From: an uncultured Spirochaetales bacterium
GTDB taxonomy: Bacteria > Spirochaetota > Spirochaetia > Sphaerochaetales > Sphaerochaetaceae
Assembly: GCA_944392695.1 (NCBI GenBank)
Contig: CALXXN010000001.1
Location: 186,001 to 250,000, forward strand
Direction: 5' to 3'
DNA: 64,000 nt
Positions 1-64,000 of the stretch are shown piece after piece. Each line of letters begins with the position of its first letter. The stretch's first letter is position 1. The notes beneath the pieces are model-generated. The model was given only the letters and a program-made list of their open reading frames with translations. It ran no database searches and was not told the origin of the DNA. The position numbers were made by a program, and so were the translations under genes.

Positions 1-1
1 G

Positions 2-1618
2 GAAGAGAGCGTGCTCTCAGAGGCGCTGGATGAACTCGACATCGATGACGCCCCGCCTCCTTCCATTGACGAGATTTACGACGATGAGGCCCCCTCGATC
101 ATGCCTGACGACGAGACCGAGTACGACAGGAGCGATGATGATGACAAGGCAAGGATGCTCGAGCGCATCTATGACCAGGAGCCAATCAGCATGGTTGAGG
201 AGGAGCCTTCAGCCAGCCGGCAGAGGAGTTCCAGTGACCTTGCAGGGCTCTATGAACTTCCAGAGGAGATGAAGGACGAGGAGGTCAGCGAAGAACTGGA
301 TGATGTCGACGCAGAAGACCTTTTCAGCCCTTCTGACGAGGCTGTCGTCCATGATGACGAAGAGGACGATGGTATGGATTATCTCCTTGATGTCGAGGAG
401 GAGGCTGACGAGGTCCCTGATGATGACTTGGATGACCTGTTCGCTGATGACGACGCCATACCTGTCGATGAAGACGATGAGGATTATCAAGAAGGTCATG
501 ATGAGATTGATGGCTACTGCTATGATGTCAATTCAGGCCGTACTGTGGATGATCCTGGGCAACTTTACCTCTTCGACGAGGAAGGTGGCCCTGCAAATGC
601 CTACGATGAAGACCAGCTGCTTGACATGCAGGAAGATGACACCTCATTGCTGGAGGCGGAAGATGGGGCCTCTCCTCATCAGAACATGATGGTTGAAGCT
701 GATGAGGAGGAAGAGGCGGATGAGGAGGAGCTTTCCCCTGTGCCATCTGACGATGAGGATTCCCCCTTCGATCCAGCTGCAGCCGAAGCCGAGGAGGAGT
801 CCCTGCCTCCAGAAGAAAGCGAAGAAGCCCAGGAAGCCGAGGATGAGGATGCTGAACTGGTCAATGAGCTGGATGCATATCTTGCAAGTGGAGATGAGGA
901 CCTCATCAGTGAGGATGAGGCTTCCTATGCCCCAGAGGCTTCCTGGTCAGAATCCGATACTGCTCCTGAACCAGAGGCTGTCGCTGAACCAGAGGCTGTC
1001 GCTGAACCAGAAGCTGCCGCTGAACCAGAAGCTGCCGCTGAACCAGGGGCTGTCGCTGAACCAGGGGCTGTCGCCGAACCAGAGGCTGTCGCCGAACCAG
1101 AGGCTGTCGCCGAACCAGGGGCTTGCGCTGAACCAGAAGCTGTCGAAGAATCAGAAGCTGTCGAAGAATCAGGAACCAAAGACGAAGGACCTGTCAGTTA
1201 CACAGGACTTGCAGGTAAGATCCTGGATTCTCTTGAGGACCGGTCTTTCTTCTTACGTTTCCTCCGTTCCATGGATAGTGCCACGCTTTCAGGATTCGAA
1301 CTCGCATTGCAGCGCAGCATGGACTCTGCGGCTGCGGACGGACATGACAAGATGATGACAGCTGCCGGGGCCGGACTTTCAATAGTCGTCACACATACCT
1401 CGCGGCTTGATCCCGTAAGGAAGAGTGAGCTGTGTAACAAGGCTGGTGCCCAGATGTATGCCAGGGGTGCCAAGGAATGGACGATCATGTTGCTTTCCTT
1501 TACTGACGATGGCCGCTTGGCCTTCAGCTGGCAGCGTCAAATCGACCAGTCCTCATTCAGTGCCGTTGATTGGAAAATCGTCAGGATCATGGGTGAAGAT
1601 ATCAAGAGGAGGACCTGA
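2..1618 (+). CDS. Acidic low-complexity protein with (AEPEAV)n repeats, 5' partial
   Basis: The reading frame is open from base 2, so the gene probably begins outside the window; GTG at 11 is the first possible start inside it. About 390 residues are Asp/Glu-rich and disordered. They end in a run of six-residue AEPEAV-type repeats, encoded by 18-bp DNA units at about 963-1170. A folded C-terminal domain of roughly 130 residues follows, starting near GLAGKILDSLEDRSFFLRFL. It carries no motif I recognise and no membrane segment. The stop overlaps the ATG of the next gene by one base, which suggests co-transcription. Function unknown. An acidic tail of this kind could be a scaffold or partner-binding region, but that is a guess. 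Confidence 0.6.
   Translation, partial: EESVLSEALDELDIDDAPPPSIDEIYDDEAPSIMPDDETEYDRSDDDDKARMLERIYDQEPISMVEEEPSASRQRSSSDLAGLYELPEEMKDEEVSEELDDVDAEDLFSPSDEAVVHDDEEDDGMDYLLDVEEEADEVPDDDLDDLFADDDAIPVDEDDEDYQEGHDEIDGYCYDVNSGRTVDDPGQLYLFDEEGGPANAYDEDQLLDMQEDDTSLLEAEDGASPHQNMMVEADEEEEADEEELSPVPSDDEDSPFDPAAAEAEEESLPPEESEEAQEAEDEDAELVNELDAYLASGDEDLISEDEASYAPEASWSESDTAPEPEAVAEPEAVAEPEAAAEPEAAAEPGAVAEPGAVAEPEAVAEPEAVAEPGACAEPEAVEESEAVEESGTKDEGPVSYTGLAGKILDSLEDRSFFLRFLRSMDSATLSGFELALQRSMDSAAADGHDKMMTAAGAGLSIVVTHTSRLDPVRKSELCNKAGAQMYARGAKEWTIMLLSFTDDGRLAFSWQRQIDQSSFSAVDWKIVRIMGEDIKRRT
963..1170 (+). repeat. 18-bp tandem repeat, about 11 units
   Basis: In-frame tandem 18-bp units of the type GCTGAACCAGAGGCTGTC encode A-E-P-E-A-V variants. 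Neighbouring units come in identical doublets: two with GAG/GTC, two with GAA/GCC, two with GGG/GTC, two with GCC-initial GAG/GTC. The pattern suggests recent stepwise duplication. The period keeps the reading frame, so copy number could vary without breaking the protein. Confidence 0.9.
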
Positions 1619-2364
1619 TGGAGCGTGGTGAGCTGCTCTTCAAGCTGGCCTATGAGGCTTCTGACCTTGTGCGAGGCCTCCATGCTGATGGCATCGTCAA
1701 GAAAGCCGTCAATGACTTTGTCACTTCTGCGGACAAGACGGTGGAGGTCTGGATCCGGGAGAGGATAAACGCGCTCTTCCCTGATGACGCCATACTTGGT
1801 GAGGAGGAAGGCCTGGCTGCTGGGCAGGACGGCTGGTTATGGGTTGTCGATCCGATAGATGGAACAGTCAACTTCATGAACGGTTTCCCCCTCTATTCGG
1901 TGTCGATAGCGCTCTACAAGGATGGTGTGTGCCTGGCTGGGGCTGTCTCAAACCCCTTCTTCAACGAACATTTCACCGCAGTGAAGGGGGAGGGTGCTTT
2001 CCTGAATGGGAAAAAGATCACAGCCTCGCAGCTGCCTCTTGAAGCCTCGCTGGCCCTCGTCGTGCCACCACATCGCTTCCATGATTCCCTTGAACGTTTC
2101 TGGGAGGATGAGAGGCGGATCTACGACCTCGTCAGTGATACACGCTCGATAGGCTCAGCCGCATTGAGCCTGTGCTATACAGCCTGTGGACGTTGCTCGC
2201 TCTACTATGAGTGGTATCTTCACATTTATGACATAGCTGCAGGCTGCCTGATCGCCCAGGAAGCTGGTGTCGATGTCATCCTCAGCCAGGAAGGCGGCTT
2301 GTACAAGGTGCTCGCTGTCAGTGCGATACATTCACAGAAGACCAGGAAGGAGGTCTCATTATGA
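1618..2364 (+). CDS. Inositol monophosphatase family protein
   Basis: A 248-residue member of the Mg2+-dependent inositol monophosphatase/FBPase superfamily, which hydrolyses phosphate monoesters such as inositol-1-phosphate or 3'-phosphoadenosine 5'-phosphate. Visible motifs are the metal-ligand GEEEG (about residue 61), WVVDPIDGTVNF (about residue 76), and YDIAAG near residue 203, where the family usually has WDIAAG; the metal-binding Asp is kept. Length is slightly short for the family (about 260). The ATG overlaps the upstream stop (TGATG), and the gene overlaps the next one by 4 bp, so it sits in a tight operon. The exact substrate cannot be told from sequence. Confidence 0.88.
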   Translation: MERGELLFKLAYEASDLVRGLHADGIVKKAVNDFVTSADKTVEVWIRERINALFPDDAILGEEEGLAAGQDGWLWVVDPIDGTVNFMNGFPLYSVSIALYKDGVCLAGAVSNPFFNEHFTAVKGEGAFLNGKKITASQLPLEASLALVVPPHRFHDSLERFWEDERRIYDLVSDTRSIGSAALSLCYTACGRCSLYYEWYLHIYDIAAGCLIAQEAGVDVILSQEGGLYKVLAVSAIHSQKTRKEVSL

Positions 2365-3014
2365 TCAAGGCCGTACTTTTCGACCTCGATGGCACACTCC
2401 TCGATACATCAGAAGGCATATTCCATACAGCCAACTACACGATGTCCGCCTTAGGCATGGAACCTTGCTGGGATGAGGCGCAATTGCGCAAGTTCGTTGG
2501 TCCTCCATTGAAGGACTGCTTCAGGATCACCTATGGTGTGCAGGACGAGGCTGTGCTTGAACGCTGTGTCGCTGTCTATCGTGCTGAGTACGAGAAGGTC
2601 GGCATGCACCTGTGCCGTATCTATGATGGGATCATGGAGACGATAGAGGCCTTGCATGAGCGTGGGCTCAAAGTAGGCGTGTGCACCTTGAAGTACGAGC
2701 GCCTTGCCAGGATGATTTTCGATGAGAAGGGCATCACAGGGCTTTTCGACACGATCCGGGGAACTGATGAGGCTGGCAAGGTCACCAAGGCTGAATCGAT
2801 AAAGAGGGCCTGTGCGGACCTCTCGGTCCAACCTGCAGGAGTCCTGATGGTTGGTGATACGATGAACGACCTTCTTGGTGCGGCAGAAGCTGGTACCAGC
2901 TTCGCTGCAGCCACCTGGGGTTTTGGCTTCACAAAAGACTTCAAGTCGGATGACTGCCATGTCATCGGCAGTCCATCAAGCATACTTTCCATCATCGAGG
3001 AGGAAGAGAGATGA
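2361..3014 (+). CDS. HAD-superfamily phosphatase, PpaX/Gph-like
   Basis: A 217-residue HAD subfamily IA hydrolase. Motif I is FDLDGTLLDT at the N terminus, with nucleophile Asp and acid/base Asp. Motif II is the Thr in VGVCTLK, the Lys lies in the KVTKAES region, and motif IV is GDTMNDLLGA. A helical cap follows motif I. This is the family of phosphoglycolate phosphatase and pyrophosphatase PpaX. It overlaps the upstream IMPase gene (ATGA) and the downstream ridA gene by 4 bp each, so the three are probably translationally coupled. The substrate is not determined; a metabolite-damage or phosphate-recycling role would fit RidA next door. Confidence 0.85.
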   Translation: MIKAVLFDLDGTLLDTSEGIFHTANYTMSALGMEPCWDEAQLRKFVGPPLKDCFRITYGVQDEAVLERCVAVYRAEYEKVGMHLCRIYDGIMETIEALHERGLKVGVCTLKYERLARMIFDEKGITGLFDTIRGTDEAGKVTKAESIKRACADLSVQPAGVLMVGDTMNDLLGAAEAGTSFAAATWGFGFTKDFKSDDCHVIGSPSSILSIIEEEER

Positions 3015-3397
3015 GCATCAAGCGGATCCAGACAGACAAGGCCCCTGCGGCCATCGGACCTTATTCACAGGCAGTCGACTGTGGGAACATCGTGTTCTGC
3101 TCAGGGCAGATCCCTGTCGACCCGGCCACAGGTGCTATCGCAGGAGATGACGCTCCAAGCCAGGCACGCCAGTGTTTCAAGAACATAGCTGCCGTTCTCA
3201 AAGAGGCTGGACTGGCACTTGACTCTGTCGTCAAGGCGACTGTCTTCCTTGCTGACATGAACGACTTCGCCTCTGTCAATGAGGTCTATGCCGAGGCCTT
3301 CTCCTCATGCCCTGTGCTCCCTGCACGTTCAGCCGTACAGGTCGCCAGGCTTCCCAAGGATGTGAAGGTCGAAATCGAGGTCATCGCCATCAGGTGA
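3011..3397 (+). CDS. ridA: RidA family 2-iminobutanoate/2-iminopropanoate deaminase
   Basis: A 128-residue RidA/YjgF/UK114 protein of standard length. RidA hydrolyses reactive enamine/imine intermediates released by PLP enzymes. Family landmarks are the start KRIQTDKAPAAIGPYSQAV, the CSGQIPVDPATG loop, the catalytic Arg in PARSAVQV, and the closing KVEIEVIAI. It is last in the IMPase-HAD-RidA run and overlaps its upstream neighbour by 4 bp. Its 3' end overlaps the convergent YbaK-type gene by 8 bp. With a full isoleucine/valine operon elsewhere in the window, protection of branched-chain synthesis from 2-aminoacrylate is a reasonable inferred role. Confidence 0.93.
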   Translation: MSIKRIQTDKAPAAIGPYSQAVDCGNIVFCSGQIPVDPATGAIAGDDAPSQARQCFKNIAAVLKEAGLALDSVVKATVFLADMNDFASVNEVYAEAFSSCPVLPARSAVQVARLPKDVKVEIEVIAIR

Positions 3398-3863
3398 ATG
3401 AGGCGTAGGACGCATCTGCAGCCCTGACCAGGTCGTCAGGGCTGAGGCAGAGCTGCACACCACGCAGACCTGCCGAGACATAGACCTGGTCCTCGAGCTG
3501 GGCCAGCTCCTCCACGTACGTCGTATAACGATGGATCATCCCAAGGGGCGAGCAACCACCTCGTATGTAACCGGTCTTCGCCTGCAGCTGTGAAAGTGGC
3601 AGGAGTTCCAAGGCCTTCTCACCTGTCAGCGCCCTTGCCTTCTTGAGGGAGATGTCGAAGAGGGCGGGTGTGACGAAGACATACAGTTGTCCAGACGATC
3701 CAGTCATGACTATGGTCTTGTATACCCTTTCGGGGTCGAGCCCTGCTGACTGTGCCGCATGTATGGCATCAAGATGCTCCTCGTCGACCTCGTAGGTGGT
3801 GCATGAGTAAGGGATGCCCATGCTGTCGAGGAGCCTCATCGCATTTGTTTTCTTGATCATCAT
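3390..3863 (-). CDS. ybaK: YbaK/EbsC family Cys-tRNA(Pro)/Cys-tRNA(Cys) deacylase
   Basis: About 157 residues from tandem ATG codons at 3863/3860, the usual family length. A longer in-frame extension upstream looks non-coding and overlaps the promoter of the divergent export gene, so I reject it. The protein starts MMIKKTNAMRLLDSMGIPY and contains the family's VYKTIVMTG strand, the Lys-rich LKKARALTGEK segment, and GYIRGGCSPLGM, the signature of YbaK deacylases. These trans-editing enzymes remove Cys mischarged on tRNA-Pro. The gene overlaps ridA tail-to-tail by 8 bp. Confidence 0.9.
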   Translation of the reverse strand: MMIKKTNAMRLLDSMGIPYSCTTYEVDEEHLDAIHAAQSAGLDPERVYKTIVMTGSSGQLYVFVTPALFDISLKKARALTGEKALELLPLSQLQAKTGYIRGGCSPLGMIHRYTTYVEELAQLEDQVYVSAGLRGVQLCLSPDDLVRAADASYASFT

Positions 3864-3908
3864 CCCCAAACATAATCCAGCATGCCTCTGGCATGGAAGG
3901 CCATGACA

Positions 3909-3938
3909 TGGACAAAAGCCATATCCTTGGGCTAAGCT
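3909..3938 (+). promoter_or_regulatory. Candidate promoter for the polysaccharide export genes
   Basis: TGGACA at 3909-3914, an 18-bp spacer, then TAAGCT at 3933-3938. The sequence GCTAAGCTCC around the -10 also occurs in the candidate pyr promoter at 7953-7962, with the same 18-bp spacing there. Transcription would start at or just after the ATG at 3943. That makes the mRNA leaderless or favours the downstream GTG start at 3982. Confidence 0.4.
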
Positions 3939-3942
3939 CCTT

Positions 3943-5541
3943 ATGAAAAGGCATCTCAACAATACACAGGACTCGAGTACAGTGATCAGGAAAACACTAA
4001 GCATTCTGGTTGCCTTGTTGTTGGTCAGCCTGCCGCTGATTGCGGACAACCAGGTTGTGACAAGCAGCAGGGCGGAGGCCCTGGACAGCACCACGACATC
4101 AGTGGGGCAGTCCTGGCAGGGCTTCCAGGAGCAGCTGGGCTGGACAACGCCCCAGACGATTGACCTGGACTACTTGCAGATGGTCCGCACCAGCGCTGCC
4201 ATCGGTGATGCGTCTTATCCAGTGACTGTCGGCGACATCTATACCCTTTCTTATTTCTACAACAACAGCGTGGTCGAAGTGCCAGTCATGGTCACTCATT
4301 CACCAACGCTGTCAATCCCGAATATCGGCATTTTCAATGTCGGTAACCGCACCTACCTGGACCTCAAGGAGGAGGTGGAGGCTGCTGTCACGGCCCTCTA
4401 TCCTTACTCCAATCCGACGTTGACAATCACCAACACGGGAGTCTTCGCGGTATCGGTGTCTGGTCTTTCAACGACCAGCACCAGGGTTGACGCCTGGGGG
4501 CTCAGCCGGCTCTCAGACTTCTCCAGCTATGCAGGGGAGATGGCGTCGACACGTGATGTGACCGTGATTGGTGCGGATGGCAGCCAGGCCAATTACGACC
4601 TTTATGCCGCCCGCAGGGAAGGGGACCTGTCCCAGGATCCCTTGCTCCGCCCAGGTGACCAGGTCGTTTTCAATAAGCGTGGCACCACAGTCATGATTTC
4701 AGGCAGCATCCAGCGTCCAGGAACCTACCAGGTCCTGGAGGATGAGGACCTAGGCGACCTCGTCAGCCGCTATGCGCTTGGCTTCACAAGCGCGGCACGC
4801 ACTGATGACATCATAGTCACCCGCCGCAGTGGCACCAGCTACATCGAGCTCCATCCATCTGCCGATGAGATGGCTGGCTTCACGCTCCAGGATGGTGACA
4901 TGGTCACTGTCAACAGCCTCAGCATCCCTGTTGGTTCTGTGACGATTGAAGGTGCGCTTGTTTCAACTGATACCTCGAACGGCAACACGGTGCTCGGCCA
5001 GGTCAGCTCACAGTATTTCTACCGCTTCGCAGTCGGAGACACGGTCGAGACCATGTTGAGGGACATGAGCCAGTACTTCTCCGCCTCTTCCGATCTTGAC
5101 GGTTGTTATCTGACGCGCGATGGTGCCAGTTACCCACTGTCCTTCCGGGAGATCCTCTACGGTGACGACCCTGCCGGCGACATGCTGTTGCAAAGTGGTG
5201 ACCGTTTCACGATCCCCTTCTCCAACCAGGTGGTCACAGTCAATGGCGCCGTCAACAATCCAGGCACTTATGCCTATGTGCCAGGCAAGGATGTGAGCTA
5301 CTATGTCAACCTCGCAGGTGGCCTTGCCGATGATGCGAAGGGCTTGGACAAGTACACGCTCTACAACAGTTATGGGCAGAAGATCGCTGATGACAGCCCG
5401 ATCACCGCGGAGACGACTGTCGAGCTGGACAGGAGCACCTTCGAACGTGACCTTGGCATCGCGATATCTGTCATAGGTGGCGTCAGCACGATTGCCACAA
5501 TCGTTTCGACTATCGTTGGCATCGTCAACGCGGTCAACTGA
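3943..5541 (+). CDS. SLBB-domain polysaccharide export protein
   Basis: A 532-residue exported protein of the polysaccharide export (Wza-like) family. An N-terminal signal sequence (about residues 15-35, IRKTLSILVALLLVSLPLIA) is followed by a polysaccharide-export domain with PVTVGDIYTLSYF. Several SLBB repeats follow (ISGSIQRPGTYQVLEDEDL, VNGAVNNPGTYAYVPG). A hydrophobic C-terminal segment (AISVIGGVSTIATIVSTIVG) may anchor it in the outer membrane. The start is uncertain: ATG 3943 has no Shine-Dalgarno, while GTG 3982 gives a cleaner signal peptide. It lies 12 bp upstream of the tyrosine kinase gene, the usual partner for capsule or exopolysaccharide export. Confidence 0.85.
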   Translation: MKRHLNNTQDSSTVIRKTLSILVALLLVSLPLIADNQVVTSSRAEALDSTTTSVGQSWQGFQEQLGWTTPQTIDLDYLQMVRTSAAIGDASYPVTVGDIYTLSYFYNNSVVEVPVMVTHSPTLSIPNIGIFNVGNRTYLDLKEEVEAAVTALYPYSNPTLTITNTGVFAVSVSGLSTTSTRVDAWGLSRLSDFSSYAGEMASTRDVTVIGADGSQANYDLYAARREGDLSQDPLLRPGDQVVFNKRGTTVMISGSIQRPGTYQVLEDEDLGDLVSRYALGFTSAARTDDIIVTRRSGTSYIELHPSADEMAGFTLQDGDMVTVNSLSIPVGSVTIEGALVSTDTSNGNTVLGQVSSQYFYRFAVGDTVETMLRDMSQYFSASSDLDGCYLTRDGASYPLSFREILYGDDPAGDMLLQSGDRFTIPFSNQVVTVNGAVNNPGTYAYVPGKDVSYYVNLAGGLADDAKGLDKYTLYNSYGQKIADDSPITAETTVELDRSTFERDLGIAISVIGGVSTIATIVSTIVGIVNAVN

Positions 5542-5553
5542 TAGGAGGACGTC

Positions 5554-7893
5554 ATGGAAAACTCAACCTATACGAACCGCAAGGACGAGGAAGTCGAGAT
5601 CTCTCTGTACGATATCTGCGCATCCATCTTCAGGAAGAAGCTGATGATCGTGCTGATTGTCGTGGTCGCTGTCGCCCTGGCATTCGTTTATCTCAAGTTC
5701 TGCAACCCTGTCTATGAATCGACCGTCACGATGATGGTCTCACCCCTGTCTGGTGGCTCCAATTCAAGTGACCTCACCAGCCTTTTGAGCGGGTCGTTCT
5801 CCGGAGATGCGGCCATTGAGACAGAACTCGCCCTCCTGCAGAGCCGTAGGACTGTCGATGATGCGCTCTCCTCACTGGACCTGTCGAAGTACACGGATCC
5901 TGATGGCATACCCTACGACCAGAGGGAGGTCCCCCTCTCAGCCGCCGGCATACTCGCTGGCGACATGATCAGTGTGAGCGCTGTCACTGACACGAACATC
6001 GTCGAGGTCTCTGTGAGGGATACGAACGCCCAGTTCGCCGCGGACTTCGCCAATGCCTTGGCAGAGGCATTCAACAATGTCCTGACAAGTTTCGCCCGGA
6101 GCGGGACGAATGCTTCGATTGATTTCGTAAACAGCCAGCTTCCCGTCGTACAGGAGCAGGCTGCTGAAGCGGCCAGGGCCCTTGCTGACTTCCAGAGGGA
6201 GAACAATGTGCTCCAGGCGACCCAGGAGAGCCAGGTCTCCCTGGTCCGCTACAACTACCTTGTCAACCGCAGGGCCCCCTTGGTCCTGGAGGAAGGGGAG
6301 GCTGACGCCATCCTCGCGGTTTCCACGTTGACACCAGGCTATGATGAGCTCATGGCCCGCAGTGACATGCAGGCCCTGCTCACAGAGCTCCGCAAGGTGG
6401 AGGAGGAGATCCTCAGCTACGACCTGATGACGGTGTCGACAGCCGCAGTCAGCGCTTCTGCGCAGGACATCCTTACAGAGACCCAGCAGAGCCGTTATTT
6501 CACGCTTTCCTCAAGACGTCAGACGATCGAACGCCAGATGAACGACCTGGTCGTATCGCTCTTGTCTGGAACCACCCGCCAGGATGCAAGCCTCTATGCT
6601 TCCACAGTCGTGCAGAAGGCTACATCAGCGCTTGAGCTCTCCTTGATTGACGAGCTGGCGGCTGCTGAGGATGAAGCCCTGTCATCCGTCCCCCAGCTGG
6701 AGATGGAGCTTGCCGTCCTCCGCAGTGATGTCGAGGTATACCAGACAATGGTCGTCTCCCTGATGACGATGAGCCAGGAAGCCCAGCTCAGGGCAGCGGC
6801 TGTTGATGACAATGTCACCTTGATTGATGAGGCCCTGGTGCCTGAGCTCCCTGTCAGCCCGAACAAGGTGATGGTCCTGGCTGTCGCCTTCGTCCTGGGT
6901 GCCTTCATCGGCTGTGGCATCGCCTTGCTCCTGGAGTTGAATGACAAGTCAATCTTCTCGACGGATGACCTCCGCAAGGCCCTGCCTCCAGATGTGCCAT
7001 TCCTTGGCTGGTTGCCTATGCTGAGGTCTGAGAAGCGCAACCGCTACGTCAAGAGCGTTGTCTACAACAACACGAACAGCTTCGAGAGTGAGAAATACAA
7101 GCTGCTTGCCAGCAACATCATCTTCGGACGCAAGGAGCAGAACAGGGTGATCACAGTCTGTTCCACGGACAAGAACGAAGGCAAGACCAGCGTCATGGCC
7201 AACGTCGCCCTTGCACTGACACAGAATGGCTACCGGGTCCTCCTTGTCGATGGGGATTTGAGGATGCCAAGCTGTGAGCAGTTCTTCAACCTGGAACACC
7301 AGGAGAGGGGTCTTGTCGATGTCGTCATGGATGGAGAGGACCTGGACAACTGCCTGATCCAGCCGATCAGCGATGTTGATTCCCTCAACCTCCTTCCCTG
7401 TGGCACGCGGCCTGCCGTCCCATCCCTGGTCTTCTCATCAGACAACTTCGCCCCGATGATGGCAGCCCTGAAGAGGCGCTATGACATCATACTCTTCGAC
7501 GCACCTCCTCTTGAGTATGCTTCAGAGCTGTTGGCACTGACCAAGTACGCACCAGAGGTCCTGATTGTCACAAGGGCAGGGATTTCGAACAAGTTCGTGC
7601 TGGAGGAGCTGATCCAGAGCTTCAAGAACACTGGTGCCCAGATCATCGGCGCCTGTCTGAATGCCGTCATCGCGACACATGGTTCTGGCCGTGGTGGTAC
7701 AGGTTACAGTTACTACACAGGTACGAAGGGCGCCATGGATTCCGTAATCAAGCGCATACCTTGGTACAGTTCCCGCAAGATGTACTACAGGAGACGTTAC
7801 AAGAGGGATTCCCGCTATCGCGACACAAAGCGCAAGGGTACGATGCGCAAGGTCCGTCCTACGCACCCATACAAGCCTGAAATGGACATCTGA
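5554..7893 (+). CDS. Wzc-like bacterial tyrosine kinase / chain-length regulator
   Basis: A 779-residue polysaccharide co-polymerase fused to a BY-kinase. Residues about 15-60 hold the Wzz-type N terminus with the first membrane helix (LMIVLIVVVAVALAFVYL). A long coiled-coil periplasmic region follows, then a second helix near residue 450 (VMVLAVAFVLGAFIGCGIAL). The cytoplasmic kinase has Walker A STDKNEGKTS, Walker A' VLLVDGDLRMPS and Walker B IILFDAPP. The tail is rich in Tyr and Arg (YSYYTG, KMYYRRRYKRD), as expected of the autophosphorylated tail of Wzc. Good Shine-Dalgarno TAGGAGG. It forms a two-gene unit with the export protein and no glycosyltransferase cluster is attached. Confidence 0.9.
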   Translation: MENSTYTNRKDEEVEISLYDICASIFRKKLMIVLIVVVAVALAFVYLKFCNPVYESTVTMMVSPLSGGSNSSDLTSLLSGSFSGDAAIETELALLQSRRTVDDALSSLDLSKYTDPDGIPYDQREVPLSAAGILAGDMISVSAVTDTNIVEVSVRDTNAQFAADFANALAEAFNNVLTSFARSGTNASIDFVNSQLPVVQEQAAEAARALADFQRENNVLQATQESQVSLVRYNYLVNRRAPLVLEEGEADAILAVSTLTPGYDELMARSDMQALLTELRKVEEEILSYDLMTVSTAAVSASAQDILTETQQSRYFTLSSRRQTIERQMNDLVVSLLSGTTRQDASLYASTVVQKATSALELSLIDELAAAEDEALSSVPQLEMELAVLRSDVEVYQTMVVSLMTMSQEAQLRAAAVDDNVTLIDEALVPELPVSPNKVMVLAVAFVLGAFIGCGIALLLELNDKSIFSTDDLRKALPPDVPFLGWLPMLRSEKRNRYVKSVVYNNTNSFESEKYKLLASNIIFGRKEQNRVITVCSTDKNEGKTSVMANVALALTQNGYRVLLVDGDLRMPSCEQFFNLEHQERGLVDVVMDGEDLDNCLIQPISDVDSLNLLPCGTRPAVPSLVFSSDNFAPMMAALKRRYDIILFDAPPLEYASELLALTKYAPEVLIVTRAGISNKFVLEELIQSFKNTGAQIIGACLNAVIATHGSGRGGTGYSYYTGTKGAMDSVIKRIPWYSSRKMYYRRRYKRDSRYRDTKRKGTMRKVRPTHPYKPEMDI

Positions 7894-7898
7894 CATGC

Positions 7899-7924
7899 AG
7901 GAGGGCCTGGAGACAGGCCCTCCT
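7899..7924 (+). terminator. Terminator-like hairpin after the Wzc-like gene
   Basis: An 11-bp perfect stem (AGGAGGGCCTG paired with CAGGCCCTCCT) closes a GAGA tetraloop six bases after the stop codon. It lacks a clear U-tract on the plus strand, so it may act as a 3' stabiliser or a Rho-assisted terminator rather than a strong intrinsic one. Confidence 0.6.
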
Positions 7925-7930
7925 CCCATC

Positions 7931-7960
7931 TTGAAAGTTGATGTGCTTTTCTGCTAAGCT
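7931..7960 (+). promoter_or_regulatory. Candidate pyr operon promoter
   Basis: TTGAAA at 7931-7936, an 18-bp spacer, then an extended -10 TGC-TAAGCT ending at 7960. It lies just after the upstream hairpin and just before the leader ORF. Predicted initiation is near 7967, within or just after a CCCC run, immediately before the leader's Shine-Dalgarno GAGGAG. Confidence 0.5.
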
Positions 7961-7980
7961 CCCCGCCGAGGAGACAGGGC

Positions 7981-8052
7981 ATGGATAGACTCAGGTATGA
8001 CGGAAAGCTTAAGCGCCATGACAACTGTTTCCATTTGATGAAAATAAGATGA
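7981..8052 (+). CDS. Candidate pyr operon leader peptide (pyrL-like), 23 aa
   Basis: A 23-codon ORF, M-D-R-L-R-Y-D-G-K-L-K-R-H-D-N-C-F-H-L-M-K-I-R, preceded by GAGGAG with a 7-base spacer to the ATG. Its TGA stop (8050-8052) overlaps the first base of the terminator stem that precedes pyrB. In enterobacterial pyrBI control, a ribosome translating the leader close behind RNA polymerase prevents the attenuator hairpin forming when UTP is low. The geometry here matches that scheme. The peptide sequence itself resembles nothing I know. The role is inferred from position. Confidence 0.55.
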   Translation: MDRLRYDGKLKRHDNCFHLMKIR

Positions 8053-8076
8053 ATCCCTCCACAGGGATTTTTTTTT
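8052..8076 (+). terminator. Attenuator (intrinsic terminator) before pyrB
   Basis: AATCCCT (8052-8058), loop CCAC, AGGGATT (8063-8069), followed by a run of nine T from 8068. This is a complete intrinsic terminator sitting between the promoter and the pyrB Shine-Dalgarno (GGAGG at 8081-8085). A terminator in this position only makes sense as a regulated attenuator for the pyr operon. Confidence 0.8.
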
Positions 8077-8090
8077 GCTTGGAGGCCAAC

Positions 8091-9704
8091 ATGAGAGAGA
8101 ATGTGTTCCGTGGTCGCTCGCTGACCGTGATCGAGGATTTCTCCATTGAGGAGAGGCGCTATTTCTTCCAGAAGGTGCGTGAGCTGAAGGATGCTTACGA
8201 GAAGGGTGATGAGGCCGTCCTGGACCGCTTCCGGATCAACGACCCTGATTTCGGTGTCTATGAGGTCTTCCTCGAGGACAGCACTAGGACCAAGGAGAGC
8301 TTCCGCAATGCCGCCAAGTTCCATCATGCCAAGGTGAGCGAGCTGATGACAAGCTCATCCTCGATCAACAAGGGCGAGAGTTATGCTGATACCTTCAACA
8401 TGCTTTCTGGTTACAGCAACCGCATCTTCATCGTACGCAGCAAGGTCGAGGGGCTGACACGTTATCTTGATGAGGAGTGCCGTGCCTACAGCCAGCGCAA
8501 CCACCTGCCTGTTGCTCCCGCCTTCATCAACGCAGGAGATGGCAAGCACGAGCATCCAACCCAGGAGCTCCTTGATGAGTTCACCTTCCTTGAAGACAAC
8601 GGAATGGACTTCTCCAAGCTCCATGTCGCTCTTGTTGGAGACCTCTATCATGGACGTACCGTCCACTCGAAAGCCGACGGTCTCAAGGTCTTCGACAACG
8701 TCAAAGTCGACCTTGTCGCCCCTCCAGAACTCGCCATGCCAGACAGCTATGTCGAAAAGATGAAGGAGAATGGTTTTGAAGTGCGCACCTTCGCTTCGAT
8801 TGACGACTACCTCGACCAGGGTGATGTCGCCATGAAGTGGTATTTCACACGTCCCCAGCTTGAGAGGATGGGTGAGCGCATCCTCCAGAAGCAGGCTGAA
8901 CTGAGGAAGTCGATTACCTTCCGCCCTGAGTTCATGTCACGTATCAAGGAGGGCACGAAGTTCTACCACCCACTGCCACGCCACAAGGAGCATCCGACAA
9001 TCCCGACCTTCCTGGACAACACTCCCCTCAATGCCTGGGAGAGGCAGGCGATCAATGGCATGTACTGCCGCATCGTCCTACTTTCACTGATCGCAGGCCG
9101 CTGTGGTGATGACTACACAGGTCCTGCCAGGACACTGCCTGACTACACTGATGAAGAGTACATCGTCCGTGTCGACCTCTCGAAGAAGGAGGACAGCGGC
9201 AAGGTCAAGAACTATTCTGAAGGTGTCCATCCAATCGACAATGGCATAGTGATTGACCACATCTGCCGTGGTGAGGATCCCTCCTCGATCCGTGAGCACA
9301 TGAGGCTCATCTCCACTGTCCTTGGCATTGATGATGGCCGTGGTGGGGAGTGGATCAGCCGTGGTTCTGATGGGCAGTACAAGGGCATCATCTTCCGCCC
9401 TGGTGATTATGACCTGACCCGCAAGGACCTCAAGCGCCTTGCCGCCTTGGCTCCGCATTGCACGCTGAACATCATCAAAGATGGCAAGGTCAGCGCTAAG
9501 TTCCGCACCCACATGCCACCCAGGATCTACAACTTCGACGACCTTTGTTGTGCGAACGAGGCCTGCATCTCCCATCCGTCACAGGGCGAGGGTGTCGGTT
9601 CGATGTTCATCAGGACAGCTGATGGCCACTATGCCTGTGCTTACTGTGGCCGTTTCCACAGCTACAAGGAAATATGGGCAAGGGGTAGAAAACAGGGCCG
9701 CTAA
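8091..9704 (+). CDS. pyrBI: Aspartate carbamoyltransferase, fused catalytic-regulatory chain (PyrB-PyrI)
   Basis: A 537-residue protein starting at ATG 8091 behind GGAGG; an earlier in-frame ATG at 8049 lies inside the terminator and is rejected. Residues about 1-350 are the catalytic chain: carbamoyl-phosphate-binding EDSTRTKESF, the HPTQELLDEF motif, and the PLPR loop (FYHPLPRHKEHP). Residues about 375-537 are a PyrI-like regulatory chain ending in a zinc domain with Cys pairs in CCANEAC and CAYCGRF. PyrB-PyrI fusions are known in Thermotoga and Treponema. The enzyme makes N-carbamoyl-aspartate, the committed pyrimidine step. First gene of the operon. Confidence 0.95.
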   Translation: MRENVFRGRSLTVIEDFSIEERRYFFQKVRELKDAYEKGDEAVLDRFRINDPDFGVYEVFLEDSTRTKESFRNAAKFHHAKVSELMTSSSSINKGESYADTFNMLSGYSNRIFIVRSKVEGLTRYLDEECRAYSQRNHLPVAPAFINAGDGKHEHPTQELLDEFTFLEDNGMDFSKLHVALVGDLYHGRTVHSKADGLKVFDNVKVDLVAPPELAMPDSYVEKMKENGFEVRTFASIDDYLDQGDVAMKWYFTRPQLERMGERILQKQAELRKSITFRPEFMSRIKEGTKFYHPLPRHKEHPTIPTFLDNTPLNAWERQAINGMYCRIVLLSLIAGRCGDDYTGPARTLPDYTDEEYIVRVDLSKKEDSGKVKNYSEGVHPIDNGIVIDHICRGEDPSSIREHMRLISTVLGIDDGRGGEWISRGSDGQYKGIIFRPGDYDLTRKDLKRLAALAPHCTLNIIKDGKVSAKFRTHMPPRIYNFDDLCCANEACISHPSQGEGVGSMFIRTADGHYACAYCGRFHSYKEIWARGRKQGR

Positions 9705-9733
9705 GCCGATAAGATTGAGACAAGGAGCATTTC

Positions 9734-10432
9734 ATGAAAACCATTGAGGAAATAACAAGATATTACGGACCACAGCTGGCAAAGGCGGCTTTTGAGCTGG
9801 GTGCCATCCGCCTCAACGCGGCCGACCCATTCACCTGGGCCAGCGGCTACCGCATGCCGATTTACAATGACAACAGGCAGTTCCTGGCCCGTGCCAGCAT
9901 GCGTGCCCTGATCTGCGATGCTTTCACAGACATGCTCGAGGCCCTCTCCTTTGATCCCAAGAACATCGCAGGTACGGCCACAGCCGGCATCCCACATGCC
10001 ACGACCCTTGCCGACAGGCTCCAGAAGCCACTTTCCTATGTCCGTTCATCGAGCAAGGACCATGGACTTGGTCATCAGATCGAAGGCCTTGGCAAGGATG
10101 GCAGCTACCATGGCCAGCCTGTCTGCCTGATCGAGGACCTGATCAGCACAGGCAAGAGTTCGATCGCAGCCGTCAAGGCGATTGTCGAAGCTGATGGCAA
10201 GGTGCCTGTCTGCCTTGCGATCTTCACTTATGGTCTTGATGCCGCATCCGAAGCCTTCGCGGCCCTTGACCCTGCCTGCGAGGCGCATACGATCCTGAGC
10301 TATCCTGTCATGCTCCAGACAGCGCTTGAGACAGGCTATATCAATGAAAATGAGGCGTCCCTCCTGAGGGAGTGGCGTGAAGACCCCTTTGGCTGGGGTG
10401 AGAGGCATGGCTTCAGGAAGGTGGAGAGATGA
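9734..10432 (+). CDS. pyrE: Orotate phosphoribosyltransferase
   Basis: A 232-residue type I PRTase of normal length that converts orotate and PRPP to OMP. The N terminus has the FTWASGYRMPIYNDNR substrate-binding segment. The PRPP loop is VCLIEDLISTGKSS (about residues 132-145), with the two acidic residues and the Thr-Gly-Lys that hold the ribose phosphate. The flexible catalytic loop carries SSSKDHGLGHQIEG. ATG follows AAGGAG by 7 bases. It lies 29 bp after pyrBI and overlaps pyrF by 4 bp. Confidence 0.95.
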   Translation: MKTIEEITRYYGPQLAKAAFELGAIRLNAADPFTWASGYRMPIYNDNRQFLARASMRALICDAFTDMLEALSFDPKNIAGTATAGIPHATTLADRLQKPLSYVRSSSKDHGLGHQIEGLGKDGSYHGQPVCLIEDLISTGKSSIAAVKAIVEADGKVPVCLAIFTYGLDAASEAFAALDPACEAHTILSYPVMLQTALETGYINENEASLLREWREDPFGWGERHGFRKVER

Positions 10433-11310
10433 GCTACGTTGATTTGTTGAAGAAGAGCGCGGAGGAAACCGGCAACATCATATGCATGGGCCTTGACCCA
10501 GTCCTCGATGCGCTTCCTGGTGAAGGTGGCTTCCGCGACCGTGTCAATGCCTTTGGCGAGGCGCTCTTCCATCGCATGAGGCTGGAGGGTGTCGCCCCTG
10601 CCGCCTTCAAGCCGAACATCGGTTACTATGCCATCCACGACAGGCCTCGTGATGATTCCTTCGAAGGGTCATCCGCACTGGCAGACGTGCTCGACATGCT
10701 TGAGAGTTTCTTCCCTGGCATTCCTGTCATCCTTGACAGCAAGCGGGGGGACATTGCCAAGAGCAGTCAGAACTACAGCGATGAGGCCTTCGCCTGCTGG
10801 GGTGCTGATGCTGTCACCGTCTCCCCCTACATGGGGCATGACTCCGTCTTCCCCTTCGCCGTGGAGGGCAAGGGTGTCTATGTGCTCAACCGTACGAGCA
10901 ACCCTGGCGCCAAGCAGCTCCAGAACACGCTGGTCATCGACAAGGTCGAGGAGAGGTTGAGCTATCCACTGTATATCGAGGTCGCCCACACGATCGCCCA
11001 CTGGTCGAATGAGCATGAGGGCATTGGCGCTGTCGTCGGTGCCACGAGCATGGATGAGCTCAAGGCCATCGTCCGCTACTATGCGGAAAAGGATGTCCCG
11101 ACCCTTATCCCTGGTGTCGGCAGCCAGGGTGGATTTGCCGAGGATGTCATGAAGGCCCTCTCCGAGGCCGGTTATGACCTCCGCCTGGCACGTATCAACT
11201 CATCAAGCGGACTGACCCATCCTTGGAAGAAGGGCCCGGCCCCTGAGGACTGGCTCGATGTCTGCATGGCAGCGCTCAAGGACCTGGTTGGAAAGACACA
11301 GCTGAAGTAG
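10429..11310 (+). CDS. pyrF: Orotidine 5'-phosphate decarboxylase, type 2
   Basis: A 293-residue OMP decarboxylase of the longer type 2 subfamily (mycobacterial/Myxococcus type). Landmarks are CMGLDPVLDALPG at the N terminus, FKPNIGYY, the catalytic Lys-Asp array in VILDSKRGDIAKSS (about residues 102-115), and the C-terminal phosphate-gripping PGVGSQGG. The product is UMP, the end of the de novo pathway. The ATG overlaps the pyrE stop, implying coupled translation. Confidence 0.94.
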   Translation: MSYVDLLKKSAEETGNIICMGLDPVLDALPGEGGFRDRVNAFGEALFHRMRLEGVAPAAFKPNIGYYAIHDRPRDDSFEGSSALADVLDMLESFFPGIPVILDSKRGDIAKSSQNYSDEAFACWGADAVTVSPYMGHDSVFPFAVEGKGVYVLNRTSNPGAKQLQNTLVIDKVEERLSYPLYIEVAHTIAHWSNEHEGIGAVVGATSMDELKAIVRYYAEKDVPTLIPGVGSQGGFAEDVMKALSEAGYDLRLARINSSSGLTHPWKKGPAPEDWLDVCMAALKDLVGKTQLK

Positions 11311-11319
11311 GAGTCTTTT

Positions 11320-13056
11320 ATGAATGAAGCGGCGAGGGCCCTCTCCGGTGCCCATCTGAGGAAGGAAGTCCATCTGGCCACCGTCAGTGGTGTCGCCTCG
11401 ACGAAGAAGGAGCTTGTACGCTGGTTCGACAGGGCCACGGATGTCGATGTGATCACGACCAAGAGCTTCCAGGTGACAGTGAATCCTGGTAACAGGGAGC
11501 CTGTGATCTGCGAGGTGGGCGAGGGGGATTTCGGCAACTCCGTAGGCCTCAGGAACCCAGGACTTGATGTGGCGCTTGAAGACATCTCCCAGCTTCGGAA
11601 GGAGGGGCTATCGAAGATCCTCAATGTCTCAGTCAGCGCCTCCAGCCCTGATGACTTCATAAGGCTCATCAAGGCCTTCGATGATCTGGCTGACACGATC
11701 GAGTTGAATTTCTCCTGTCCCCATGCCGCTTCTGGTTATGGCGCATCAATAGGCTGCGACCTTGGCATCGCCTCTGACTATGTGCGTGCGATCAAGGCCG
11801 CCTGCCCTGTGATGCATGCCGCCCTCCTGGTGAAGCTGACGCCCAATGTCGACGACATCGCTTCAATCGCCCGTGCTGTAATCGAGGCGGGAGCAGATGG
11901 CATCGTCGCGATCAACACGGTCGGACCCCGCCTTTACACAATCGAAGGCACCGACATCCCAATACTGAACAACAAGCTTGGTGGCAAGGGTGGTGCGAGT
12001 GGCGCCTGGGTCAATGAGGATGCCTTGAAGTGTGTATCTGAGATACGCAAGGCGATTGGAGATGGTCCCATCATCATCGGCATGGGTGGTGTCTCCTCTG
12101 GGCATGATGCCGCCCGCATGGTCGAAGCCGGGGCTGATGCCGTAGGACTTGGTTCTGTCTTCGGCCGGGTGCGCCAGCAGGACTGGCCAGCCTTCATCAA
12201 GTGTGTCAAGGATGAGGCCGCCTGTGAGCTTGGAGGCCAGGAAGCCTCCTCCCATTCAAAGGACTACTGGGTGCCTGGACGCCGCATGGAGTACAGGGAG
12301 CACAGGGTCGTATCGGCAGTGAGGCATACAGAGGAGATGCTCCTCCTGGAGCTGGACGGGGAGTTGGATTGCAAGGCAGGCCAGTTCGCCTTCCTCTTCG
12401 TGCCTGGCCTTGGGGAGAAACCCTTCTCAGTCGCCCATGGCAAGCCGCTGACCTTCCTGATCCGGCGCCGTGGTGAGTTCACAAAGCACCTGTTTGACTT
12501 GAAGCCAGGGGACGTCGTCTATACCCGTGGCCTCTATGGTGCCGCGCTTGAATGCCCCGGTAGCAAGAGGGCGCTCCTGGTCGCAGGTGGCAGCGGAGTG
12601 GCTGTCGTCCCATCGCTTTGCCGTTCGCTCGAAGGCCGTGCAGAGAGGATAGACATACTCGTCGGCACTTCAGCCTCATCAACGACTGGTTGTGATGGCA
12701 AGGCCCTCTTCGAGGACTATCTCAATGAGCATGCTGCTTCTTATACAGTCATCGCAGATGATGGTGTGCCAGGACGTGTGCTCTCATCAATCCCAGAGGC
12801 CCTGGGGGATGCCAAGGATGTGAAACTCTACCTCGTCGGCCCTGAGGTCTTCATGGGCAAGGCCGCAGAGAAGGCGCTTGATGCAGGACTTTCCCGTGAT
12901 GACATCTACCTCTCACTGGAGCGCATGACGCTCTGTGGCGTCGGCCTTTGTGGAGAGTGTGTCTGTGGTGACCGCCTGACCTGTCAGTGGGGCACCTTCC
13001 AGTCCTATGCATACATCATGGATGAGGCCCCGGAGCTCTTGAAGGGAGGTCATTGA
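11320..13056 (+). CDS. pyrDK: Dihydroorotate dehydrogenase fused to its electron-transfer subunit (PyrD-PyrK)
   Basis: A 578-residue fusion. Residues about 1-305 are a class 1 DHODH: FMN-barrel motifs NPGNREPVICEV, the active-site Cys in LNFSCPHA, KLTPNVDDIASIA, and the phosphate-binding GMGGVSSGHDA with GLGSVFGR. Residues about 315-578 are a PyrK-type FAD/[2Fe-2S] reductase ending in the cluster motif LCGVGLCGECVCG...LTC. In Firmicutes these are separate subunits of the NAD-dependent type 1B enzyme. Fusion guarantees one-to-one coupling of dihydroorotate oxidation to NAD+ reduction. Domain order and all key Cys residues look intact. Confidence 0.93.
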   Translation: MNEAARALSGAHLRKEVHLATVSGVASTKKELVRWFDRATDVDVITTKSFQVTVNPGNREPVICEVGEGDFGNSVGLRNPGLDVALEDISQLRKEGLSKILNVSVSASSPDDFIRLIKAFDDLADTIELNFSCPHAASGYGASIGCDLGIASDYVRAIKAACPVMHAALLVKLTPNVDDIASIARAVIEAGADGIVAINTVGPRLYTIEGTDIPILNNKLGGKGGASGAWVNEDALKCVSEIRKAIGDGPIIIGMGGVSSGHDAARMVEAGADAVGLGSVFGRVRQQDWPAFIKCVKDEAACELGGQEASSHSKDYWVPGRRMEYREHRVVSAVRHTEEMLLLELDGELDCKAGQFAFLFVPGLGEKPFSVAHGKPLTFLIRRRGEFTKHLFDLKPGDVVYTRGLYGAALECPGSKRALLVAGGSGVAVVPSLCRSLEGRAERIDILVGTSASSTTGCDGKALFEDYLNEHAASYTVIADDGVPGRVLSSIPEALGDAKDVKLYLVGPEVFMGKAAEKALDAGLSRDDIYLSLERMTLCGVGLCGECVCGDRLTCQWGTFQSYAYIMDEAPELLKGGH

Positions 13057-14093
13057 TGGTAGACATGCATGTCCATCTCAGGGACTGGGGGCAGGAAGCC
13101 AAGGAGACAGTGGCCCATGGTCTTGCCATGGCCTCGAAAGCAGGGATCCACCGTGTGGCTGACATGCCCAATACCGCACCAGCGTTGACAGACAGGGATA
13201 CTGTCCTTGACCGCCTTGCCTTGGCAAGTGGACCATCACGACGCCATCATGTTGCCTATTCTGTCTTCATGGGCTTGACTGCGGACCCTGGACAGGTCAG
13301 GGAGGCTGTCTCAACCTGGCAGGAGCTCTTCCCACTTGTCGTGGGCTTGAAGATGTTCGCAGGACACTCGACAGGTGACATGGGGCTTGTCAGCGAAGCT
13401 GAACAGTCACTGGTATTCAAGACCCTGGCTGAGGCAGGCTATGAGGGCATACTTGCGATCCACTGTGAGAAGGAGTCATTGCTGAAGCCAGACCTGTACA
13501 AGCCGGGCCATTTTGAGACCCACAGCGATGCCCGTCCCGCCCAAGCCGAGGTGGAGAGCGTACGAGACATGATCCGCCTTTCCAAGGAAGCAGGCTTCAA
13601 GGGAGGCCTTCATATCTGCCACATATCGACAGCAGGGGCGCTTGGACTTGTCAAACAAGCCAGGGCTGCTGGAATAGACATCTCCTGTGCGGCGACAGCC
13701 CACCATGCCTTGCTGACACGTGAGGATGCCAAGGCCCATGGGCGCTACCTCAAGATGAATCCTCCACTGAGGGATGAAGCTGACAGGTCGGCAGTCTACC
13801 AGGGCCTCATCGATGGTACGATCGACTTTGTCGAAAGCGACCATGCCCCTCATGCGCTTGAGGACAAGGAGCAGGGTGCGAGTGGCATCCCAGGCTTCGA
13901 AGGCACGCTCCACCTCCTTGCCCGTCTAAAGGAAGATGGCGTGTCCATAGGGCGCTTGGAAGACCTCTTCAGCCGCAATGCCACAAGGCGTTATGGCCTT
14001 GCTGATGAGGAGGGGCGCCTGCTCCCTGATTCGATTGGAAGCCGTATCCGCACACTGGCGGATGGCTATCCGTTCCAGCCCTGGGGCCGCTAG
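13056..14093 (+). CDS. pyrC: Dihydroorotase
   Basis: A 345-residue amidohydrolase that cyclises carbamoyl-aspartate. The metal-binding HVHLRDWG comes right at the N terminus, so the protein lacks the N-terminal beta-sandwich common in the longer type. Other ligands are in LAIHCEKES (about residue 132), HICHIST, and the catalytic Asp in VESDHAPH. I take ATG 13056, overlapping the pyrDK stop and 5 bases after GGGAGG, over TTG 13053. It is the last gene of the operon. carAB and pyrG/pyrH are not in this window. Confidence 0.93.
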   Translation: MVDMHVHLRDWGQEAKETVAHGLAMASKAGIHRVADMPNTAPALTDRDTVLDRLALASGPSRRHHVAYSVFMGLTADPGQVREAVSTWQELFPLVVGLKMFAGHSTGDMGLVSEAEQSLVFKTLAEAGYEGILAIHCEKESLLKPDLYKPGHFETHSDARPAQAEVESVRDMIRLSKEAGFKGGLHICHISTAGALGLVKQARAAGIDISCAATAHHALLTREDAKAHGRYLKMNPPLRDEADRSAVYQGLIDGTIDFVESDHAPHALEDKEQGASGIPGFEGTLHLLARLKEDGVSIGRLEDLFSRNATRRYGLADEEGRLLPDSIGSRIRTLADGYPFQPWGR

Positions 14094-14107
14094 GCCCAGG
14101 GTCTCTG

Positions 14108-14127
14108 GCCATTGAATGGCTTTTGTT
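14108..14127 (+). terminator. Candidate terminator of the pyr operon
   Basis: A short stem GCCAT-TGA-ATGGC followed by TTTTGTT, 14 bases after the pyrC stop. A further weak stem (CCAG/CTGG) lies just before it. The stem is only 5 bp, so efficiency is doubtful. Confidence 0.4.
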
Positions 14128-14180
14128 GTATAACAGAGCAAGACCAAGACAGGAGGCAGAGGCTGTGAAGAAGTGCGACG

Positions 14181-14278
14181 ACGCAAGCCCTTACCCAAGT
14201 AGTAGCATCCACTTATTCATCAAAGCAGCCCTTGCGTGATAGGCCTGTCCGGGCTCCGCATGGGCAGGAGGCGGAGCC
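14181..14278 (+). promoter_or_regulatory. Structured leader with RBS hairpin upstream of corA
   Basis: Three helices can be drawn. ACGCAAG (14181-14187) pairs with CTTGCGT (14231-14237). An 8-bp perfect hairpin, GGCTCCGC (14252-14259) with GCGGAGCC (14271-14278), ends exactly at the corA ATG and holds AGGAG in its loop. The alternative CCTGTCC (14244-14250) with GGGCAGG (14262-14268) covers the Shine-Dalgarno and excludes the hairpin. This looks like a translational switch. I see no known Mg2+ riboswitch consensus. A possible -10 (TATAAC) is at 14129. Confidence 0.5.
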
Positions 14279-15262
14279 ATGATCACAATCAGGAACAATA
14301 GTGAGAAATACACCTGGGTGGATGCCCGGGACGTCAACCGTGATGATATGACCACGCTCAGCGAGGAGTATGGGATATCATCAGAACTCTTGGCCGATAT
14401 CCTGGACCAGGACGAGCAGAGCCGTATGGAGAAGGAGGACGATTATCTTGCCTTCATCGTCCGTATCCCACGTGACGAGGAGGACGATGACGACCCACTT
14501 GTCCGTACCGCCGTGCCGCTTGGCATCGTCCTCTACCCGGACAAGGTCATCACGATCTGCCAGGGTGACAGCATAGTCCTCGAGGACTTCGCCCGCAGCC
14601 GCTTCCGCCAGTATCCTGTCGACACAAGGGAAGGCTTCGTCCTTTCGGTCCTGGGCCGCTCCGCCCTGGTCTTCATCCGCATCCTGAAATACATCAACCG
14701 GCAGAAGGACCTGGTCGAGGAACAGTTGCACAAGAGTGTCATGAACGACGAGCTGATCCAGCTGCTGCAGATCCAGAAGTCGCTCGTCTACCTGACGACC
14801 AGCCTCACCAGCAACGAGATGCTCCTCGAGAAGATGGTCAAGAGCCCGATCTTCAAACTGAACAACGAGGATGAGAAGGACTTCCTCGATGATGTCATCA
14901 CAGACAACAAGCAGGCCATCGCCATGGCCAACATCTACTCCGACATCCTGACAGGTACGATGGATGCCTTCGCATCCGTCATCAGCAACAACATGAACGT
15001 CATCATGAAGCGCCTGACAGTGATCTCCCTCGCACTCAGCATACCGACCTTCATCACAGGTTTCTTCGGTATGAACATACATATCCCTGGAACTGATTCC
15101 AACTGGGCCTGGCTCGTACTCGCAGGCCTCTGCCTGGTCGTCTCCATCGTCGGCTCCTACATCATCTCAGACCGGCACAACAGGGAGCTGACCCGGGCGG
15201 AGAAGGCTGAAGCCCGGCGCCGTGGAAGGTCGTCGCGTGAAAAGCGCCGGAGGAAGCAGTGA
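14279..15262 (+). CDS. corA: CorA family Mg2+/Co2+ transporter
   Basis: A 327-residue CorA/MIT-family channel protein. The N-terminal about 250 residues form the cytoplasmic acidic and long-helix domain. Two C-terminal membrane helices follow (VISLALSIPTFITGFFGMN and WAWLVLAGLCLVVSIVGSYII), with the selectivity signature GMN in FGMNIHIPG between them. The tail is strongly basic. It probably imports Mg2+ across the inner membrane. The ATG lies directly after an 8-bp hairpin that can mask its Shine-Dalgarno, so expression is probably controlled at translation. The 3' end overlaps the next gene. Confidence 0.93.
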   Translation: MITIRNNSEKYTWVDARDVNRDDMTTLSEEYGISSELLADILDQDEQSRMEKEDDYLAFIVRIPRDEEDDDDPLVRTAVPLGIVLYPDKVITICQGDSIVLEDFARSRFRQYPVDTREGFVLSVLGRSALVFIRILKYINRQKDLVEEQLHKSVMNDELIQLLQIQKSLVYLTTSLTSNEMLLEKMVKSPIFKLNNEDEKDFLDDVITDNKQAIAMANIYSDILTGTMDAFASVISNNMNVIMKRLTVISLALSIPTFITGFFGMNIHIPGTDSNWAWLVLAGLCLVVSIVGSYIISDRHNRELTRAEKAEARRRGRSSREKRRRKQ

Positions 15263-16452
15263 AGGCCATGCGCATCACCAGCATCCTACTGGTCGTCTTC
15301 CTCAGCCTCACTCCATTGATGGCGGATGCCACAGAGGACATCATCACACTGTACGAGTCACTGGAAAACCAGCATCCTGATTTCAACAACAGACTCAGCA
15401 AGGCTGCTTCTGATGCCCTGCTTGCAAGGGAGTGTGATGCCGCTTCCGCAGGACTCAGCCGCCCACAGCTCTTCTTCTCCCTCCAGCGCATAGCAGCCAT
15501 AGCCCATGACAGCCATACGGCGCCCATCCTCGATGGAGATACGACCCAGGAACTGACCTATATCCCACTGGGCTTCGATTTCATCAATGATGACCTCGTC
15601 ATCGTCACAGCCTCCCAGGAGGAGTCCTTGCTATTGGGGAAGACAGTGGAATCAATCGAAGGTCATGACATTGAAGCATTGATTGGACTGTCAGATGGAC
15701 AGATTCCAAATGACAATGCAACCTACCTCATGACCCAGGTGGCATCCTGGCTCTCAGTCTACGACTTCCTTGCCGCAATCGGCGTGGCTGATGGACCTGT
15801 CGATATTGTCTTTAAGGATGGTTCATCAACCAGCATCGAGGCCCTGCCTTACGATGCATACGCTTCGACGAGCTACGTATATTTCAGGCAGGCCCTGCCT
15901 CCTACGATGAACCCAGGCTCCCTATACAGCGCGATGTCACTTGGAGACCCTGAGGCCCTGCTCATCAACTACCATGCCTGTGCTGAAATGCCTGGTTATC
16001 CATTTGAGACCTTCGCAGATGATGTGTGCACCTTGATCCGCGAAGATGGCTACAAGAAAGTCATCATAGACCTCCGCTGGAACAGTGGGGGCGACAGCAG
16101 GATCATCGCACCACTGGTCGATGGACTTGAAGCCATACAGGACGAACGCGGCCTCGAGGTCTATGTCCTCATCGCTGAGAACACGTTCTCAAGTGCCATA
16201 CTCAACGCGCTTGAACTCAAGGACAGGCTGGATGCCACCTTGGTAGGCCGCCCGACAGGTGGTTCTGTGAGCCATTATGGGGAAATCCAGGTTGCGGTGC
16301 TCCATTGGAGTGGTATCCAGTACTCTTATTCCACAAAGTACTTTGACAACGGTGCCACAGGACCACTCCTGCCTGACATCCCTGTAGCGGAAAGCGTGGA
16401 AGCTTACAGGGATGGTGTTGACGTGGACCTGATGGCCTTGGGAGTGATCTGA
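15259..16452 (+). CDS. Exported S41-family peptidase-like protein
   Basis: A 397-residue protein with an N-terminal signal peptide (RITSILLVVFLSLTPLMADA). The C-terminal half has the S41 (C-terminal processing peptidase-like) core: VIIDLRWNSGGDS (about residue 267), then ENTFSSAILNA with the candidate catalytic Ser, then VGRPTGGSVSHYGE. A PDZ domain is not obvious. The start is GTG 15259, five bases after GGAGG, overlapping the corA stop; ATG 15268 is the alternative. It likely acts in the periplasm. The following small gene overlaps by one base. Confidence 0.75.
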   Translation: MKAMRITSILLVVFLSLTPLMADATEDIITLYESLENQHPDFNNRLSKAASDALLARECDAASAGLSRPQLFFSLQRIAAIAHDSHTAPILDGDTTQELTYIPLGFDFINDDLVIVTASQEESLLLGKTVESIEGHDIEALIGLSDGQIPNDNATYLMTQVASWLSVYDFLAAIGVADGPVDIVFKDGSSTSIEALPYDAYASTSYVYFRQALPPTMNPGSLYSAMSLGDPEALLINYHACAEMPGYPFETFADDVCTLIREDGYKKVIIDLRWNSGGDSRIIAPLVDGLEAIQDERGLEVYVLIAENTFSSAILNALELKDRLDATLVGRPTGGSVSHYGEIQVAVLHWSGIQYSYSTKYFDNGATGPLLPDIPVAESVEAYRDGVDVDLMALGVI

Positions 16453-16673
16453 TGTTCCATAGGAAGAAGACAGTGGCAGATGCGGCCAAATGGCCTGTAG
16501 ATGAGTACCGTCCTGCTGTAAAGCGCAGCATCTGCACAGGGGAGGCGGTCTTCGGCTTCATCCGGCGTTCTGACAACAGCTTCACCGACATCTGCCTCGT
16601 CAAAGATGAGGACATCCCAAAGCTGCTCGCACAGTATGGGCATGAGAGGAGTGACCTGGTTGAGATTTACTGA
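16452..16673 (+). CDS. Small conserved-looking protein of unknown function
   Basis: A 73-residue soluble protein starting MFHRKKTVADAAKW and ending SDLVEIY. GGGAG lies 7 bases upstream and the ATG overlaps the preceding stop, so the frame is well supported. It has no membrane segment and no motif I can name. Its stop overlaps the convergent PPOX-fold gene by 7 bp. Confidence 0.6.
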   Translation: MFHRKKTVADAAKWPVDEYRPAVKRSICTGEAVFGFIRRSDNSFTDICLVKDEDIPKLLAQYGHERSDLVEIY

Positions 16674-17284
16674 GTGAAGTCCAATGAGGACAGCTCGGAG
16701 TCGAGCCACAGTCTTGCCTTCAATGTGGTGAACCTGATCAGACAGTAGCCCTCGTCTGCAGGACCTGCGGGGTAGTAATGGTAGAAGATGTCCTTCCAGA
16801 GCCTGTTGAGTGTCTCACTGTCTGTGAATATGTCTGCTGTTCCAATAAGTGTGACACTATCAGCTTCCCTTACGAAGGAGATACCTGCTTTCGGATTCTT
16901 CCTGAGATGTGCCACCTTGTTTGAGGAACGGAAACTCGTCATCCAAAGCTCCCTGATGCCTTCATGGGCGATCACATCGATGGCTATTGGGCGTGGATAT
17001 CCCCCTTCATCGATTGTGGACAATGTCACATAGCCACACCTGTCCAGGACCCAGGAAGCCTTGTCTTCAACACCCATCCAGCGTTTCAGTGTCTTCAAAT
17101 CAACATTTGAGAGTGATCCAGTGCTGGCTTCAAGCTGCTCCTCGATTGAATGGCATGTGAAGAGTCCATCCTTGTAGCAGTGTATGCAGTAGTCCTCGTT
17201 GCGGTGACCATCGCCGTGTGTCCCGTACAGGTTTTGTGTTATCATCACCCTGCCACAGCTCTGGCAGATATGTTCATTGTCCAT
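16667..17284 (-). CDS. Zinc-ribbon plus pyridoxamine-phosphate-oxidase-fold protein
   Basis: 205 residues. The first about 45 form a zinc ribbon with CQSCG, then CIHCYKDGLFTC. The rest is a split-barrel flavin-binding domain (general stress protein 26/PPOX-like) with GYVTLSTIDEGGYPRPIAID, ELWMTSFRSSNKVAHLRKNP and ISFVREADSVTLIGTA. Such proteins bind FMN or F420 and act as oxidoreductases of unknown substrate. A TAATAT -10-like box (17294-17299) lies only 9 bases before the ATG, so any 5' UTR would be almost absent. Confidence 0.78.
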   Translation of the reverse strand: MDNEHICQSCGRVMITQNLYGTHGDGHRNEDYCIHCYKDGLFTCHSIEEQLEASTGSLSNVDLKTLKRWMGVEDKASWVLDRCGYVTLSTIDEGGYPRPIAIDVIAHEGIRELWMTSFRSSNKVAHLRKNPKAGISFVREADSVTLIGTADIFTDSETLNRLWKDIFYHYYPAGPADEGYCLIRFTTLKARLWLDSELSSLDFTQ

Positions 17285-17327
17285 ATGCTGATGATATTAC
17301 GGATACCTTCAGATTGGAATCTTGGAT

Positions 17328-17768
17328 TCAGGCTTTGAGCCGCTTCGTGAAGCAGATGATCCGGCCTGCTTCTTCAAAGCCTATGGCCTTGTGGAAGGCG
17401 AGGCTGTTTGAGTTGCCTAGTTCACAATCACTTGCGAACTCGCTGCAGCCTTGCTCTCCTGCCCAGGCTTCGCAGGCTGCGGCCAAGGCCCTGCCATAGC
17501 CTTTGCCCCTGTAAGCCTCTTGGACAAAGATACCTTCAAGATAGCCTACAGGGCTGGTGCTTGTACCTTCCACATAGTCCCGGCGCAGCTGGCACTGGGC
17601 AAAGCCGATGGGGATGCCATTGTCGAAGGCGAGGAAGAACTGGGTTGTCCCTGACCTCATCATCTGACCGAACTCATCGATAAGCCCGTCGATGGAGTTG
17701 TCAGGCCAGAGCTGCACAGCGAGCCCTGCCAGGGTTGTGATGTCGTCCCTTCCTGCTTTCACCAACAT
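17328..17768 (-). CDS. GNAT acetyltransferase resembling AAC(6')-type aminoglycoside acetyltransferases
   Basis: 146 residues, a full-length single GNAT domain. The acetyl-CoA loop is IFVQEAYRGKGYGRAL. The C-terminal block EFASDCELGNSNSLAFHKA with GFEEAGRIICFTK closely follows the pattern of AAC(6')-I enzymes, and the N-terminal LWPDNSIDGLIDEF also fits. These enzymes acetylate the 6'-amino group of aminoglycosides, but uncharacterised chromosomal relatives act on other amines, so resistance is only a possibility. A good GGAGGAAGG precedes the ATG. It sits 57 bp downstream of the FAD dehydrogenase, on the same strand. Confidence 0.72.
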   Translation of the reverse strand: MLVKAGRDDITTLAGLAVQLWPDNSIDGLIDEFGQMMRSGTTQFFLAFDNGIPIGFAQCQLRRDYVEGTSTSPVGYLEGIFVQEAYRGKGYGRALAAACEAWAGEQGCSEFASDCELGNSNSLAFHKAIGFEEAGRIICFTKRLKA

Positions 17769-17795
17769 GCTGGACCTTCCTCCTTGGAAATGAAG

Positions 17796-17819
17796 AGGGC
17801 TGCCATGCCTGGCAGCCCT
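17796..17819 (-). terminator. Hairpin between FAD dehydrogenase and acetyltransferase genes
   Basis: A 9-bp perfect stem AGGGCTGCC/GGCAGCCCT with a 6-base loop, seven bases after the stop of the minus-strand FAD dehydrogenase. In the minus direction it is followed by CTTCATTTCC, a weak U-tract, so termination may be partial. Confidence 0.55.
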
Positions 17820-17825
17820 GTATTG

Positions 17826-19112
17826 TCACTTGAGGTATTCCTCCATGCCACGGGAGGCCCTGATGCCACTGGCCCAGGCTCCTGTGATACCCCGGCTGGT
17901 GCCAGCGCCATCACCTGCGAAGAAGATGCCTTCCTCGACCTGGAAGTGCTCATCGCGGTAAGCAGGCTTGTTCGCGTAGAGCTTGATCTCAGGATAGTAC
18001 ATGATCGTGCTTGGATGGAGTATGCCGGGGACGATCGTATCGAGGTTCTTCATGGCAGACCAGATGTAGCGGAGGATCTTGCTTGGCATGGCAAGCGAGA
18101 TGTCCGAGGGGCTGGCTCCCTGCAGGGAGGGTTTGAAGTCATAGAGGTCGCCATTGAAGGTCGCGCTCTTGCTCCGGCGTCCAAGGCGGAAGTCACCCAC
18201 ACGCTGCATGAGTGGCTTGCCCCCTCCCATCAAGGCGGCCATCAGGCCGAGGTGTTCGGCGAACTCCTGCCCACTGGCAAGTGGTTCGGTGAAGCGTACC
18301 GTCTTGAGGAGGGCGAAGTTCACAAGTCCATTGTTCTTCGACTCGTCTGCGGCATAGGCGTGGCCGTTGACCGAGTACCAGATGTCACCACGGCTTGTCG
18401 CATACTTCTCTCGCACGACATGGGCATTGCCACTGTTCGTGCAGAAGGTGCGCACCTTCTCCTTGAAGTAGAACTTCGGATCGTAGTAGTCCTTGACTAT
18501 CGGGTAGTGCTCGATCCTGGTCTCGACACGGATGCCGACATCGAGGATGTTGTCGACGAAGGGCACCTCAAGCGACTGCATCACATCCTGCAGGAAGTGG
18601 AAGCCCTGGCGGCCTGGGGCCACAAGGAGGGTCTTGAAGCCTATCCTGCGCTTGTCGGTGAGTATCGTTCGCTCATTCTTGTCTACAGTGAGCATCTCCT
18701 CACCAAGCGAAAGGGTGACACCGGCCTCGTTGAGCTTCTTCTGGAGTTCCTTGATCAGTGCGAGGCCTCCATCTGTGCCAAGGTGGGTCTGGCGGATTTC
18801 AAGCAATGAACAGCCAAGGCGCTCGGCACGTGCCTGGTATGTTGCGATGTTTGATTTTGGAAGGATTGTTGGCTGGAGGAAACGGGTGACCTCCTCAAGA
18901 TAGGCGTCAGCTGTCTCCTGGTCCCAGTATTCAAGAGGGAAGCCTATGGGGAAGGTGAAGTTCATCTTGCAGTCGTTCCTCATGCCGCCCGTGGAGTAGG
19001 GCGCCTTGTCAATCATGAGGATGCTGATGTCCTTCTTACGCTCAATCAATGAGAAAGCCGCACCCATGCCAGCAGGTCCGGACCCGACTATGACAACATC
19101 ATATCTGTCCAT
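17826..19112 (-). CDS. FAD-dependent dehydrogenase (COG2509-like)
   Basis: A 428-residue flavoprotein. The N-terminal dinucleotide fold is YDVVIVGSGPAGMGAAFSLI. The C-terminal FAD signature is GIFFAGDGAGTSRGITGAWASG, with the last Gly-Asp contacting the flavin. The middle has the family's VAPGRQG and WYSVNGHAY segments. Length and architecture match the uncharacterised FAD-dependent dehydrogenase group common in anaerobes; the substrate is unknown. GGGAG lies 6 bases before the ATG. It is divergent from the HTH-Fic-like gene, with about 100 bp between them. Confidence 0.82.
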   Translation of the reverse strand: MDRYDVVIVGSGPAGMGAAFSLIERKKDISILMIDKAPYSTGGMRNDCKMNFTFPIGFPLEYWDQETADAYLEEVTRFLQPTILPKSNIATYQARAERLGCSLLEIRQTHLGTDGGLALIKELQKKLNEAGVTLSLGEEMLTVDKNERTILTDKRRIGFKTLLVAPGRQGFHFLQDVMQSLEVPFVDNILDVGIRVETRIEHYPIVKDYYDPKFYFKEKVRTFCTNSGNAHVVREKYATSRGDIWYSVNGHAYAADESKNNGLVNFALLKTVRFTEPLASGQEFAEHLGLMAALMGGGKPLMQRVGDFRLGRRSKSATFNGDLYDFKPSLQGASPSDISLAMPSKILRYIWSAMKNLDTIVPGILHPSTIMYYPEIKLYANKPAYRDEHFQVEEGIFFAGDGAGTSRGITGAWASGIRASRGMEEYLK

Positions 19113-19176
19113 GTCTTACTCCCATGGAAGTAAATCAGCAATTGGGGATTTGTGCAATCCCGCTATCTTTTTCCGC

Positions 19177-19205
19177 TTGAATGCATACCAAATTCGGGAT
19201 AGAAT
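19177..19205 (+). promoter_or_regulatory. Promoter for HTH-Fic-like gene, probably leaderless
   Basis: TTGAAT (19177-19182), an exact 17-bp spacer, TAGAAT (19200-19205). Seven bases later comes ATG 19213, so the predicted transcript would begin at or within one base of the start codon. No Shine-Dalgarno precedes that ATG. Confidence 0.6.
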
Positions 19206-19212
19206 GTACCGC

Positions 19213-20109
19213 ATGAAATATATCGGAGCCAAGGAACTTGCCATGAAATGGGGCGTCACGGAGCGTCGTGTGCGCCTGATGTGCCAAGAGGGGCGGATCG
19301 AGGGGGCCATGAAGCTTGGCTGGTCCTGGTCCATCCCCGCCGACGTGCCCAAGCCATCAGATGGACGCGTCATGCGTCATTATAAGACCTCGTCCATCCG
19401 TCTGGGAAGCATAGATGTCACCGCCCTCAACACGGAACGGGCCGTGAGCCCAATTGGGCAGGGCCTTTTCTCAAACCCTGGCACTGATGCGCTGGTAAGT
19501 GGGCTTGTCAGGCTTGGAAGCTTCATGGATGGGCGCGCCTTCACCTCTGACGAGGTCCAGTCCGTCTTCTCCTCATCTCCTTCCAGGAGCCTCTCTTATG
19601 CGGAAGTCTTGAAGATCTCCGCTTTCCGCTCTGTCCTGGTCAGGGCCCCAATGGCGGGACACCAGTACCTGACACGCTCCATCCTCGCCCTCCGCTCTTC
19701 TTTCACCCAGGGCTGGGATGACAGGGGAGGGCTTGGCTGGCGGGATGGTCATGCCGAGGCCTTGCCAGATGGGAGCATCACATCGATCAGCTTCCAGATG
19801 GAGACCTTCTTCCAGCAGTATGAGAGGGAGTGGAGGAACCTCCATCCCGTCTACAAGTCAGTAATACTCCTCACCCAGCTTGTGAAGGAACATCCCTTCG
19901 ACAGTGACAACGCATTATTCGCAATCATGGCATCCTCGGCGATGCTCTTGAGCGATGGCTTCCTTCCTCCGCTCCTCGATGAGGGTCATGCTGAGGAGCT
20001 CAGGGCTGCGATGGCCCTTGCGGTCAGGAGACATAATTACGAAGACCTCGCGCGCGTCTATGAACGCCTGATCCTGGCCTCATACCGCTTCATGGATCCG
20101 TTGGAGTGA
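19213..20109 (+). CDS. HTH DNA-binding protein with a degenerate Fic-like domain
   Basis: 298 residues from ATG 19213 (ATG 19204 overlaps the -10 box). Residues about 1-50 are a MerR/excisionase-like helix-turn-helix: YIGAKELAMKWGVTERRVRL followed by a wing ending in SIPADVPKP. The rest resembles a Fic fold, but the active-site motif HPFx(D/E)GNGR reads HPFDSDNALF (about residues 233-242). The His is kept while the anion-hole Gly and catalytic Arg are lost. AMP transfer is therefore unlikely; a transcription regulator that uses a dead Fic domain as sensor is my inference. It is followed 3 bp later by the D-aminoacylase gene. Confidence 0.65.
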   Translation: MKYIGAKELAMKWGVTERRVRLMCQEGRIEGAMKLGWSWSIPADVPKPSDGRVMRHYKTSSIRLGSIDVTALNTERAVSPIGQGLFSNPGTDALVSGLVRLGSFMDGRAFTSDEVQSVFSSSPSRSLSYAEVLKISAFRSVLVRAPMAGHQYLTRSILALRSSFTQGWDDRGGLGWRDGHAEALPDGSITSISFQMETFFQQYEREWRNLHPVYKSVILLTQLVKEHPFDSDNALFAIMASSAMLLSDGFLPPLLDEGHAEELRAAMALAVRRHNYEDLARVYERLILASYRFMDPLE

Positions 20110-20112
20110 AAG

Positions 20113-21693
20113 ATGTACGACGTCCTCTTCTGCGATGCGCTTGTCGTGGATGGTTCTGGCCGTGAGCCATACAGGGCAAATGTCGCGACAGTCTCTTCAT
20201 CAATCGCCTTGATTGGCAAGGAACGTCCACGGGCACGGCGTGTGGTCGACTGCCATGGGCGTGCGCTCATGCCAGGTTTCATAGACATCCATGCTCACGA
20301 TGAGGCCTATGCTCTTGGGGATGGCCACATGGCCTTGAAACGTGCCCAGGGGATCACGTCATCGCTTTCTGGCAATTGTGGCATAGGTGTCTTCCCCCTT
20401 GTGGATGATGGAAGCAGCCTGTCAGCCTTGGCTGACGATGTGCTTGGACACATCAGGAGGCCCTGGCCTTGGAAGGACTTCCCTGGTTATGTGGATGTCT
20501 TGAAACGTCATGGCATGGGTATCAACATGGGCTTCCTGCAGGCCCACTCACCACTACGCCATGCGGTGATGGGAAGTGATGTCGACAGGACGGCCAGTCC
20601 AGAAGAGATCGAGGCGATGTGCCGCCTCCTGGATTCCTCCCTCTCCTGTGGAGCCTTCGGCTTCTCGACGGGGCTGTATTACAGGCCGTGCATCAGTGCG
20701 GGACGTGATGAGCTCCGGGCCCTCCTGTCAGTCGTCAGCAAGCATGACGCCATCTTCAGTGTGCATTTGAGGAGTGAGGGCGACCAGGTCCTCGAAGCGC
20801 TTGAAGAGGTGCTCTCGCTCTCACTTGAAACCGGTGCCAGGCTGGAACTCAGTCACTTCAAGGTCATAGGAAGCCGCAACCAGGACAAGGTGCCAAGGGC
20901 ATTGGAGCTTGTCCATTCCTATAAGGACAGGGGCTTGGATGTCGCCTTCGACCAGTATCCTTATGACTATGGCTCGACGAGCCTCTTCTCCCTCCTGCCT
21001 CCTTGGATGCTGACGCTCTCACGGACCGAGCTGCGTTTTGCCTTGCAACTCGACAGTGAGAGGAGTGAAGCTAAGAAGGAGATCCTGGACCCTGATGGCT
21101 GGGAGAGCATCTACGCCTTGGAAGGTCCTGGAGAGATCAGGATCCTCCACCTCGACAGCAGGGACGACCTCGATGGACTCAGCCTCGAGGAGCTTGGGGA
21201 GCGTTCCTCCTCGGATCCACTTGATGCCCTTTTCGACGTCCTCTCCGAGGAGCGTGGGGCTGCTGTGATGAGTGATGTCACACAGAGCAGGGAGTCCCTG
21301 GAGGCCATCATGGCTGATGACCTGATGTGCTTCTCCACGGATGCGCTCTATTCGTCGATCCCTGGACATGAGCGCTCACACTCTGCGGCTATCGAGCTTC
21401 TTTCCAACTACTGTTTGAAGCGTGGTGTCCTCACACTGCCTGACTGCGTCAGGAGGATGAGTGGCGAGCCTGCCCGCAGGCTTGGCCTCAAGGAGCGGGG
21501 GATTTTGCGTGAGGGCGCCCAGGCAGACCTCGTCCTCCTGGACCTCGACACCCTGTCAAGCGTGTGGACGGATGGACGCAACCCCGGCGTCGACCTGGTC
21601 CTGGTCAATGGACAGGTGGTCCTGGAGGAAGGGCGCGTTCTCGATGTGGACCCTGGCGTGCTTTTGTTGCCAAGCCGCCAAGGCTCGTGTTAA
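20113..21693 (+). CDS. N-acyl-D-amino-acid deacylase family amidohydrolase
   Basis: A 526-residue metal-dependent amidohydrolase. Landmarks are the MPGFIDIHAHDEAY metal ligands (about residue 55), LSGNCGIGVFP carrying the bridging Cys typical of D-aminoacylases, VHLRSEGDQ, LELSHFKVIG, and the late Asp in MCFSTDALYSS. The C terminus has the composite-domain return ILREGAQADLVLLDLD. It probably hydrolyses N-acyl-D-amino acids or related dipeptides, feeding carbon and nitrogen from cell-wall debris. It is the second gene after the HTH-Fic-like gene and 13 bp before the DtxR-type regulator. Confidence 0.85.
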   Translation: MYDVLFCDALVVDGSGREPYRANVATVSSSIALIGKERPRARRVVDCHGRALMPGFIDIHAHDEAYALGDGHMALKRAQGITSSLSGNCGIGVFPLVDDGSSLSALADDVLGHIRRPWPWKDFPGYVDVLKRHGMGINMGFLQAHSPLRHAVMGSDVDRTASPEEIEAMCRLLDSSLSCGAFGFSTGLYYRPCISAGRDELRALLSVVSKHDAIFSVHLRSEGDQVLEALEEVLSLSLETGARLELSHFKVIGSRNQDKVPRALELVHSYKDRGLDVAFDQYPYDYGSTSLFSLLPPWMLTLSRTELRFALQLDSERSEAKKEILDPDGWESIYALEGPGEIRILHLDSRDDLDGLSLEELGERSSSDPLDALFDVLSEERGAAVMSDVTQSRESLEAIMADDLMCFSTDALYSSIPGHERSHSAAIELLSNYCLKRGVLTLPDCVRRMSGEPARRLGLKERGILREGAQADLVLLDLDTLSSVWTDGRNPGVDLVLVNGQVVLEEGRVLDVDPGVLLLPSRQGSC

Positions 21694-21706
21694 ACAAGGA
21701 GTCAAG

Positions 21707-22084
21707 ATGCAGAAATCTGGTGAAGACTATTTGGAAGCCATACTGATGATCGAGATCCGCAACTCGAGTGAGAGTGTCAGGAGCACTGACATCGCCCGCC
21801 AGCTCGGTGTGTCCAAGCCCAGTGTCTCAAGGGCGATGTCAAACCTGAAAGCCGAAGGCTGCATAGACATGCAGACCTATGGGGAGGTCTCACTCACGGC
21901 AAAGGGACGCAGGATCGCCGAGGAGGTCTATGACCGCCACCGCATGCTGACGCTCTTCTTCCGGGACATCCTTGGTGTCGGGAAGGAGGTTGCTGAACAC
22001 GATGCCTGCCTGATCGAGCATGACATCTCCCGTGAGAGCATGCAGCGCCTCACAGACTTCATCCGGAATTACAAGGACAAGTGA
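21707..22084 (+). CDS. DtxR/MntR-family metal-dependent regulator, short form
   Basis: 125 residues from ATG 21707 behind AAGGAG; the long upstream extension is a shadow of the previous gene. The start KSGEDYLEAILMIEI and the helix-turn-helix STDIARQLGVSKPSVSRAM match MntR-like DtxR proteins. The dimerisation helices retain DRHRMLTLFF, GKEVAEHDACLIEHDIS, with Asp/Glu/His positions suitable for Mn2+ or Fe2+ ligands. There is no SH3-like third domain. It probably represses metal uptake genes elsewhere; no transporter lies adjacent apart from the more distant corA. Overlaps the HAD gene by one base. Confidence 0.85.
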   Translation: MQKSGEDYLEAILMIEIRNSSESVRSTDIARQLGVSKPSVSRAMSNLKAEGCIDMQTYGEVSLTAKGRRIAEEVYDRHRMLTLFFRDILGVGKEVAEHDACLIEHDISRESMQRLTDFIRNYKDK

Positions 22085-22659
22085 TGGAACTTTTCATCTT
22101 CGACCTTGGTGGGGTCATACTGGGGAACATCGGTGTCGAGGCCGAAGCATCTGCAAGGCTTGGTCTCGATGAAGGTGTTTTCCATGAGGACTACGGCCTC
22201 CACCTCAACACGCTGATGGCTGGTTACTGGACGATGGAGACATATTACCGCCATCTTGAGGAACGTTTCGGTGTCAGTGTGGAAGGCGATCTGATGAGGC
22301 TGTGTTTCCATCCCACAGTGGATGAGGCGGTGCTTTCCATCGTGGATGGACTCCGGTCGGCAGGACACAGGGTCGTAGTTGGTTCGAACACATACTCGAG
22401 CCACTGGTACGTCATGGATGAGTTGGATATCGCATGCCACTTCGACGCCCTCTATGCAAGTCACCTCATCCATGCTGTGAAGCCACATGCCGCCTTCTTC
22501 GACACGGTCCTGATGGCGGAGGGCCATGGTCCAGGGAGGACCCACTTCATAGATGACAGCCCTGTCAATGTCGAAGGGGCCAGGGCTGTTGGCATCGATG
22601 GACATGTGCACACAGGTTCCGCCAGTCAGCTCAGGGAGGAGTTGTCTTCTTGGTTGTGA
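22084..22659 (+). CDS. HAD-family hydrolase (subfamily IA)
   Basis: 191 residues from ATG 22084. Motif I is FIFDLGGVILGN; the second Asp of the usual DxD is replaced by Gly, as in the epoxide hydrolase/haloacid dehalogenase-like YihX group. Motif II is VVVGSNTYSSH, the Lys lies in HAVKPHAAFFD, and motif III is THFIDDSPVNVEGARAVG. The likely substrate is a small phosphate ester. The C-terminal end overlaps the candidate TTG start of the kinase gene. Confidence 0.8.
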   Translation: MELFIFDLGGVILGNIGVEAEASARLGLDEGVFHEDYGLHLNTLMAGYWTMETYYRHLEERFGVSVEGDLMRLCFHPTVDEAVLSIVDGLRSAGHRVVVGSNTYSSHWYVMDELDIACHFDALYASHLIHAVKPHAAFFDTVLMAEGHGPGRTHFIDDSPVNVEGARAVGIDGHVHTGSASQLREELSSWL

Positions 22660-24329
22660 GGATGCCACGCCAGGGTTTGAGGACCAGGATCTTGCTGTCG
22701 ATCCTCCTTTCCGTCCTCATCGCCGTCATCCCTGTCCTTGTCTTCCTCTTCAGTTATGGCGAGGACTTGACGACGGAGAACCTCTATGACCAGCTCGATG
22801 TCTCGATGGACGACATACAGATACGTTTCTCCCAGTCGATGGATGGCTTTGAAGATGCCTTGTACAGCTTTTCTTCATCAAATGTGGTACGTCAGTGGCT
22901 TGCAGGGGATGAGGTAGGGCCGATCCCATTGGCCTTGGCAGCATCCTATGCGCTTGGGGGCAGGGAGGAACAGGCCTGGATCCACCTGGTCGCGGCAGAT
23001 GGGCATCTCATCGCCTCCACCTCACCCGTCAGGATCCAGGTCGCGGACTTCCAGGAGCGTCTGCCATCAGGATCGCCTGATGGCCTTGCCGTCACAACTG
23101 ACTGGAGGCTTGGTGGCGTGGTCGCCAACATGATGCTCCCGCTCTATGATTCAAGTGGCACGCTCATGGGCTGGGCCTTGCTGGATGTGCTTGGGGACCA
23201 GTTCGTGCATTATGCGGACCCCGCCCTTGTGAACGAGGTCTGTCTTTACAACAGTTCGACAGGCATGGTCTCCTCACTGATCCATTTTGATGACTACAGG
23301 GCCTTGGATGATGGCTGGGTCTTCTCCAACTATGATTTCACTGAAGGTTTCCATGAAGAAGGTGGTGTGCTGATGTGTCACAAGGACCTGCCACATGGCT
23401 TCAGCTTGATTGGTTACCTGGACATATCACCATACATGGCCTCGCTCAACAACTTCTACCGCTTGAGCGTGGCTGTCATCGCTGGCGCAGCCATATTCTC
23501 ACTGATCACCGCCTTCTTCCTTGCGGACTCGCTGGTCCGTCCGCTCAGGGCGATGATCAGCGCCATGGGCGAGGTGGAGAAGGGTGACCTGGCAGTCAGG
23601 GTGGGCACTGGCAGTGTCGTCGAGTTGAGCGAACTCGCGGACAAGTTCAATGAGATGCTTGGCAAGATCAAGGAGTTGATGATGAAGAATGAGGAGGAGG
23701 CCGAGAAGGTCCGTGAGGCCGAACGCAAGGCCTTGGAAGCCCAGATGCGGCCCCACTTCCTCTTCAACACGCTGAACGTGATCCGCTCCATGGCCCGGAT
23801 GCATCACGAGGCCCAGATCGAGGACATCACGATAAAACTCGGCCGCCTGCTCCGTTACGCCGTCGACAATCATGAGAGCACGGAGACACTGGCCAACAGC
23901 TTCCTGATGGTCGACAGCTATCTTGGGATACAACGTGTGCGTTACGGTGAGAAGCTGAGCGCCAGGCTCTTGCTCGAGGATGGTCTTGGGGATGTCGTCA
24001 CCCCTAAGCTGTTGATCCAGCCCTTGGTTGAGAACGCGCTCAACCATGGTCTGGAGCCTAAGCTTGGTGACTGGGAGCTCTCTGTCGAGGCCTCCTATGA
24101 TGCCCACACCAGTCTTGTGAGCATCACTGTCAGTGACAATGGTGTGGGTTTCGACCCCTCTCCTTGGTCGGATCCTGAGAGTTTCGCACAGAGTCCACAT
24201 ACCGGCATGTACAATGTGTACAAGCGTTTGATGCTTTATTATGGTAAGAAGGCTTCATTTGAGGTAGAATCCAAGCTGGGTGGTGGAACGCGTATCACAC
24301 TGCGCTTTCCGAAGGGTATTGGAGGTTGA
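22650..24329 (+). CDS. YesM-type sensor histidine kinase
   Basis: About 559 residues. The start could be TTG 22650, ten bases after GGGAGG, or ATG 22662. An N-terminal membrane helix (ILLSILLSVLIAVIPVLVFL) leads to a roughly 230-residue extracytoplasmic sensor region. A second helix (AVIAGAAIFSLITAFFLADS) and a HAMP linker follow. The kinase begins with the phospho-acceptor motif RPHFLFNTLNVIRSMAR and ends with an ATPase having LLIQPLVENALNHG, DNGVGF and GGGTRITLRF. The response-regulator gene overlaps by a few bases around the stop. Such pairs usually control carbohydrate uptake. Confidence 0.9.
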   Translation: MVVRMPRQGLRTRILLSILLSVLIAVIPVLVFLFSYGEDLTTENLYDQLDVSMDDIQIRFSQSMDGFEDALYSFSSSNVVRQWLAGDEVGPIPLALAASYALGGREEQAWIHLVAADGHLIASTSPVRIQVADFQERLPSGSPDGLAVTTDWRLGGVVANMMLPLYDSSGTLMGWALLDVLGDQFVHYADPALVNEVCLYNSSTGMVSSLIHFDDYRALDDGWVFSNYDFTEGFHEEGGVLMCHKDLPHGFSLIGYLDISPYMASLNNFYRLSVAVIAGAAIFSLITAFFLADSLVRPLRAMISAMGEVEKGDLAVRVGTGSVVELSELADKFNEMLGKIKELMMKNEEEAEKVREAERKALEAQMRPHFLFNTLNVIRSMARMHHEAQIEDITIKLGRLLRYAVDNHESTETLANSFLMVDSYLGIQRVRYGEKLSARLLLEDGLGDVVTPKLLIQPLVENALNHGLEPKLGDWELSVEASYDAHTSLVSITVSDNGVGFDPSPWSDPESFAQSPHTGMYNVYKRLMLYYGKKASFEVESKLGGGTRITLRFPKGIGG

Positions 24330-24331
24330 AG

Positions 24332-25111
24332 ATGAGTTTTACGGTCTTGTTGGTCGAAGATGAGCAGCTGGTGAGGGAGGAGATCGCTGAGACGACACCT
24401 TGGCAGTCGTTGGGGCTGGAACTCATCGCGACAAGCGCCGATGGTGTCGATGGTGAAGCCCAGATCCGTTTGCTGAATCCCGATATCGTGGTCACCGACA
24501 TCCGCCTTCCCGGCCAGGATGGCCTGACGATGCTCCGCCGTGCCCAGGTCGCGCACGCATTGATTCTTTCTGGTTACACCGACTTCTCCTATACGAGGGA
24601 GGCGATACGGCTTGGAGTCTTCGACTACCTGCAGAAGCCTGTGGACTCGAAGGAATTCGAGGACGCGCTGCGTGGCATCGCCTCACGGATCAGGGAGGAG
24701 GACCAGGCGATGTTCTCTGTCCTGCACCAGATCCATGCGAACACACCCGAGCTGATCATGCTCCCGAAGAGCGTCGACAATCATATCATCAACTCCGTGA
24801 TCGGCTTTGTCGCGACCCACTATGGCCAGCCTGTCGGACTTGCCGAGGCTGCTGAGTTCATCGAAGTCTCTGAAAGCCACCTGTCCCGGCTTTTCAAGGA
24901 GGAGACCGGGTTGAATTTCCTCCAGTATTTGAACGCCTGGCGTGTCAACAGGGCCACAGAGATGATGATGGATCCAAGGCGCAACATATCAGAAGTCGCA
25001 CTCGAATGCGGTTTCCCGTCCCCGGGCTACTTCGCAAAGATCTTCAAGCGTTTCACAGGGCTCACCCCTTCCCAGTACAGGGACAAGAAGTCGAGCTTGA
25101 AAATCAACTGA
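24332..25111 (+). CDS. YesN-type AraC-family response regulator
   Basis: 259 residues from ATG 24332, six bases after GGAGG. The receiver domain has VLLVEDEQLV, phospho-acceptor Asp in VVTDIRLPGQDG, the Thr/Ser in LILSGYTDF and Lys in YLQKPVD. A short linker leads to a C-terminal pair of AraC helix-turn-helix motifs (LAEAAEFIEVSESHLSRLFK and ISEVALECGFPSPGYFAKIF). It is the cognate partner of the upstream kinase. The target genes are not identifiable here; no sugar ABC transporter is adjacent. Confidence 0.92.
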   Translation: MSFTVLLVEDEQLVREEIAETTPWQSLGLELIATSADGVDGEAQIRLLNPDIVVTDIRLPGQDGLTMLRRAQVAHALILSGYTDFSYTREAIRLGVFDYLQKPVDSKEFEDALRGIASRIREEDQAMFSVLHQIHANTPELIMLPKSVDNHIINSVIGFVATHYGQPVGLAEAAEFIEVSESHLSRLFKEETGLNFLQYLNAWRVNRATEMMMDPRRNISEVALECGFPSPGYFAKIFKRFTGLTPSQYRDKKSSLKIN

Positions 25112-25140
25112 ATTCCAAGGCCAGGTTTTTCTCTATATGT

Positions 25141-25198
25141 TGCAACATCTTGCAAGGCATGTGCAAATATTTTGTGCATGTTCATGCAGTTTTATGCA
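25141..25198 (+). repeat. Phased TGCA array upstream of the BCAA promoter
   Basis: TGCA occurs six times, at 25141, 25151, 25162, 25175, 25185 and 25195. Spacings are 10, 11, 13, 10 and 10 bp, so most copies fall on the same helix face. The array ends 10 bp before the -35 box at 25208. It is a candidate activator or repressor binding region. Confidence 0.5.
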
Positions 25199-25207
25199 TG
25201 GACTTGA

Positions 25208-25237
25208 TTGACAAAGCAATGCCAAAAGAAGTAAGAA
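25208..25237 (+). promoter_or_regulatory. Candidate promoter of the BCAA operon
   Basis: A consensus -35 TTGACA (25208-25213), an 18-bp spacer, and TAAGAA (25232-25237). Initiation would fall near 25244, leaving a short 5' UTR ahead of the leader peptide's AAGGAGGAG. Confidence 0.55.
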
Positions 25238-25271
25238 AAGCGCAAGGAAAAGTACTCAAGGAGGAGACAGA

Positions 25272-25364
25272 ATGACGAACAATCTGAAAGCCCTGCTGAT
25301 CAGTGAACTCGCCCTCTCGCTCTCCCTCCTCAGCCTTATCATCGCGCTACTTATTACGAACTAG
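25272..25364 (+). CDS. Leu/Ile-rich leader peptide of the BCAA operon, 30 aa
   Basis: A 30-codon ORF behind AAGGAGGAG. It has 11 Leu and 4 Ile codons but no Val; half its residues are Leu or Ile. The middle reads L-A-L-S-L-S-L-L-S-L-I-I-A-L-L-I. Five of the Leu codons are CTC. The stop codon overlaps the first base of an antiterminator arm (25364-25371). This is the classical layout for leucine-operon attenuation: ribosomes stalled on Leu or Ile codons leave the antiterminator free, while fast translation to the stop covers it and the terminator forms. It could be mistaken for a small membrane peptide, but its position before a terminator argues for a leader. Confidence 0.85.
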   Translation: MTNNLKALLISELALSLSLLSLIIALLITN

Positions 25365-25407
25365 GCCACGGCTTGGTCCGCTGATACGTACAGTGCAGCC
25401 CGTGGTC
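25364..25407 (+). promoter_or_regulatory. BCAA operon antiterminator
   Basis: GGCCACGG (25364-25371) can pair over 8 bp (one G-U) with CCGTGGTC (25400-25407). The second arm is also the 5' arm of the terminator, so the two structures exclude each other. The first arm begins at the last base of the leader stop codon, where a terminating ribosome would mask it. Confidence 0.65.
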
Positions 25408-25434
25408 CAATTGAAGGCCGCGGGTGTTTTTTTT
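25399..25434 (+). terminator. BCAA operon attenuator terminator
   Basis: CCCGTGGTC (25399-25407) pairs with GGCCGCGGG (25416-25424) as a 9-bp stem with two G-U pairs. TG and a run of eight T follow (25427-25434). It lies between the leader peptide and the ilvN Shine-Dalgarno. Confidence 0.85.
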
Positions 25435-25453
25435 CCCAAGCAAAGGAGGAGGA

Positions 25454-25981
25454 ATGGGAATGACAGAGGGAAACACCAGCACCTTGGCGATACTTGTCAA
25501 TAACAAGTCAGGCGTCCTCATGAGGGTCGTCGGCCTCTTCTCCAGGCGTGGTTACAACATCGACAGCCTCTCCGTAGGAGAGACGGAGGATCCGGCTGTC
25601 AGCCGTATCACGATCGTCGTCACCGTCGAGGACGCGGGAGCGGTCGACCAGGTACGCCGCCAGGTCGAGAAGCTGGTCGATGTCATCCGGGTCTATACGA
25701 TGAGCCCGGCTGAATCGCTCCAGCGTGAGCTCCTCCTGGTCAAGGTCAAGGCTGATGACAGCGCCCGCACACACCTGATCGAGATCAGTGACATCTTCCG
25801 TGCGACGATCATCGATGTCACGCCACTGACTGTCACATTGCAGCTTACAGGTGACATACAGAAGCTGGAGGCCTTCCTGGCCATGTTGCGACCCTATGGG
25901 ATCGTCGAGCTCGCCAGGACAGGGATCACGGCCCTTGAACGTGGAAGCAGGGCCTTGAGCGAGATTGATTTTGAGAACTGA
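25454..25981 (+). CDS. ilvN: Acetolactate synthase small (regulatory) subunit
   Basis: About 175 residues from ATG 25454 or 25460, both close behind AAGGAGGAGG. The N-terminal ACT domain is typical: LAILVNNKSGVLMRVVGLFSRRGYNIDSL, followed by RITIVV. The C-terminal half has the ALS_ss C-terminal pattern RELLLVKVKAD and FRATIIDVTPLTVTLQLTG. It binds valine or leucine and tunes the large subunit. Unusually for the operon, the small subunit is encoded first and its catalytic partner ilvB last, about 9 kb apart. Confidence 0.93.
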   Translation: MGMTEGNTSTLAILVNNKSGVLMRVVGLFSRRGYNIDSLSVGETEDPAVSRITIVVTVEDAGAVDQVRRQVEKLVDVIRVYTMSPAESLQRELLLVKVKADDSARTHLIEISDIFRATIIDVTPLTVTLQLTGDIQKLEAFLAMLRPYGIVELARTGITALERGSRALSEIDFEN

Positions 25982-26992
<1,011 letters not shown>

Positions 26993-27018
26993 GGATACAA
27001 GGGGGCCGAGGAGGAATC

Positions 27019-28614
27019 ATGGCAGACAGGGTTTATATTTTCGACACGACGCTGAGGGATGGTGAGCAGGCGCCAGGCTACTCGATGAACCTTCAGGAGA
27101 AGATCCAGATGGCCAGGATGCTTGAGACTCTTGGCGTCGACATCATAGAGGCCGGTTTCGCCATCTCTTCCCCGGGGGACTTCGAATCGGTCCAGGCGAT
27201 TGCGAGGGCTGTGGAGAGGCCTGTTGTGGCCTCCCTGGCCCGCGCCCTGAAAAAGGACATCGATGCGGCCTGGGCCGCTGTGAAGGAGGCAAGGCATCCA
27301 CGCATACATGTCTTCCTCGCGACGAGCGATTTGCACCTTGAGTACAAGTTGAAGCTCACCCGTGAGGAGGCCCTCGAGAGGGTGAAGGAGAATGTCAGCT
27401 ACGCCAGGAGCCTGTGTGGCGACATCGAGTTCAGCCTCGAGGATGCCACCCGTACAGACCTGGACTACATGTGCCAGGTCGTGGAGGCCGCCATCGCCTG
27501 TGGGGCGACGACGATCAACCTCCCTGACACGGTGGGCTACTCCACTCCTGATGAGATCCGGGGAATGGTCACTTATGTGAAGGAGCATGTGCCCAACATC
27601 GACCAGGCCGTGATCAGCATGCACTGCCACAACGACCTTGGCCTGGCTGTCGCCAACACGGTCGCAGGAGTCAGCGCTGGTGCCCGCCAGGTCGAGTGCA
27701 CGCTCTGCGGAATAGGGGAGCGTGCCGGCAACGCGGCGATGGAGGAGGTCGTCATGCTCTTCAAGACGCGTCAGGACGCCCTCCCGTTCGAGACAGGTAT
27801 CGAGACGCGTGAGATCACCAAGGCGGCCCGCATGCTCTCTACTACGACTGGTGTGAAGATCAACCCGAGCAAGGCCATCGTCGGTGCGAACGCCTTCGCC
27901 CATGAATCCGGCATACATCAGCATGGCATGATGGCCAACAGCCGCACTTACGAGATCATGACACCTGAGTCGGTCGGCCTTGGACAGACCAGCCTGGTCC
28001 TGGGCAAGCACTCAGGCCAGCACGCCTTCTCAAAGAAGCTCGTAGAGCTGGGTTACAAGCTTCCCAAGGAAGAGGAGGACCGTCTCTTCGCCGAGTTCAA
28101 GAAGACCTGTGACAGGAAGAAGAACATCTCCGACCGCGACATCGTCGCCCTTGTCGAGTCGACAGAGAGTGCGGAAGACCAGATCTGGTCGCTTGAGTCC
28201 TTCGTCGTCAACAGTGGCAACCACATGGACAGCACGGCCTGCATAGCCCTGCGCAAGGGAGGCAAGGTCTACAAGGATGTCGCAATCGGCACAGGTCCTG
28301 TATATGCGTCACTGCGTGCCGTCGAGAAGATCATCAAGCATCCCTTCAGTCTTGATGACTATTTCATCCAGGCGGTCACAGAGGACCGCGACGCCCTTGG
28401 TGAGGTCCAGGTACGCGTGAGCGACCAGAGCGGGACCTATCGTGGCCGCGGTGTCAGTACTGACATCATAGAGGCCAGCATCCTCTCCACACTCGCCGCC
28501 GTCAACAAGATGCTCTCAGAGAAGGTCTCATCCCTGTCACAGGGGCAGAGCGCCAACCAGATGAGCTTCGAAAACGACATGCTCTACGAGCACACTGACA
28601 AGAGTGGGGAGTGA
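27019..28614 (+). CDS. leuA: 2-Isopropylmalate synthase
   Basis: 531 residues. The TIM-barrel catalytic domain opens with [18 protein letters not shown], has the [17 protein letters not shown] metal-binding block (about residue 198), and [10 protein letters not shown] linker with [10 protein letters not shown] leads to the C-terminal LeuA regulatory domain (about residues 390-510, including [11 protein letters not shown]), so leucine feedback inhibition is expected. GGAGGAAT precedes the ATG. It overlaps the cimA start. Confidence 0.94.
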
Positions 28615-30182
28615 TGGCAAAGCTGGAGGTCTTCGATTCGACATTGCGCGATGGCGCCCAGGGGGAGGGGCTCTCCTTCAGCTTGGATGACAAACTGAGG
28701 ATCTGCTCCCTCCTTGATGGCCTTGGTGTTGCCTACATCGAGGCGGGCAATCCTGGCAGCAATGTCAAAGACAGGCAGTTCTTTGAGCACATGGGGCGGC
28801 AGAGGCTGAAGAGCGCGCGTCTTGTCGCCTTCGGCTCGACACGCCGTCCTGGAGTGAAGGCAGGGGAGGACAGGAACCTCCTCTCCCTCGCATCCTCAGG
28901 GGCTCCCATCGCCGCCATCTTTGGCAAATCCTGGCGTTTCCAGGTCGATGAGGTGCTCAGGATCAGTCCTGAGGAGAACCTGGACCTGATTTCATCATCC
29001 ATATCCTTCCTTGCCTCCCAGGGGCTCGAGGTCTTCTTCGACGCTGAGCACTTCTTCGATGGGTGGAAGGAGGATCCTGATTACGCGATGCAGACACTGC
29101 GTGTGGCATTGCAGGCCGGCGCCAGCCGCCTCGTGCTTTGCGAGACGAGGGGTGGCTGGCTCCCTGATGCCATCTACGAGGCTGTCAGTGCTGTCCATGA
29201 GGCCCTGCCTGATGCCGTCCTTGCGATTCATGCCCACAATGATTCAGGTTGTGCGGTCGCCAATTCGCTGATGGCTATAAAGGCCGGTGCCACCCAGGTC
29301 CAGGGGACGATGACCGGGATTGGAGAGCGCTGTGGCAACGCCAACCTCTCGACGATCATCGCGGATGTCGAGCTGAAGCTTGGCATCAAGGCCATAGATG
29401 GACGCTTGGAGAATCTCGCATCAACCTGTCGTTCGATTGCCAGCATCTGCAACATGCCTCTTGAAGGAGGCATGCCCTATGTTGGTTCATCAGCCTTCGC
29501 CCACAAGGGTGGCATGCATATCGACGGGGTCTTGAAAGATCCCCGCACCTTTGAACATGTCCGCCCTGAGGACGTAGGTGCGACAAGGCGCCTCCTGATG
29601 AGCGAGGTCAGTGGCAGGGCCCTGCTGATGCAGCGCATAGAGCGCATCCAGCCAGGCTTGTCGAAGGACTCTCCACAAGTCGTACGCCTGATGGAGGTCC
29701 TCAAGGAGAAGGAGGCTGAGGGCTATCAGTACGAGGGTGCTGAGAACAGCTTCGACGTCCTGATCCACAAGGAGCTCGGGGCAGGTGATCCCTTCTTCAC
29801 CTTCGTCCACTACCAGACGATTGGACAGCTGCCTTACGCCGATCCGATGAGCGGTGCCAGCCATACGGCCCTGGTCAAGGTCCGCGTCCATGGAGAGAGC
29901 GCCATAGCGGCAGCCGAGGGCAAGGGCCCTGTGAACGCCCTCGACAAGGCCCTGAGGGCCGTCCTCGAGCAGTTCTACCCATCGCTGCGCAGCGTCCACC
30001 TCACTGACTACAAGGTCCGTGTGCTGGATGGGGTTGATGCGACGGCAAGCAGGGTCAGGGTCGTGATCACATCATCCGATGGCGTTGATTCCTGGACAAC
30101 GATCGGGGTCAGCAGTGACATCATAAAGGCCAGTTTCCTGGCCCTTTCAGACAGCATAGAGTACAAGTTGTTCAACAGATAG
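28614..30182 (+). CDS. cimA: (R)-Citramalate synthase
   Basis: 522 residues from ATG 28614, overlapping the leuA stop. It is a LeuA-family enzyme of the CimA branch: the first motif is [20 protein letters not shown] (leuA has GEQAPG). It lacks the long catalytic helix block of LeuA, has [17 protein letters not shown], and ends in a LeuA-type dimer/regulatory domain ([16 protein letters not shown]). It condenses pyruvate and acetyl-CoA to citramalate, the threonine-independent entry to isoleucine. No ilvA is present in the operon, which agrees with this route. Homocitrate synthase activity is less likely. Confidence 0.88.
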
Positions 30183-30193
30183 GAGGTAACTAT

Positions 30194-31456
30194 ATGGGCA
30201 TGACAAGCACAGAGAAGATCCTGGCGCGTGCCAGTGGGCAGGAGGAAGTCCACGCAGGCCAGCTGATCATGGCCGACCTGGACCTGGTCCTCGGCAATGA
30301 CATAACAAGCCCTGTCGCGATTGGCGAGTTCGCCCGCTTTGGTACAGACCGTGTCTTCGACAAGGACAAGGTCGCCCTCGTGCCTGACCACTTCGCACCC
30401 AACAAGGATATCAAGGCGGCGACCCAGTGCAAGTGTGTGCGTGAGTTCGCCCACAAGATGGATATCACAAACTACTTCGAAGTTGGTGAGATGGGTGTCG
30501 AGCATGCCCTCCTTCCAGAGAAGGGCCTGGTCAGCGCAGGAGATGTCGTGATTGGTGCCGACAGCCATACCTGCACCTATGGCGCCCTTGGAGCCTTCTC
30601 GACAGGTGTCGGCTCGACTGACATGGCCGCTGGCATGGCCACAGGCAAGGCCTGGTTCCGCGTACCCTCCGCACTGAAGTTCAACCTGACCGGGTCCTTC
30701 CGCCCCTATGTCTCAGGCAAGGACCTGATCCTCCATATCATCGGCATGATTGGTGTTGATGGCGCCCTGTACAGGACGATGGAGTTCTCTGGCCCTGGGG
30801 TGGCCTCCCTCTCAATGGATGACCGCTTCACTGTCTGCAACATGGCGATCGAGGCCGGAGGCAAGAACGGCATCTTCCCGGTCGATGGGAAAACCCTTGC
30901 TTACTTGAAGGAATCAGGTGCCAGGGAACCTCGCATTTATGAGAGTGATCCTGATGCCACCTATGAAAAGGTCTATGAGATCGACCTCTCAACAATAGAG
31001 AGCACGGTCGCCTTCCCACACCTGCCGGAGAACACGCATCCAATCAGCCAGTGTGGGGAAGTCAAGATCGACCAGGTCGTGATTGGCAGCTGCACGAATG
31101 GCCGCATCAGCGACCTGAGGCAGGCGGCGGAGATCCTCCGTGGCCGCCATGTCGCCAAGGGCATCCGCTGCCTTGTCATCCCCGCGACGCAGAAGATCTG
31201 GCGCCAGGCGATGGACGAGGGGCTCTTCGACATCTTCATGGATGCAGGATGCGTGATCAGCACGCCGACCTGCGGTCCCTGTCTCGGTGGTTACATGGGC
31301 ATACTCGCAGAGGGTGAGCGCTGCGTGTCGACGACGAACCGCAACTTCGTCGGCCGCATGGGCCATGTGAAGAGCGAGGTCTACCTCGCATCCCCGGCTG
31401 TCGCCGCCGCATCAGCTGTCGCTGGACGGATCGCCGACCCTGCCAAGCTGGACTGA
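30194..31456 (+). CDS. leuC: 3-Isopropylmalate/(R)-2-methylmalate dehydratase large subunit
   Basis: 420 residues, the shorter archaeal/Thermotoga-type LeuC. It includes [40 protein letters not shown] and the [4Fe-4S] cysteines (SHTC, then GSCTNGR, then [14 protein letters not shown]). This subgroup is often active on both isopropylmalate and citramalate, which fits a single leuCD set serving leucine and isoleucine here. Strong TAGGAGG before ATG 30194. Confidence 0.94.
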
Positions 31457-31467
31457 GGAGGAGAGAG

Positions 31468-31965
31468 ATGAAAGCAAGAGGAAAAGTCTTCAAATACCAG
31501 GACAATGTCGACACGGATGTGATCATCCCTGCCCGCTACCTGAACACATCGAGCGCCGCTGAGCTCGCCGCCCACTGCATGGAGGACATAGACAAGGACT
31601 TCGTCTCCAATGTGAAGAAGGGGGATATCATCGTGGCAGGAGCCAACTTCGGTTGTGGCTCCTCACGTGAGCACGCCCCGCTTGCGATCAAGGAGAGTGG
31701 TATCGGCTGTGTCATCGCGACGACCTTCGCGCGCATCTTCTACCGCAATGCGATCAACATCGGACTGCCGATCCTCGAGTGCCCTGCCGCCAGTGAGGCG
31801 GTGAGGGCAGGGGACGAGGTCGAGGTCGATTTCGACACGGGCACTGTCACTGACATCACGACAGGGCAGGTCTTCCAGGGTGAGCCCTTCCCGCCCTTCA
31901 TGCAGGAGATCATCCGCGATGGTGGGCTCATAAACCACCTGTCCAAGACGATGAAGGAGGCGTAA
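31468..31965 (+). CDS. leuD: 3-Isopropylmalate/(R)-2-methylmalate dehydratase small subunit
   Basis: 165 residues, the short LeuD that pairs with the 420-residue LeuC type. It has [13 protein letters not shown], the swivelling-domain signature [18 protein letters not shown], and [15 protein letters not shown]. It lies 11 bp after leuC with GAGGAGGAG as ribosome site, and 2 bp before leuB. Confidence 0.95.
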
Positions 31966-31967
31966 GC

Positions 31968-33029
31968 ATGGATTTCAAGATCGCAGTCATCCCCGGCGAT
32001 GGGATTGGACCAGACATAGTACGTGAGGCCTTGAAGGTCCTCGACAAGGTGGCTTCCTGCTATGGCCACCACTTCTCCTATGAGACCCTCCTGGCTGGAG
32101 GTGTGGCCATTGATGAGACAGGCGCCCCGCTTCCAGAGGAGACCCTTGAGAAGGCGAAGGCGGCAGACAGCGTCCTCCTTGGCGCGGTTGGCGGCCCGAA
32201 GTGGGACGACGTCCCTTCCGCCATCCGTCCTGAGAAGGCCCTGCTGGGCCTGCGTGGTGGGCTTGGGCTTTTCTGCAACCTCCGCCCCGCCATGCTCTTC
32301 CCCCAGCTCGCCTCGGCCTGCCCCTTGAAACCTTCGATGGTCGAGGGTGGTCTCGACATCATGGTCGTCCGTGAGCTCACCGGTGGCATCTACTTCGGCA
32401 AGAGGGAGAGGACGGCTGACTCAGCCTACGATGTGATGGCCTACTCCAAGGAGGAGGTCAGGCGGATCGCCGTCAAGGCCTTCGACATCGCGATGAAGAG
32501 GAATCGGAAGCTGACGTCGGTCGACAAGGCGAACATCCTTGAGACCAGCCGCCTCTGGAGGGCCACTGTCGACGAGGTCGCCAAGAACTACCCGGAAGTC
32601 GCACTCAACCACCTCTATGTCGACAACGCCGCCATGCAGCTTGTCAGGAACCCAAAGCAGTTCGATGTGATTGTCACTGAGAACATGTTCGGTGACATCC
32701 TCTCTGATGAGGCCAGCATGGTCACAGGATCGATCGGCATGCTGCCATCGGCCTCACTCCGTGGGGATTCCTTCGGAATGTACGAACCCATCCATGGCTC
32801 TGCCCCTGACATCGCAGGCCAGGACAAGGCGAACCCACTTGCCACAATCCTCTCAGTCGCGATGATGCTGCGCTACAGCTTCTCGCTCCCAGCAGAGGCC
32901 GATGCCATTGAGAAGGCTGTCAGTGACACTCTGGACCAGGGCATACGCACTGCTGATATCATGAGTGAAGGCTGCACCCTTGTCGGTACAGCCGCCATGG
33001 GCGATGCCGTCGCCGCCAATGTGAGGTAG
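31968..33029 (+). CDS. leuB: 3-Isopropylmalate dehydrogenase
   Basis: 353 residues of normal LeuB length. Motifs are [15 protein letters not shown], the substrate-binding [26 protein letters not shown], catalytic Tyr and Lys ([22 protein letters not shown]), and the Mg2+/NAD signature [12 protein letters not shown] with [15 protein letters not shown]. It may also act on 3-methylmalate in the citramalate route, since no second dehydrogenase is present. Confidence 0.95.
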
Positions 33030-33033
33030 GACC

Positions 33034-34710
33034 ATGAGGAGTGATGCGATGAAGAGCGGGGTGGAGAAGGCCCCGCACCGCAGCCTGATGAAGGCCCTTG
33101 GCTGGACTGACAGGGAGATGGAGATGCCTGTGATCGGCATCGTCAGCGGTCAGAACGAGATCATCCCAGGTCATGTCCAGATAGACCGTATCGTCAACGC
33201 CGTCAAGGCTGGTGTCAGGGAGGCAGGTGGCAATCCTGTCGTCTTCCCTGTGATCGGCGTCTGTGATGGCATAGCCATGGGGCACAAGGGCATGAAGTAC
33301 TCCCTCTGCTCCCGTGAGCTGATCGCGGACAGCATAGAGGTCATGGCCAACGCCCATCCCTTCGACGCCCTTGTCATGGTGCCCAACTGCGACAAGATCG
33401 TCCCTGGCATGCTGATGGCGGCAGCGAGGCTCGATTTGCCGACGATCTTCGTCTCAGGCGGCCCCATGCTCGCCGGACATATCAAGGGGGACCGCAGCCG
33501 TGGCTACTCGCTCTCCTCGATGTTCGAGGCTGTCGGCCGTTACAAGGCCGGCACGATGGATGAAGAGGAGGTCAAGTCCTGGGAGGACTCTGTCTGCCCG
33601 ACCTGTGGCTCATGCTCCGGCATGTACACGGCCAACAGCATGAACTGCCTCTGCGAAGCCATAGGCATGGCCCTGCCTGGCAATGGCACGATCCCTGCCG
33701 TTTACGCCGCACGTGAGCGCCTTGCCAAGGACACAGGCTGGGCCATCATGAACCTTCTGGCCAAAGGCATCACCGCTCGAGACATCCTCACGGAGAAGGC
33801 CTTCAAGAACGCGCTCAAGGTCGACATGGCCCTCGGCTGTTCGACCAACACGATGCTGCATCTTCCTGCGATCGCCCACAGCGCAGGTGTGGAGATCGAT
33901 ATCTTCGAAGCGAACGACATCTCTGCCAAGGTGCCAAACCTCTGCCACCTGGCACCTGCAGGTCCTGACCATATCGAGGACCTGGACCAGGCTGGTGGCA
34001 TCATGGCCGTGATGAAGGAACTGGACTCGCTGGGCGTACTCGAGCGCGACCTCATGACTGTCACAGGCGAGGCCATACATTGTTCCTGGGACGATGCCAG
34101 GAACTACAATGAAGCGGTGATCCGCCCTGTGGACGATCCCTTTGACAAGACAGGTGGTATCGCTGTGCTCTCCGGCAACCTCGCCCCTGAAGGTGCTGTC
34201 GTCAAGCGCTCGGCTGTCGCTGCTGAGATGCTCTGCCACAAGGGGCCTGCCCGCGTCTTCGACAGCGAGGAGGAGGCCATAGCGGCGATCTACGCTAAGA
34301 AGATCAACAAGGGGGACGTCGTCGTGATCCGTTACGAAGGCCCCAAGGGCGGCCCTGGCATGAGGGAGATGCTCTCACCGACCAGTGCGATCGCCGGCAT
34401 GGGCTTGGACAAGGACGTCGCCCTGATCACTGATGGCCGTTTCTCAGGTGCCACGCGTGGCGCCTCGATCGGCCATGTCTGCCCTGAGGCCGCCGCAGGT
34501 GGCCTGATCGGCCTGGTGGAGGAGGGGGATGAGATCGAGATCGACATCCCCGCCCATAAGCTGCAGCTTAATGTGCCTGAGGCGGTCATTGAGGAGAGGA
34601 GGGCGCATCACGTGCCCCGCAAGAACAAGGTCGATGGCTACCTCGCCCGCTACCAGTCCATGGTGACGAGTGCCAGCAAGGGGGCTGTCTTCAAGGAGGT
34701 TGAGGAGTGA
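33034..34710 (+). CDS. ilvD: Dihydroxy-acid dehydratase
   Basis: 558 residues. The start [18 protein letters not shown] is the standard IlvD N terminus, which supports ATG 33034. The iron-sulfur cysteines are in [12 protein letters not shown] and [16 protein letters not shown]. The C-terminal half has [19 protein letters not shown] and [11 protein letters not shown]. It catalyses the last common dehydration for isoleucine and valine. Overlaps ilvB by 4 bp. Confidence 0.96.
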
Positions 34711-36398
34711 AGCTGACAGGTGCCCAGGTGATGATGGAACTGCTCCTGGAGCAGGGTGTCGATACGATCTTCGGCTACCCCGGTGGCCAGGTGATCCCCC
34801 TCTACGATGCGATTTATGAGTACCGTGGCCGGATCCGCCACATACTGACCGCCCATGAGCAGGGCGCCAGCCATGCAGCTGATGGCTACGCCCGCTCGAC
34901 AGGCCGTGTCGGGGTGTGCATGGCGACCTCGGGTCCTGGTGCGACGAACCTTGTTACAGGGCTTGCGACTGCCTACATGGATTCGTCCCCTGTCGTTGCG
35001 ATCACAGGCAACGTGCCTGTGTCCCTCCTGGGCAAGGACAGCTTCCAGGAGGTCGACATCCAGGGTGTGACGATGCCTGTGACAAAGCACAACTACATCG
35101 TCAAGCGCAGCGAGGACCTGGTGGAGACTGTCCGCGAGGCCTTTCATATCGCACAATCAGGCCGTCCAGGTCCTGTCCTGATCGATGTCCCGAAGAACAT
35201 ACAGACGGACATGATCGAATGGGAGCCGGCACCCCTCAAACCAATCACGAGGTCGACTGAGAGGCTACGCGATGCTGACATCGACAAGGCCATCGGCATG
35301 CTCACCCAGTGCGAGCGTCCGCTGTGCTACATCGGTGGTGGGGTGATCCGCTCTGATGCAAGCGCTGAGCTTGCCACCTTCCTTGAGAAGACGGACAGTG
35401 CTGTCTGCTCCTCCCTCATGGGCCTTGGTGCCGTTCCTGCTGACAACCCGCGTTTCACAGGACTGGTCGGCATGCATGGTACGAAGTTGAGCAACATGGC
35501 TATCAACGCCTGTGACCTCCTGATCGTCATCGGCGCCCGCTTCTCAGACCGCGTCATCAGCAAAGGTTCGACCTTCGCCCGCCAGGCCAGGATCGTCCAG
35601 TTCGACATAGACCCGGCCGAGTTCAACAAGAACATCGTCTCCCATGTGCATGTCGTAGGCGATGTCGCAGAGGTCCTCCACCGCGTCAATGGACGCCTTG
35701 GAGATGGACTGCCGCGCCACGGGGACTGGATGAACTGGGTCGCAGAGAACCGCCGCCGCTACCCTGTGAAGGTGACAAGCGAATCAAGGCGTCCCCGTGA
35801 GATCCTGCGCGCCCTAGACCATGAGATGGCCTCGCTTGAAGAGGATGCCTTCATCACGACCGATGTAGGCCAGCACCAGATGTGGGCTGCCCAGTTCCTG
35901 AAGCACCAGAAGCCACGCCACTTCCTGACATCGGGAGGGCTGGGTACGATGGGCTTCGGTGTAGGGGCCGCCTGTGGCACCCAGATAGCGCATCCTGATG
36001 CCCGTGTCTGTGACATCTCAGGTGATGGCTGCTTCAGGATGAACTGCAACGAGCTTGCGACAGTGGCACGCTACCAGCTACCCATCGTCATCCTTGTCTT
36101 CAACAACCACTGCCTTGGCATGGTGCGCCAGTGGCAGACCCTCTTCTACCAGGGGCACTACAGCGAGACGACGCTTGAGACCCCGGTCGACTGGGTCAAG
36201 CTGGCCCAGGCTTATGGCATCGATGGCATGAGGCTTGGCAAGGATGATGATGCCGCCGCCGTACTCCATTCCGCCTTCGCCCTGAAGCGTCCTGTAGTCG
36301 TCGACTGCGAGATTCCAATCGATGACAAGGTCCTGCCGATGATTCCTCCCGGGGCTTCAATCAGCGACATGATTGGTTTCATCGAAGAGGACATTTGA
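34707..36398 (+). CDS. ilvB: Acetolactate synthase large (catalytic) subunit
   Basis: 563 residues from a GTG start inside the ilvD stop, with AAGGAGGTTGAGGA upstream. The three TPP-enzyme domains are complete: catalytic Glu in [28 protein letters not shown], the FAD-binding middle domain (IGARFSDRV), and the TPP motif [20 protein letters not shown] ending in [14 protein letters not shown]. It is the last BCAA gene. A transaminase gene (ilvE) is absent from the cluster. Confidence 0.96.
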
Positions 36399-36410
36399 CG
36401 CAGCTTTGTC

Positions 36411-36438
36411 TTGACGCCGCCTTTCCGCATGGTAGAAT
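36411..36438 (+). promoter_or_regulatory. Promoter of rpmF-acpP-rnc
   Basis: TTGACG (36411-36416), a 16-bp spacer and TAGAAT (36433-36438), starting 12 bp after the ilvB stop. Initiation is predicted near 36445, giving a leader of about 120 nt that can fold through GTTGGC/GCCAAAC and GTGCC/GGCAT pairings. Confidence 0.65.
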
Positions 36439-36567
36439 TTGGTCATGTTGGCTGGAGTGCCGCCATGTGGAAAAGGCATGCCAAACGATGATTGACCAAG
36501 ATGAGCCTCTTGGGATATCATCGGGAAAGTGTCTGTCCACATAAGCACATTTCAGAGAGGTTAAGTT

Positions 36568-36753
36568 ATGGCTACTCCAAAGTATAAAACATCAAAATCC
36601 AAGGCTGCGTCCCGCAAGGCGGCCAACATGAAGCTTTCAGCTCCCACCCTTTCTCCTTGCCAGACCTGCGGCAACCTTGTGCCTTCGCACCAGGTCTGCC
36701 CGAAGTGCGGCTACTACAATGGCAAGCCGGTCATCGTCAAGGACGCTGAATAA
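36568..36753 (+). CDS. rpmF: Ribosomal protein L32
   Basis: 61 residues with the typical basic N terminus MATPKYKTSKSKAASRKA and a zinc-ribbon form of L32: CQTCG then CPKCGYYNG. This is the C+ paralogue that binds zinc. It stands next to acpP, the conserved rpmF-fatty-acid arrangement, although the DUF177 gene usually found upstream is absent. Confidence 0.95.
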   Translation: MATPKYKTSKSKAASRKAANMKLSAPTLSPCQTCGNLVPSHQVCPKCGYYNGKPVIVKDAE

Positions 36754-36764
36754 GGAGGGGAGAA

Positions 36765-37007
36765 ATGACTGAAGCCCAGGTTTTGGAAAAGGTCAGGGAC
36801 CTTGTCGCGGAGAAGCTTTCCGTCGATCCAGCCAAAATCGTACCCGAAGCGTCTTTCAGGAAGGACCTCGGTGCGGACAGCCTCGACACATACGAGCTGG
36901 TTTATGCGATCGAGGAGGAACTCGGAGTCACGATTCCCGACGACATGGCCAATGAGTTCGAAACTGTCGGCGATGCTGTCAAATTCCTTTCGCAGGCCCT
37001 CAGTTAA
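36765..37007 (+). CDS. acpP: Acyl carrier protein
   Basis: 80 residues, an acidic four-helix protein with the phosphopantetheine attachment site GADSLDTYELV (Ser39). It carries growing fatty acyl chains in type II fatty acid synthesis. It lies 11 bp after rpmF with AAGGAGGGG, and its stop is directly followed by the rnc start. Confidence 0.96.
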   Translation: MTEAQVLEKVRDLVAEKLSVDPAKIVPEASFRKDLGADSLDTYELVYAIEEELGVTIPDDMANEFETVGDAVKFLSQALS

Positions 37008-37748
37008 GTGATCGACATAGCGAAGAAGGAAGCTCCCTCGGCGGATAGAAGCAGGGAGCTTCTCGCTTTTTCCGAGCGCCTGGGCATCACATTCAACGAC
37101 CTGGCCCTCCTGGAGACCGCCCTCACACATACATCCTATGCCAACGAGACAGGACGCCGTAACAATGAACGCCTTGAGTTCCTTGGAGACAGTGTCCTTG
37201 GTCTTGTGTCGGCGGAGTACCTGTACCGTCAGCTTCCCGATCATCAGGAAGGTGACATGTCGCGCTACAAGGCCGCTGTCGTCTCTGAGAAGAGCCTTGC
37301 CGCGATAGCACGTACGCTGGGCTTCCCCAGGATGATCCGTATCGGACATGGTGAGCAGATCAATGGTGGTCGCGACAAGGATGCGATCCTTGCAGATGCC
37401 ATGGAGGCTGTGATCGCCGCCCTCTATATCGACCAGGGTTTCGAAGCCGCCAAGACCTATGTGCTCTCCTGGATCAAGGACCCCATCGAGCGTGTCCTTG
37501 AGGGTAAGAACAGCAACAAGGATTACAAAAGCATGCTCCAGGCCCACCGTCAGAAGCACAAGGGCAAGGTGCCTGAATACCTCCTTGACCGTTGTGAGGG
37601 TCCTGAGCATCGTCCGACTTTCTACGTCAAGGTCTTCCTCGGCAACCAGTGCTTCGGTCCTGCCGCAGGCAGCAACAAGAAGGAAGCCGAGCAGAACGTC
37701 GCCCGCCTTGCCCTCATAAGCCTTGGCGTCATAGGTCCAGAGGACTGA
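37008..37748 (+). CDS. rnc: Ribonuclease III
   Basis: 246 residues from GTG 37008, immediately after the acpP stop. The catalytic domain has NERLEFLGDSVLGLV (metal ligands Glu/Asp) and DKDAILADAMEAVIAALYID. The C-terminal double-stranded-RNA-binding domain begins at DYKSMLQAHRQKHKG and ends KKEAEQNVARLAL. It processes rRNA and structured mRNAs. The acpP-rnc adjacency is conserved in several phyla. Confidence 0.95.
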   Translation: MIDIAKKEAPSADRSRELLAFSERLGITFNDLALLETALTHTSYANETGRRNNERLEFLGDSVLGLVSAEYLYRQLPDHQEGDMSRYKAAVVSEKSLAAIARTLGFPRMIRIGHGEQINGGRDKDAILADAMEAVIAALYIDQGFEAAKTYVLSWIKDPIERVLEGKNSNKDYKSMLQAHRQKHKGKVPEYLLDRCEGPEHRPTFYVKVFLGNQCFGPAAGSNKKEAEQNVARLALISLGVIGPED

Positions 37749-37782
37749 CTAATATTAAGGCGGTTTGTTCTGCATGTTTGAT

Positions 37783-37816
37783 AAAACACCTGTTGGGAGA
37801 CGGGTGTTTTCTTTCT
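37783..37816 (+). terminator. Terminator after rnc
   Basis: An 11-bp stem, AAAACACCTGT (37783-37793) with ACGGGTGTTTT (37800-37810), loop TGGGAG, then CTTTCTT. The flanking A and T runs would allow some termination on both strands. It separates the housekeeping operon from the AT-rich island. Confidence 0.85.
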
Positions 37817-37828
37817 TGATTACAGAAG

Positions 37829-37898
37829 TTTTCTGCTATTTTCTATTACTTTCTATGATTTTCTAGCTTTTTCTAATGTTTTCAGTTATGTTCTAGTT
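37829..37898 (+). repeat. Seven 10-bp iterons (TTTTCTANNN) upstream of the Fic gene
   Basis: Seven tandem units start exactly every 10 bp at 37829, 37839, 37849, 37859, 37869, 37879 and 37889. The units are TTTTCTGCTA, TTTTCTATTA, CTTTCTATGA, TTTTCTAGCT, TTTTCTAATG, TTTTCAGTTA and TGTTCTAGTT. The first six or seven bases are conserved and the last three vary. The array ends one base before the ATG, so it must overlap the promoter. One unit per helical turn suggests cooperative binding of a regulator, plausibly the Fic protein itself through its C-terminal winged helix. Confidence 0.8.
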
Positions 37899-37899
37899 T

Positions 37900-38964
37900 A
37901 TGAGTTTGATGAAAATCTCTAACGTGGACATTAGTGTTATAGCAGCTGGAAACCTCATGGCTGTGGAATCGTATAATGTGCTCTGGAAATCCAAGGCAAG
38001 TGAATTGCCTAGCTCCCTCTTGGTGCAACTTCGTAATATCGGGGCATTCGAGAGTATTGGATCCTCAAATAGGATAGAAGGCAATACTCTTACAGACAAA
38101 GAGATTGAGGAAATCCTTCAAGGTTTGAAGACAACATCATTCAAGAACCGTGATGAGGAGGAGGTTGGAGGTTACTCGGAAGTTCTCGATACGATATATT
38201 CTCGATATGACCAGATTCCACTTACTGAGAACTATATCAAGCAGCTTCATGGCATGTTGCTAAGATATGTCGGTAAAGATGAAAGACATCGTGGCGAGTA
38301 TAAGACAATTGAGAATTCTGTTGCAGCCTTTGACAACACAGGTAAGGAAATCGGTATCGTATTCAGAACCCCATCACCATTTGAGACCCCGATAATGATG
38401 CAGCAATTAGTTGCGGAAACCAATGAGTTGTTGTCAACAGCATTGTATCCGAAATTAATTGTAATAGCACTCTTTATTGTTCATTTCCTCGCCATTCATC
38501 CATTCCAAGATGGCAATGGACGCATGTCCAGGATTTTGACAAACTATCTTCTCCTGCGATGTGGTTATTCTTATGTCCCCTACTATTCGCTGGAGAAAAT
38601 CATAGAGGAAAACAAGGCTGCCTACTATCGGGCATTGAGGCAGACGCAGGTCTCATTCAAGACTGACAGTCCTGATTATCGTCCGTGGATTGATTTTTTC
38701 TCCTCCATCTTGGTCAAACAAACAGAAATGTTGGAAGAAAAGATATCTGCCTATAAAAAGGGAGGTGTCTTGAAAACCGATGAGCAGATTGTCCTGGATA
38801 TTATCAGGTCAACACCAAGAGGAATACAGTTTGCTGGAATCAATAACGCATGTGACATGAAGGAGAATAGTATAAGGCGTGTACTCAAAACACTCTTGGA
38901 GCAAGGTTTCATAGAAAAGACTGGTACAGGTAAGGGAACATGGTATATGCCACACCTTAAATGA
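37900..38964 (+). CDS. Fic/DOC family protein with C-terminal winged helix
   Basis: 354 residues. An N-terminal inhibitory helix carries the (S/T)xxxE(G/N) motif as SSNRIEGN (Ser56, Glu60), making it a class II self-inhibited Fic protein. The active site HPFQDGNGRMSR (about residues 199-210) is intact, so it should transfer AMP to a target hydroxyl. The last about 65 residues form a winged helix (KTDEQIVLDIIRS ... SIRRVLKTLLEQGFIEKTG). The start may be ATG 37900 or 37909; neither has a Shine-Dalgarno. The gene is clearly AT-richer than its neighbours, which points to horizontal acquisition. Confidence 0.92.
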   Translation: MSLMKISNVDISVIAAGNLMAVESYNVLWKSKASELPSSLLVQLRNIGAFESIGSSNRIEGNTLTDKEIEEILQGLKTTSFKNRDEEEVGGYSEVLDTIYSRYDQIPLTENYIKQLHGMLLRYVGKDERHRGEYKTIENSVAAFDNTGKEIGIVFRTPSPFETPIMMQQLVAETNELLSTALYPKLIVIALFIVHFLAIHPFQDGNGRMSRILTNYLLLRCGYSYVPYYSLEKIIEENKAAYYRALRQTQVSFKTDSPDYRPWIDFFSSILVKQTEMLEEKISAYKKGGVLKTDEQIVLDIIRSTPRGIQFAGINNACDMKENSIRRVLKTLLEQGFIEKTGTGKGTWYMPHLK

Positions 38965-39155
38965 TCTGTGCGGCTTTGCAATCAACCTGGACTTTGGTAA
39001 AAACCATAATACCAAGTTGAAAGTAATTATAATACGAAAATGCAGCTGATTGCATGTTTGGAAATACCTCTAATCGAGTTTTGGCGACTAAACTTTGGTT
39101 TAATGTAGTGCCATTTTCTTCATAAGACATGATTCACCGCTTAAAATAGTGGATC

Positions 39156-39504
39156 ATGAAGTTTCATGAAGAATATGATGAGATATTGAAGACCATGACC
39201 CGCATCTGGGGTGATGCTGTTGTGGAAGGGCAGAGGAACAATATCGTCCTCCAGATTCTGGCATCGATTCCCCTTTTATGCAGGAAGCAGCAACCCGATG
39301 CGTGTGGCAACCTCTTGTATCAACAACTACTTCCTCTATGCTTTTGAAGGTACGCGGAAGTATTTCAACCACAAGCCCTCAGATGATCAGGATCTTTACT
39401 CCAGGCTCAGCCTGCTTTATGTCATTCCATCTGGTGACCATGACGTGATTGAGAAAGGTCGTATCCTCCTGTCATTGATCATGTTGCAAGAACCATATGG
39501 CTGA
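39156..39504 (+). pseudogene. Frameshifted remnant of an unidentified gene
   Basis: Two overlapping short frames look like one broken gene. The first starts at ATG 39156 (MKFHEEYDEILKTMTRIWGD) and loses sense near 39290. The second frame continues with VATSCINNYFLYAFEGTRKYF and SRLSLLYVIPSGDHDVI to 39504. A frameshift near the CCCCTTTT run (39270-39277) would join them. I do not recognise the family. It could be sequencing error rather than decay, but it lies beside another gene fragment. Confidence 0.45.
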
Positions 39505-39515
39505 CTGTGAAGTAG

Positions 39516-39936
39516 ACATGATGATTGACAAGTACAACCCTGTAGTGAGGGGACTGTGCTTGTCCAATCAACTACAAAGCCTGCTTATCTGATGCAGAAG
39601 CCAGCCTTCTTCGGCCCAGGGCTTGAGGATAATGTCTTCATGGGGAGGAAGGGGGATGCCTCGTCATTTGATGAACTGAAGACTACCTTCTTTGGCGATG
39701 GGGATTTGAACGTCGAGAACCTTTCGACAGGGCAGCAGAAGAAGGTTGCTGTGCTCCGGTTGCTGTGCAGTGGGTCCGACATCCTCCTCTTGGATGAAGC
39801 GGATGCAGGTCTTGATACTGCTTCCATATCAACATTGGTGCGCCTTGTGGAAGAAGAAGCCTGTTCCCGCTTGGTGATAGCGGTCACCCTTGGTTCTGTT
39901 TTTGATGGCTTGTGTCATATCGATGTCGTCTTATGA
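39516..39936 (+). pseudogene. C-terminal fragment of an ABC transporter ATPase
   Basis: The fragment retains the Q-loop (YLMQKPAFFGPGLEDNVF), signature motif LSTGQQKKVAVLRLL, Walker B DILLLDEADAGLD and the D-loop. The whole Walker A half is missing. The sequence before 39556 reads IDKYNPVVRG in another frame, as if a frameshift cut the gene just after the Walker A region. The His switch is replaced by VTLGSV. It cannot be a working ATPase. The parent was probably an exporter-type ABC protein. Confidence 0.7.
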
Positions 39937-40204
39937 CTTTCTCTGATTGTGAATCCAGGGTATCTTGAATGGCTTTTTGAGCCATGGGTAAAAAAGCGGC
40001 TGGAAAATCAAGGGGGTGATTGTTCCAGCCTAAAGGAGGTGCAAACCAAACGGGGTTCACAGGAATTACAATTTATTGTTATGTTGAAAATTACAAGCTG
40101 TCAAGCTTAATTTTCCACCTTTTTTCAATGCTCCCCTCCTGTTCATGCCTGGAGAGGTGCTTGATATTGTAAAGCCTACTTTGCCAACCTTGTCTGAAAG
40201 TGAG

Positions 40205-41461
40205 TCAGGCCTCGTTTGAGAGGCGCTCACGTGCAACGGCCAGCATGAGCTTGATCCTGTTCTCCTGGTTCACCCTCGATTGTGATGAGTCATAGTCGAT
40301 GGGTACGATGTTGCTTTCAGGATACTTCTCCTTGAGGGGGCGGATCATGCCCTTTGCGCAGATGTGGTTGGGCAGGCAGCCGAAGGGCTGGGCTGTGATG
40401 ATGTTCGAATAGCCCTTCTTGATCAGCTCGACCATCTCTGCTGTCAGGAGCCAGCCTTCACCCATCTTGCAACCTGTGTCGATGATGCCCTCGGCGTACT
40501 GCCTGAGCTCCTTGATCGTCGCTGGTGGGACGAACTCCTTGTGCCTTGTGACCGCCTTCTCAATCAGGTGCTCATAGCGTGCGAGGAAGGGCATGCCGAT
40601 ATGTTGCATGAACCAGGCATAAGCCTTTCCGCGTCCATAGTACTCGGCATCCTTGATACCGTTGGAGAAACCGTAGAGGACGAAGCCGATCAGGGCTGGG
40701 ACCATGACCTCGCAGTCCTCCTCCTCGAGGAAGACTTCGAGGTTGTTGTTCCCCAGTGGTGCGTACTTGAGGTAAATCTCACCGACGACACCGACCTTGA
40801 CCTTCTTCTTCGACCTGTCGACAGGGATGGCCGCGAAGTCATCGCTCATCTGGTAGAGGTTCTTCTTCAGCCAGCGTCCGACGTAGTGGCGGTTCTCCCT
40901 GTAGCAGGAGTCGATATAGTCCGTCCACTTGTCAATCAGGGCGTCCGTGTCACCCTTGTGGACCTCGTAAGGCCTGACCTGATGTGAGAGCAGCATCAGC
41001 ATGTCACCATAGATCAGGCCTGTCAGGGCCTGGATCAGCATCGATGGTGTGATGGTGAAGCCTGGGTTCTTGTTCATTCCCTTGAGGTTCAGGCTGATCA
41101 CAGGGATCTGTGGGTAGCCAGCCCTCTCCAGGGCCTTGATCAGGAGGTAGTAGTAGTTGCTCGCACGGCAGCCGCCACCAGTCTGTGTGATGACCAGTGC
41201 GCACTTGTCAGGGTCGCAGATCCCGCTCTTGATCGCATCGATCATCTGTCCGATGACGAGGAGGGCGGGGTAGCACATGTCGTTATGGACATAGCGCAGG
41301 CCTTCCTCTATCACCTGGTGTGATGAGTTCTCGAGCAGGACGACCTTGTAGCCATGGAGCTCGAAGGGGCGCTTCATGACGTTGAAATGTATGGGGCTCA
41401 TGTTGGGGATGAGGATGGTGTAGTCCTTCTTCATCTCCTGTGTGAAAGGCACGCTAGGCAT
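40205..41461 (-). CDS. 2-Hydroxyacyl-CoA dehydratase D-component-like protein (HgdB/COG3581 type)
   Basis: 418 residues from ATG 41461 behind GAGGAG. It has the features of the dehydratase-like half of the large activase systems: IPNMSPIHFNVMKRPFELHG, NDMCYPALLVIGQ, the Cys-containing ITQTGGGCRASNYY, and the late QPFGCLPNHICAKG that could ligate an iron-sulfur cluster. The start overlaps the activase stop by 8 bp, so the two are translationally coupled. In many anaerobes these are one protein of about 1400 residues; here they are split. Physiological substrate unknown. Confidence 0.82.
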   Translation of the reverse strand: MPSVPFTQEMKKDYTILIPNMSPIHFNVMKRPFELHGYKVVLLENSSHQVIEEGLRYVHNDMCYPALLVIGQMIDAIKSGICDPDKCALVITQTGGGCRASNYYYLLIKALERAGYPQIPVISLNLKGMNKNPGFTITPSMLIQALTGLIYGDMLMLLSHQVRPYEVHKGDTDALIDKWTDYIDSCYRENRHYVGRWLKKNLYQMSDDFAAIPVDRSKKKVKVGVVGEIYLKYAPLGNNNLEVFLEEEDCEVMVPALIGFVLYGFSNGIKDAEYYGRGKAYAWFMQHIGMPFLARYEHLIEKAVTRHKEFVPPATIKELRQYAEGIIDTGCKMGEGWLLTAEMVELIKKGYSNIITAQPFGCLPNHICAKGMIRPLKEKYPESNIVPIDYDSSQSRVNQENRIKLMLAVARERLSNEA

Positions 41462-44375
41462 TGCTCTTCTCCTCAAGTGCCGCGAAGAGGCTGCGCAGGC
41501 GGATCTTCACAGCACCGACGTTGGTGATCTCATCGATCTTCACCATCGTGTATATCCTGTCCTTCTCGCGGAGGATCTCGCGGACCTCATCGCTTGTGAC
41601 GGCATCAAGCCCGCAACCGAAGGAGATGAACTGGACAAGGTCCATGTCGGAGTGCTCCCTGACGTAGTAGGCCGCGTCATAGAGCCTGGCATGATAGGTC
41701 CACTGGTTCAGGACCCTGATGTCCTCATGCTTCTCCTCTTTGTAGCTGATGCTGTCCTCGCTGATCACGTAGGCTCCCAGCGTCAGGATCAGGCGGTCGA
41801 TTCCATGGTTTGTCTCGCCATCAACATGGTAGGGGCGTCCGCAGAGGACTATGATGCGCCGCCCATCCTTATGGGCGCGTTCGACGATCTCCTCGCCACG
41901 CTTGATGACCTTGGCATGGTAGCCCTTCAGTTCCTCGAAGCCTGCTTCGACCGCCTTGAGGACTTCCCTTCGTGGGATGCCAAGCTCTGCGCTGAGCCTC
42001 TTGGCAAGATGCCTGGGGTCTTCAAGCGAGAGGTAGGGGTAGTGGAAGGGCGTGCTTCCCAGGTCCATGTTCGAATGGACGACCTCGCCGTAGTAGGCGA
42101 CGACAGGGCAGTTGAAGTGGTTGGTACCCTTGTCCTCGTCGATGTTGTAGCTGGAACATGGCAGGAAGATCCTGTCGACCTTCTTGTCCAGCAGGGCCTC
42201 GATGTGGCCATGCATCAGCTTGGCGGGGAAGCAGACGGTGTCAGATGGGATCGAACCCTGGCCACGTATGTAGAGGGCCCTGTTTGACTTGCCTGACACC
42301 ACGACATCATAACCCAGTTCAGTCAACACCCTATGCCAGAATGGCAGGAGCTCCCACATGCCAAGGGCCATCGGGAGGCCGATTGTGCCACGGGTGGCCT
42401 TGGTGTTGCGCGCTGCGGCGTACTCGTCGAAGAGCTTCTCCTTGTAGGCATAGATGTCAGTGAGCTCAGCATCGAGGACCTTGGTCTTGGTCACAGGACG
42501 CTCACAGCGGTTGCCACTGATCAACCTCCTGTCCCCTGCGAAGGTGTTCACTGTCAGGAGGCAGTGGTTGGTGCAGCCCTGGCACTTGATGTTGCGTACA
42601 TCATGGGTGAGGCTCTCGACCTCGCCTGCAGAGAGGATCGTCGAGTCAGTGCGGCCCAGGGCATGGCTGCGGCGGCGTGCGTAGAGGGCGGCGCCGAAGG
42701 CCCCCATCAGGCCTGCGATATTCGGCCTGATGACATCGGCCTTGATTTCCTTTTCGAAGGCACGCAGGACGGCATCGTTCAGGAAGGTGCCTCCTTGGAC
42801 AACGATGTGGCGTCCCAGCTCCTCAGCGCTGGAGGCCCTTATGACCTTGTAGATCGCGTTCTTGACGACTGAGACGGCAAGGCCTGCTGAGATGTCCTCG
42901 AGCAGGGCACCATCCTTCTGGGCCTGCTTGACAGAAGAGTTCATGAATACCGTGCACCTGGAACCAAGGTCGACAGGGTGCTGGCTCTTGATGGCTTCCT
43001 TGGCGAAGTCGCTGACGCTCTTTCCAAGAGCAACTGCGAAGGTCTGGAGGAAGGAACCACAGCCAGAGGAGCAAGCCTCGTTCAGGAAGATGTCATCGAT
43101 GTTGCCATCGCGGATTTTGAAACACTTCATGTCCTGGCCACCGATGTCGATGATGAAGTCGACCTCTGGTAGGAAGAAACGTGCACCTATGAAGTGCGCC
43201 TGTGTCTCGACCAATGAGTAGTCGAGGCGGAAGGCTGACTTCATCAGGTCCTCCCCGTAACCAGTTGAAGCCGCGCCGGAGAGGTGGATGTATGGGTAGG
43301 CATCATAGAAGGACATCAGGAAGCTCTTGACCGCCTGGACTGGGTTGCCGTTGTTTGGAGAGTAGCGTGAGAGCAGCAGCTGACCGTCATCGCTGATGAT
43401 GCACATCTTGATTGTCGTAGAGCCGGAGTCTATTCCAAGGTAAGCGTTGCCCACATAGGCAGAGGGATCCGCCGACTTCACGCAGTCCTTGTCATGTCTT
43501 TCCCTGAAGGCCTTGTATTCCGCCTCATCCTTGAAGAGGGGTTCGAACTGTATGTGTTTGCCTTCCCCGCTGTAGGCGGAGATCCTCCTGATGCAGTCAT
43601 CAACGCTCATCAGGTCGCTGTTCTTCGTCAGCGCCGTACCAAGGGCGACGTAGTAGAGCGAGTTCTCCGGGCAGGTTCCTGTAGTATGGAGGGCCTCATC
43701 GAACTTCTTGCGCAGGGTTGGTATGAAGGTGAGGGGGCCGCCGAGGTAGACGATGTTCCCCTTTATCGGGCGCCCTTGGGCCAGGCCTGCGATCGTCTGG
43801 TTGACGACAGCTTCCAGGATGGATGCGGCGATGTCCTCGACCTTTGCCCCTTGGTTGATCAGTGGCTGGACATCGCTCTTGGCGAAGACGCCACAGCGGC
43901 TTGCGATCGTGTAGGTCTGTGTGGCGCGGGATGCATAGTACTCGATATCATCGCGCCCTATGCCAAGGAGTGTTGCCATCTGGTCGATGAAGGCACCTGT
44001 ACCTCCGGCACAGCTGCCGTTCATGCGCACTTCGAGACCACCTGATAGGAAGAGGATCTTGGCATCCTCTCCTCCGAGCTCGATGACCGCGTCTGTGCCA
44101 GGCAGGTAGTGCTTCGCGGCTGTGCGCGTAGCATAGACCTCCTGGACGAATGGTATGTGGCAGTCGGTCGCCAGGCCCATGCCGGCCGAGCCGGAGATCG
44201 CTATGCTGACCTCCTCATCCCCTACGATGGGCCGGATGCGTTCAAGCATTTCCTTCGTTTTGCCGATTATTTCTGATAAATGCCTCTCATATGCTGAGAA
44301 GAGCAGATGCTCTTCATCATCAAGGACGACGACTTTGACAGTCGTCGACCCGATATCTATTCCCACTCGAAACAT
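41454..44375 (-). CDS. Double acyl-CoA dehydratase activase (BcrAD/BadFG ATPase) with DUF2229
   Basis: 973 residues from ATG 44375; the upstream in-frame extension is AT-rich and rejected. Two ASKHA ATPase domains are present: VGIDIGSTTVKVVVLDD and YLGIDSGSTTIKMCIISDD. Each has its own [4Fe-4S] cysteines (MNGSCAGGTGAF with SRCGVFAKSD; NEACSSGCGSF with GSRCTVFMNS). The C-terminal DUF2229 region has IPSDTVCFPAKLMHGH. Activases of this kind use ATP to inject one high-energy electron into a 2-hydroxyacyl-CoA dehydratase. The substrate here is unknown. A TATTTT box lies six bases before the ATG. Confidence 0.86.
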   Translation of the reverse strand: MFRVGIDIGSTTVKVVVLDDEEHLLFSAYERHLSEIIGKTKEMLERIRPIVGDEEVSIAISGSAGMGLATDCHIPFVQEVYATRTAAKHYLPGTDAVIELGGEDAKILFLSGGLEVRMNGSCAGGTGAFIDQMATLLGIGRDDIEYYASRATQTYTIASRCGVFAKSDVQPLINQGAKVEDIAASILEAVVNQTIAGLAQGRPIKGNIVYLGGPLTFIPTLRKKFDEALHTTGTCPENSLYYVALGTALTKNSDLMSVDDCIRRISAYSGEGKHIQFEPLFKDEAEYKAFRERHDKDCVKSADPSAYVGNAYLGIDSGSTTIKMCIISDDGQLLLSRYSPNNGNPVQAVKSFLMSFYDAYPYIHLSGAASTGYGEDLMKSAFRLDYSLVETQAHFIGARFFLPEVDFIIDIGGQDMKCFKIRDGNIDDIFLNEACSSGCGSFLQTFAVALGKSVSDFAKEAIKSQHPVDLGSRCTVFMNSSVKQAQKDGALLEDISAGLAVSVVKNAIYKVIRASSAEELGRHIVVQGGTFLNDAVLRAFEKEIKADVIRPNIAGLMGAFGAALYARRRSHALGRTDSTILSAGEVESLTHDVRNIKCQGCTNHCLLTVNTFAGDRRLISGNRCERPVTKTKVLDAELTDIYAYKEKLFDEYAAARNTKATRGTIGLPMALGMWELLPFWHRVLTELGYDVVVSGKSNRALYIRGQGSIPSDTVCFPAKLMHGHIEALLDKKVDRIFLPCSSYNIDEDKGTNHFNCPVVAYYGEVVHSNMDLGSTPFHYPYLSLEDPRHLAKRLSAELGIPRREVLKAVEAGFEELKGYHAKVIKRGEEIVERAHKDGRRIIVLCGRPYHVDGETNHGIDRLILTLGAYVISEDSISYKEEKHEDIRVLNQWTYHARLYDAAYYVREHSDMDLVQFISFGCGLDAVTSDEVREILREKDRIYTMVKIDEITNVGAVKIRLRSLFAALEEKSNA

Positions 44376-44596
44376 GCTGGAAAAATACACAAAAAGACAG
44401 TCAAAGAGAAAGTAGATACTCCAAAACGTGCAAAAATATTCAAGAAATCGCAAGGCAAGGCAAGTAATGTGAAGGTCTAATTCTTTTCCATGGAATCATT
44501 ACCTTGGTCTTGTGAGGCAAGAGTGCCGATACTGTCCCGTAGTGATGGAAAAGGATGCCGTCATTGGACTTCGCCATGTGCGGCATCCCCTTGTTG

Positions 44597-45838
44597 TCAC
44601 CCCTGTCCTTCTTCCTCAAGAGGATGGCTTCCATCCTCTCCATAGCCATAGACACCATTGGGCCGGCCCATCGCATCGTAAGAGTAGATCCGGGTCTCAC
44701 TGATGGCCTGCTTGATGTAGTCCTCCATGCCAAGCGTCTCATACATCGCAGTCATCTCAGCCTTGTCGGGATTGGTGACTGGGTGCTTGGGTGAGAAGAT
44801 GACACAGCAGTCCTCATAGGGGAGGATGGATGTCTCATAGGTCCCTATCCGGCGTGCGGTCCTGATGATCTCCTCCTTGTCCATGCCGACGAGGGGACGT
44901 AGGACCAGTGCCTCGGCCATCGAGTCTGTGAAGGCCATGGCGGAGAGCGTCTGGCTTGCAACCTGGCTCAAGGCCTCACCTGTGACGATGCATCCCATGC
45001 CTTCCTGTCGTACGACCTGGCTGGAGAGCTTCATCATCGATGCGCGGAACATCAGTGTTGTCGCATCCTCCCGGCTCTTGGCCTTGATGTTCAGCTGGCC
45101 GTCCGTGAAGGGGACGACGAAGAGCCTTGTGCCACCAAGGTAGGGTGCGGCAAGAGAAGCCAGCGTCTTGACCTTCTCAAGCGCCTCATCGCTTGTGTAT
45201 GGGTAGGCGTGGAAGTAGAGGCAGTCAAGCTTCAGGCCACGCTTTGCCATCTCGATGGCGGCGACAGGACTGTCGATGCCACCACTGAGCAGGAGGAGGC
45301 CACGGCCAGCTGTGCCGACAGGCAGGCCACGTGGTCCATTGTTGTCGTCAAGGTAGAGGTAGGTCTTGTCTCGGATCTCGCAGTGGAGCACAAGGCCTGG
45401 CCTCTTCAGGTCGACCTTGAGGGAGGGGTGGACTTCATGTACGACCTCAGCCAGGGCTATGGCCATGTCGTAGCTCCTGATGGGGAAGGCCTTGTCCTCC
45501 CTCCTCGCATCGACCTTGAAGCTGGTGGCTTCTGTGGGACCTGCGTCCTCGAGGAGCTTCCTCGCCGCTTCCTTGATCCTGTCCAGCTCCTTGGCAGCGG
45601 TGACGGCACTTGCCCAGCCTACGATGCCATAGGTCGTCGAGAGGGCCTTGGCGACAAGCTCGTGGGGGCAGTCTGCGTCGACATGGAGGAAGATCCTTCC
45701 CTTCTGGCGTGTCATGTCAGAACCATGGGGGCGGAGCTTGTCCTTGATGTTATGCTTCAGCCTCTTCTCGAAGAGTCCCCTGTTGAGGCCTTTGAGTGAG
45801 ATCTCACCTTCCTTGATCAGATACAGTCTTCTATCCAT
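44597..45838 (-). CDS. thiI: tRNA 4-thiouridine synthase ThiI
   Basis: 413 residues. The N-terminal ferredoxin-like and THUMP domains (KEGEISLKGLNRGLFEKRL) are followed by the PP-loop ATPase with LLLLSGGIDSPVAAIEMAKR (about residues 188-207). It lacks the C-terminal rhodanese domain, as in most Firmicutes enzymes. Sulfur would be passed directly from the adjacent cysteine desulfurase. It modifies U8 of tRNA and may supply sulfur for thiamine. The ATG follows the desulfurase stop by 2 bases with AGGAG. Confidence 0.93.
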   Translation of the reverse strand: MDRRLYLIKEGEISLKGLNRGLFEKRLKHNIKDKLRPHGSDMTRQKGRIFLHVDADCPHELVAKALSTTYGIVGWASAVTAAKELDRIKEAARKLLEDAGPTEATSFKVDARREDKAFPIRSYDMAIALAEVVHEVHPSLKVDLKRPGLVLHCEIRDKTYLYLDDNNGPRGLPVGTAGRGLLLLSGGIDSPVAAIEMAKRGLKLDCLYFHAYPYTSDEALEKVKTLASLAAPYLGGTRLFVVPFTDGQLNIKAKSREDATTLMFRASMMKLSSQVVRQEGMGCIVTGEALSQVASQTLSAMAFTDSMAEALVLRPLVGMDKEEIIRTARRIGTYETSILPYEDCCVIFSPKHPVTNPDKAEMTAMYETLGMEDYIKQAISETRIYSYDAMGRPNGVYGYGEDGSHPLEEEGQG

Positions 45839-45840
45839 TG

Positions 45841-46947
45841 CTAGAAACTCCTGAGGGCTTCGATCAGCGCCCTGATGTCGTCTTCATCGTTGTCGCGGCT
45901 GAAGGAGACGCGGATCATGTTCCCCGCCGCCTCTGCGAAGCCAGAGGCCCTTAGCACGGCCTCGGCCTTTCCCCTGGCGTTGTTCGAGCAGGCCGAGCCT
46001 GATGATACCAGCACGCCCCTGTCCTGGAGCATGCGCACTGCGACCTCGGAGGGGAGCGGGGTGGAGAGTGCCAGGATGTGGCCTGAACACTGGTCAGCGG
46101 GGACGAGGGCCTTCACCTTGCTGCCCTTGATGGCCTCCCTGACCTCATCTGAATAGGACCTGATGCGCCTGGCATCTTCCTCATCAAGCTCTTCCAAGGC
46201 GGTCGTGAAGGCTTCAATCCCTGCAAGGTTCTCAGTCCCAGGGCGGAGTCCACGTTCCTGCCCACCTCCGTGGGAGAGGGGCTGGAGCTGTCCCTTCTTC
46301 AGGTAGAGTAGGCCGACACCACGTGGTCCATGGACCTTGTGGGCGGAGAAGGAGGCGGCATCGACCAATGAGAGGTCGAGTCCTGTCTTCCCCAGGGCCT
46401 GGACGGAGTCTGAGAGGAAGGTGATAGGGCGTCCGTATTCAGCCTCCTTCCTCCTGACAACCTCAGACAACGCCTTCGTGTCTTGGATTGTGCCAAGGCT
46501 GTTGCTTACCGCCATGACAGCGACGAGCCTTGTCTTGGCTGTGATCTCCGCCTCCAGGGCTTCCGGGCTCACCAGACCCTTCTTCGCCCGGACTGTGACG
46601 ACGTCCCAGCCCTTTTCCTTGAGCATGGGGGCCCAGGCGGCGACGGCTTCATGCTCAAGCGATGAGATGAGCACCTGCCCCGGGGCCTTCGCCCACAGCA
46701 GGGATGACATAACGATGCCAATGGATTCTGTGGCTCCTGAGGTGAAGACGAGCTGGCCTGGCTGGACAGAGAGGACGGCAGCGGCACGGCGGCGGCAGTC
46801 CTCGAGCACGTCCTTGGCCTCATGGCCAAGCCTATAGGCGGCAGAGGGGTTGCCGGGGTGGTTGAGGCAGCTCTTTGTGTATGATTCCAAGGCGGCGGCG
46901 CTGATCCGTGTCGTCGCAGCATTGTCAAAGTAGTGGATATCCTTCAT
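45841..46947 (-). CDS. Cysteine desulfurase (NifZ/NifS type, ThiI partner)
   Basis: 368 residues from ATG 46947 (MKDIHYFDNAATTR). This PLP enzyme has FTSGATESIG, the His in SLEHEAV, the PLP Lys in SFSAHKVHGPRGVG, and the active-site Cys in SSGSACSNNARGKAE. It supplies persulfide sulfur. The shorter catalytic loop and direct linkage to thiI match the Bacillus NifZ-ThiI pair rather than the ISC system. It is divergent from aroB, with about 87 bp between the starts. Confidence 0.92.
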   Translation of the reverse strand: MKDIHYFDNAATTRISAAALESYTKSCLNHPGNPSAAYRLGHEAKDVLEDCRRRAAAVLSVQPGQLVFTSGATESIGIVMSSLLWAKAPGQVLISSLEHEAVAAWAPMLKEKGWDVVTVRAKKGLVSPEALEAEITAKTRLVAVMAVSNSLGTIQDTKALSEVVRRKEAEYGRPITFLSDSVQALGKTGLDLSLVDAASFSAHKVHGPRGVGLLYLKKGQLQPLSHGGGQERGLRPGTENLAGIEAFTTALEELDEEDARRIRSYSDEVREAIKGSKVKALVPADQCSGHILALSTPLPSEVAVRMLQDRGVLVSSGSACSNNARGKAEAVLRASGFAEAAGNMIRVSFSRDNDEDDIRALIEALRSF

Positions 46948-47034
46948 CGCGTCCCAATCCTCCCACAAGAGGGCTGTGTAAAACAAGACGCTTGAAGAGT
47001 GACAGGATGCCTTCTTTGTTTTAAAGTCTTGACC

Positions 47035-48081
47035 ATGCCAGATGATTTCACATTGACACTTGCCGCGGGTAAGACGACGACTGTCTCCTACGCCGTGACC
47101 CAGGATGACCTTGAGAGGATCGTGGATTCCCTTGAAGGGGCCCTCTTCGTCTTCGACAGCAACAGCCAGCAGGTGTTGTCAAAGCTTCCATCGCTTTCCC
47201 TTGTCCTGGAAGCGGGTGAAGAGCACAAGACCTGGGCCTCGATTGAGAAGATCCTCAAGACCGCTTTGAATGCGGGGCTTGCACGTGATTCCTTCTTCGT
47301 CGCTGTTGGTGGTGGTGTCGTGTGTGACATGACGGCCCTTGCCGCCTCCCTCTACATGAGGGGCTGTGGACTCGTCCTCATCCCGACAACACTGCTGTGC
47401 ATGGTAGACGCCTCGCTGGGTGGCAAGAGCGCCATCGACTTCGCAGGTGGCAAGAACCTGGTTGGAAGCTTCTATCCGGCTTCCAAGGTGGTCATCGCAC
47501 CCTCGACCCTGGCAAGCCTGCCAAGGCATGAGCTGATGTGCGGTCTTGGTGAGGTGATCAAGCATGCCTTCCTGACAGAGGACAGGTCGCTTTACGATGA
47601 ATTGATGGACAAGAGGGGTGCGGTCCTTTCTGCAGACCCTGTCTCGATGCTGCCGATGATCGACCGCTCCCTCCATGTCAAGGCGTCTTACATAGGGCGT
47701 GACCCTGAGGAGAAGAAGGGTATAAGGAGCTTCTTGAACCTGGGGCATAGCTTCGCCCACGCCCTTGAGGCCCTCGATGGCTTCAAGACAAGCCATGGCA
47801 TGGCAGTGGCCTGGGGCCTCTCCAGGGCCGCCTGGGTCTCCGCCCAGCTCGGGCTCTGCGGTCCGGAGCTGTCGCAGATGGCAGACAAGATCCTGTCGTC
47901 CTATGGCTATGACATAGCACGGAGGATAGGGCCTTCTGACTGGCCTGCTTTCTCAAGCGCCCTCTCCAAGGACAAGAAGCGCAGCGCTGGACAGGTGCGC
48001 TTTGTCCTCCTCGAAGGTCTTGGACGCCCTGTGCTGAGGACGCTTGATGAGGAGCTTGTACGCAAGGCTGTAATGGCTTGA
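47035..48081 (+). CDS. aroB: 3-Dehydroquinate synthase
   Basis: 348 residues from ATG 47035. Hallmarks are the NAD-binding VAVGGGVVCDMTALAASLYMRG (first 20 residues shown in part: VAVGGGVVCDMTA), PTTLLCMVDASLGGKSAID, the zinc ligands in CGLGEVIKHAF and LNLGHSFAHALE. It makes dehydroquinate in the shikimate pathway. No Shine-Dalgarno is visible before the ATG. No other aro genes are adjacent. Confidence 0.94.
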   Translation: MPDDFTLTLAAGKTTTVSYAVTQDDLERIVDSLEGALFVFDSNSQQVLSKLPSLSLVLEAGEEHKTWASIEKILKTALNAGLARDSFFVAVGGGVVCDMTALAASLYMRGCGLVLIPTTLLCMVDASLGGKSAIDFAGGKNLVGSFYPASKVVIAPSTLASLPRHELMCGLGEVIKHAFLTEDRSLYDELMDKRGAVLSADPVSMLPMIDRSLHVKASYIGRDPEEKKGIRSFLNLGHSFAHALEALDGFKTSHGMAVAWGLSRAAWVSAQLGLCGPELSQMADKILSSYGYDIARRIGPSDWPAFSSALSKDKKRSAGQVRFVLLEGLGRPVLRTLDEELVRKAVMA

Positions 48082-48179
48082 AAGTTTACATTTATTTTGC
48101 ATCAGCTCCATGTAATCTCCATTGATGTCCCTTAGATTGGAGCCATCAAGAGTGATGGAGCAATGCTCCATGATTGAGA

Positions 48180-48261
48180 AAAAGAAGCCAGCGGCAGCCG
48201 GATGCGCAGGATCTGAGATACAGGCGAGCGCACAACAAAAGGCGCCAAACAGGCTTCTTTT
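48180..48261. terminator. Candidate bidirectional terminator between aroB and the AAA ATPase gene
   Basis: A 10-bp inverted repeat, AAAAGAAGCC (48180-48189) and GGCTTCTTTT (48252-48261), encloses 62 bases. A nearby 15-bp palindrome TGGAGCAATGCTCCA lies at 48155-48169. The A and T ends would give U-tracts on both strands for the two converging genes, but the long loop makes this less certain. Confidence 0.4.
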
Positions 48262-48271
48262 CCGTTTGTTT

Positions 48272-49444
48272 TCACCACATCATGGCCAGGACCCAGAGGG
48301 GGATCACATGTGGGGCGGGGTAGTCGATCTTGTCCCTGATGACGAAATCACTTGCTTTGAATGCCTTGGATTTCCCTCCGACTTCAAGCAGGACCTTGTC
48401 ACCTGCCTTGGTTGTCACGGTGAAATCACCATCTTCTTCTTTTGCGCTTGAGCGTATCTCCATGCCAGCAGAGGTGAATGAGAGGACGGTCAGTGCCTCC
48501 CGGAAGTTGCCTTCGTTGGATCCTAGCAGGAAATAAAGTGATGGGTTGGTGAGGAAGACCTTGGACTTGCTGAAACGTTCATTCGGATCACCCTCGGCTG
48601 GGACTATGCTGATCAGTCCTGTGGATTCCATGACATACAGCAGCTGGATCAGCTTGTCATAGCTGATCCCCCATTGGCTCGTGAGGCCCGATGTCTTGAT
48701 CCTGGGTATGTTGCTGGTTGAGAGGAAGCGCAACACATCCCTCATTAGTTTGATGTGCTTGCCATTGAGTTCAGGGATGAAGAAGGGGATGTCCATTCCA
48801 ATTATCTTCTCCACGCAATCCAGCAGGCGCATGTCGTAGTTGCCAGTCACGAAAAGAGGGAGGAAGCCTTCACGCTTGTACGATTCGAAGTGGGACAGGA
48901 ACATCGAATCCACACTGAAGTCAGGCGTGTAGGTGAAAGGGTCCTCGACGTTCTTGTACCTGACCCCTGTCTTCATTTCCAGGTACTCCCTGAACGACAT
49001 GAGGGGAATCTCCCTGTCCAGATACCTTCTCGCGGTCTCCCCAATCCCGGATCGTACGCGTAGTGAAGATGAACCAGAGGCCCAGATCATCTTGTCGATG
49101 TAGTTGTCATACAGGGTCTTCAGGAGGCGGTCCCAGTCCGCCGCATTGTGGACCTCGTCTATGAACACGCCTTCGTATCCAATGCCGAAGGCTTCTTCTA
49201 CGATGTCATAAACACCATCAGGTGGGATCCTGATGTCATCAGCAGAGAAGTAGAGTATCTTGCGGTTCTGCGCTTCCTGGAACATGAGGGTGGTCTTGCC
49301 AGTCCCCCTTGGCCCCATCAGGATGTTGTGCCGACCCAGGTCACCGATGTTTTCAATGTACGGCCGTATCGGGTTATTGAGGATTGGCTGCATCTTCCGA
49401 TGCATTGTGATTTCAAGGGCTCTTACAAGTTCTGCTGTGTTCAT
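48272..49444 (-). CDS. AAA family ATPase with DUF4143-type C terminus
   Basis: 390 residues from ATG 49444. An AAA_14 P-loop domain has NILMGPRGTGKTTLMFQEAQ and Walker B VFIDEVHNAADWDRLL. A sensor-like IWASGSSSLRVRSG follows, then REIPLMSFREYLE. The C-terminal half is a winged-helix/DUF4143-type region (SYDKLIQLLYVMESTGLI) with a nuclease-like ending rich in Lys and Glu. Such ATPases are common accessory genes of unknown role. A perfect TATAAT ends six bases before the ATG, and a 27-bp palindromic element lies at 49470-49496. Confidence 0.82.
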   Translation of the reverse strand: MNTAELVRALEITMHRKMQPILNNPIRPYIENIGDLGRHNILMGPRGTGKTTLMFQEAQNRKILYFSADDIRIPPDGVYDIVEEAFGIGYEGVFIDEVHNAADWDRLLKTLYDNYIDKMIWASGSSSLRVRSGIGETARRYLDREIPLMSFREYLEMKTGVRYKNVEDPFTYTPDFSVDSMFLSHFESYKREGFLPLFVTGNYDMRLLDCVEKIIGMDIPFFIPELNGKHIKLMRDVLRFLSTSNIPRIKTSGLTSQWGISYDKLIQLLYVMESTGLISIVPAEGDPNERFSKSKVFLTNPSLYFLLGSNEGNFREALTVLSFTSAGMEIRSSAKEEDGDFTVTTKAGDKVLLEVGGKSKAFKASDFVIRDKIDYPAPHVIPLWVLAMMW

Positions 49445-49469
49445 GTCTATATTATAGCATGTTTTCAAG

Positions 49470-49496
49470 AAAACTGTAGTTTTAAGTGACAGTTTT
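49470..49496 (+). repeat. Palindromic operator-like element, copy A
   Basis: AAAACTGT, an 11-base centre (AGTTTTAAGTG), then ACAGTTTT: a perfect 8-bp inverted repeat just upstream of the ATPase promoter. Copy B at 49714-49740 has identical arms and 7 of 11 matching central bases. Confidence 0.75.
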
Positions 49497-49686
49497 TCTT
49501 AAATTTAATAGTTTCAAGACACAAATTCATCGCTTGATAATGGGTTATAAAAATATTTCTTTATTATAGCAGTAATTGATATACAATTTCGAAGTCTCTG
49601 GCATCTTGACATGAGGATGGACAGGGGGGAGGGTGCTGTTTTTGGGGCTGGGATTGTAGTCTTAAGTCTGGGAAATCGAGAAATTT

Positions 49687-49735
49687 TGTGAGATGAAACT
49701 AAAGAATTTGTTGAAAACTGTAGTTTCATCTCACA
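49687..49735. repeat. 15-bp perfect inverted repeat downstream of the helicase gene
   Basis: TGTGAGATGAAACTA (49687-49701) is the exact reverse complement of TAGTTTCATCTCACA (49721-49735), with a 19-base loop. It overlaps palindrome copy B and lies just past the helicase stop on the minus strand. It could terminate or stabilise that transcript, though no long U-tract follows. Confidence 0.75.
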
Positions 49736-49740
49736 GTTTT
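49714..49740 (+). repeat. Palindromic operator-like element, copy B
   Basis: AAAACTGT, centre AGTTTCATCTC, ACAGTTTT. The arms are identical to copy A at 49470-49496, in the same orientation, 244 bp apart. The 49445-49749 region is AT-rich and otherwise shows no gene. Confidence 0.75.
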
Positions 49741-49749
49741 ACGTGTGGC

Positions 49750-52371
49750 TCAGTGTTCGTCCAAGCCCTCGAGCTTGTCGAGCCTTGCCTTGATTGCTTC
49801 AGCTTCCTTCAGTAGCTTGCCGTAGCGTTTCCTGTCATGATGGCAGGCCTCGATCAGCTCTGTGATGCTCGAGTAGGTGTTGTCGACAGCACCAGGGAGG
49901 CTGGTCGAGAGGTAGACGCGGAAGCAGTCCTTCTTGTTCTTCGCCTGGCCAAGGGCGAGGAAGCCGAAGTAGCGTCCTCCACTGCGGGCAGGGGAGAAAA
50001 GGTCTCCAAGCCTCTCCGCCAGGGCCATATGTGCATCAGAGAGCGGGTAGGTCTCGTCGCGGAAGTTGTCCAAAGGCTTCTTGCCTGAGACGAGGGAACC
50101 TTCCTGGATCACAGTCTTGAGTGTCAATGAACCTGGCATAAGGCCAAGGGGGCAGGAAAGGGTGACCTTGAGCTTGGGTACGGAGCCGGCCTTGAAGGCT
50201 TCCTTGACCAGCTGGTCCAGCTTCTCGATCGGGAGTATGTAGGTCGACTCGCCTGCGGGACGTCCACTCTTCTTCTGCTTCTTGAGCTGCTGCAGCGTGA
50301 TGCCGAAGACATTGAGCGGACCGTCCTTGCGCTCCACCTTCTGTTTCTTCGATGAGGCCTTGCGTTCTTCCTTCGCCAGGCCACGCTGGAGGTCCTTCTC
50401 CAGGTTCTCATAACCATGGCTGCTGGAGTAGCGCAGCAAGGTCCTGAGCCGGGGGTGGACCTCGTCGACCCACTCGGCCTTCAATGGTGAGACGGAGCGG
50501 GCGAACATGCGCGAGGTCTGGACGACTTCTCCTGCGAGTATGTAGCTGGGCTTCATGCGGAACCAGCTGCAGGAGGGGTGGATGTAGATCGCATCAGCGG
50601 TCAGGGAGCGGTAGGAGGATCCATCGTCGAGGACACAGACGAACTGTACAAGTCCACTTGCCAGGCAGGTCAGGTACTCGCTCATCTGTCCACCGCCGGT
50701 GATAGGCACGCCGAAGGTCGAGACGATCTCCTCGAGCTGCTTCTTGATATGTACGATCTCGTTCATCGTCTGGATATCCAGGAAGTACTGGCGGCAGAAG
50801 CGCTCACGTGCTTTCTGGTCATCCTTCTCAATGACAGCCATGTAGCTCTTGTAGAGTTTCAGGTAGCCTGCGAAGTCACCGTAGGTCGAGTCTTGGAAGC
50901 GCTCCTGGCGGCTGCGGGCCAGCATGGCCTTGTCCTTGGGGAAGAGGAAGGGGCCCTTGGTCGAGAGGAAGCTGGCTGCGACCAGGACCTCGCTGAGGAC
51001 GTCCGGGTGGCGCATGATGGCTTCGACAATCGAGCGTGAGAGCCTGGGGAGCAGGGGGAAGCGCACCATCATCTCTCCAATCGAGGTCAGGTGGTGGGCT
51101 TCGTCGATCGCCCCGATGAAGCGCAAGGTGTACTCAGCCGAGGCCAGGGCGCTCTTGCGGGGTGAGGTGATGAAGGGGAAGTTGTCGTAGTCGTAGATCC
51201 CCAGCTCACTCATCCTGAGCGCGACCTCTGCAAGGTCAGAGCGTGTGATCTCCTCCTTGCTGAACTCCTCCCTGTTCTTGTATTCGCTTTCACTGTACAG
51301 GCGGTAGCAGGTACCGCTCTGGGTGCGTCCGGCCCTGCCGCGGCGCTGCCTGGCGCTGGCCTTGCTGATCGGCTGGGTCACCAGGGCGCTGGTGAAGGTC
51401 TTCTGGTCATAGTAGTTGACCTTGGCAAGTCCTGAGTCGATGACACAACGTATGCCATCAATCGTGATGCTCGTCTCCGCGATGTTCGTGGCGATGACGA
51501 CCTTCGTCATGCCTTGTTGTGTCGGGGTGAAGACCCGCTCCTGTTCCTCCTTGCTCAGGCGCCCGTAGAGAGGGTAGACCTGCAAGGACTTGGCGAAGGG
51601 GCTGTGGAGGAGCATGTCCTCGCACTGGGTGATCTCGAACTCTCCCGGGAGGAAGACGAGCACGTCTCCACTCTCCTTGCTGATCCAGCGTTCGATGATC
51701 TCGTAGATCTTCGAGAGGCGGAGGTCGGTCTCGCTTACCCTTACACCATCATCACCCCAGGCCCTGGCTTCCTTCTTGTCCAAGGGTGAATAGATGACAT
51801 CGACAGGGTAGGTCTTGGCGTCGATGCTGATGATCCTGGCACCATCGAAGAAGGTGCTGAACTTCTCAGTGTTGATCGTGGCACTGGAGATGATGACCTT
51901 GAGGTCCTTGCGTACAGTTGTGACTTCTTTCAACAGGCCGAGGATGAAGTCGATGTTCAGGCTGCGCTCATGGGCCTCGTCGACCATCATGACGGAGTAG
52001 CGTGACAAGAGGCGGTCGTCCTTCAGTTCCTGGAGGAGTATGCCATCGGTCATGACCTTGATCCGGGTCCTGTCGTCGCTCGTGTCATTGAAGCGCATTG
52101 TGTAGGCGCAGTAGTGGTCGTCCTCTGGGATGCCGAGCTGGTGCTTGATGAAGTCACAGATCGACAGGGTGGCGATGCGGCGTGGCTGGGTGACGCCTAT
52201 GATGCCTGTCTGGTCGTAGCCGGCCTCCTTGAGGATCAGCGGGATCTGGGTAGTCTTGCCAGAGCCTGTCGGACTCTCGACGATGATCACCTGCTCCTCC
52301 TCAAGGGCCTTGAGTATGTCTTCGCGGTGCCTGTAGACAGGCAGGTCCTTAAACTCGCTTCCGGATCTCAA
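49750..52371 (-). CDS. hrpA: DEAH-box ATP-dependent RNA helicase, HrpA type
   Basis: 873 residues from TTG 52371 (AGAGG six bases upstream), overlapping hisS by 23 bp. Motif I is ESPTGSGKTTQIPL, Ia VTQPRRIATLS, II VDEAHERSLN (DEAH), III SSATIN, V VVIATNIAETSITI, VI QRRGRAGRT. HA2 and OB-like domains follow, then a Lys-rich stretch and an extra C-terminal region of about 200 residues. HrpA-type enzymes act on mRNA and ribosome-associated RNA. It is shorter than E. coli HrpA (1300), nearer HrpB in size, so the symbol is tentative. Confidence 0.85.
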   Translation of the reverse strand: MRSGSEFKDLPVYRHREDILKALEEEQVIIVESPTGSGKTTQIPLILKEAGYDQTGIIGVTQPRRIATLSICDFIKHQLGIPEDDHYCAYTMRFNDTSDDRTRIKVMTDGILLQELKDDRLLSRYSVMMVDEAHERSLNIDFILGLLKEVTTVRKDLKVIISSATINTEKFSTFFDGARIISIDAKTYPVDVIYSPLDKKEARAWGDDGVRVSETDLRLSKIYEIIERWISKESGDVLVFLPGEFEITQCEDMLLHSPFAKSLQVYPLYGRLSKEEQERVFTPTQQGMTKVVIATNIAETSITIDGIRCVIDSGLAKVNYYDQKTFTSALVTQPISKASARQRRGRAGRTQSGTCYRLYSESEYKNREEFSKEEITRSDLAEVALRMSELGIYDYDNFPFITSPRKSALASAEYTLRFIGAIDEAHHLTSIGEMMVRFPLLPRLSRSIVEAIMRHPDVLSEVLVAASFLSTKGPFLFPKDKAMLARSRQERFQDSTYGDFAGYLKLYKSYMAVIEKDDQKARERFCRQYFLDIQTMNEIVHIKKQLEEIVSTFGVPITGGGQMSEYLTCLASGLVQFVCVLDDGSSYRSLTADAIYIHPSCSWFRMKPSYILAGEVVQTSRMFARSVSPLKAEWVDEVHPRLRTLLRYSSSHGYENLEKDLQRGLAKEERKASSKKQKVERKDGPLNVFGITLQQLKKQKKSGRPAGESTYILPIEKLDQLVKEAFKAGSVPKLKVTLSCPLGLMPGSLTLKTVIQEGSLVSGKKPLDNFRDETYPLSDAHMALAERLGDLFSPARSGGRYFGFLALGQAKNKKDCFRVYLSTSLPGAVDNTYSSITELIEACHHDRKRYGKLLKEAEAIKARLDKLEGLDEH

Positions 52372-53656
52372 TTGCCGCCTCTTCCTCCGCCAGCGTCCAG
52401 GTCTCCTGGCTTGCCGTGTCCTTCAACTTGAGCGTGCCGTCATGTCCACGCGTCAGCACCAGGCGGATGGACGCCCTGGTGGCGTACTCGTAGACGGCCT
52501 TCATCTTCTTGACCGGGAGTTCGTAGACATCTGTCCTGACACCTTCCCTGCGCAGGGCGGCGGCAAGGGCCGCATCCTTGGCGTACCAGGTGGCCTTGTC
52601 CTCGCTTGCGATCAGGACGTCGGCTGAGGCCTTGCCACCAAGCAGGGGGCTGCCAAGGTCCTCGAGGGCTGCAAGCAGGCGGTCGAGTCCTATGGACGAA
52701 CCCACTCCGGGGAGGTCCTCCTTGGTGTAGAGCCCTGCCAGGTTGTCATAGCGTCCACCCGAGCAGACCGAGCCGATCGATGGTGCCCCTGTCAAGAAGG
52801 TCTCGTAGACGATGCCCGTGTAGTAGTCCAGTCCTCTTGTAATCGATGGGTCGAAGCTGAATGAGGAGCTGATCCCTTCTGCTTCGAGCAAGGTGTAGAC
52901 CTCGCGGAGCCTGTCAGCTGCGCTGTTGCTGCCACCACAAAGTGCCTCGAGGCGGCCAAGCGTGTCGAGGAAGGACTCTCCTTCCGGCTTCTCGATGAAG
53001 GAGAGCGTCATGTCGGCCTTCTCCCCGCTGCCGAGTATGCTTGTAAGCTGGGCCTTGACCTCGTCGCGGCCGATCTTGCGTAGCTTGTCGACAGTACGCA
53101 GGACCTCGACCGAGGCCTCCCTGGCTCCGATGTGGTCGAGGAAGCTGTTGAAGAGTCCGCGGTGGGAGATGTGGAAGACATAGGCCCCCTTGTCGCCTTG
53201 GAAGATCGTCTCGAAGCAGTAGGACATCATCGAGAGGATCTCGGCATCGGCATAGGCGTTGTCGACACCGACGATGTCGAAGTCACACTGGTGGAACTCC
53301 CTGTAGCGTCCCTTCTGTGGATTCTCACCACGCCAGACCTTGCTGATGTGGTAGCGCTTGAAGGGGTGGGGGAGCTGGGCCGAGTGGGCTGCCGTGAAAC
53401 GTGCGAAGGGCACTGTCAGGTCGAAGCGGAGCGCGACTTCGCGTCCTCCATTGTCGGTGAAATGGAAGATCTGCTTGTCAGTCTCACCACCGCCCTTGCC
53501 AAGCAGGACGGAGGTGTACTCCAAGGCTGGAGTGTCGATTGGGGCGAAGCCGTACATGGAGAAGATCGATTCGAGCTTCGTCATCAGGCGGCGCTTTGGT
53601 ATCTCCTGGGCTGGGAGGGAGTCCCTGAAGCCCTTCAGGACCACTGGTTCTATCAT
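52349..53656 (-). CDS. hisS: Histidyl-tRNA synthetase
   Basis: 435 residues from ATG 53656 behind CAGGAGGAATC; a longer upstream frame crosses the promoter and is rejected. Class II motifs are present: GFRDSLP at the N terminus, motif 2 FKRYHISKVWRGENPQKGRYREFHQCDFD (first 20 residues suffice: FKRYHISKVW), the His-A signature SITRGLDYYTGIVYE, and motif 3 GVGSSIGLDRL. A C-terminal anticodon-binding domain follows. Its promoter shares a -35 hexamer with valS. Confidence 0.94.
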   Translation of the reverse strand: MIEPVVLKGFRDSLPAQEIPKRRLMTKLESIFSMYGFAPIDTPALEYTSVLLGKGGGETDKQIFHFTDNGGREVALRFDLTVPFARFTAAHSAQLPHPFKRYHISKVWRGENPQKGRYREFHQCDFDIVGVDNAYADAEILSMMSYCFETIFQGDKGAYVFHISHRGLFNSFLDHIGAREASVEVLRTVDKLRKIGRDEVKAQLTSILGSGEKADMTLSFIEKPEGESFLDTLGRLEALCGGSNSAADRLREVYTLLEAEGISSSFSFDPSITRGLDYYTGIVYETFLTGAPSIGSVCSGGRYDNLAGLYTKEDLPGVGSSIGLDRLLAALEDLGSPLLGGKASADVLIASEDKATWYAKDAALAAALRREGVRTDVYELPVKKMKAVYEYATRASIRLVLTRGHDGTLKLKDTASQETWTLAEEEAAIEIRKRV

Positions 53657-53687
53657 GATTCCTCCTGAGGATCCATCATCTCCTGCC

Positions 53688-53717
53688 ATCCTAGCGCGAA
53701 GGGTGGCCACATTGCAA
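53688..53717 (-). promoter_or_regulatory. hisS promoter (shares its -35 with valS)
   Basis: On the minus strand: TTGCAA (53717-53712), an 18-bp spacer, TAGGAT (53693-53688), then a short leader to ATG 53656. The -35 hexamer is palindromic and is also used by the valS promoter on the other strand. Confidence 0.5.
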
Positions 53718-53740
53718 CTTGTCACATGTCTTGGTAATAT
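53712..53740 (+). promoter_or_regulatory. valS promoter (shares its -35 with hisS)
   Basis: TTGCAA (53712-53717), a 17-bp spacer, TAATAT (53735-53740). Initiation near 53747 leaves a leader of about 33 nt to ATG 53780 with CGGAGG. The leader is too short for a T-box. Confidence 0.6.
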
Positions 53741-53779
53741 CACACAGACTTGATTCCACTACATCTTCCGGAGGCTTTC

Positions 53780-56428
53780 ATGAAGGCTGTAGAGCTCGCT
53801 AAGACATATGATCCAAAGGATTTCGAGGCCCGGATTTACCAGGCGTGGGAGGAAGGCAAGGCCTTTTCACCCGCTGCTGAGGGCAAGGGCTTCACAATAG
53901 TCATGCCACCACCAAACGTCACCGGCATACTCCACATGGGCCATGCCCTGAACAACACGCTCCAGGACATCATCATCCGCCACCGCCGCATGAGGGGCTG
54001 GAGGGCGCTCTGGGTGCCTGGTACGGACCATGCCGGCATCGCCACCCAGAATGTCGTCGAGCGCCAGCTGGCCAAGGAAGGCCTGCGCCGTCAGGACCTC
54101 GGCCGTGAGGCCTTCATCAAGAGGACCTGGGAGGTCAAGGAACGTCATCATGAGATCATCGTCCGCCAGCTGAGGCGCATGGGCTGTTCCTGCGATTGGG
54201 ACCATGAGCGCTTCACGATGGATGAGGGCCTTTCGAAGGCCGTGCGTGAGAGTTTCGTCACCCTATATGAGCGAGGCCTGGTCTACAAGGGCCAGTACCT
54301 GGTCAACTACTGTCCGAAGTGTGGTACCGCCCTTGCTGACGACGAGGTCGAGTACGAGAACACGCCGGGCAAGCTCTACGATGTGCGCTACCCCTATGCT
54401 GATGGCAGTGGTTACATCACTGTCGCGACGACACGTCCTGAGACGATGTTCGGTGATGTCGCTGTCGCTGTGAATCCAGCTGATGAGCGCTACAAGGACA
54501 TCGTGGGCCGCAAGCTGGTCCTGCCCCTGTGTGGCCGTGAGATCCCCATCATCGCTGACGCCTTCGTCTCGCTTGAGTTCGGTACAGGCATGGTCAAGAT
54601 CACGCCTGCCCATGACCCGAACGACTGGGAGTGTGGACGCCGTCATGGCCTTGAGGCGATCAACCTGCTCAATCCGGATGGCACCTTGAATGAGAACGTC
54701 CCTGAGAAGTACAGGGGCCTGGATCCTGTGGCCGCACGCAAGCTCGTCGTCGAGGACCTCGAGGCAGGTGGCTACCTGGTCAAGGTCACTGACCACGCTC
54801 ATGACGTGGGTCACTGCTACCGCTGTGGAACCATAGTCGAGCCCTATCTTTCAGACCAGTGGTTCGTCTCGATGCGCGGCATGGCTGACAAGGCCCTCAA
54901 GGCTCTCCAGGATGGTGAAATCTCCTTCCACCCCAAGAGGTGGGAGAACACCTACATGCGTTGGCTTGAAGGCATCAGGGACTGGTGTATCAGCCGTCAG
55001 CTGTGGTGGGGTCATCGCATTCCTGTCTGGTACTGCCAGGACTGCGGCGAGATGATTGTCAGCCGCACGGATCCCGACGAGTGCCCGAAGTGCCATTCAC
55101 ATAGGCTTGAGCAGGATCCTGATGTCCTCGACACCTGGTTCAGCTCCTGGCTGTGGCCCTTCAGCACCCTGGGCTGGCCCGGGAAGACCCAGGACCTTGC
55201 CGACTTCTTCCCAACGCAGACCCTGGTCTCCGCCTATGACATCATCTTCTTCTGGATCAGCCGCATGATCATGGCATCCGAGGAGTTCATGGGCAAGGCC
55301 CCCTTCAAGGACATCGTCATCACGGGTCTTGTGCGTGACAAGCAGGGACGCAAGATGTCTAAGAGCCTGGGCAATGGTATCGATCCGATTGATGTCATCG
55401 ACCAGTATGGTGCCGACGCCATGCGCTTCACGCTCTGCTATCTGGCCGCCCAGGGACAGGATGTCCAGGTTGACATGGATTCGTTCAAGCTTGGTTCCCG
55501 CTTCGCCAACAAGATCTGGAACGCTGTGCGCTACCTGCTTTTGAACATGGAAGGCCGCAAGCTTGTCAGCATAACGCCCGACAAGTTCAGCGCCTTCGAC
55601 AAGTGGATCTACAGCCGCCTGAACAAGGCCATCGCCACTGTCGATTCCGCCTTGGACGCCTACCGCTTCAACGAGGCCGCACAGGCCGTGCATTCCTTCT
55701 TCTGGAATGACTTCTGCGACTGGTATGTCGAGGCTGTGAAGCAGCGCCTGACCCAGGGTAGTGATGATGAGAAGGACTTCTCCGTCTCCATCATGGTCGA
55801 CATACTCCAGAAGTCGATGAGGCTGATGCACCCCTTCATCCCCTTCGTCACAGAGGAGATCTGGGGCCAGCTGCCTGGTGTCGAGGGCCTGCTCGCCACC
55901 GCTTCCTATCCTGAGGTCGACCCAGCCTTTGATTTCAAGGAGGATGAGGAGCTGGTCGGTGCCCTCCAGGAGGCCGTGCGCCTTGTCAGGGCCACACGTA
56001 GCCAGATGGGAATCGCCAACGATAAGAAGCTGCGCGTTGTCATCCGCCCTGCCGCAGGTTACGCCGGGTCCAGCCTCTTCGAGGAGGAAAAGGGCCTGAT
56101 GGCCTCCTTCATGGGAGCCGGGGAGCTCACAGTCGACCTCGATGGCAGTATCGATACAAGCCAGGCCTTCCCCTCAAGCGCCCTGGGCTTCGAGGTCTTC
56201 ACCTTCGTCAAGGAGGCGGTCGATGTGCCATCTGAGATCAAGAAGCTTGAAGCCACGATCGCCAAGAACCAGAAGAGTCTTGAAGGCACGATGAAGAAGC
56301 TGTCCAACGAGCAGTTCCTTGCCAATGCCAAGAGCGAGGCCATTGAGAAGGAGAAGGCGAAGAAGGCTGAGTTCGAGGAGTTGATCCGCCAGGCGAAGGA
56401 GCATATCGCCCAGCTGGAGAAGCTCTGA
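53780..56428 (+). CDS. valS: Valyl-tRNA synthetase
   Basis: 882 residues from ATG 53780. Class I signatures are PPPNVTGILHMGHALNNTL (HIGH-type HMGH) and GRKMSKSLGNGIDP (KMSKS). The CP1 editing domain has TTRPETMFGDVAVAVNP. Cys pairs in NYCPKCGTAL and CYRCGTIVEP suggest zinc-binding insertions. The anticodon domain and the C-terminal Val-tRNA coiled coil (from about residue 820, rich in Lys/Glu) are complete. Confidence 0.96.
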   Translation: MKAVELAKTYDPKDFEARIYQAWEEGKAFSPAAEGKGFTIVMPPPNVTGILHMGHALNNTLQDIIIRHRRMRGWRALWVPGTDHAGIATQNVVERQLAKEGLRRQDLGREAFIKRTWEVKERHHEIIVRQLRRMGCSCDWDHERFTMDEGLSKAVRESFVTLYERGLVYKGQYLVNYCPKCGTALADDEVEYENTPGKLYDVRYPYADGSGYITVATTRPETMFGDVAVAVNPADERYKDIVGRKLVLPLCGREIPIIADAFVSLEFGTGMVKITPAHDPNDWECGRRHGLEAINLLNPDGTLNENVPEKYRGLDPVAARKLVVEDLEAGGYLVKVTDHAHDVGHCYRCGTIVEPYLSDQWFVSMRGMADKALKALQDGEISFHPKRWENTYMRWLEGIRDWCISRQLWWGHRIPVWYCQDCGEMIVSRTDPDECPKCHSHRLEQDPDVLDTWFSSWLWPFSTLGWPGKTQDLADFFPTQTLVSAYDIIFFWISRMIMASEEFMGKAPFKDIVITGLVRDKQGRKMSKSLGNGIDPIDVIDQYGADAMRFTLCYLAAQGQDVQVDMDSFKLGSRFANKIWNAVRYLLLNMEGRKLVSITPDKFSAFDKWIYSRLNKAIATVDSALDAYRFNEAAQAVHSFFWNDFCDWYVEAVKQRLTQGSDDEKDFSVSIMVDILQKSMRLMHPFIPFVTEEIWGQLPGVEGLLATASYPEVDPAFDFKEDEELVGALQEAVRLVRATRSQMGIANDKKLRVVIRPAAGYAGSSLFEEEKGLMASFMGAGELTVDLDGSIDTSQAFPSSALGFEVFTFVKEAVDVPSEIKKLEATIAKNQKSLEGTMKKLSNEQFLANAKSEAIEKEKAKKAEFEELIRQAKEHIAQLEKL

Positions 56429-56447
56429 TCAATAGCCAGGTATAGCA

Positions 56448-56478
56448 GAAGGCCCCATGCGTGAATGCTGGGGCCTTC
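56448..56478. terminator. Terminator between valS and the Hc1-like gene
   Basis: A 9-bp perfect stem, GAAGGCCCC (56448-56456) and GGGGCCTTC (56470-56478), with a 13-base loop, lies between two converging genes. It is followed by GCTGTTTC on the plus strand. Probably acts for both genes. Confidence 0.7.
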
Positions 56479-56504
56479 GCTGTTTCAGGTGACTGCTGTC
56501 CTGG

Positions 56505-56681
56505 TCACTCGACTTCCTTCTGCTCCTGGATCTCCTTGCGGCGTTCCTTGCACAGCTTCGCAATCTCTGCGAGGGCCTTGCGCGCCCTGGCGGCTGAGGC
56601 CTTGACGCCTTTCGCCTCGAATTTCGCTGATTCTGTCGTATAGACTTCAAACTGCGCCAGCAGCTGTTCATGCAATGTCAT
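56505..56681 (-). CDS. Histone H1-like protein, Hc1 type
   Basis: 58 residues from ATG 56681, nine bases after GGAG; the alternative ATG 56690 abuts the Shine-Dalgarno and is less likely. The helical Lys/Arg/Ala-rich core KGVKASAARARKALAEIAKL followed by CKERRKEIQEQ fits the Hc1 histone H1-like family of Chlamydiae, Bacteroidetes and related groups. It likely binds DNA non-specifically. It stands alone between terminators. The identification rests on pattern similarity in a short protein, so it is provisional. Confidence 0.7.
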   Translation of the reverse strand: MTLHEQLLAQFEVYTTESAKFEAKGVKASAARARKALAEIAKLCKERRKEIQEQKEVE

Positions 56682-56770
56682 GATTTTCATCTCCTTTCAA
56701 GTCATTGTCATGTACAGGTTAGCATAAAATTAACGCCATGCAAGGGCAAAGATGTCTTTTTTCGACAAAT

Positions 56771-57967
56771 TCAGCTCCTGTTGTCAGCTTTCCTGTCCTT
56801 CCTTGCGTTTTCTGTAACGATTTCCCTGTCTTTCCAGATGAATGGCTTTCCTTGGATGTTGATTGCATAGCTGTAGAAGTACATCGCACAGGTCAGCACG
56901 AGGGCAGGGCCATATGACAGGCTGACAGCCTTGCTGAAACGTTGCATCCTTGCCGCCATGTACCAGGAGTACATCATCAAGGCGAAGCCGATGATGTTGA
57001 CCATGAGGGGCAGGGCATGACTGTTGATATCAATAAGCATCAGCAGTGAGATCACTGGTGAGACTGCGAGGCCGAGGAGGATGAGGGCGACGAAGAAGAT
57101 GGGTACGACAGAGGCCTTGGTCGATGGGAAGATGCCTCCAACTGAGCGGCTGATCCCTGCAAAAGCACTCTTGGTGTCCCTGTACATGTCACAACTGACC
57201 AGGTCTGAGACATGGACCATGGCGTAGCGCCTGCCGTTCTTGATGAAGTGCTTGGCAAGACGTACGTCGTCACAGGTAAGGCGGTCGATCGCATTGTAGC
57301 CGCCAAGCGACTCCAGGACCTCCCTCCTCATGCAGATGTACTGGCCGTTTGCAAGCGTGAAGTACTCATTTGGATGGCGGTAGGAGAAAGCCATGGGCAC
57401 GTAGAAGACGGTCGCGAAGTTCATCGCGCTGATGATCACGCTGCCCCAGTAGGTCGGGCATCTCTCCTCTGGAAAACCGGAGAGCATGTCCAGCCCAAGG
57501 TCCTCAAGCATGGTCACACCTTGGCTGATTGACGACCTGACATGCCTTGTGTCAGCGTCGGTCGCCAGGATGTAGGTCCCCTTGGCCTCCGCCTCGATCT
57601 GGCTCAAGGCGAAGGTCTTTCCATTGATCACGCTGTTGGTCTTTGGTTTGCCATGGAAGATGCGGAGCTTGTCAGGATGCTCCTCCTGGTAACGCTGGAG
57701 TATGGCCCAGGTTCCATCCGTCGAGTTGTCGTCAAGCACGAGGATTTCGTAATCCTCATAGTCCTGGTCCAGCAGGCTGTCCAGGAGGGGGCCGATGTTT
57801 TCCTCCTCGTTGCGGGCTGGCACAAGGACTGAGACCTTAGGCCCCTTGCACCTGTCAACCTTTGGCTTCGTCCGTTTGAGGAAGCGTACGTTGCCAGAAG
57901 AGAGGAACAGGCAGTAGATGCCTACAACAAGTATGATCCAGGCGTAGATTTCCAAGGCCATGCTCAT
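56771..57967 (-). CDS. Membrane glycosyltransferase family 2
   Basis: 398 residues. One N-terminal membrane helix (IYAWIILVVGIYCLFLSSG) precedes a GT-A domain: VSVLVPARNEEENIGPLL, LVLDDNSTDGTW, the DxD in ILATDADTR, and a late acidic pair in LTCDDVRLAKHF (the family's (D/E)D plus basic residue). Several C-terminal membrane helices follow. It probably adds a sugar to a lipid carrier or carotenoid-like lipid at the inner membrane. ATG 57967 and 57961 are both possible. It is downstream of an exported protein gene on the same strand. Confidence 0.85.
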   Translation of the reverse strand: MSMALEIYAWIILVVGIYCLFLSSGNVRFLKRTKPKVDRCKGPKVSVLVPARNEEENIGPLLDSLLDQDYEDYEILVLDDNSTDGTWAILQRYQEEHPDKLRIFHGKPKTNSVINGKTFALSQIEAEAKGTYILATDADTRHVRSSISQGVTMLEDLGLDMLSGFPEERCPTYWGSVIISAMNFATVFYVPMAFSYRHPNEYFTLANGQYICMRREVLESLGGYNAIDRLTCDDVRLAKHFIKNGRRYAMVHVSDLVSCDMYRDTKSAFAGISRSVGGIFPSTKASVVPIFFVALILLGLAVSPVISLLMLIDINSHALPLMVNIIGFALMMYSWYMAARMQRFSKAVSLSYGPALVLTCAMYFYSYAINIQGKPFIWKDREIVTENARKDRKADNRS

Positions 57968-57976
57968 CGTCTTCCT

Positions 57977-58684
57977 TCAAGTGAGTTCTGCAAGTGTCTC
58001 GTTGACGACCTTGTCACCTGTATAAATGTCCATCGCCATGTCCAGGTAACGGACGGCATCCTCATCCTTGTTCCTCTCATAGCTTGCCACTCCGAGTCCT
58101 GAGTAAAGGTCGAAGCGGTCAATGGTCTGGATCTGGCCGGCGACAGGAAGCAGTGTCTCGAATAGGGCGAGGCCACGCTTGGGACTTCCACCTCCGATGT
58201 GGGGTGAGTAGAGCAGGCGGTTGGCTTCCAGCAGGATGACTGCGATCTCCTCTGGATAGGCCTTGTAAAGGTCCTTCGTCAGTGAACTGGACTTCATGCC
58301 ATTGCCCATGCCACCGTTGACATAATACTCGACGCTGTAGAGGTTGGCCTCTGTCAGTTCCTTGCGGACCCCTGTCTCCGAGATGTTGGCATAGTCATCC
58401 CAGGCCTGGGCGACATGGCTGGATGCGGCCGCGTCATCACCCCTGTCCTTGTAGTAGCGGGCGACATGGTACTCCGTACGGGCCAGGTCCACAGGGTCGC
58501 TCTCAGCTGCCCTGTAGGTTTCGTAGAGCGGCTCGACGACAGATGGGGCCTCGTTGTCCTTCACCGCCTGGATGAGGTCTTCGTAGACGGCCTTCCCATT
58601 GTTGTCACTGAATGAATCCGTATAGGCGCACAATGAAGTGGCACAGCAAAGGGAGATGAGCAGTGCCGCGGTGATCTTCCTCAT
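57977..58684 (-). CDS. Exported protein of unknown function, TPR-like
   Basis: 235 residues with a signal peptide (RKITAALLISLCCATSLCAY). The mature part is helical and looks like degenerate tetratricopeptide repeats: Tyr/Ala patterns in ARTEYHVARYYKDRGDDAAA and YSGLGVASYERNKDEDAVRY. GGAGAAG precedes the ATG. It lies between a U32-type gene and the glycosyltransferase gene on the same strand, probably in one operon. A periplasmic or lipoprotein-like adaptor role is possible; no lipobox is certain. Confidence 0.7.
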   Translation of the reverse strand: MRKITAALLISLCCATSLCAYTDSFSDNNGKAVYEDLIQAVKDNEAPSVVEPLYETYRAAESDPVDLARTEYHVARYYKDRGDDAAASSHVAQAWDDYANISETGVRKELTEANLYSVEYYVNGGMGNGMKSSSLTKDLYKAYPEEIAVILLEANRLLYSPHIGGGSPKRGLALFETLLPVAGQIQTIDRFDLYSGLGVASYERNKDEDAVRYLDMAMDIYTGDKVVNETLAELT

Positions 58685-58696
58685 AGGGGTCTTCTC

Positions 58697-59920
58697 CTAG
58701 TTGATGGTCTTCTTCGAGGCTTCAGCACGAATGATCCACCCTTCCTGGACAGGGAGCATGGTCTTGATGAAGCCCCTCTTGCAATGGTCGAGCTTGTCCA
58801 CTGGCTGCATGTCCACATCGAGCAGCTGGTAGTCATCATCTTCGAGATGATGCACGTCAGGGGCGATGTATTCAAGACGGCGTCCAGCCCTGAAAGGCCC
58901 TCTTGGGTCGATTTCCCAGATACCAGGACCTGCCTGGTGTGTGAAGGTTCCAAGGAACTCATATTCCCTATGATAACCATAGGAGGTCGGCTCGTCGACC
59001 AGCCGTGTGTCCGTCGCCTCATGGCCGAAGAAGAAGCCTGTCGTGTATTCGCGGTGCGAGATATCAAAGAGGTCTTGGCGGTAGATGTCCGCATCTGCGG
59101 CCCCGTCAAGGGCCTTGCGGTAGGCCCTGGTGACAAGGGCGGTGTACATCAGGGACTTCATCCTGCCTTCGATCTTCAATGAATCGAGGCCTGCGTCCTT
59201 CAGCTCATCAAGGTGGTCGATCATGCACAGGTCCTTGGAGGAGAGTATGACGGTATGGTCATGGTCCTCCTCCACAGGGTACCAGATGCCGGGGCGTTCG
59301 GCTTCCTCCAGTTCACCTCGGAAGCGGTAGCGCCAACGGCAGGTATGGGCACAATCACCCTTGTTCGCACTGCGTCCTGCCAGGTGTGCCGACAGGAGGC
59401 AGCGTCCTGAGTATGCCATGCACATGGCACCATGGACGAAGGCCTCAAGCTGCAGGTCTGGGACGGCGTCCTTGATCCGCTTGATGTCATCAAGTGTCGC
59501 CTCACGGCCAAGGATGACACGCTTGAAGCCTAGTGAGTGGTAGAACCTGGCCGCACTGCTGTTGAGGCAGCTCGCCTGGGTTGAAAGGTGGAGCTCAACA
59601 TCAGGCATGTGCTTCGCGAAAAGCGGCACCAGGCCAAGGTCGCTGATGATGTAGGCATCGAAAGGTGCGTCCTTCAACGAGGGCAGGAAGGCATCAGCCT
59701 CACTGATCTCGTCCTCGCTGAAGAGTATGTTCATCGCGCAGTACAAGCGCTGGCCCAGCGCCTTCTTCAGCTTGCCAGCCTCTATGAGGTCTGCTGGAGT
59801 GAAGTTGTCGGCATTGTGACGCATGGACCAGCGTTCAAGGCCTATGTATGCGGCATCAGCACCAAAGGCGTAGGCGGTTTTCAACTTGGCAAGGTTGCCC
59901 GCAGGGGAGAGAAGCTCCAC
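58697..59920 (-). CDS. Peptidase U32 family protein
   Basis: 407 residues from GTG 59920, five bases after GGAGG and just past the lon stop; a longer in-frame start at 59971 would overlap lon and begin before the conserved VELLSPAGNLAKLKTAY. The family signature EAFVHGAMCMAYSGRCLLS is present (about residue 148), with further Cys in KGDCAHTCRWRY, consistent with an iron-sulfur or metal site. Relatives TrhP and RlhA hydroxylate tRNA or rRNA rather than cut proteins, so RNA modification is the likelier role. Confidence 0.87.
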   Translation of the reverse strand: MELLSPAGNLAKLKTAYAFGADAAYIGLERWSMRHNADNFTPADLIEAGKLKKALGQRLYCAMNILFSEDEISEADAFLPSLKDAPFDAYIISDLGLVPLFAKHMPDVELHLSTQASCLNSSAARFYHSLGFKRVILGREATLDDIKRIKDAVPDLQLEAFVHGAMCMAYSGRCLLSAHLAGRSANKGDCAHTCRWRYRFRGELEEAERPGIWYPVEEDHDHTVILSSKDLCMIDHLDELKDAGLDSLKIEGRMKSLMYTALVTRAYRKALDGAADADIYRQDLFDISHREYTTGFFFGHEATDTRLVDEPTSYGYHREYEFLGTFTHQAGPGIWEIDPRGPFRAGRRLEYIAPDVHHLEDDDYQLLDVDMQPVDKLDHCKRGFIKTMLPVQEGWIIRAEASKKTIN

Positions 59921-59930
59921 ATCGTCCTCC

Positions 59931-62423
59931 TCACTCAAGAACGCTCTTGAGTGCATCGACAAGCTTAGCATACTTGTCGTCGGATGAAGAGGCCGCCTTC
60001 TGGTTTTCCTCCTTGAGCCTGGCCTGGTATTCCTTCTCGCTCATGACGCGGGTCTTGTCATCAGGGAAGGCGATGGCGAGGACCTCGTCCATCTCGTCGA
60101 CGAGATGGAAGTCGATCCCTTCCTTGACGTCTTCTGTCAGCTCGTCCAGGTCCCTTGAGTTGCGGCGCGGGATGATGATCGTGCGCACCCCATTGCGTTT
60201 GGCTGCGAGCACCTTCTCCCTGAGACCTCCGATCGGCATGACCTTGCCCGTCAGCGTCAGCTCTCCTGTCATGGCAAGACGTGCTTGCATGACCTGGTCT
60301 GTCAGGAGGGAGTAGAGGGCACAGGTCAGTGTGATGCCTGCGCTTGGTCCATCCTTCGGTGTCGCACCTTCAGGTACATGGAGGTGGACATTGTTCGTTT
60401 CGAACCAGCCCCGGTCAAAGCCACGGCGTTCAGCTGTGCGCTTGATATAGGTCCAGGCGATGCTGACACTCTCCTTCATGACATCACCCAGCTGGCCGGT
60501 GACCTTCAACTCCCCCTTGCCCGGGTAGTTCTCAGCCTCGATCAACAGTGTGTCTCCTCCCATGCTTGTCCAGGCGAGGCCCAGCGCCGTGCCGACCTTG
60601 TCCGCCTTGACGATGTCGTCTTCTGGGAAGATGGGTTTGCCAAGGTACTTCTCGATAGCGGCCTTGTCGATCTTGACAGGGCGTTCAAGAGATGGGTTTT
60701 CCAAGAGTTCCAGGAGGACCTTCCTGTTGATCTTGTCCAGGCTCTTCTCAAGGTTCCTGACACCGGCCTCCCTGGCATACTGGTTGGCAATCGACAGGAG
60801 TGACTTGGAAGGGTACTTCACATCCCCCTTGTCAAGGCCGTTCTTCTCGAAGCTCTTGGGCAGGAGGTACTTCTTAGCGATGTTCAGCTTCTCATTTGAG
60901 GTGTAGCCAGACATCTCTATGACCTCCATCCTGTCAAGGAGTGGTTCTGGAATCGTCTCAAGCGTGTTCGCTGTGACGATGAAGAGGACCTGGGAGACAT
61001 CGAATGGGATGTCGAGGTAGCGGTCTCGGAACTCCTTGTTCTGCTCGCTGTCCAAAGCCTCTAGCAAGGCCGAGGCAGGGTCTCCGTTGTAACTCACGCC
61101 CATCTTGTCGATCTCATCGATCAGGAAGACAGGGCTCTTTGTCTTGACAATCTTCAAGCCCTGGATGATCTTGCCGGGCAGGGCTCCGACATAGGTCCTG
61201 CGATGCCCCTTGATCTCGGCCTCGTCCTTCATGCCACCCACGGAGAAGCGGTAATACTTCTTGCCAAGGGCCTTGGCGATTGAGAGCCCGACACTGGTCT
61301 TGCCGACCCCGGGAGGGCCGACGAGGCAGATGATGGCGCCTTTAGTGTCCATCTTGCGCTTGCGTACGGCGAGGAACTCAAGGATGCGCTCCTTGACCTC
61401 CTTCATGCCATAGTGGTCCTTCTCAAGCACCTTGCGTGCCTTCTCTATGTCGAAGTCCTGGTAGGGCTCATCCTTCCAGGGCAGGGTGCAGATCGTCTGC
61501 AGGTAGGTCAGGCTGGTCGAGTAATCTGACTGGTTGGGGTCGAGCGAAAGGAAGTGTGAGTACTCGTTCTCGACAGTCTCCTTCGCTTCCCCTTCGAGGG
61601 CGAGGGCATCTATGTCCTTGCGCAGCTTCTCAGCGACACTCATGCCTCCACCGCCGGCAAGCTGGCGCTGGATCTGCTTCATCTCCTCGCGCAGGAAGTA
61701 CTCCCTCTGGTTCTTTTCCAGTTTCTTGTTGATCCTGTCCTGGATCATGCCCTGCATCTGGGCGATCTCACGTTCATGCGTGACCAGGAGGAGGACCTCC
61801 TCGATGCGGTGGCGGACATCAAGGATTTCGAGGATGTTCTGCTGCTGTTCTCCTTCGACAGGGAGGACTGAGGCGACATAGTCGGCGAAGCGTCCAGGCT
61901 CATCGATGTTGATCATGTTCAGCCGGCTCTCATCGGAGAAAATTGGTGTGCGGGGGTTCATCTTGACGAACTCCTCGCTCAAGCTCTTCGTCCAGGCGGC
62001 CAGCGACTCCTTGTCATCAACGATGTCGTCAAGGTAGCTGACAGTGGCCGCGGTGTAGGTCTGGGTGCTGAAGAAGTCCTCAACCTTGAAACGCTTGATT
62101 GTCGAGACGAAAATGTTCAAGCCGCCTTCCGGCAGCCTCAGGAGCCTTATGATGCGGCAAAGCGTGCCGATCTTGTGGAAGCGCTCGCTGTCTGGACGGT
62201 TCTCGATTCCATCTGGGTTCGGTGTCTCCAGGATGGCACCGAAGTAGCCATCCCTGGCGGCAGCCTGGTTTATTATTGACACATCATCCTGGCCGGTGAT
62301 GTAGATTGGCGTGAAGAGCCCTGGGAAGAGCGGCTTCTGCGCCAAGGGTAGTATCAAGAGGTTGGCGGGGAGGTTGTCAGTGTCTCCCAGCAGCTCTGTC
62401 ACATTCTTGTTATCTTGATCCAT
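59931..62423 (-). CDS. lon: ATP-dependent protease La (Lon)
   Basis: 830 residues. The N-terminal substrate-binding domain begins LLILPLAQKPLFPGLFTPI. The ATPase has Walker A CLVGPPGVGKTSVGLSIA, Walker B VFLIDEIDK and sensor VTANTLETI. The C-terminal protease has the catalytic Ser in PKDGPSAGITL and Lys in LAAKRNGV. It is a LonA-type cytoplasmic protease. The upstream region contains TTTTGTGTATTTTTC, also found before the activase gene. Confidence 0.96.
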   Translation of the reverse strand: MDQDNKNVTELLGDTDNLPANLLILPLAQKPLFPGLFTPIYITGQDDVSIINQAAARDGYFGAILETPNPDGIENRPDSERFHKIGTLCRIIRLLRLPEGGLNIFVSTIKRFKVEDFFSTQTYTAATVSYLDDIVDDKESLAAWTKSLSEEFVKMNPRTPIFSDESRLNMINIDEPGRFADYVASVLPVEGEQQQNILEILDVRHRIEEVLLLVTHEREIAQMQGMIQDRINKKLEKNQREYFLREEMKQIQRQLAGGGGMSVAEKLRKDIDALALEGEAKETVENEYSHFLSLDPNQSDYSTSLTYLQTICTLPWKDEPYQDFDIEKARKVLEKDHYGMKEVKERILEFLAVRKRKMDTKGAIICLVGPPGVGKTSVGLSIAKALGKKYYRFSVGGMKDEAEIKGHRRTYVGALPGKIIQGLKIVKTKSPVFLIDEIDKMGVSYNGDPASALLEALDSEQNKEFRDRYLDIPFDVSQVLFIVTANTLETIPEPLLDRMEVIEMSGYTSNEKLNIAKKYLLPKSFEKNGLDKGDVKYPSKSLLSIANQYAREAGVRNLEKSLDKINRKVLLELLENPSLERPVKIDKAAIEKYLGKPIFPEDDIVKADKVGTALGLAWTSMGGDTLLIEAENYPGKGELKVTGQLGDVMKESVSIAWTYIKRTAERRGFDRGWFETNNVHLHVPEGATPKDGPSAGITLTCALYSLLTDQVMQARLAMTGELTLTGKVMPIGGLREKVLAAKRNGVRTIIIPRRNSRDLDELTEDVKEGIDFHLVDEMDEVLAIAFPDDKTRVMSEKEYQARLKEENQKAASSSDDKYAKLVDALKSVLE

Positions 62424-62485
62424 TCCTATCTATTCCTCTCTCTCACTTAGGTCACTGAAAAATACACAAAAGAAGCTCATGAGGA

Positions 62486-62521
62486 AAGTGTGCGCCACAC
62501 ACTTGGTCTTAATGTGGCGTA
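62486..62521. promoter_or_regulatory. Alternative inverted repeats between lon and the alcohol dehydrogenase remnant
   Basis: AAGTGTG (62486-62492) can pair with CACACTT (62498-62504). Alternatively TGCGCCACA (62491-62499) pairs over 9 bp (one G-U) with TGTGGCGTA (62513-62521). The element lies about 65 bp upstream of lon and could be an operator or an RNA hairpin of either gene. Confidence 0.35.
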
Positions 62522-62597
62522 TGCCATGAAGAAGGCCTCTTTGTCCATTGTCCCACAGGCTTCCTGCCGTCATCTTCCATCTCGTCAAGGAGGAATC

Positions 62598-62965
62598 ATG
62601 ACAGATTTCACATTCACATTTCCAACACGTGGCCATTTCGGACAGGGAGTGGCTGCTTCAGACTTGAAGAAGGAGCTTAATGGACTTGGTTGCCGCGTGA
62701 TGCTTTGCATCGGATTGGGTTCCGTCAGATCCAATGGCCTTTACGATGAGGTCAAGGGTGTGATGGAGGAAGCGTCATCGACTGCTGCAAGCTCATAGCA
62801 GCCCAGGCTATGCTTGATGAGGACATCGGGAGTATGAGCACAAGAAGGGGATGATGCCAACAACGTTCCTGCCTTTTGGTGCCATTGTCACAGCCCCGGG
62901 CCCAGGTGCGGAGATGAACGCTGGCGCGGTGATCACGTATGAGGAGAAGTCCTGGCAGGGTCCCA
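62598..62965 (+). pseudogene. Remnant of an iron-containing alcohol dehydrogenase (BdhA/YqhD-like)
   Basis: A good AGGAGG and ATG 62598 open a frame reading TDFTFTFPTRGHFGQGVAAS then CIGLGSVRSNGLYDEV, the N terminus of NAD(P)H-dependent butanol dehydrogenases. It stops at 62798. About 50-70 bp later another frame resumes with the family's FGAIVTAPGPGAEMNAGAVI (usual form GSEMN-AVI). Both the stretch between and the whole C-terminal two thirds, with the iron ligands, are missing. It is a deleted and frameshifted gene. Bases 62966-63140 hold nothing I recognise. Confidence 0.75.
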
Positions 62966-63140
62966 TGGCCGGTTCCCAGGCGGCCTTCGCCGCATCTATC
63001 TGTTCAAGAAGTCTGTTCTGCTCACTGCGTCGCAGCGAGGGGAGGCTTGCTGTCCTGAACGTCAGGGCAGCAAGCTTATTCCAATCGATTTCCGTTGCGT
63101 TTTGTTGCATCAGTGCTATCATGAGGCTGGAGGATGAAAG

Positions 63141-64000
63141 ATGGACAAATCCCTCATCGTCATAGCCATTGGAGGCAATTCCCTTATTGAAGACAGCAAG
63201 CACGTCACTGTAAGCGCACAGTATGAGGCGGCTGCGAAGACCGCCCATCATATCGCACGGCTGATCCAGGAAGGACACCGTGTGGTCATTGTCCATGGCA
63301 ATGGACCGCAGGTAGGCTACATACTCCTGCGTGCCGAATACGCGAGGAAGATCCTGCATGCCGTCCCTCTGGACAGTTGTGTCGCAGACACACAGGGGGC
63401 CATTGGCTACCAGCTGCAGCGTTCCTTGGGCAATGAACTGGGCAAGCTTGGCATCAAGATGGATGTCGCGACTGTCGTGACACAGGTGCTGGTAGATGAC
63501 GACGACCCCTCGTTCAGCAACCCGACCAAGCCTATCGGCTCATTCATGCAGCAGGAGGAGGCCGTGTACCACAGGGACCATGATGGCTGGTCCATTGTCG
63601 AGGATGCAGGACGTGGCTGGCGCCGTGTCGTCGCATCGCCACAGCCGAAAGAGGTCATAGAGTCTGGTACGGTCGCCAAGCTCCTCGATAGTGGAGCCGT
63701 GGTCATCGCCGCTGGAGGCGGTGGTATTCCTGTCGTCCGTGATGATGAGGGGCTCCTGCAGGGCAGGGAGGCTGTTGTCGACAAGGACCTTGCCGCCTGC
63801 CTGCTTGCGAAGCAGCTTGGTGCTGATGTCTTCATGATTTCGACAGCAGTCGAGAAGGTCTGCCTGGACTACAACAAGCCGACAGAGCGCCAGCTTGACA
63901 GCATGAGCTGCAGCGAAGCTGATGGTTATATAGCCCAAGGACAGTTCCCACCAGGTTCGATGCTACCCAAGATCCAGGCGCTGAAGGACTTCGTCTCCAC
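63141..64000 (+). CDS. arcC: Carbamate kinase, 3' truncated by the window end
   Basis: 286 residues to the end of the window, with no stop yet (family length about 310). GGAGGATGAAAG precedes ATG 63141. The amino-acid-kinase fold is clear: VIAIGGNSLIEDS, VIVHGNGPQVGYIL, the family block WRRVVASPQPKEVIE, VIAAGGGGIPVV, and VDKDLAACLLAKQLGAD with FMISTAVEKV. It makes ATP from carbamoyl phosphate in fermentative catabolism, or carbamoyl phosphate in reverse. Arginine deiminase or ureidoglycine-pathway genes may follow outside the window. Confidence 0.94.
   Translation, partial: MDKSLIVIAIGGNSLIEDSKHVTVSAQYEAAAKTAHHIARLIQEGHRVVIVHGNGPQVGYILLRAEYARKILHAVPLDSCVADTQGAIGYQLQRSLGNELGKLGIKMDVATVVTQVLVDDDDPSFSNPTKPIGSFMQQEEAVYHRDHDGWSIVEDAGRGWRRVVASPQPKEVIESGTVAKLLDSGAVVIAAGGGGIPVVRDDEGLLQGREAVVDKDLAACLLAKQLGADVFMISTAVEKVCLDYNKPTERQLDSMSCSEADGYIAQGQFPPGSMLPKIQALKDFVS

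Follow-up and report, generated by a model that had tools for sequence, protein, structure and literature searches.

Locus organisation and the Fic protein

The window, by which we mean the whole 64-kb stretch of DNA analysed here, lies on a 308-kb contig and carries a gene for a Fic protein with a predicted C-terminal winged helix-turn-helix (wHTH), whose neighbours are rnc and an acyl-CoA dehydratase activase-like gene. The features of the locus are as follows:

37783..37810, + strand: intrinsic-terminator-like hairpin closing the upstream rnc gene
37829..37898, + strand: putative operator array of seven direct-repeat units, consensus TTTTCTATTA, exact 10-bp period
37829: unit 1, TTTTCTGCTA
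37839: unit 2, TTTTCTATTA
37849: unit 3, CTTTCTATGA
37859: unit 4, TTTTCTAGCT
37869: unit 5, TTTTCTAATG
37879: unit 6, TTTTCAGTTA
37889: unit 7, TGTTCTAGTT
37900..38964, + strand: gene for the Fic-wHTH protein, 354 aa
38065..38082, + strand: class II inhibitory motif, S56-N-R-I-E60-G61
38497..38523, + strand: Fic catalytic motif HPFQDGNGR, residues 200-208
38758..38952, + strand: segment in the 3' part of the Fic-wHTH gene
38863..38901, + strand: recognition helix, residues 322-334, covarying with the repeat sequence

Nearly all of the space between the rnc hairpin and the Fic ATG is taken up by the array, so the Fic gene would need its own promoter within or beside it. The gene has a GC content of 0.42, against 0.57-0.60 for neighbouring genes. 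Based on the distance from rnc to the conserved downstream gene (~2.2 kb in the window, against ~0.35 kb in L237 and L238, the two genus relatives examined), the Fic region looks like an insertion. ABC transporter-like gene fragments directly 3' of the Fic gene (39156-39936) fall inside the stretch absent from the genus relatives and are possibly the remains of a mobile segment. Among the neighbouring ORFs inspected, none next to the Fic gene encodes a regulator. Similarly, no separate antitoxin gene of the FicT/FicA type adjoins it, with rnc upstream and the transporter-like fragments downstream, and, unlike in FicT/FicA-type modules with a separate antitoxin, the inhibitory motif is located within the Fic protein itself.

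Pfam Fic matches the protein at 4e-17. HPFQDGNGR at residues 200-208 agrees with the class II pattern HPFx[D/E]GNGR, and the N-terminal S56NRIE60G61 with [S/T]xxxE[G/N]; from established knowledge of Fic proteins we take the latter to be the class II inhibitory motif, of which S56, R58, I59, E60 and G61 are invariant among 39 relatives. A preliminary description had the protein end in a winged helix, and the AlphaFold model (mean pLDDT 91) bears this out, with a clear C-terminal wHTH of three helices (293-303, 311-317 and 322-334) and wing strands (338-341 and 348-351). The predicted architecture, a C-terminal HTH fused to Fic, is that of Fic-HTH autoregulators, and the protein falls outside the SoFic equivalog NF046030 (51.9 bits, cut-off 550).

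The same description had reported seven exact 10-bp iterons stopping one base before the ATG. The spacing is indeed exactly 10 bp at every step and the last unit ends at 37898, leaving T37899 before the ATG at 37900; the units themselves are not identical, with TTTTCTA perfect in three of the seven, carrying one mismatch in three and two mismatches in the sixth, and with T3, T4 and C5 as the positions invariant throughout. Over the best 60 columns the array gives 40 matches at lag 10. None of 5000 dinucleotide shuffles, each scored at its best lag between 7 and 15, reached this value: they average 28 and peak at 38, so that p = 2e-4, the lowest value the test can return. The array has the highest lag-10 self-match of the entire window, is also detected by Tandem Repeats Finder, and is the sole site in the 2.31-Mb genome for a phased triple with 10-bp steps and at most two mismatches. 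The phased array is thus confirmed as real. The surroundings do not suggest replication or partition iterons, no rep or par gene being recognised among the ORFs listed at 33-44 kb. A separate repeat in the window, at 966-1163, consists of eleven copies of the 18-bp CTGAACCAGAGGCTGTCG with 90% matches and, its length being a multiple of three, is perhaps a repetitive protein segment.

Phased arrays in relatives

Relatives at 41-57% identity were gathered from the same order, plasmids, genome contigs of many phyla and viral contigs, and almost all of them have direct repeats, placed and oriented alike. A significant chain of 10- and 12-bp steps precedes the start codon in 85 of 103 non-redundant relatives (p<0.01), whereas the same test was positive for 5 of 150 other genes of the same loci and 1 of 45 distantly related Fic genes. 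In a held-out set of 63 new non-redundant members from further genomes, searched after the rules had been drawn, 54 have significant arrays (p<0.01). Averaged self-match over the 103 upstream regions peaks at lags 10 (z 24.6), 12 (z 12.1), 20, 22, 30, 32, 40 and 42, a series absent within the gene and 400-500 bp upstream.

Steps between units measure 10 bp in 183 cases and 12 bp in 73, and their order is polar, 10-then-12 occurring 56 times against seven for 12-then-10. The usual array in relatives is a short triplet stepping first 10 and then 12 bp, and many promoters have two of these, the upper block of such two-block arrays sitting at -60 to -100; no consistent helical phase between the two triplet blocks was found among unit positions. 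The core TGGGTGTAANTGGGTGTA was searched in 14 relatives' genomes whose arrays are of the TGGGTG type; with up to one mismatch, all its matches lie directly upstream of Fic genes, and allowing two mismatches adds two matches elsewhere, which suggests that the operator is essentially private to the Fic gene. Arrays and Fic genes are found together in unrelated hosts as well as on plasmids and in viral contigs.

At some loci the start codon set by automatic annotation may lie too far upstream: in L012, L231, L232, L233, L271 and L293 the ORF continues upstream of the aligned Fic start, to about 400-640 codons in total, and in L012 the stop-free repeats are themselves read through. Three members of the window's family with Fic identity of 34-36% (L027, L028 and L030) have inverted upstream boxes, TCTCCCA and TGGGAGA, 20 bp apart, suggesting for this sister branch a related operator of different build.

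Unit sequences and recognition helices

Most units fit the pattern [A/T][A/T][T/C]GG[G/A/C]T[A/G]TA, but they differ between lineages, which have ATTGGGTGTA, ATCGGGTATA, AATGGATGGA, ATTGGCTATA, ATTAGGTCTA and TTATCGTGAT, the TTTTCTATTA type being that of the window and its nearest relatives. A search for TTTTCTA arrays before related Fic genes, proposed earlier as a check, recovers them in the nearest relatives only (L008, L009 and L013); in the others the period persists with a different sequence. TTTTCTA arrays pair with an Arg-Arg in the recognition helix (IRRVL, LRRIL and IRRIL in L007, L008 and L013) and TTATCGTGAT arrays with KGIL (L010 and L011). Since the common GG-type motif does not extend to the window and its near relatives, a few sequences underlie the recognition rule for this group. 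The same 10-bp period is seen in a deeper branch, at about 36-40% identity or slightly above, whose arrays are built of ATCTCACATA and ATCTTATATA units; recognition helices read GFPxRTxE or PRPTxNQI in its members L281, L335-L337, L355 and L356.

Binding of the array by the Fic winged helix would require the unit motif and the recognition helix to have changed in step. Per-pair mutual information under strong sequence weighting was uninformative (effective n = 6.5), and covariation was therefore assessed by partial Mantel tests on 61 well-registered members, with motif register set from the DNA alone, and by the held-out set. Motif distance follows wHTH distance when Fic-core distance is controlled (partial r 0.27, p 5e-4, n = 61), whereas it does not follow Fic-core distance when the wHTH is controlled (partial r -0.01, n = 61). 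The best 12-residue stretch of the protein is 322-333, with a partial r of 0.44 against a maximum of 0.245 in 300 permutations over all protein stretches, and the best four of 289 alignment columns are 322, 323, 328 and 327, so that the best-covarying residues coincide with the recognition helix of the model. Adding poorly registered motifs (n = 95) lowers the partial r of the recognition helix to 0.22, just below that of the overlapping stretch 316-327, and columns 209 and 210 near the Fic motif outrank the recognition-helix columns.

Unit spelling appears to follow the recognition-helix residues in the manner of a residue-to-base code. In the first set, all 28 members with D, E or Q at 327 have G at motif position 8, and none with A, V, L, K, T or N there does; at residue 322, R is paired with T3, and P or Q with C3. 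The held-out set repeats these pairings: D/E/Q327 with G8 in 9/9, K327 with A8 in 13/13, R322 with T3 in 37/39 and other residues at 322 with C3 in 6/6. The negative 327 rule applied to 31 held-out members, of which 7 are exceptions in having G8, almost all with His-Phe at 328-329, a pair found with G8 in every held-out case; the rule thus needs refinement, which was made after the fact. As originally drawn, the 327 rule gives a Fisher p of 4e-5 in the held-out set, a value not corrected for relatedness.

Promoter geometry and proposed mechanism

A consensus scan revealed no sigma-70-like promoter at the window array. Across the family, sigma-70-like promoters overlap the arrays in 23 of 103 members, compared with 4.9 expected from shuffles, and in relatives the -10 box often lies inside a unit, at -9 to -15 from the ATG, so that messages would be leaderless or nearly so. 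Shine-Dalgarno-like words are rarer before these Fic genes than before control genes (13/103 versus 39/122). The units nearly always cover the promoter -10 and reach up to or into the start codon, a position over the -10, start site and start codon from which we infer repression.

Very probably, judging from sequence comparison, the array serves as operator for a class II Fic-wHTH enzyme, solitary and acquired horizontally, whose winged helix binds it and represses its own gene. Each unit would be a half-site for one C-terminal winged helix, its recognition helix reading the repeat unit, and the one-turn spacing of the units (10 bp, joined by steps of 12 bp in relatives) would align the winged helices on one face of the promoter; from this phasing, binding would probably be cooperative. 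Once occupied, the array would cover promoter and start codon, keeping the Fic gene repressed and a potentially toxic AMP-transferase scarce. The autoregulation suggested in the preliminary description is strongly supported by the arrays of both sets of relatives and by motif-helix covariation, while, of the filament-like binding suggested with it, a uniform filament finds no support in most members, whose 10-then-12 triplets, often two per promoter, point as much to discrete short oligomers.

The winged helix might instead bind the array and activate the gene, or position the enzyme on DNA near a target. Two-block arrays with a distant upper block are common, and DNA binding stimulates AMPylation or deAMPylation of CbFic2 (PMC10628234); however, units running over the -10 up to or into the start codon have the geometry of repression, and the Fic-HTH protein CccR represses (PMC9755527), so we consider this reading unlikely. 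Speculatively, the array might also control Fic activity, since DNA binding by the CbFic2 wHTH can switch Fic catalysis. One such arrangement, a one-gene toxin-antitoxin with DNA as the antitoxin, in which Fic molecules lined up in order on the array would be catalytically silent, or de-AMPylating as suggested for DNA-bound CbFic2, strikes us as improbable. If it held, gene loss or dilution, e.g., loss of a plasmid, would free active enzyme, and the threshold would depend on the number of units, which differs between near-identical alleles.

A further possibility is that the array is bound by another DNA-binding protein of the host (a phage-type repressor, MraZ or a ribbon-helix-helix regulator), with Fic only the regulated product. 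MraZ repeats, of the form TGGGN-N5, resemble the TGGGT-every-10-bp arrays, and MraZ is a known autorepressor that acts on direct repeats (PMC8475190). The TTTTCTA triple has 22 matches in viral contigs, none before a Fic gene and some, as in L206, L214 and L220, before ribbon-helix-helix-like genes, so that sequence by itself does not identify the binder. In five viral contigs (L206, L214, L220, L222 and L227), TTTTCTANNN arrays with 10-bp steps lie just before small ribbon-helix-helix-like genes, apparently an independent use of the same motif and period, and we take viral TTTTCTA to be convergence on a low-complexity motif. Among other unit types searched in viral contigs, CGGGTATAATCGGGTATA has three matches, all before Fic genes, and ATGGGTGTAAATGGGTGTA one, with no Fic gene on the examined piece. 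Against a different binder, array sequence follows the Fic recognition helix beyond phylogeny and by rules that hold out of sample, the arrays stay with Fic genes from one unrelated host, plasmid or viral contig to the next, and no regulator gene adjoins the window Fic gene, which together make this explanation highly improbable.

Near-identical Fic alleles (L157 and L159-L163, 96-100% DNA identity) differ in how many perfect GGATGGAAAT units stand some 30-100 bp before the Fic start, the number ranging from 3 to 6; operator length thus changes fast between alleles and could tune expression. Such variation would also suit a neutral tandem repeat arising by slippage, just as TTTT every 10 bp in the window would suit a curved-DNA element whose phased T4 tracts bend DNA and are read by no specific protein. 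Both have a negligible chance of being the main explanation and were rejected: position, orientation and 10-then-12 spacing are conserved despite diverged sequences and the family-wide positives far outnumber those of neighbouring genes, which makes slippage very unlikely, and the family keeps period and position rather than T tracts, most arrays containing GG (TGGGTGTAAA) and changing with the recognition helix.

Significance

We know of no expression-level control for most solitary class II Fic enzymes. An enzyme that reads its own promoter would be a family-wide, testable answer in bacteria of many phyla, and such operators can be recognised from sequence alone. With residue-to-base rules, specificity would become predictable and swappable, and the family would offer a compact natural model both for a winged helix changing its DNA target and for the reading of one-turn-spaced direct repeats by a protein that may dimerise.

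Comparison with known systems

The direct repeats of MraZ have the form TGGGN-N5 with 10-bp spacing. MraZ, of the dcw operon, is likewise an autorepressor acting on direct repeats before its own gene, which serve as its operator (PMC8475190); it is, however, an unrelated protein, whereas the units before Fic genes vary in step with the recognition helix of Fic.

Among Fic proteins, Coxiella burnetii CbFic2 (PDB 8cil) shares the class II Fic domain and C-terminal wHTH and is a Foldseek match to the window model, although identity to the window protein is about 16%. DNA binding through its wHTH alters (de)AMPylation and was studied with random DNA, no operator being described in the part of the report available (PMC10628234). 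SoFic SO_4266 (PDB 3eqx/3zcn), deposited as a Fic-domain transcriptional regulator, and the Bordetella bronchiseptica Fic N-domain (PDB 8uqu) are among the closest solved Fic structures by fold or sequence, differing from the window protein at 18-29% identity in the fold search; we found no description of an operator for either.

CccR of Yersinia pseudotuberculosis, a type VI-secreted effector, is a Fic-HTH protein that uses its HTH to bind and repress its own promoter, protecting the inverted pair AGATAATCAT-N26-ATGATAATCT with a 26-bp spacer (PMC9755527). It resembles the window protein, by description rather than by alignment, in its Fic domain with C-terminal HTH, its action at its own promoter and its 10-bp recognition boxes. 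A widely spaced inverted repeat nevertheless differs from the head-to-tail direct repeats at 10 or 12 bp described here, and we saw no link to secretion for the window Fic. A Fic dimer with two-fold symmetry would be expected to prefer inverted repeats such as that of CccR, which counts against Fic as the protein that binds these direct repeats. Our literature search returned no description of a Fic protein with a winged helix and direct repeats at its promoter, nor of the family-wide phased feature. While Fic-HTH autorepression is thus already known from CccR, helically phased direct-repeat operators and their residue-to-base code look new.
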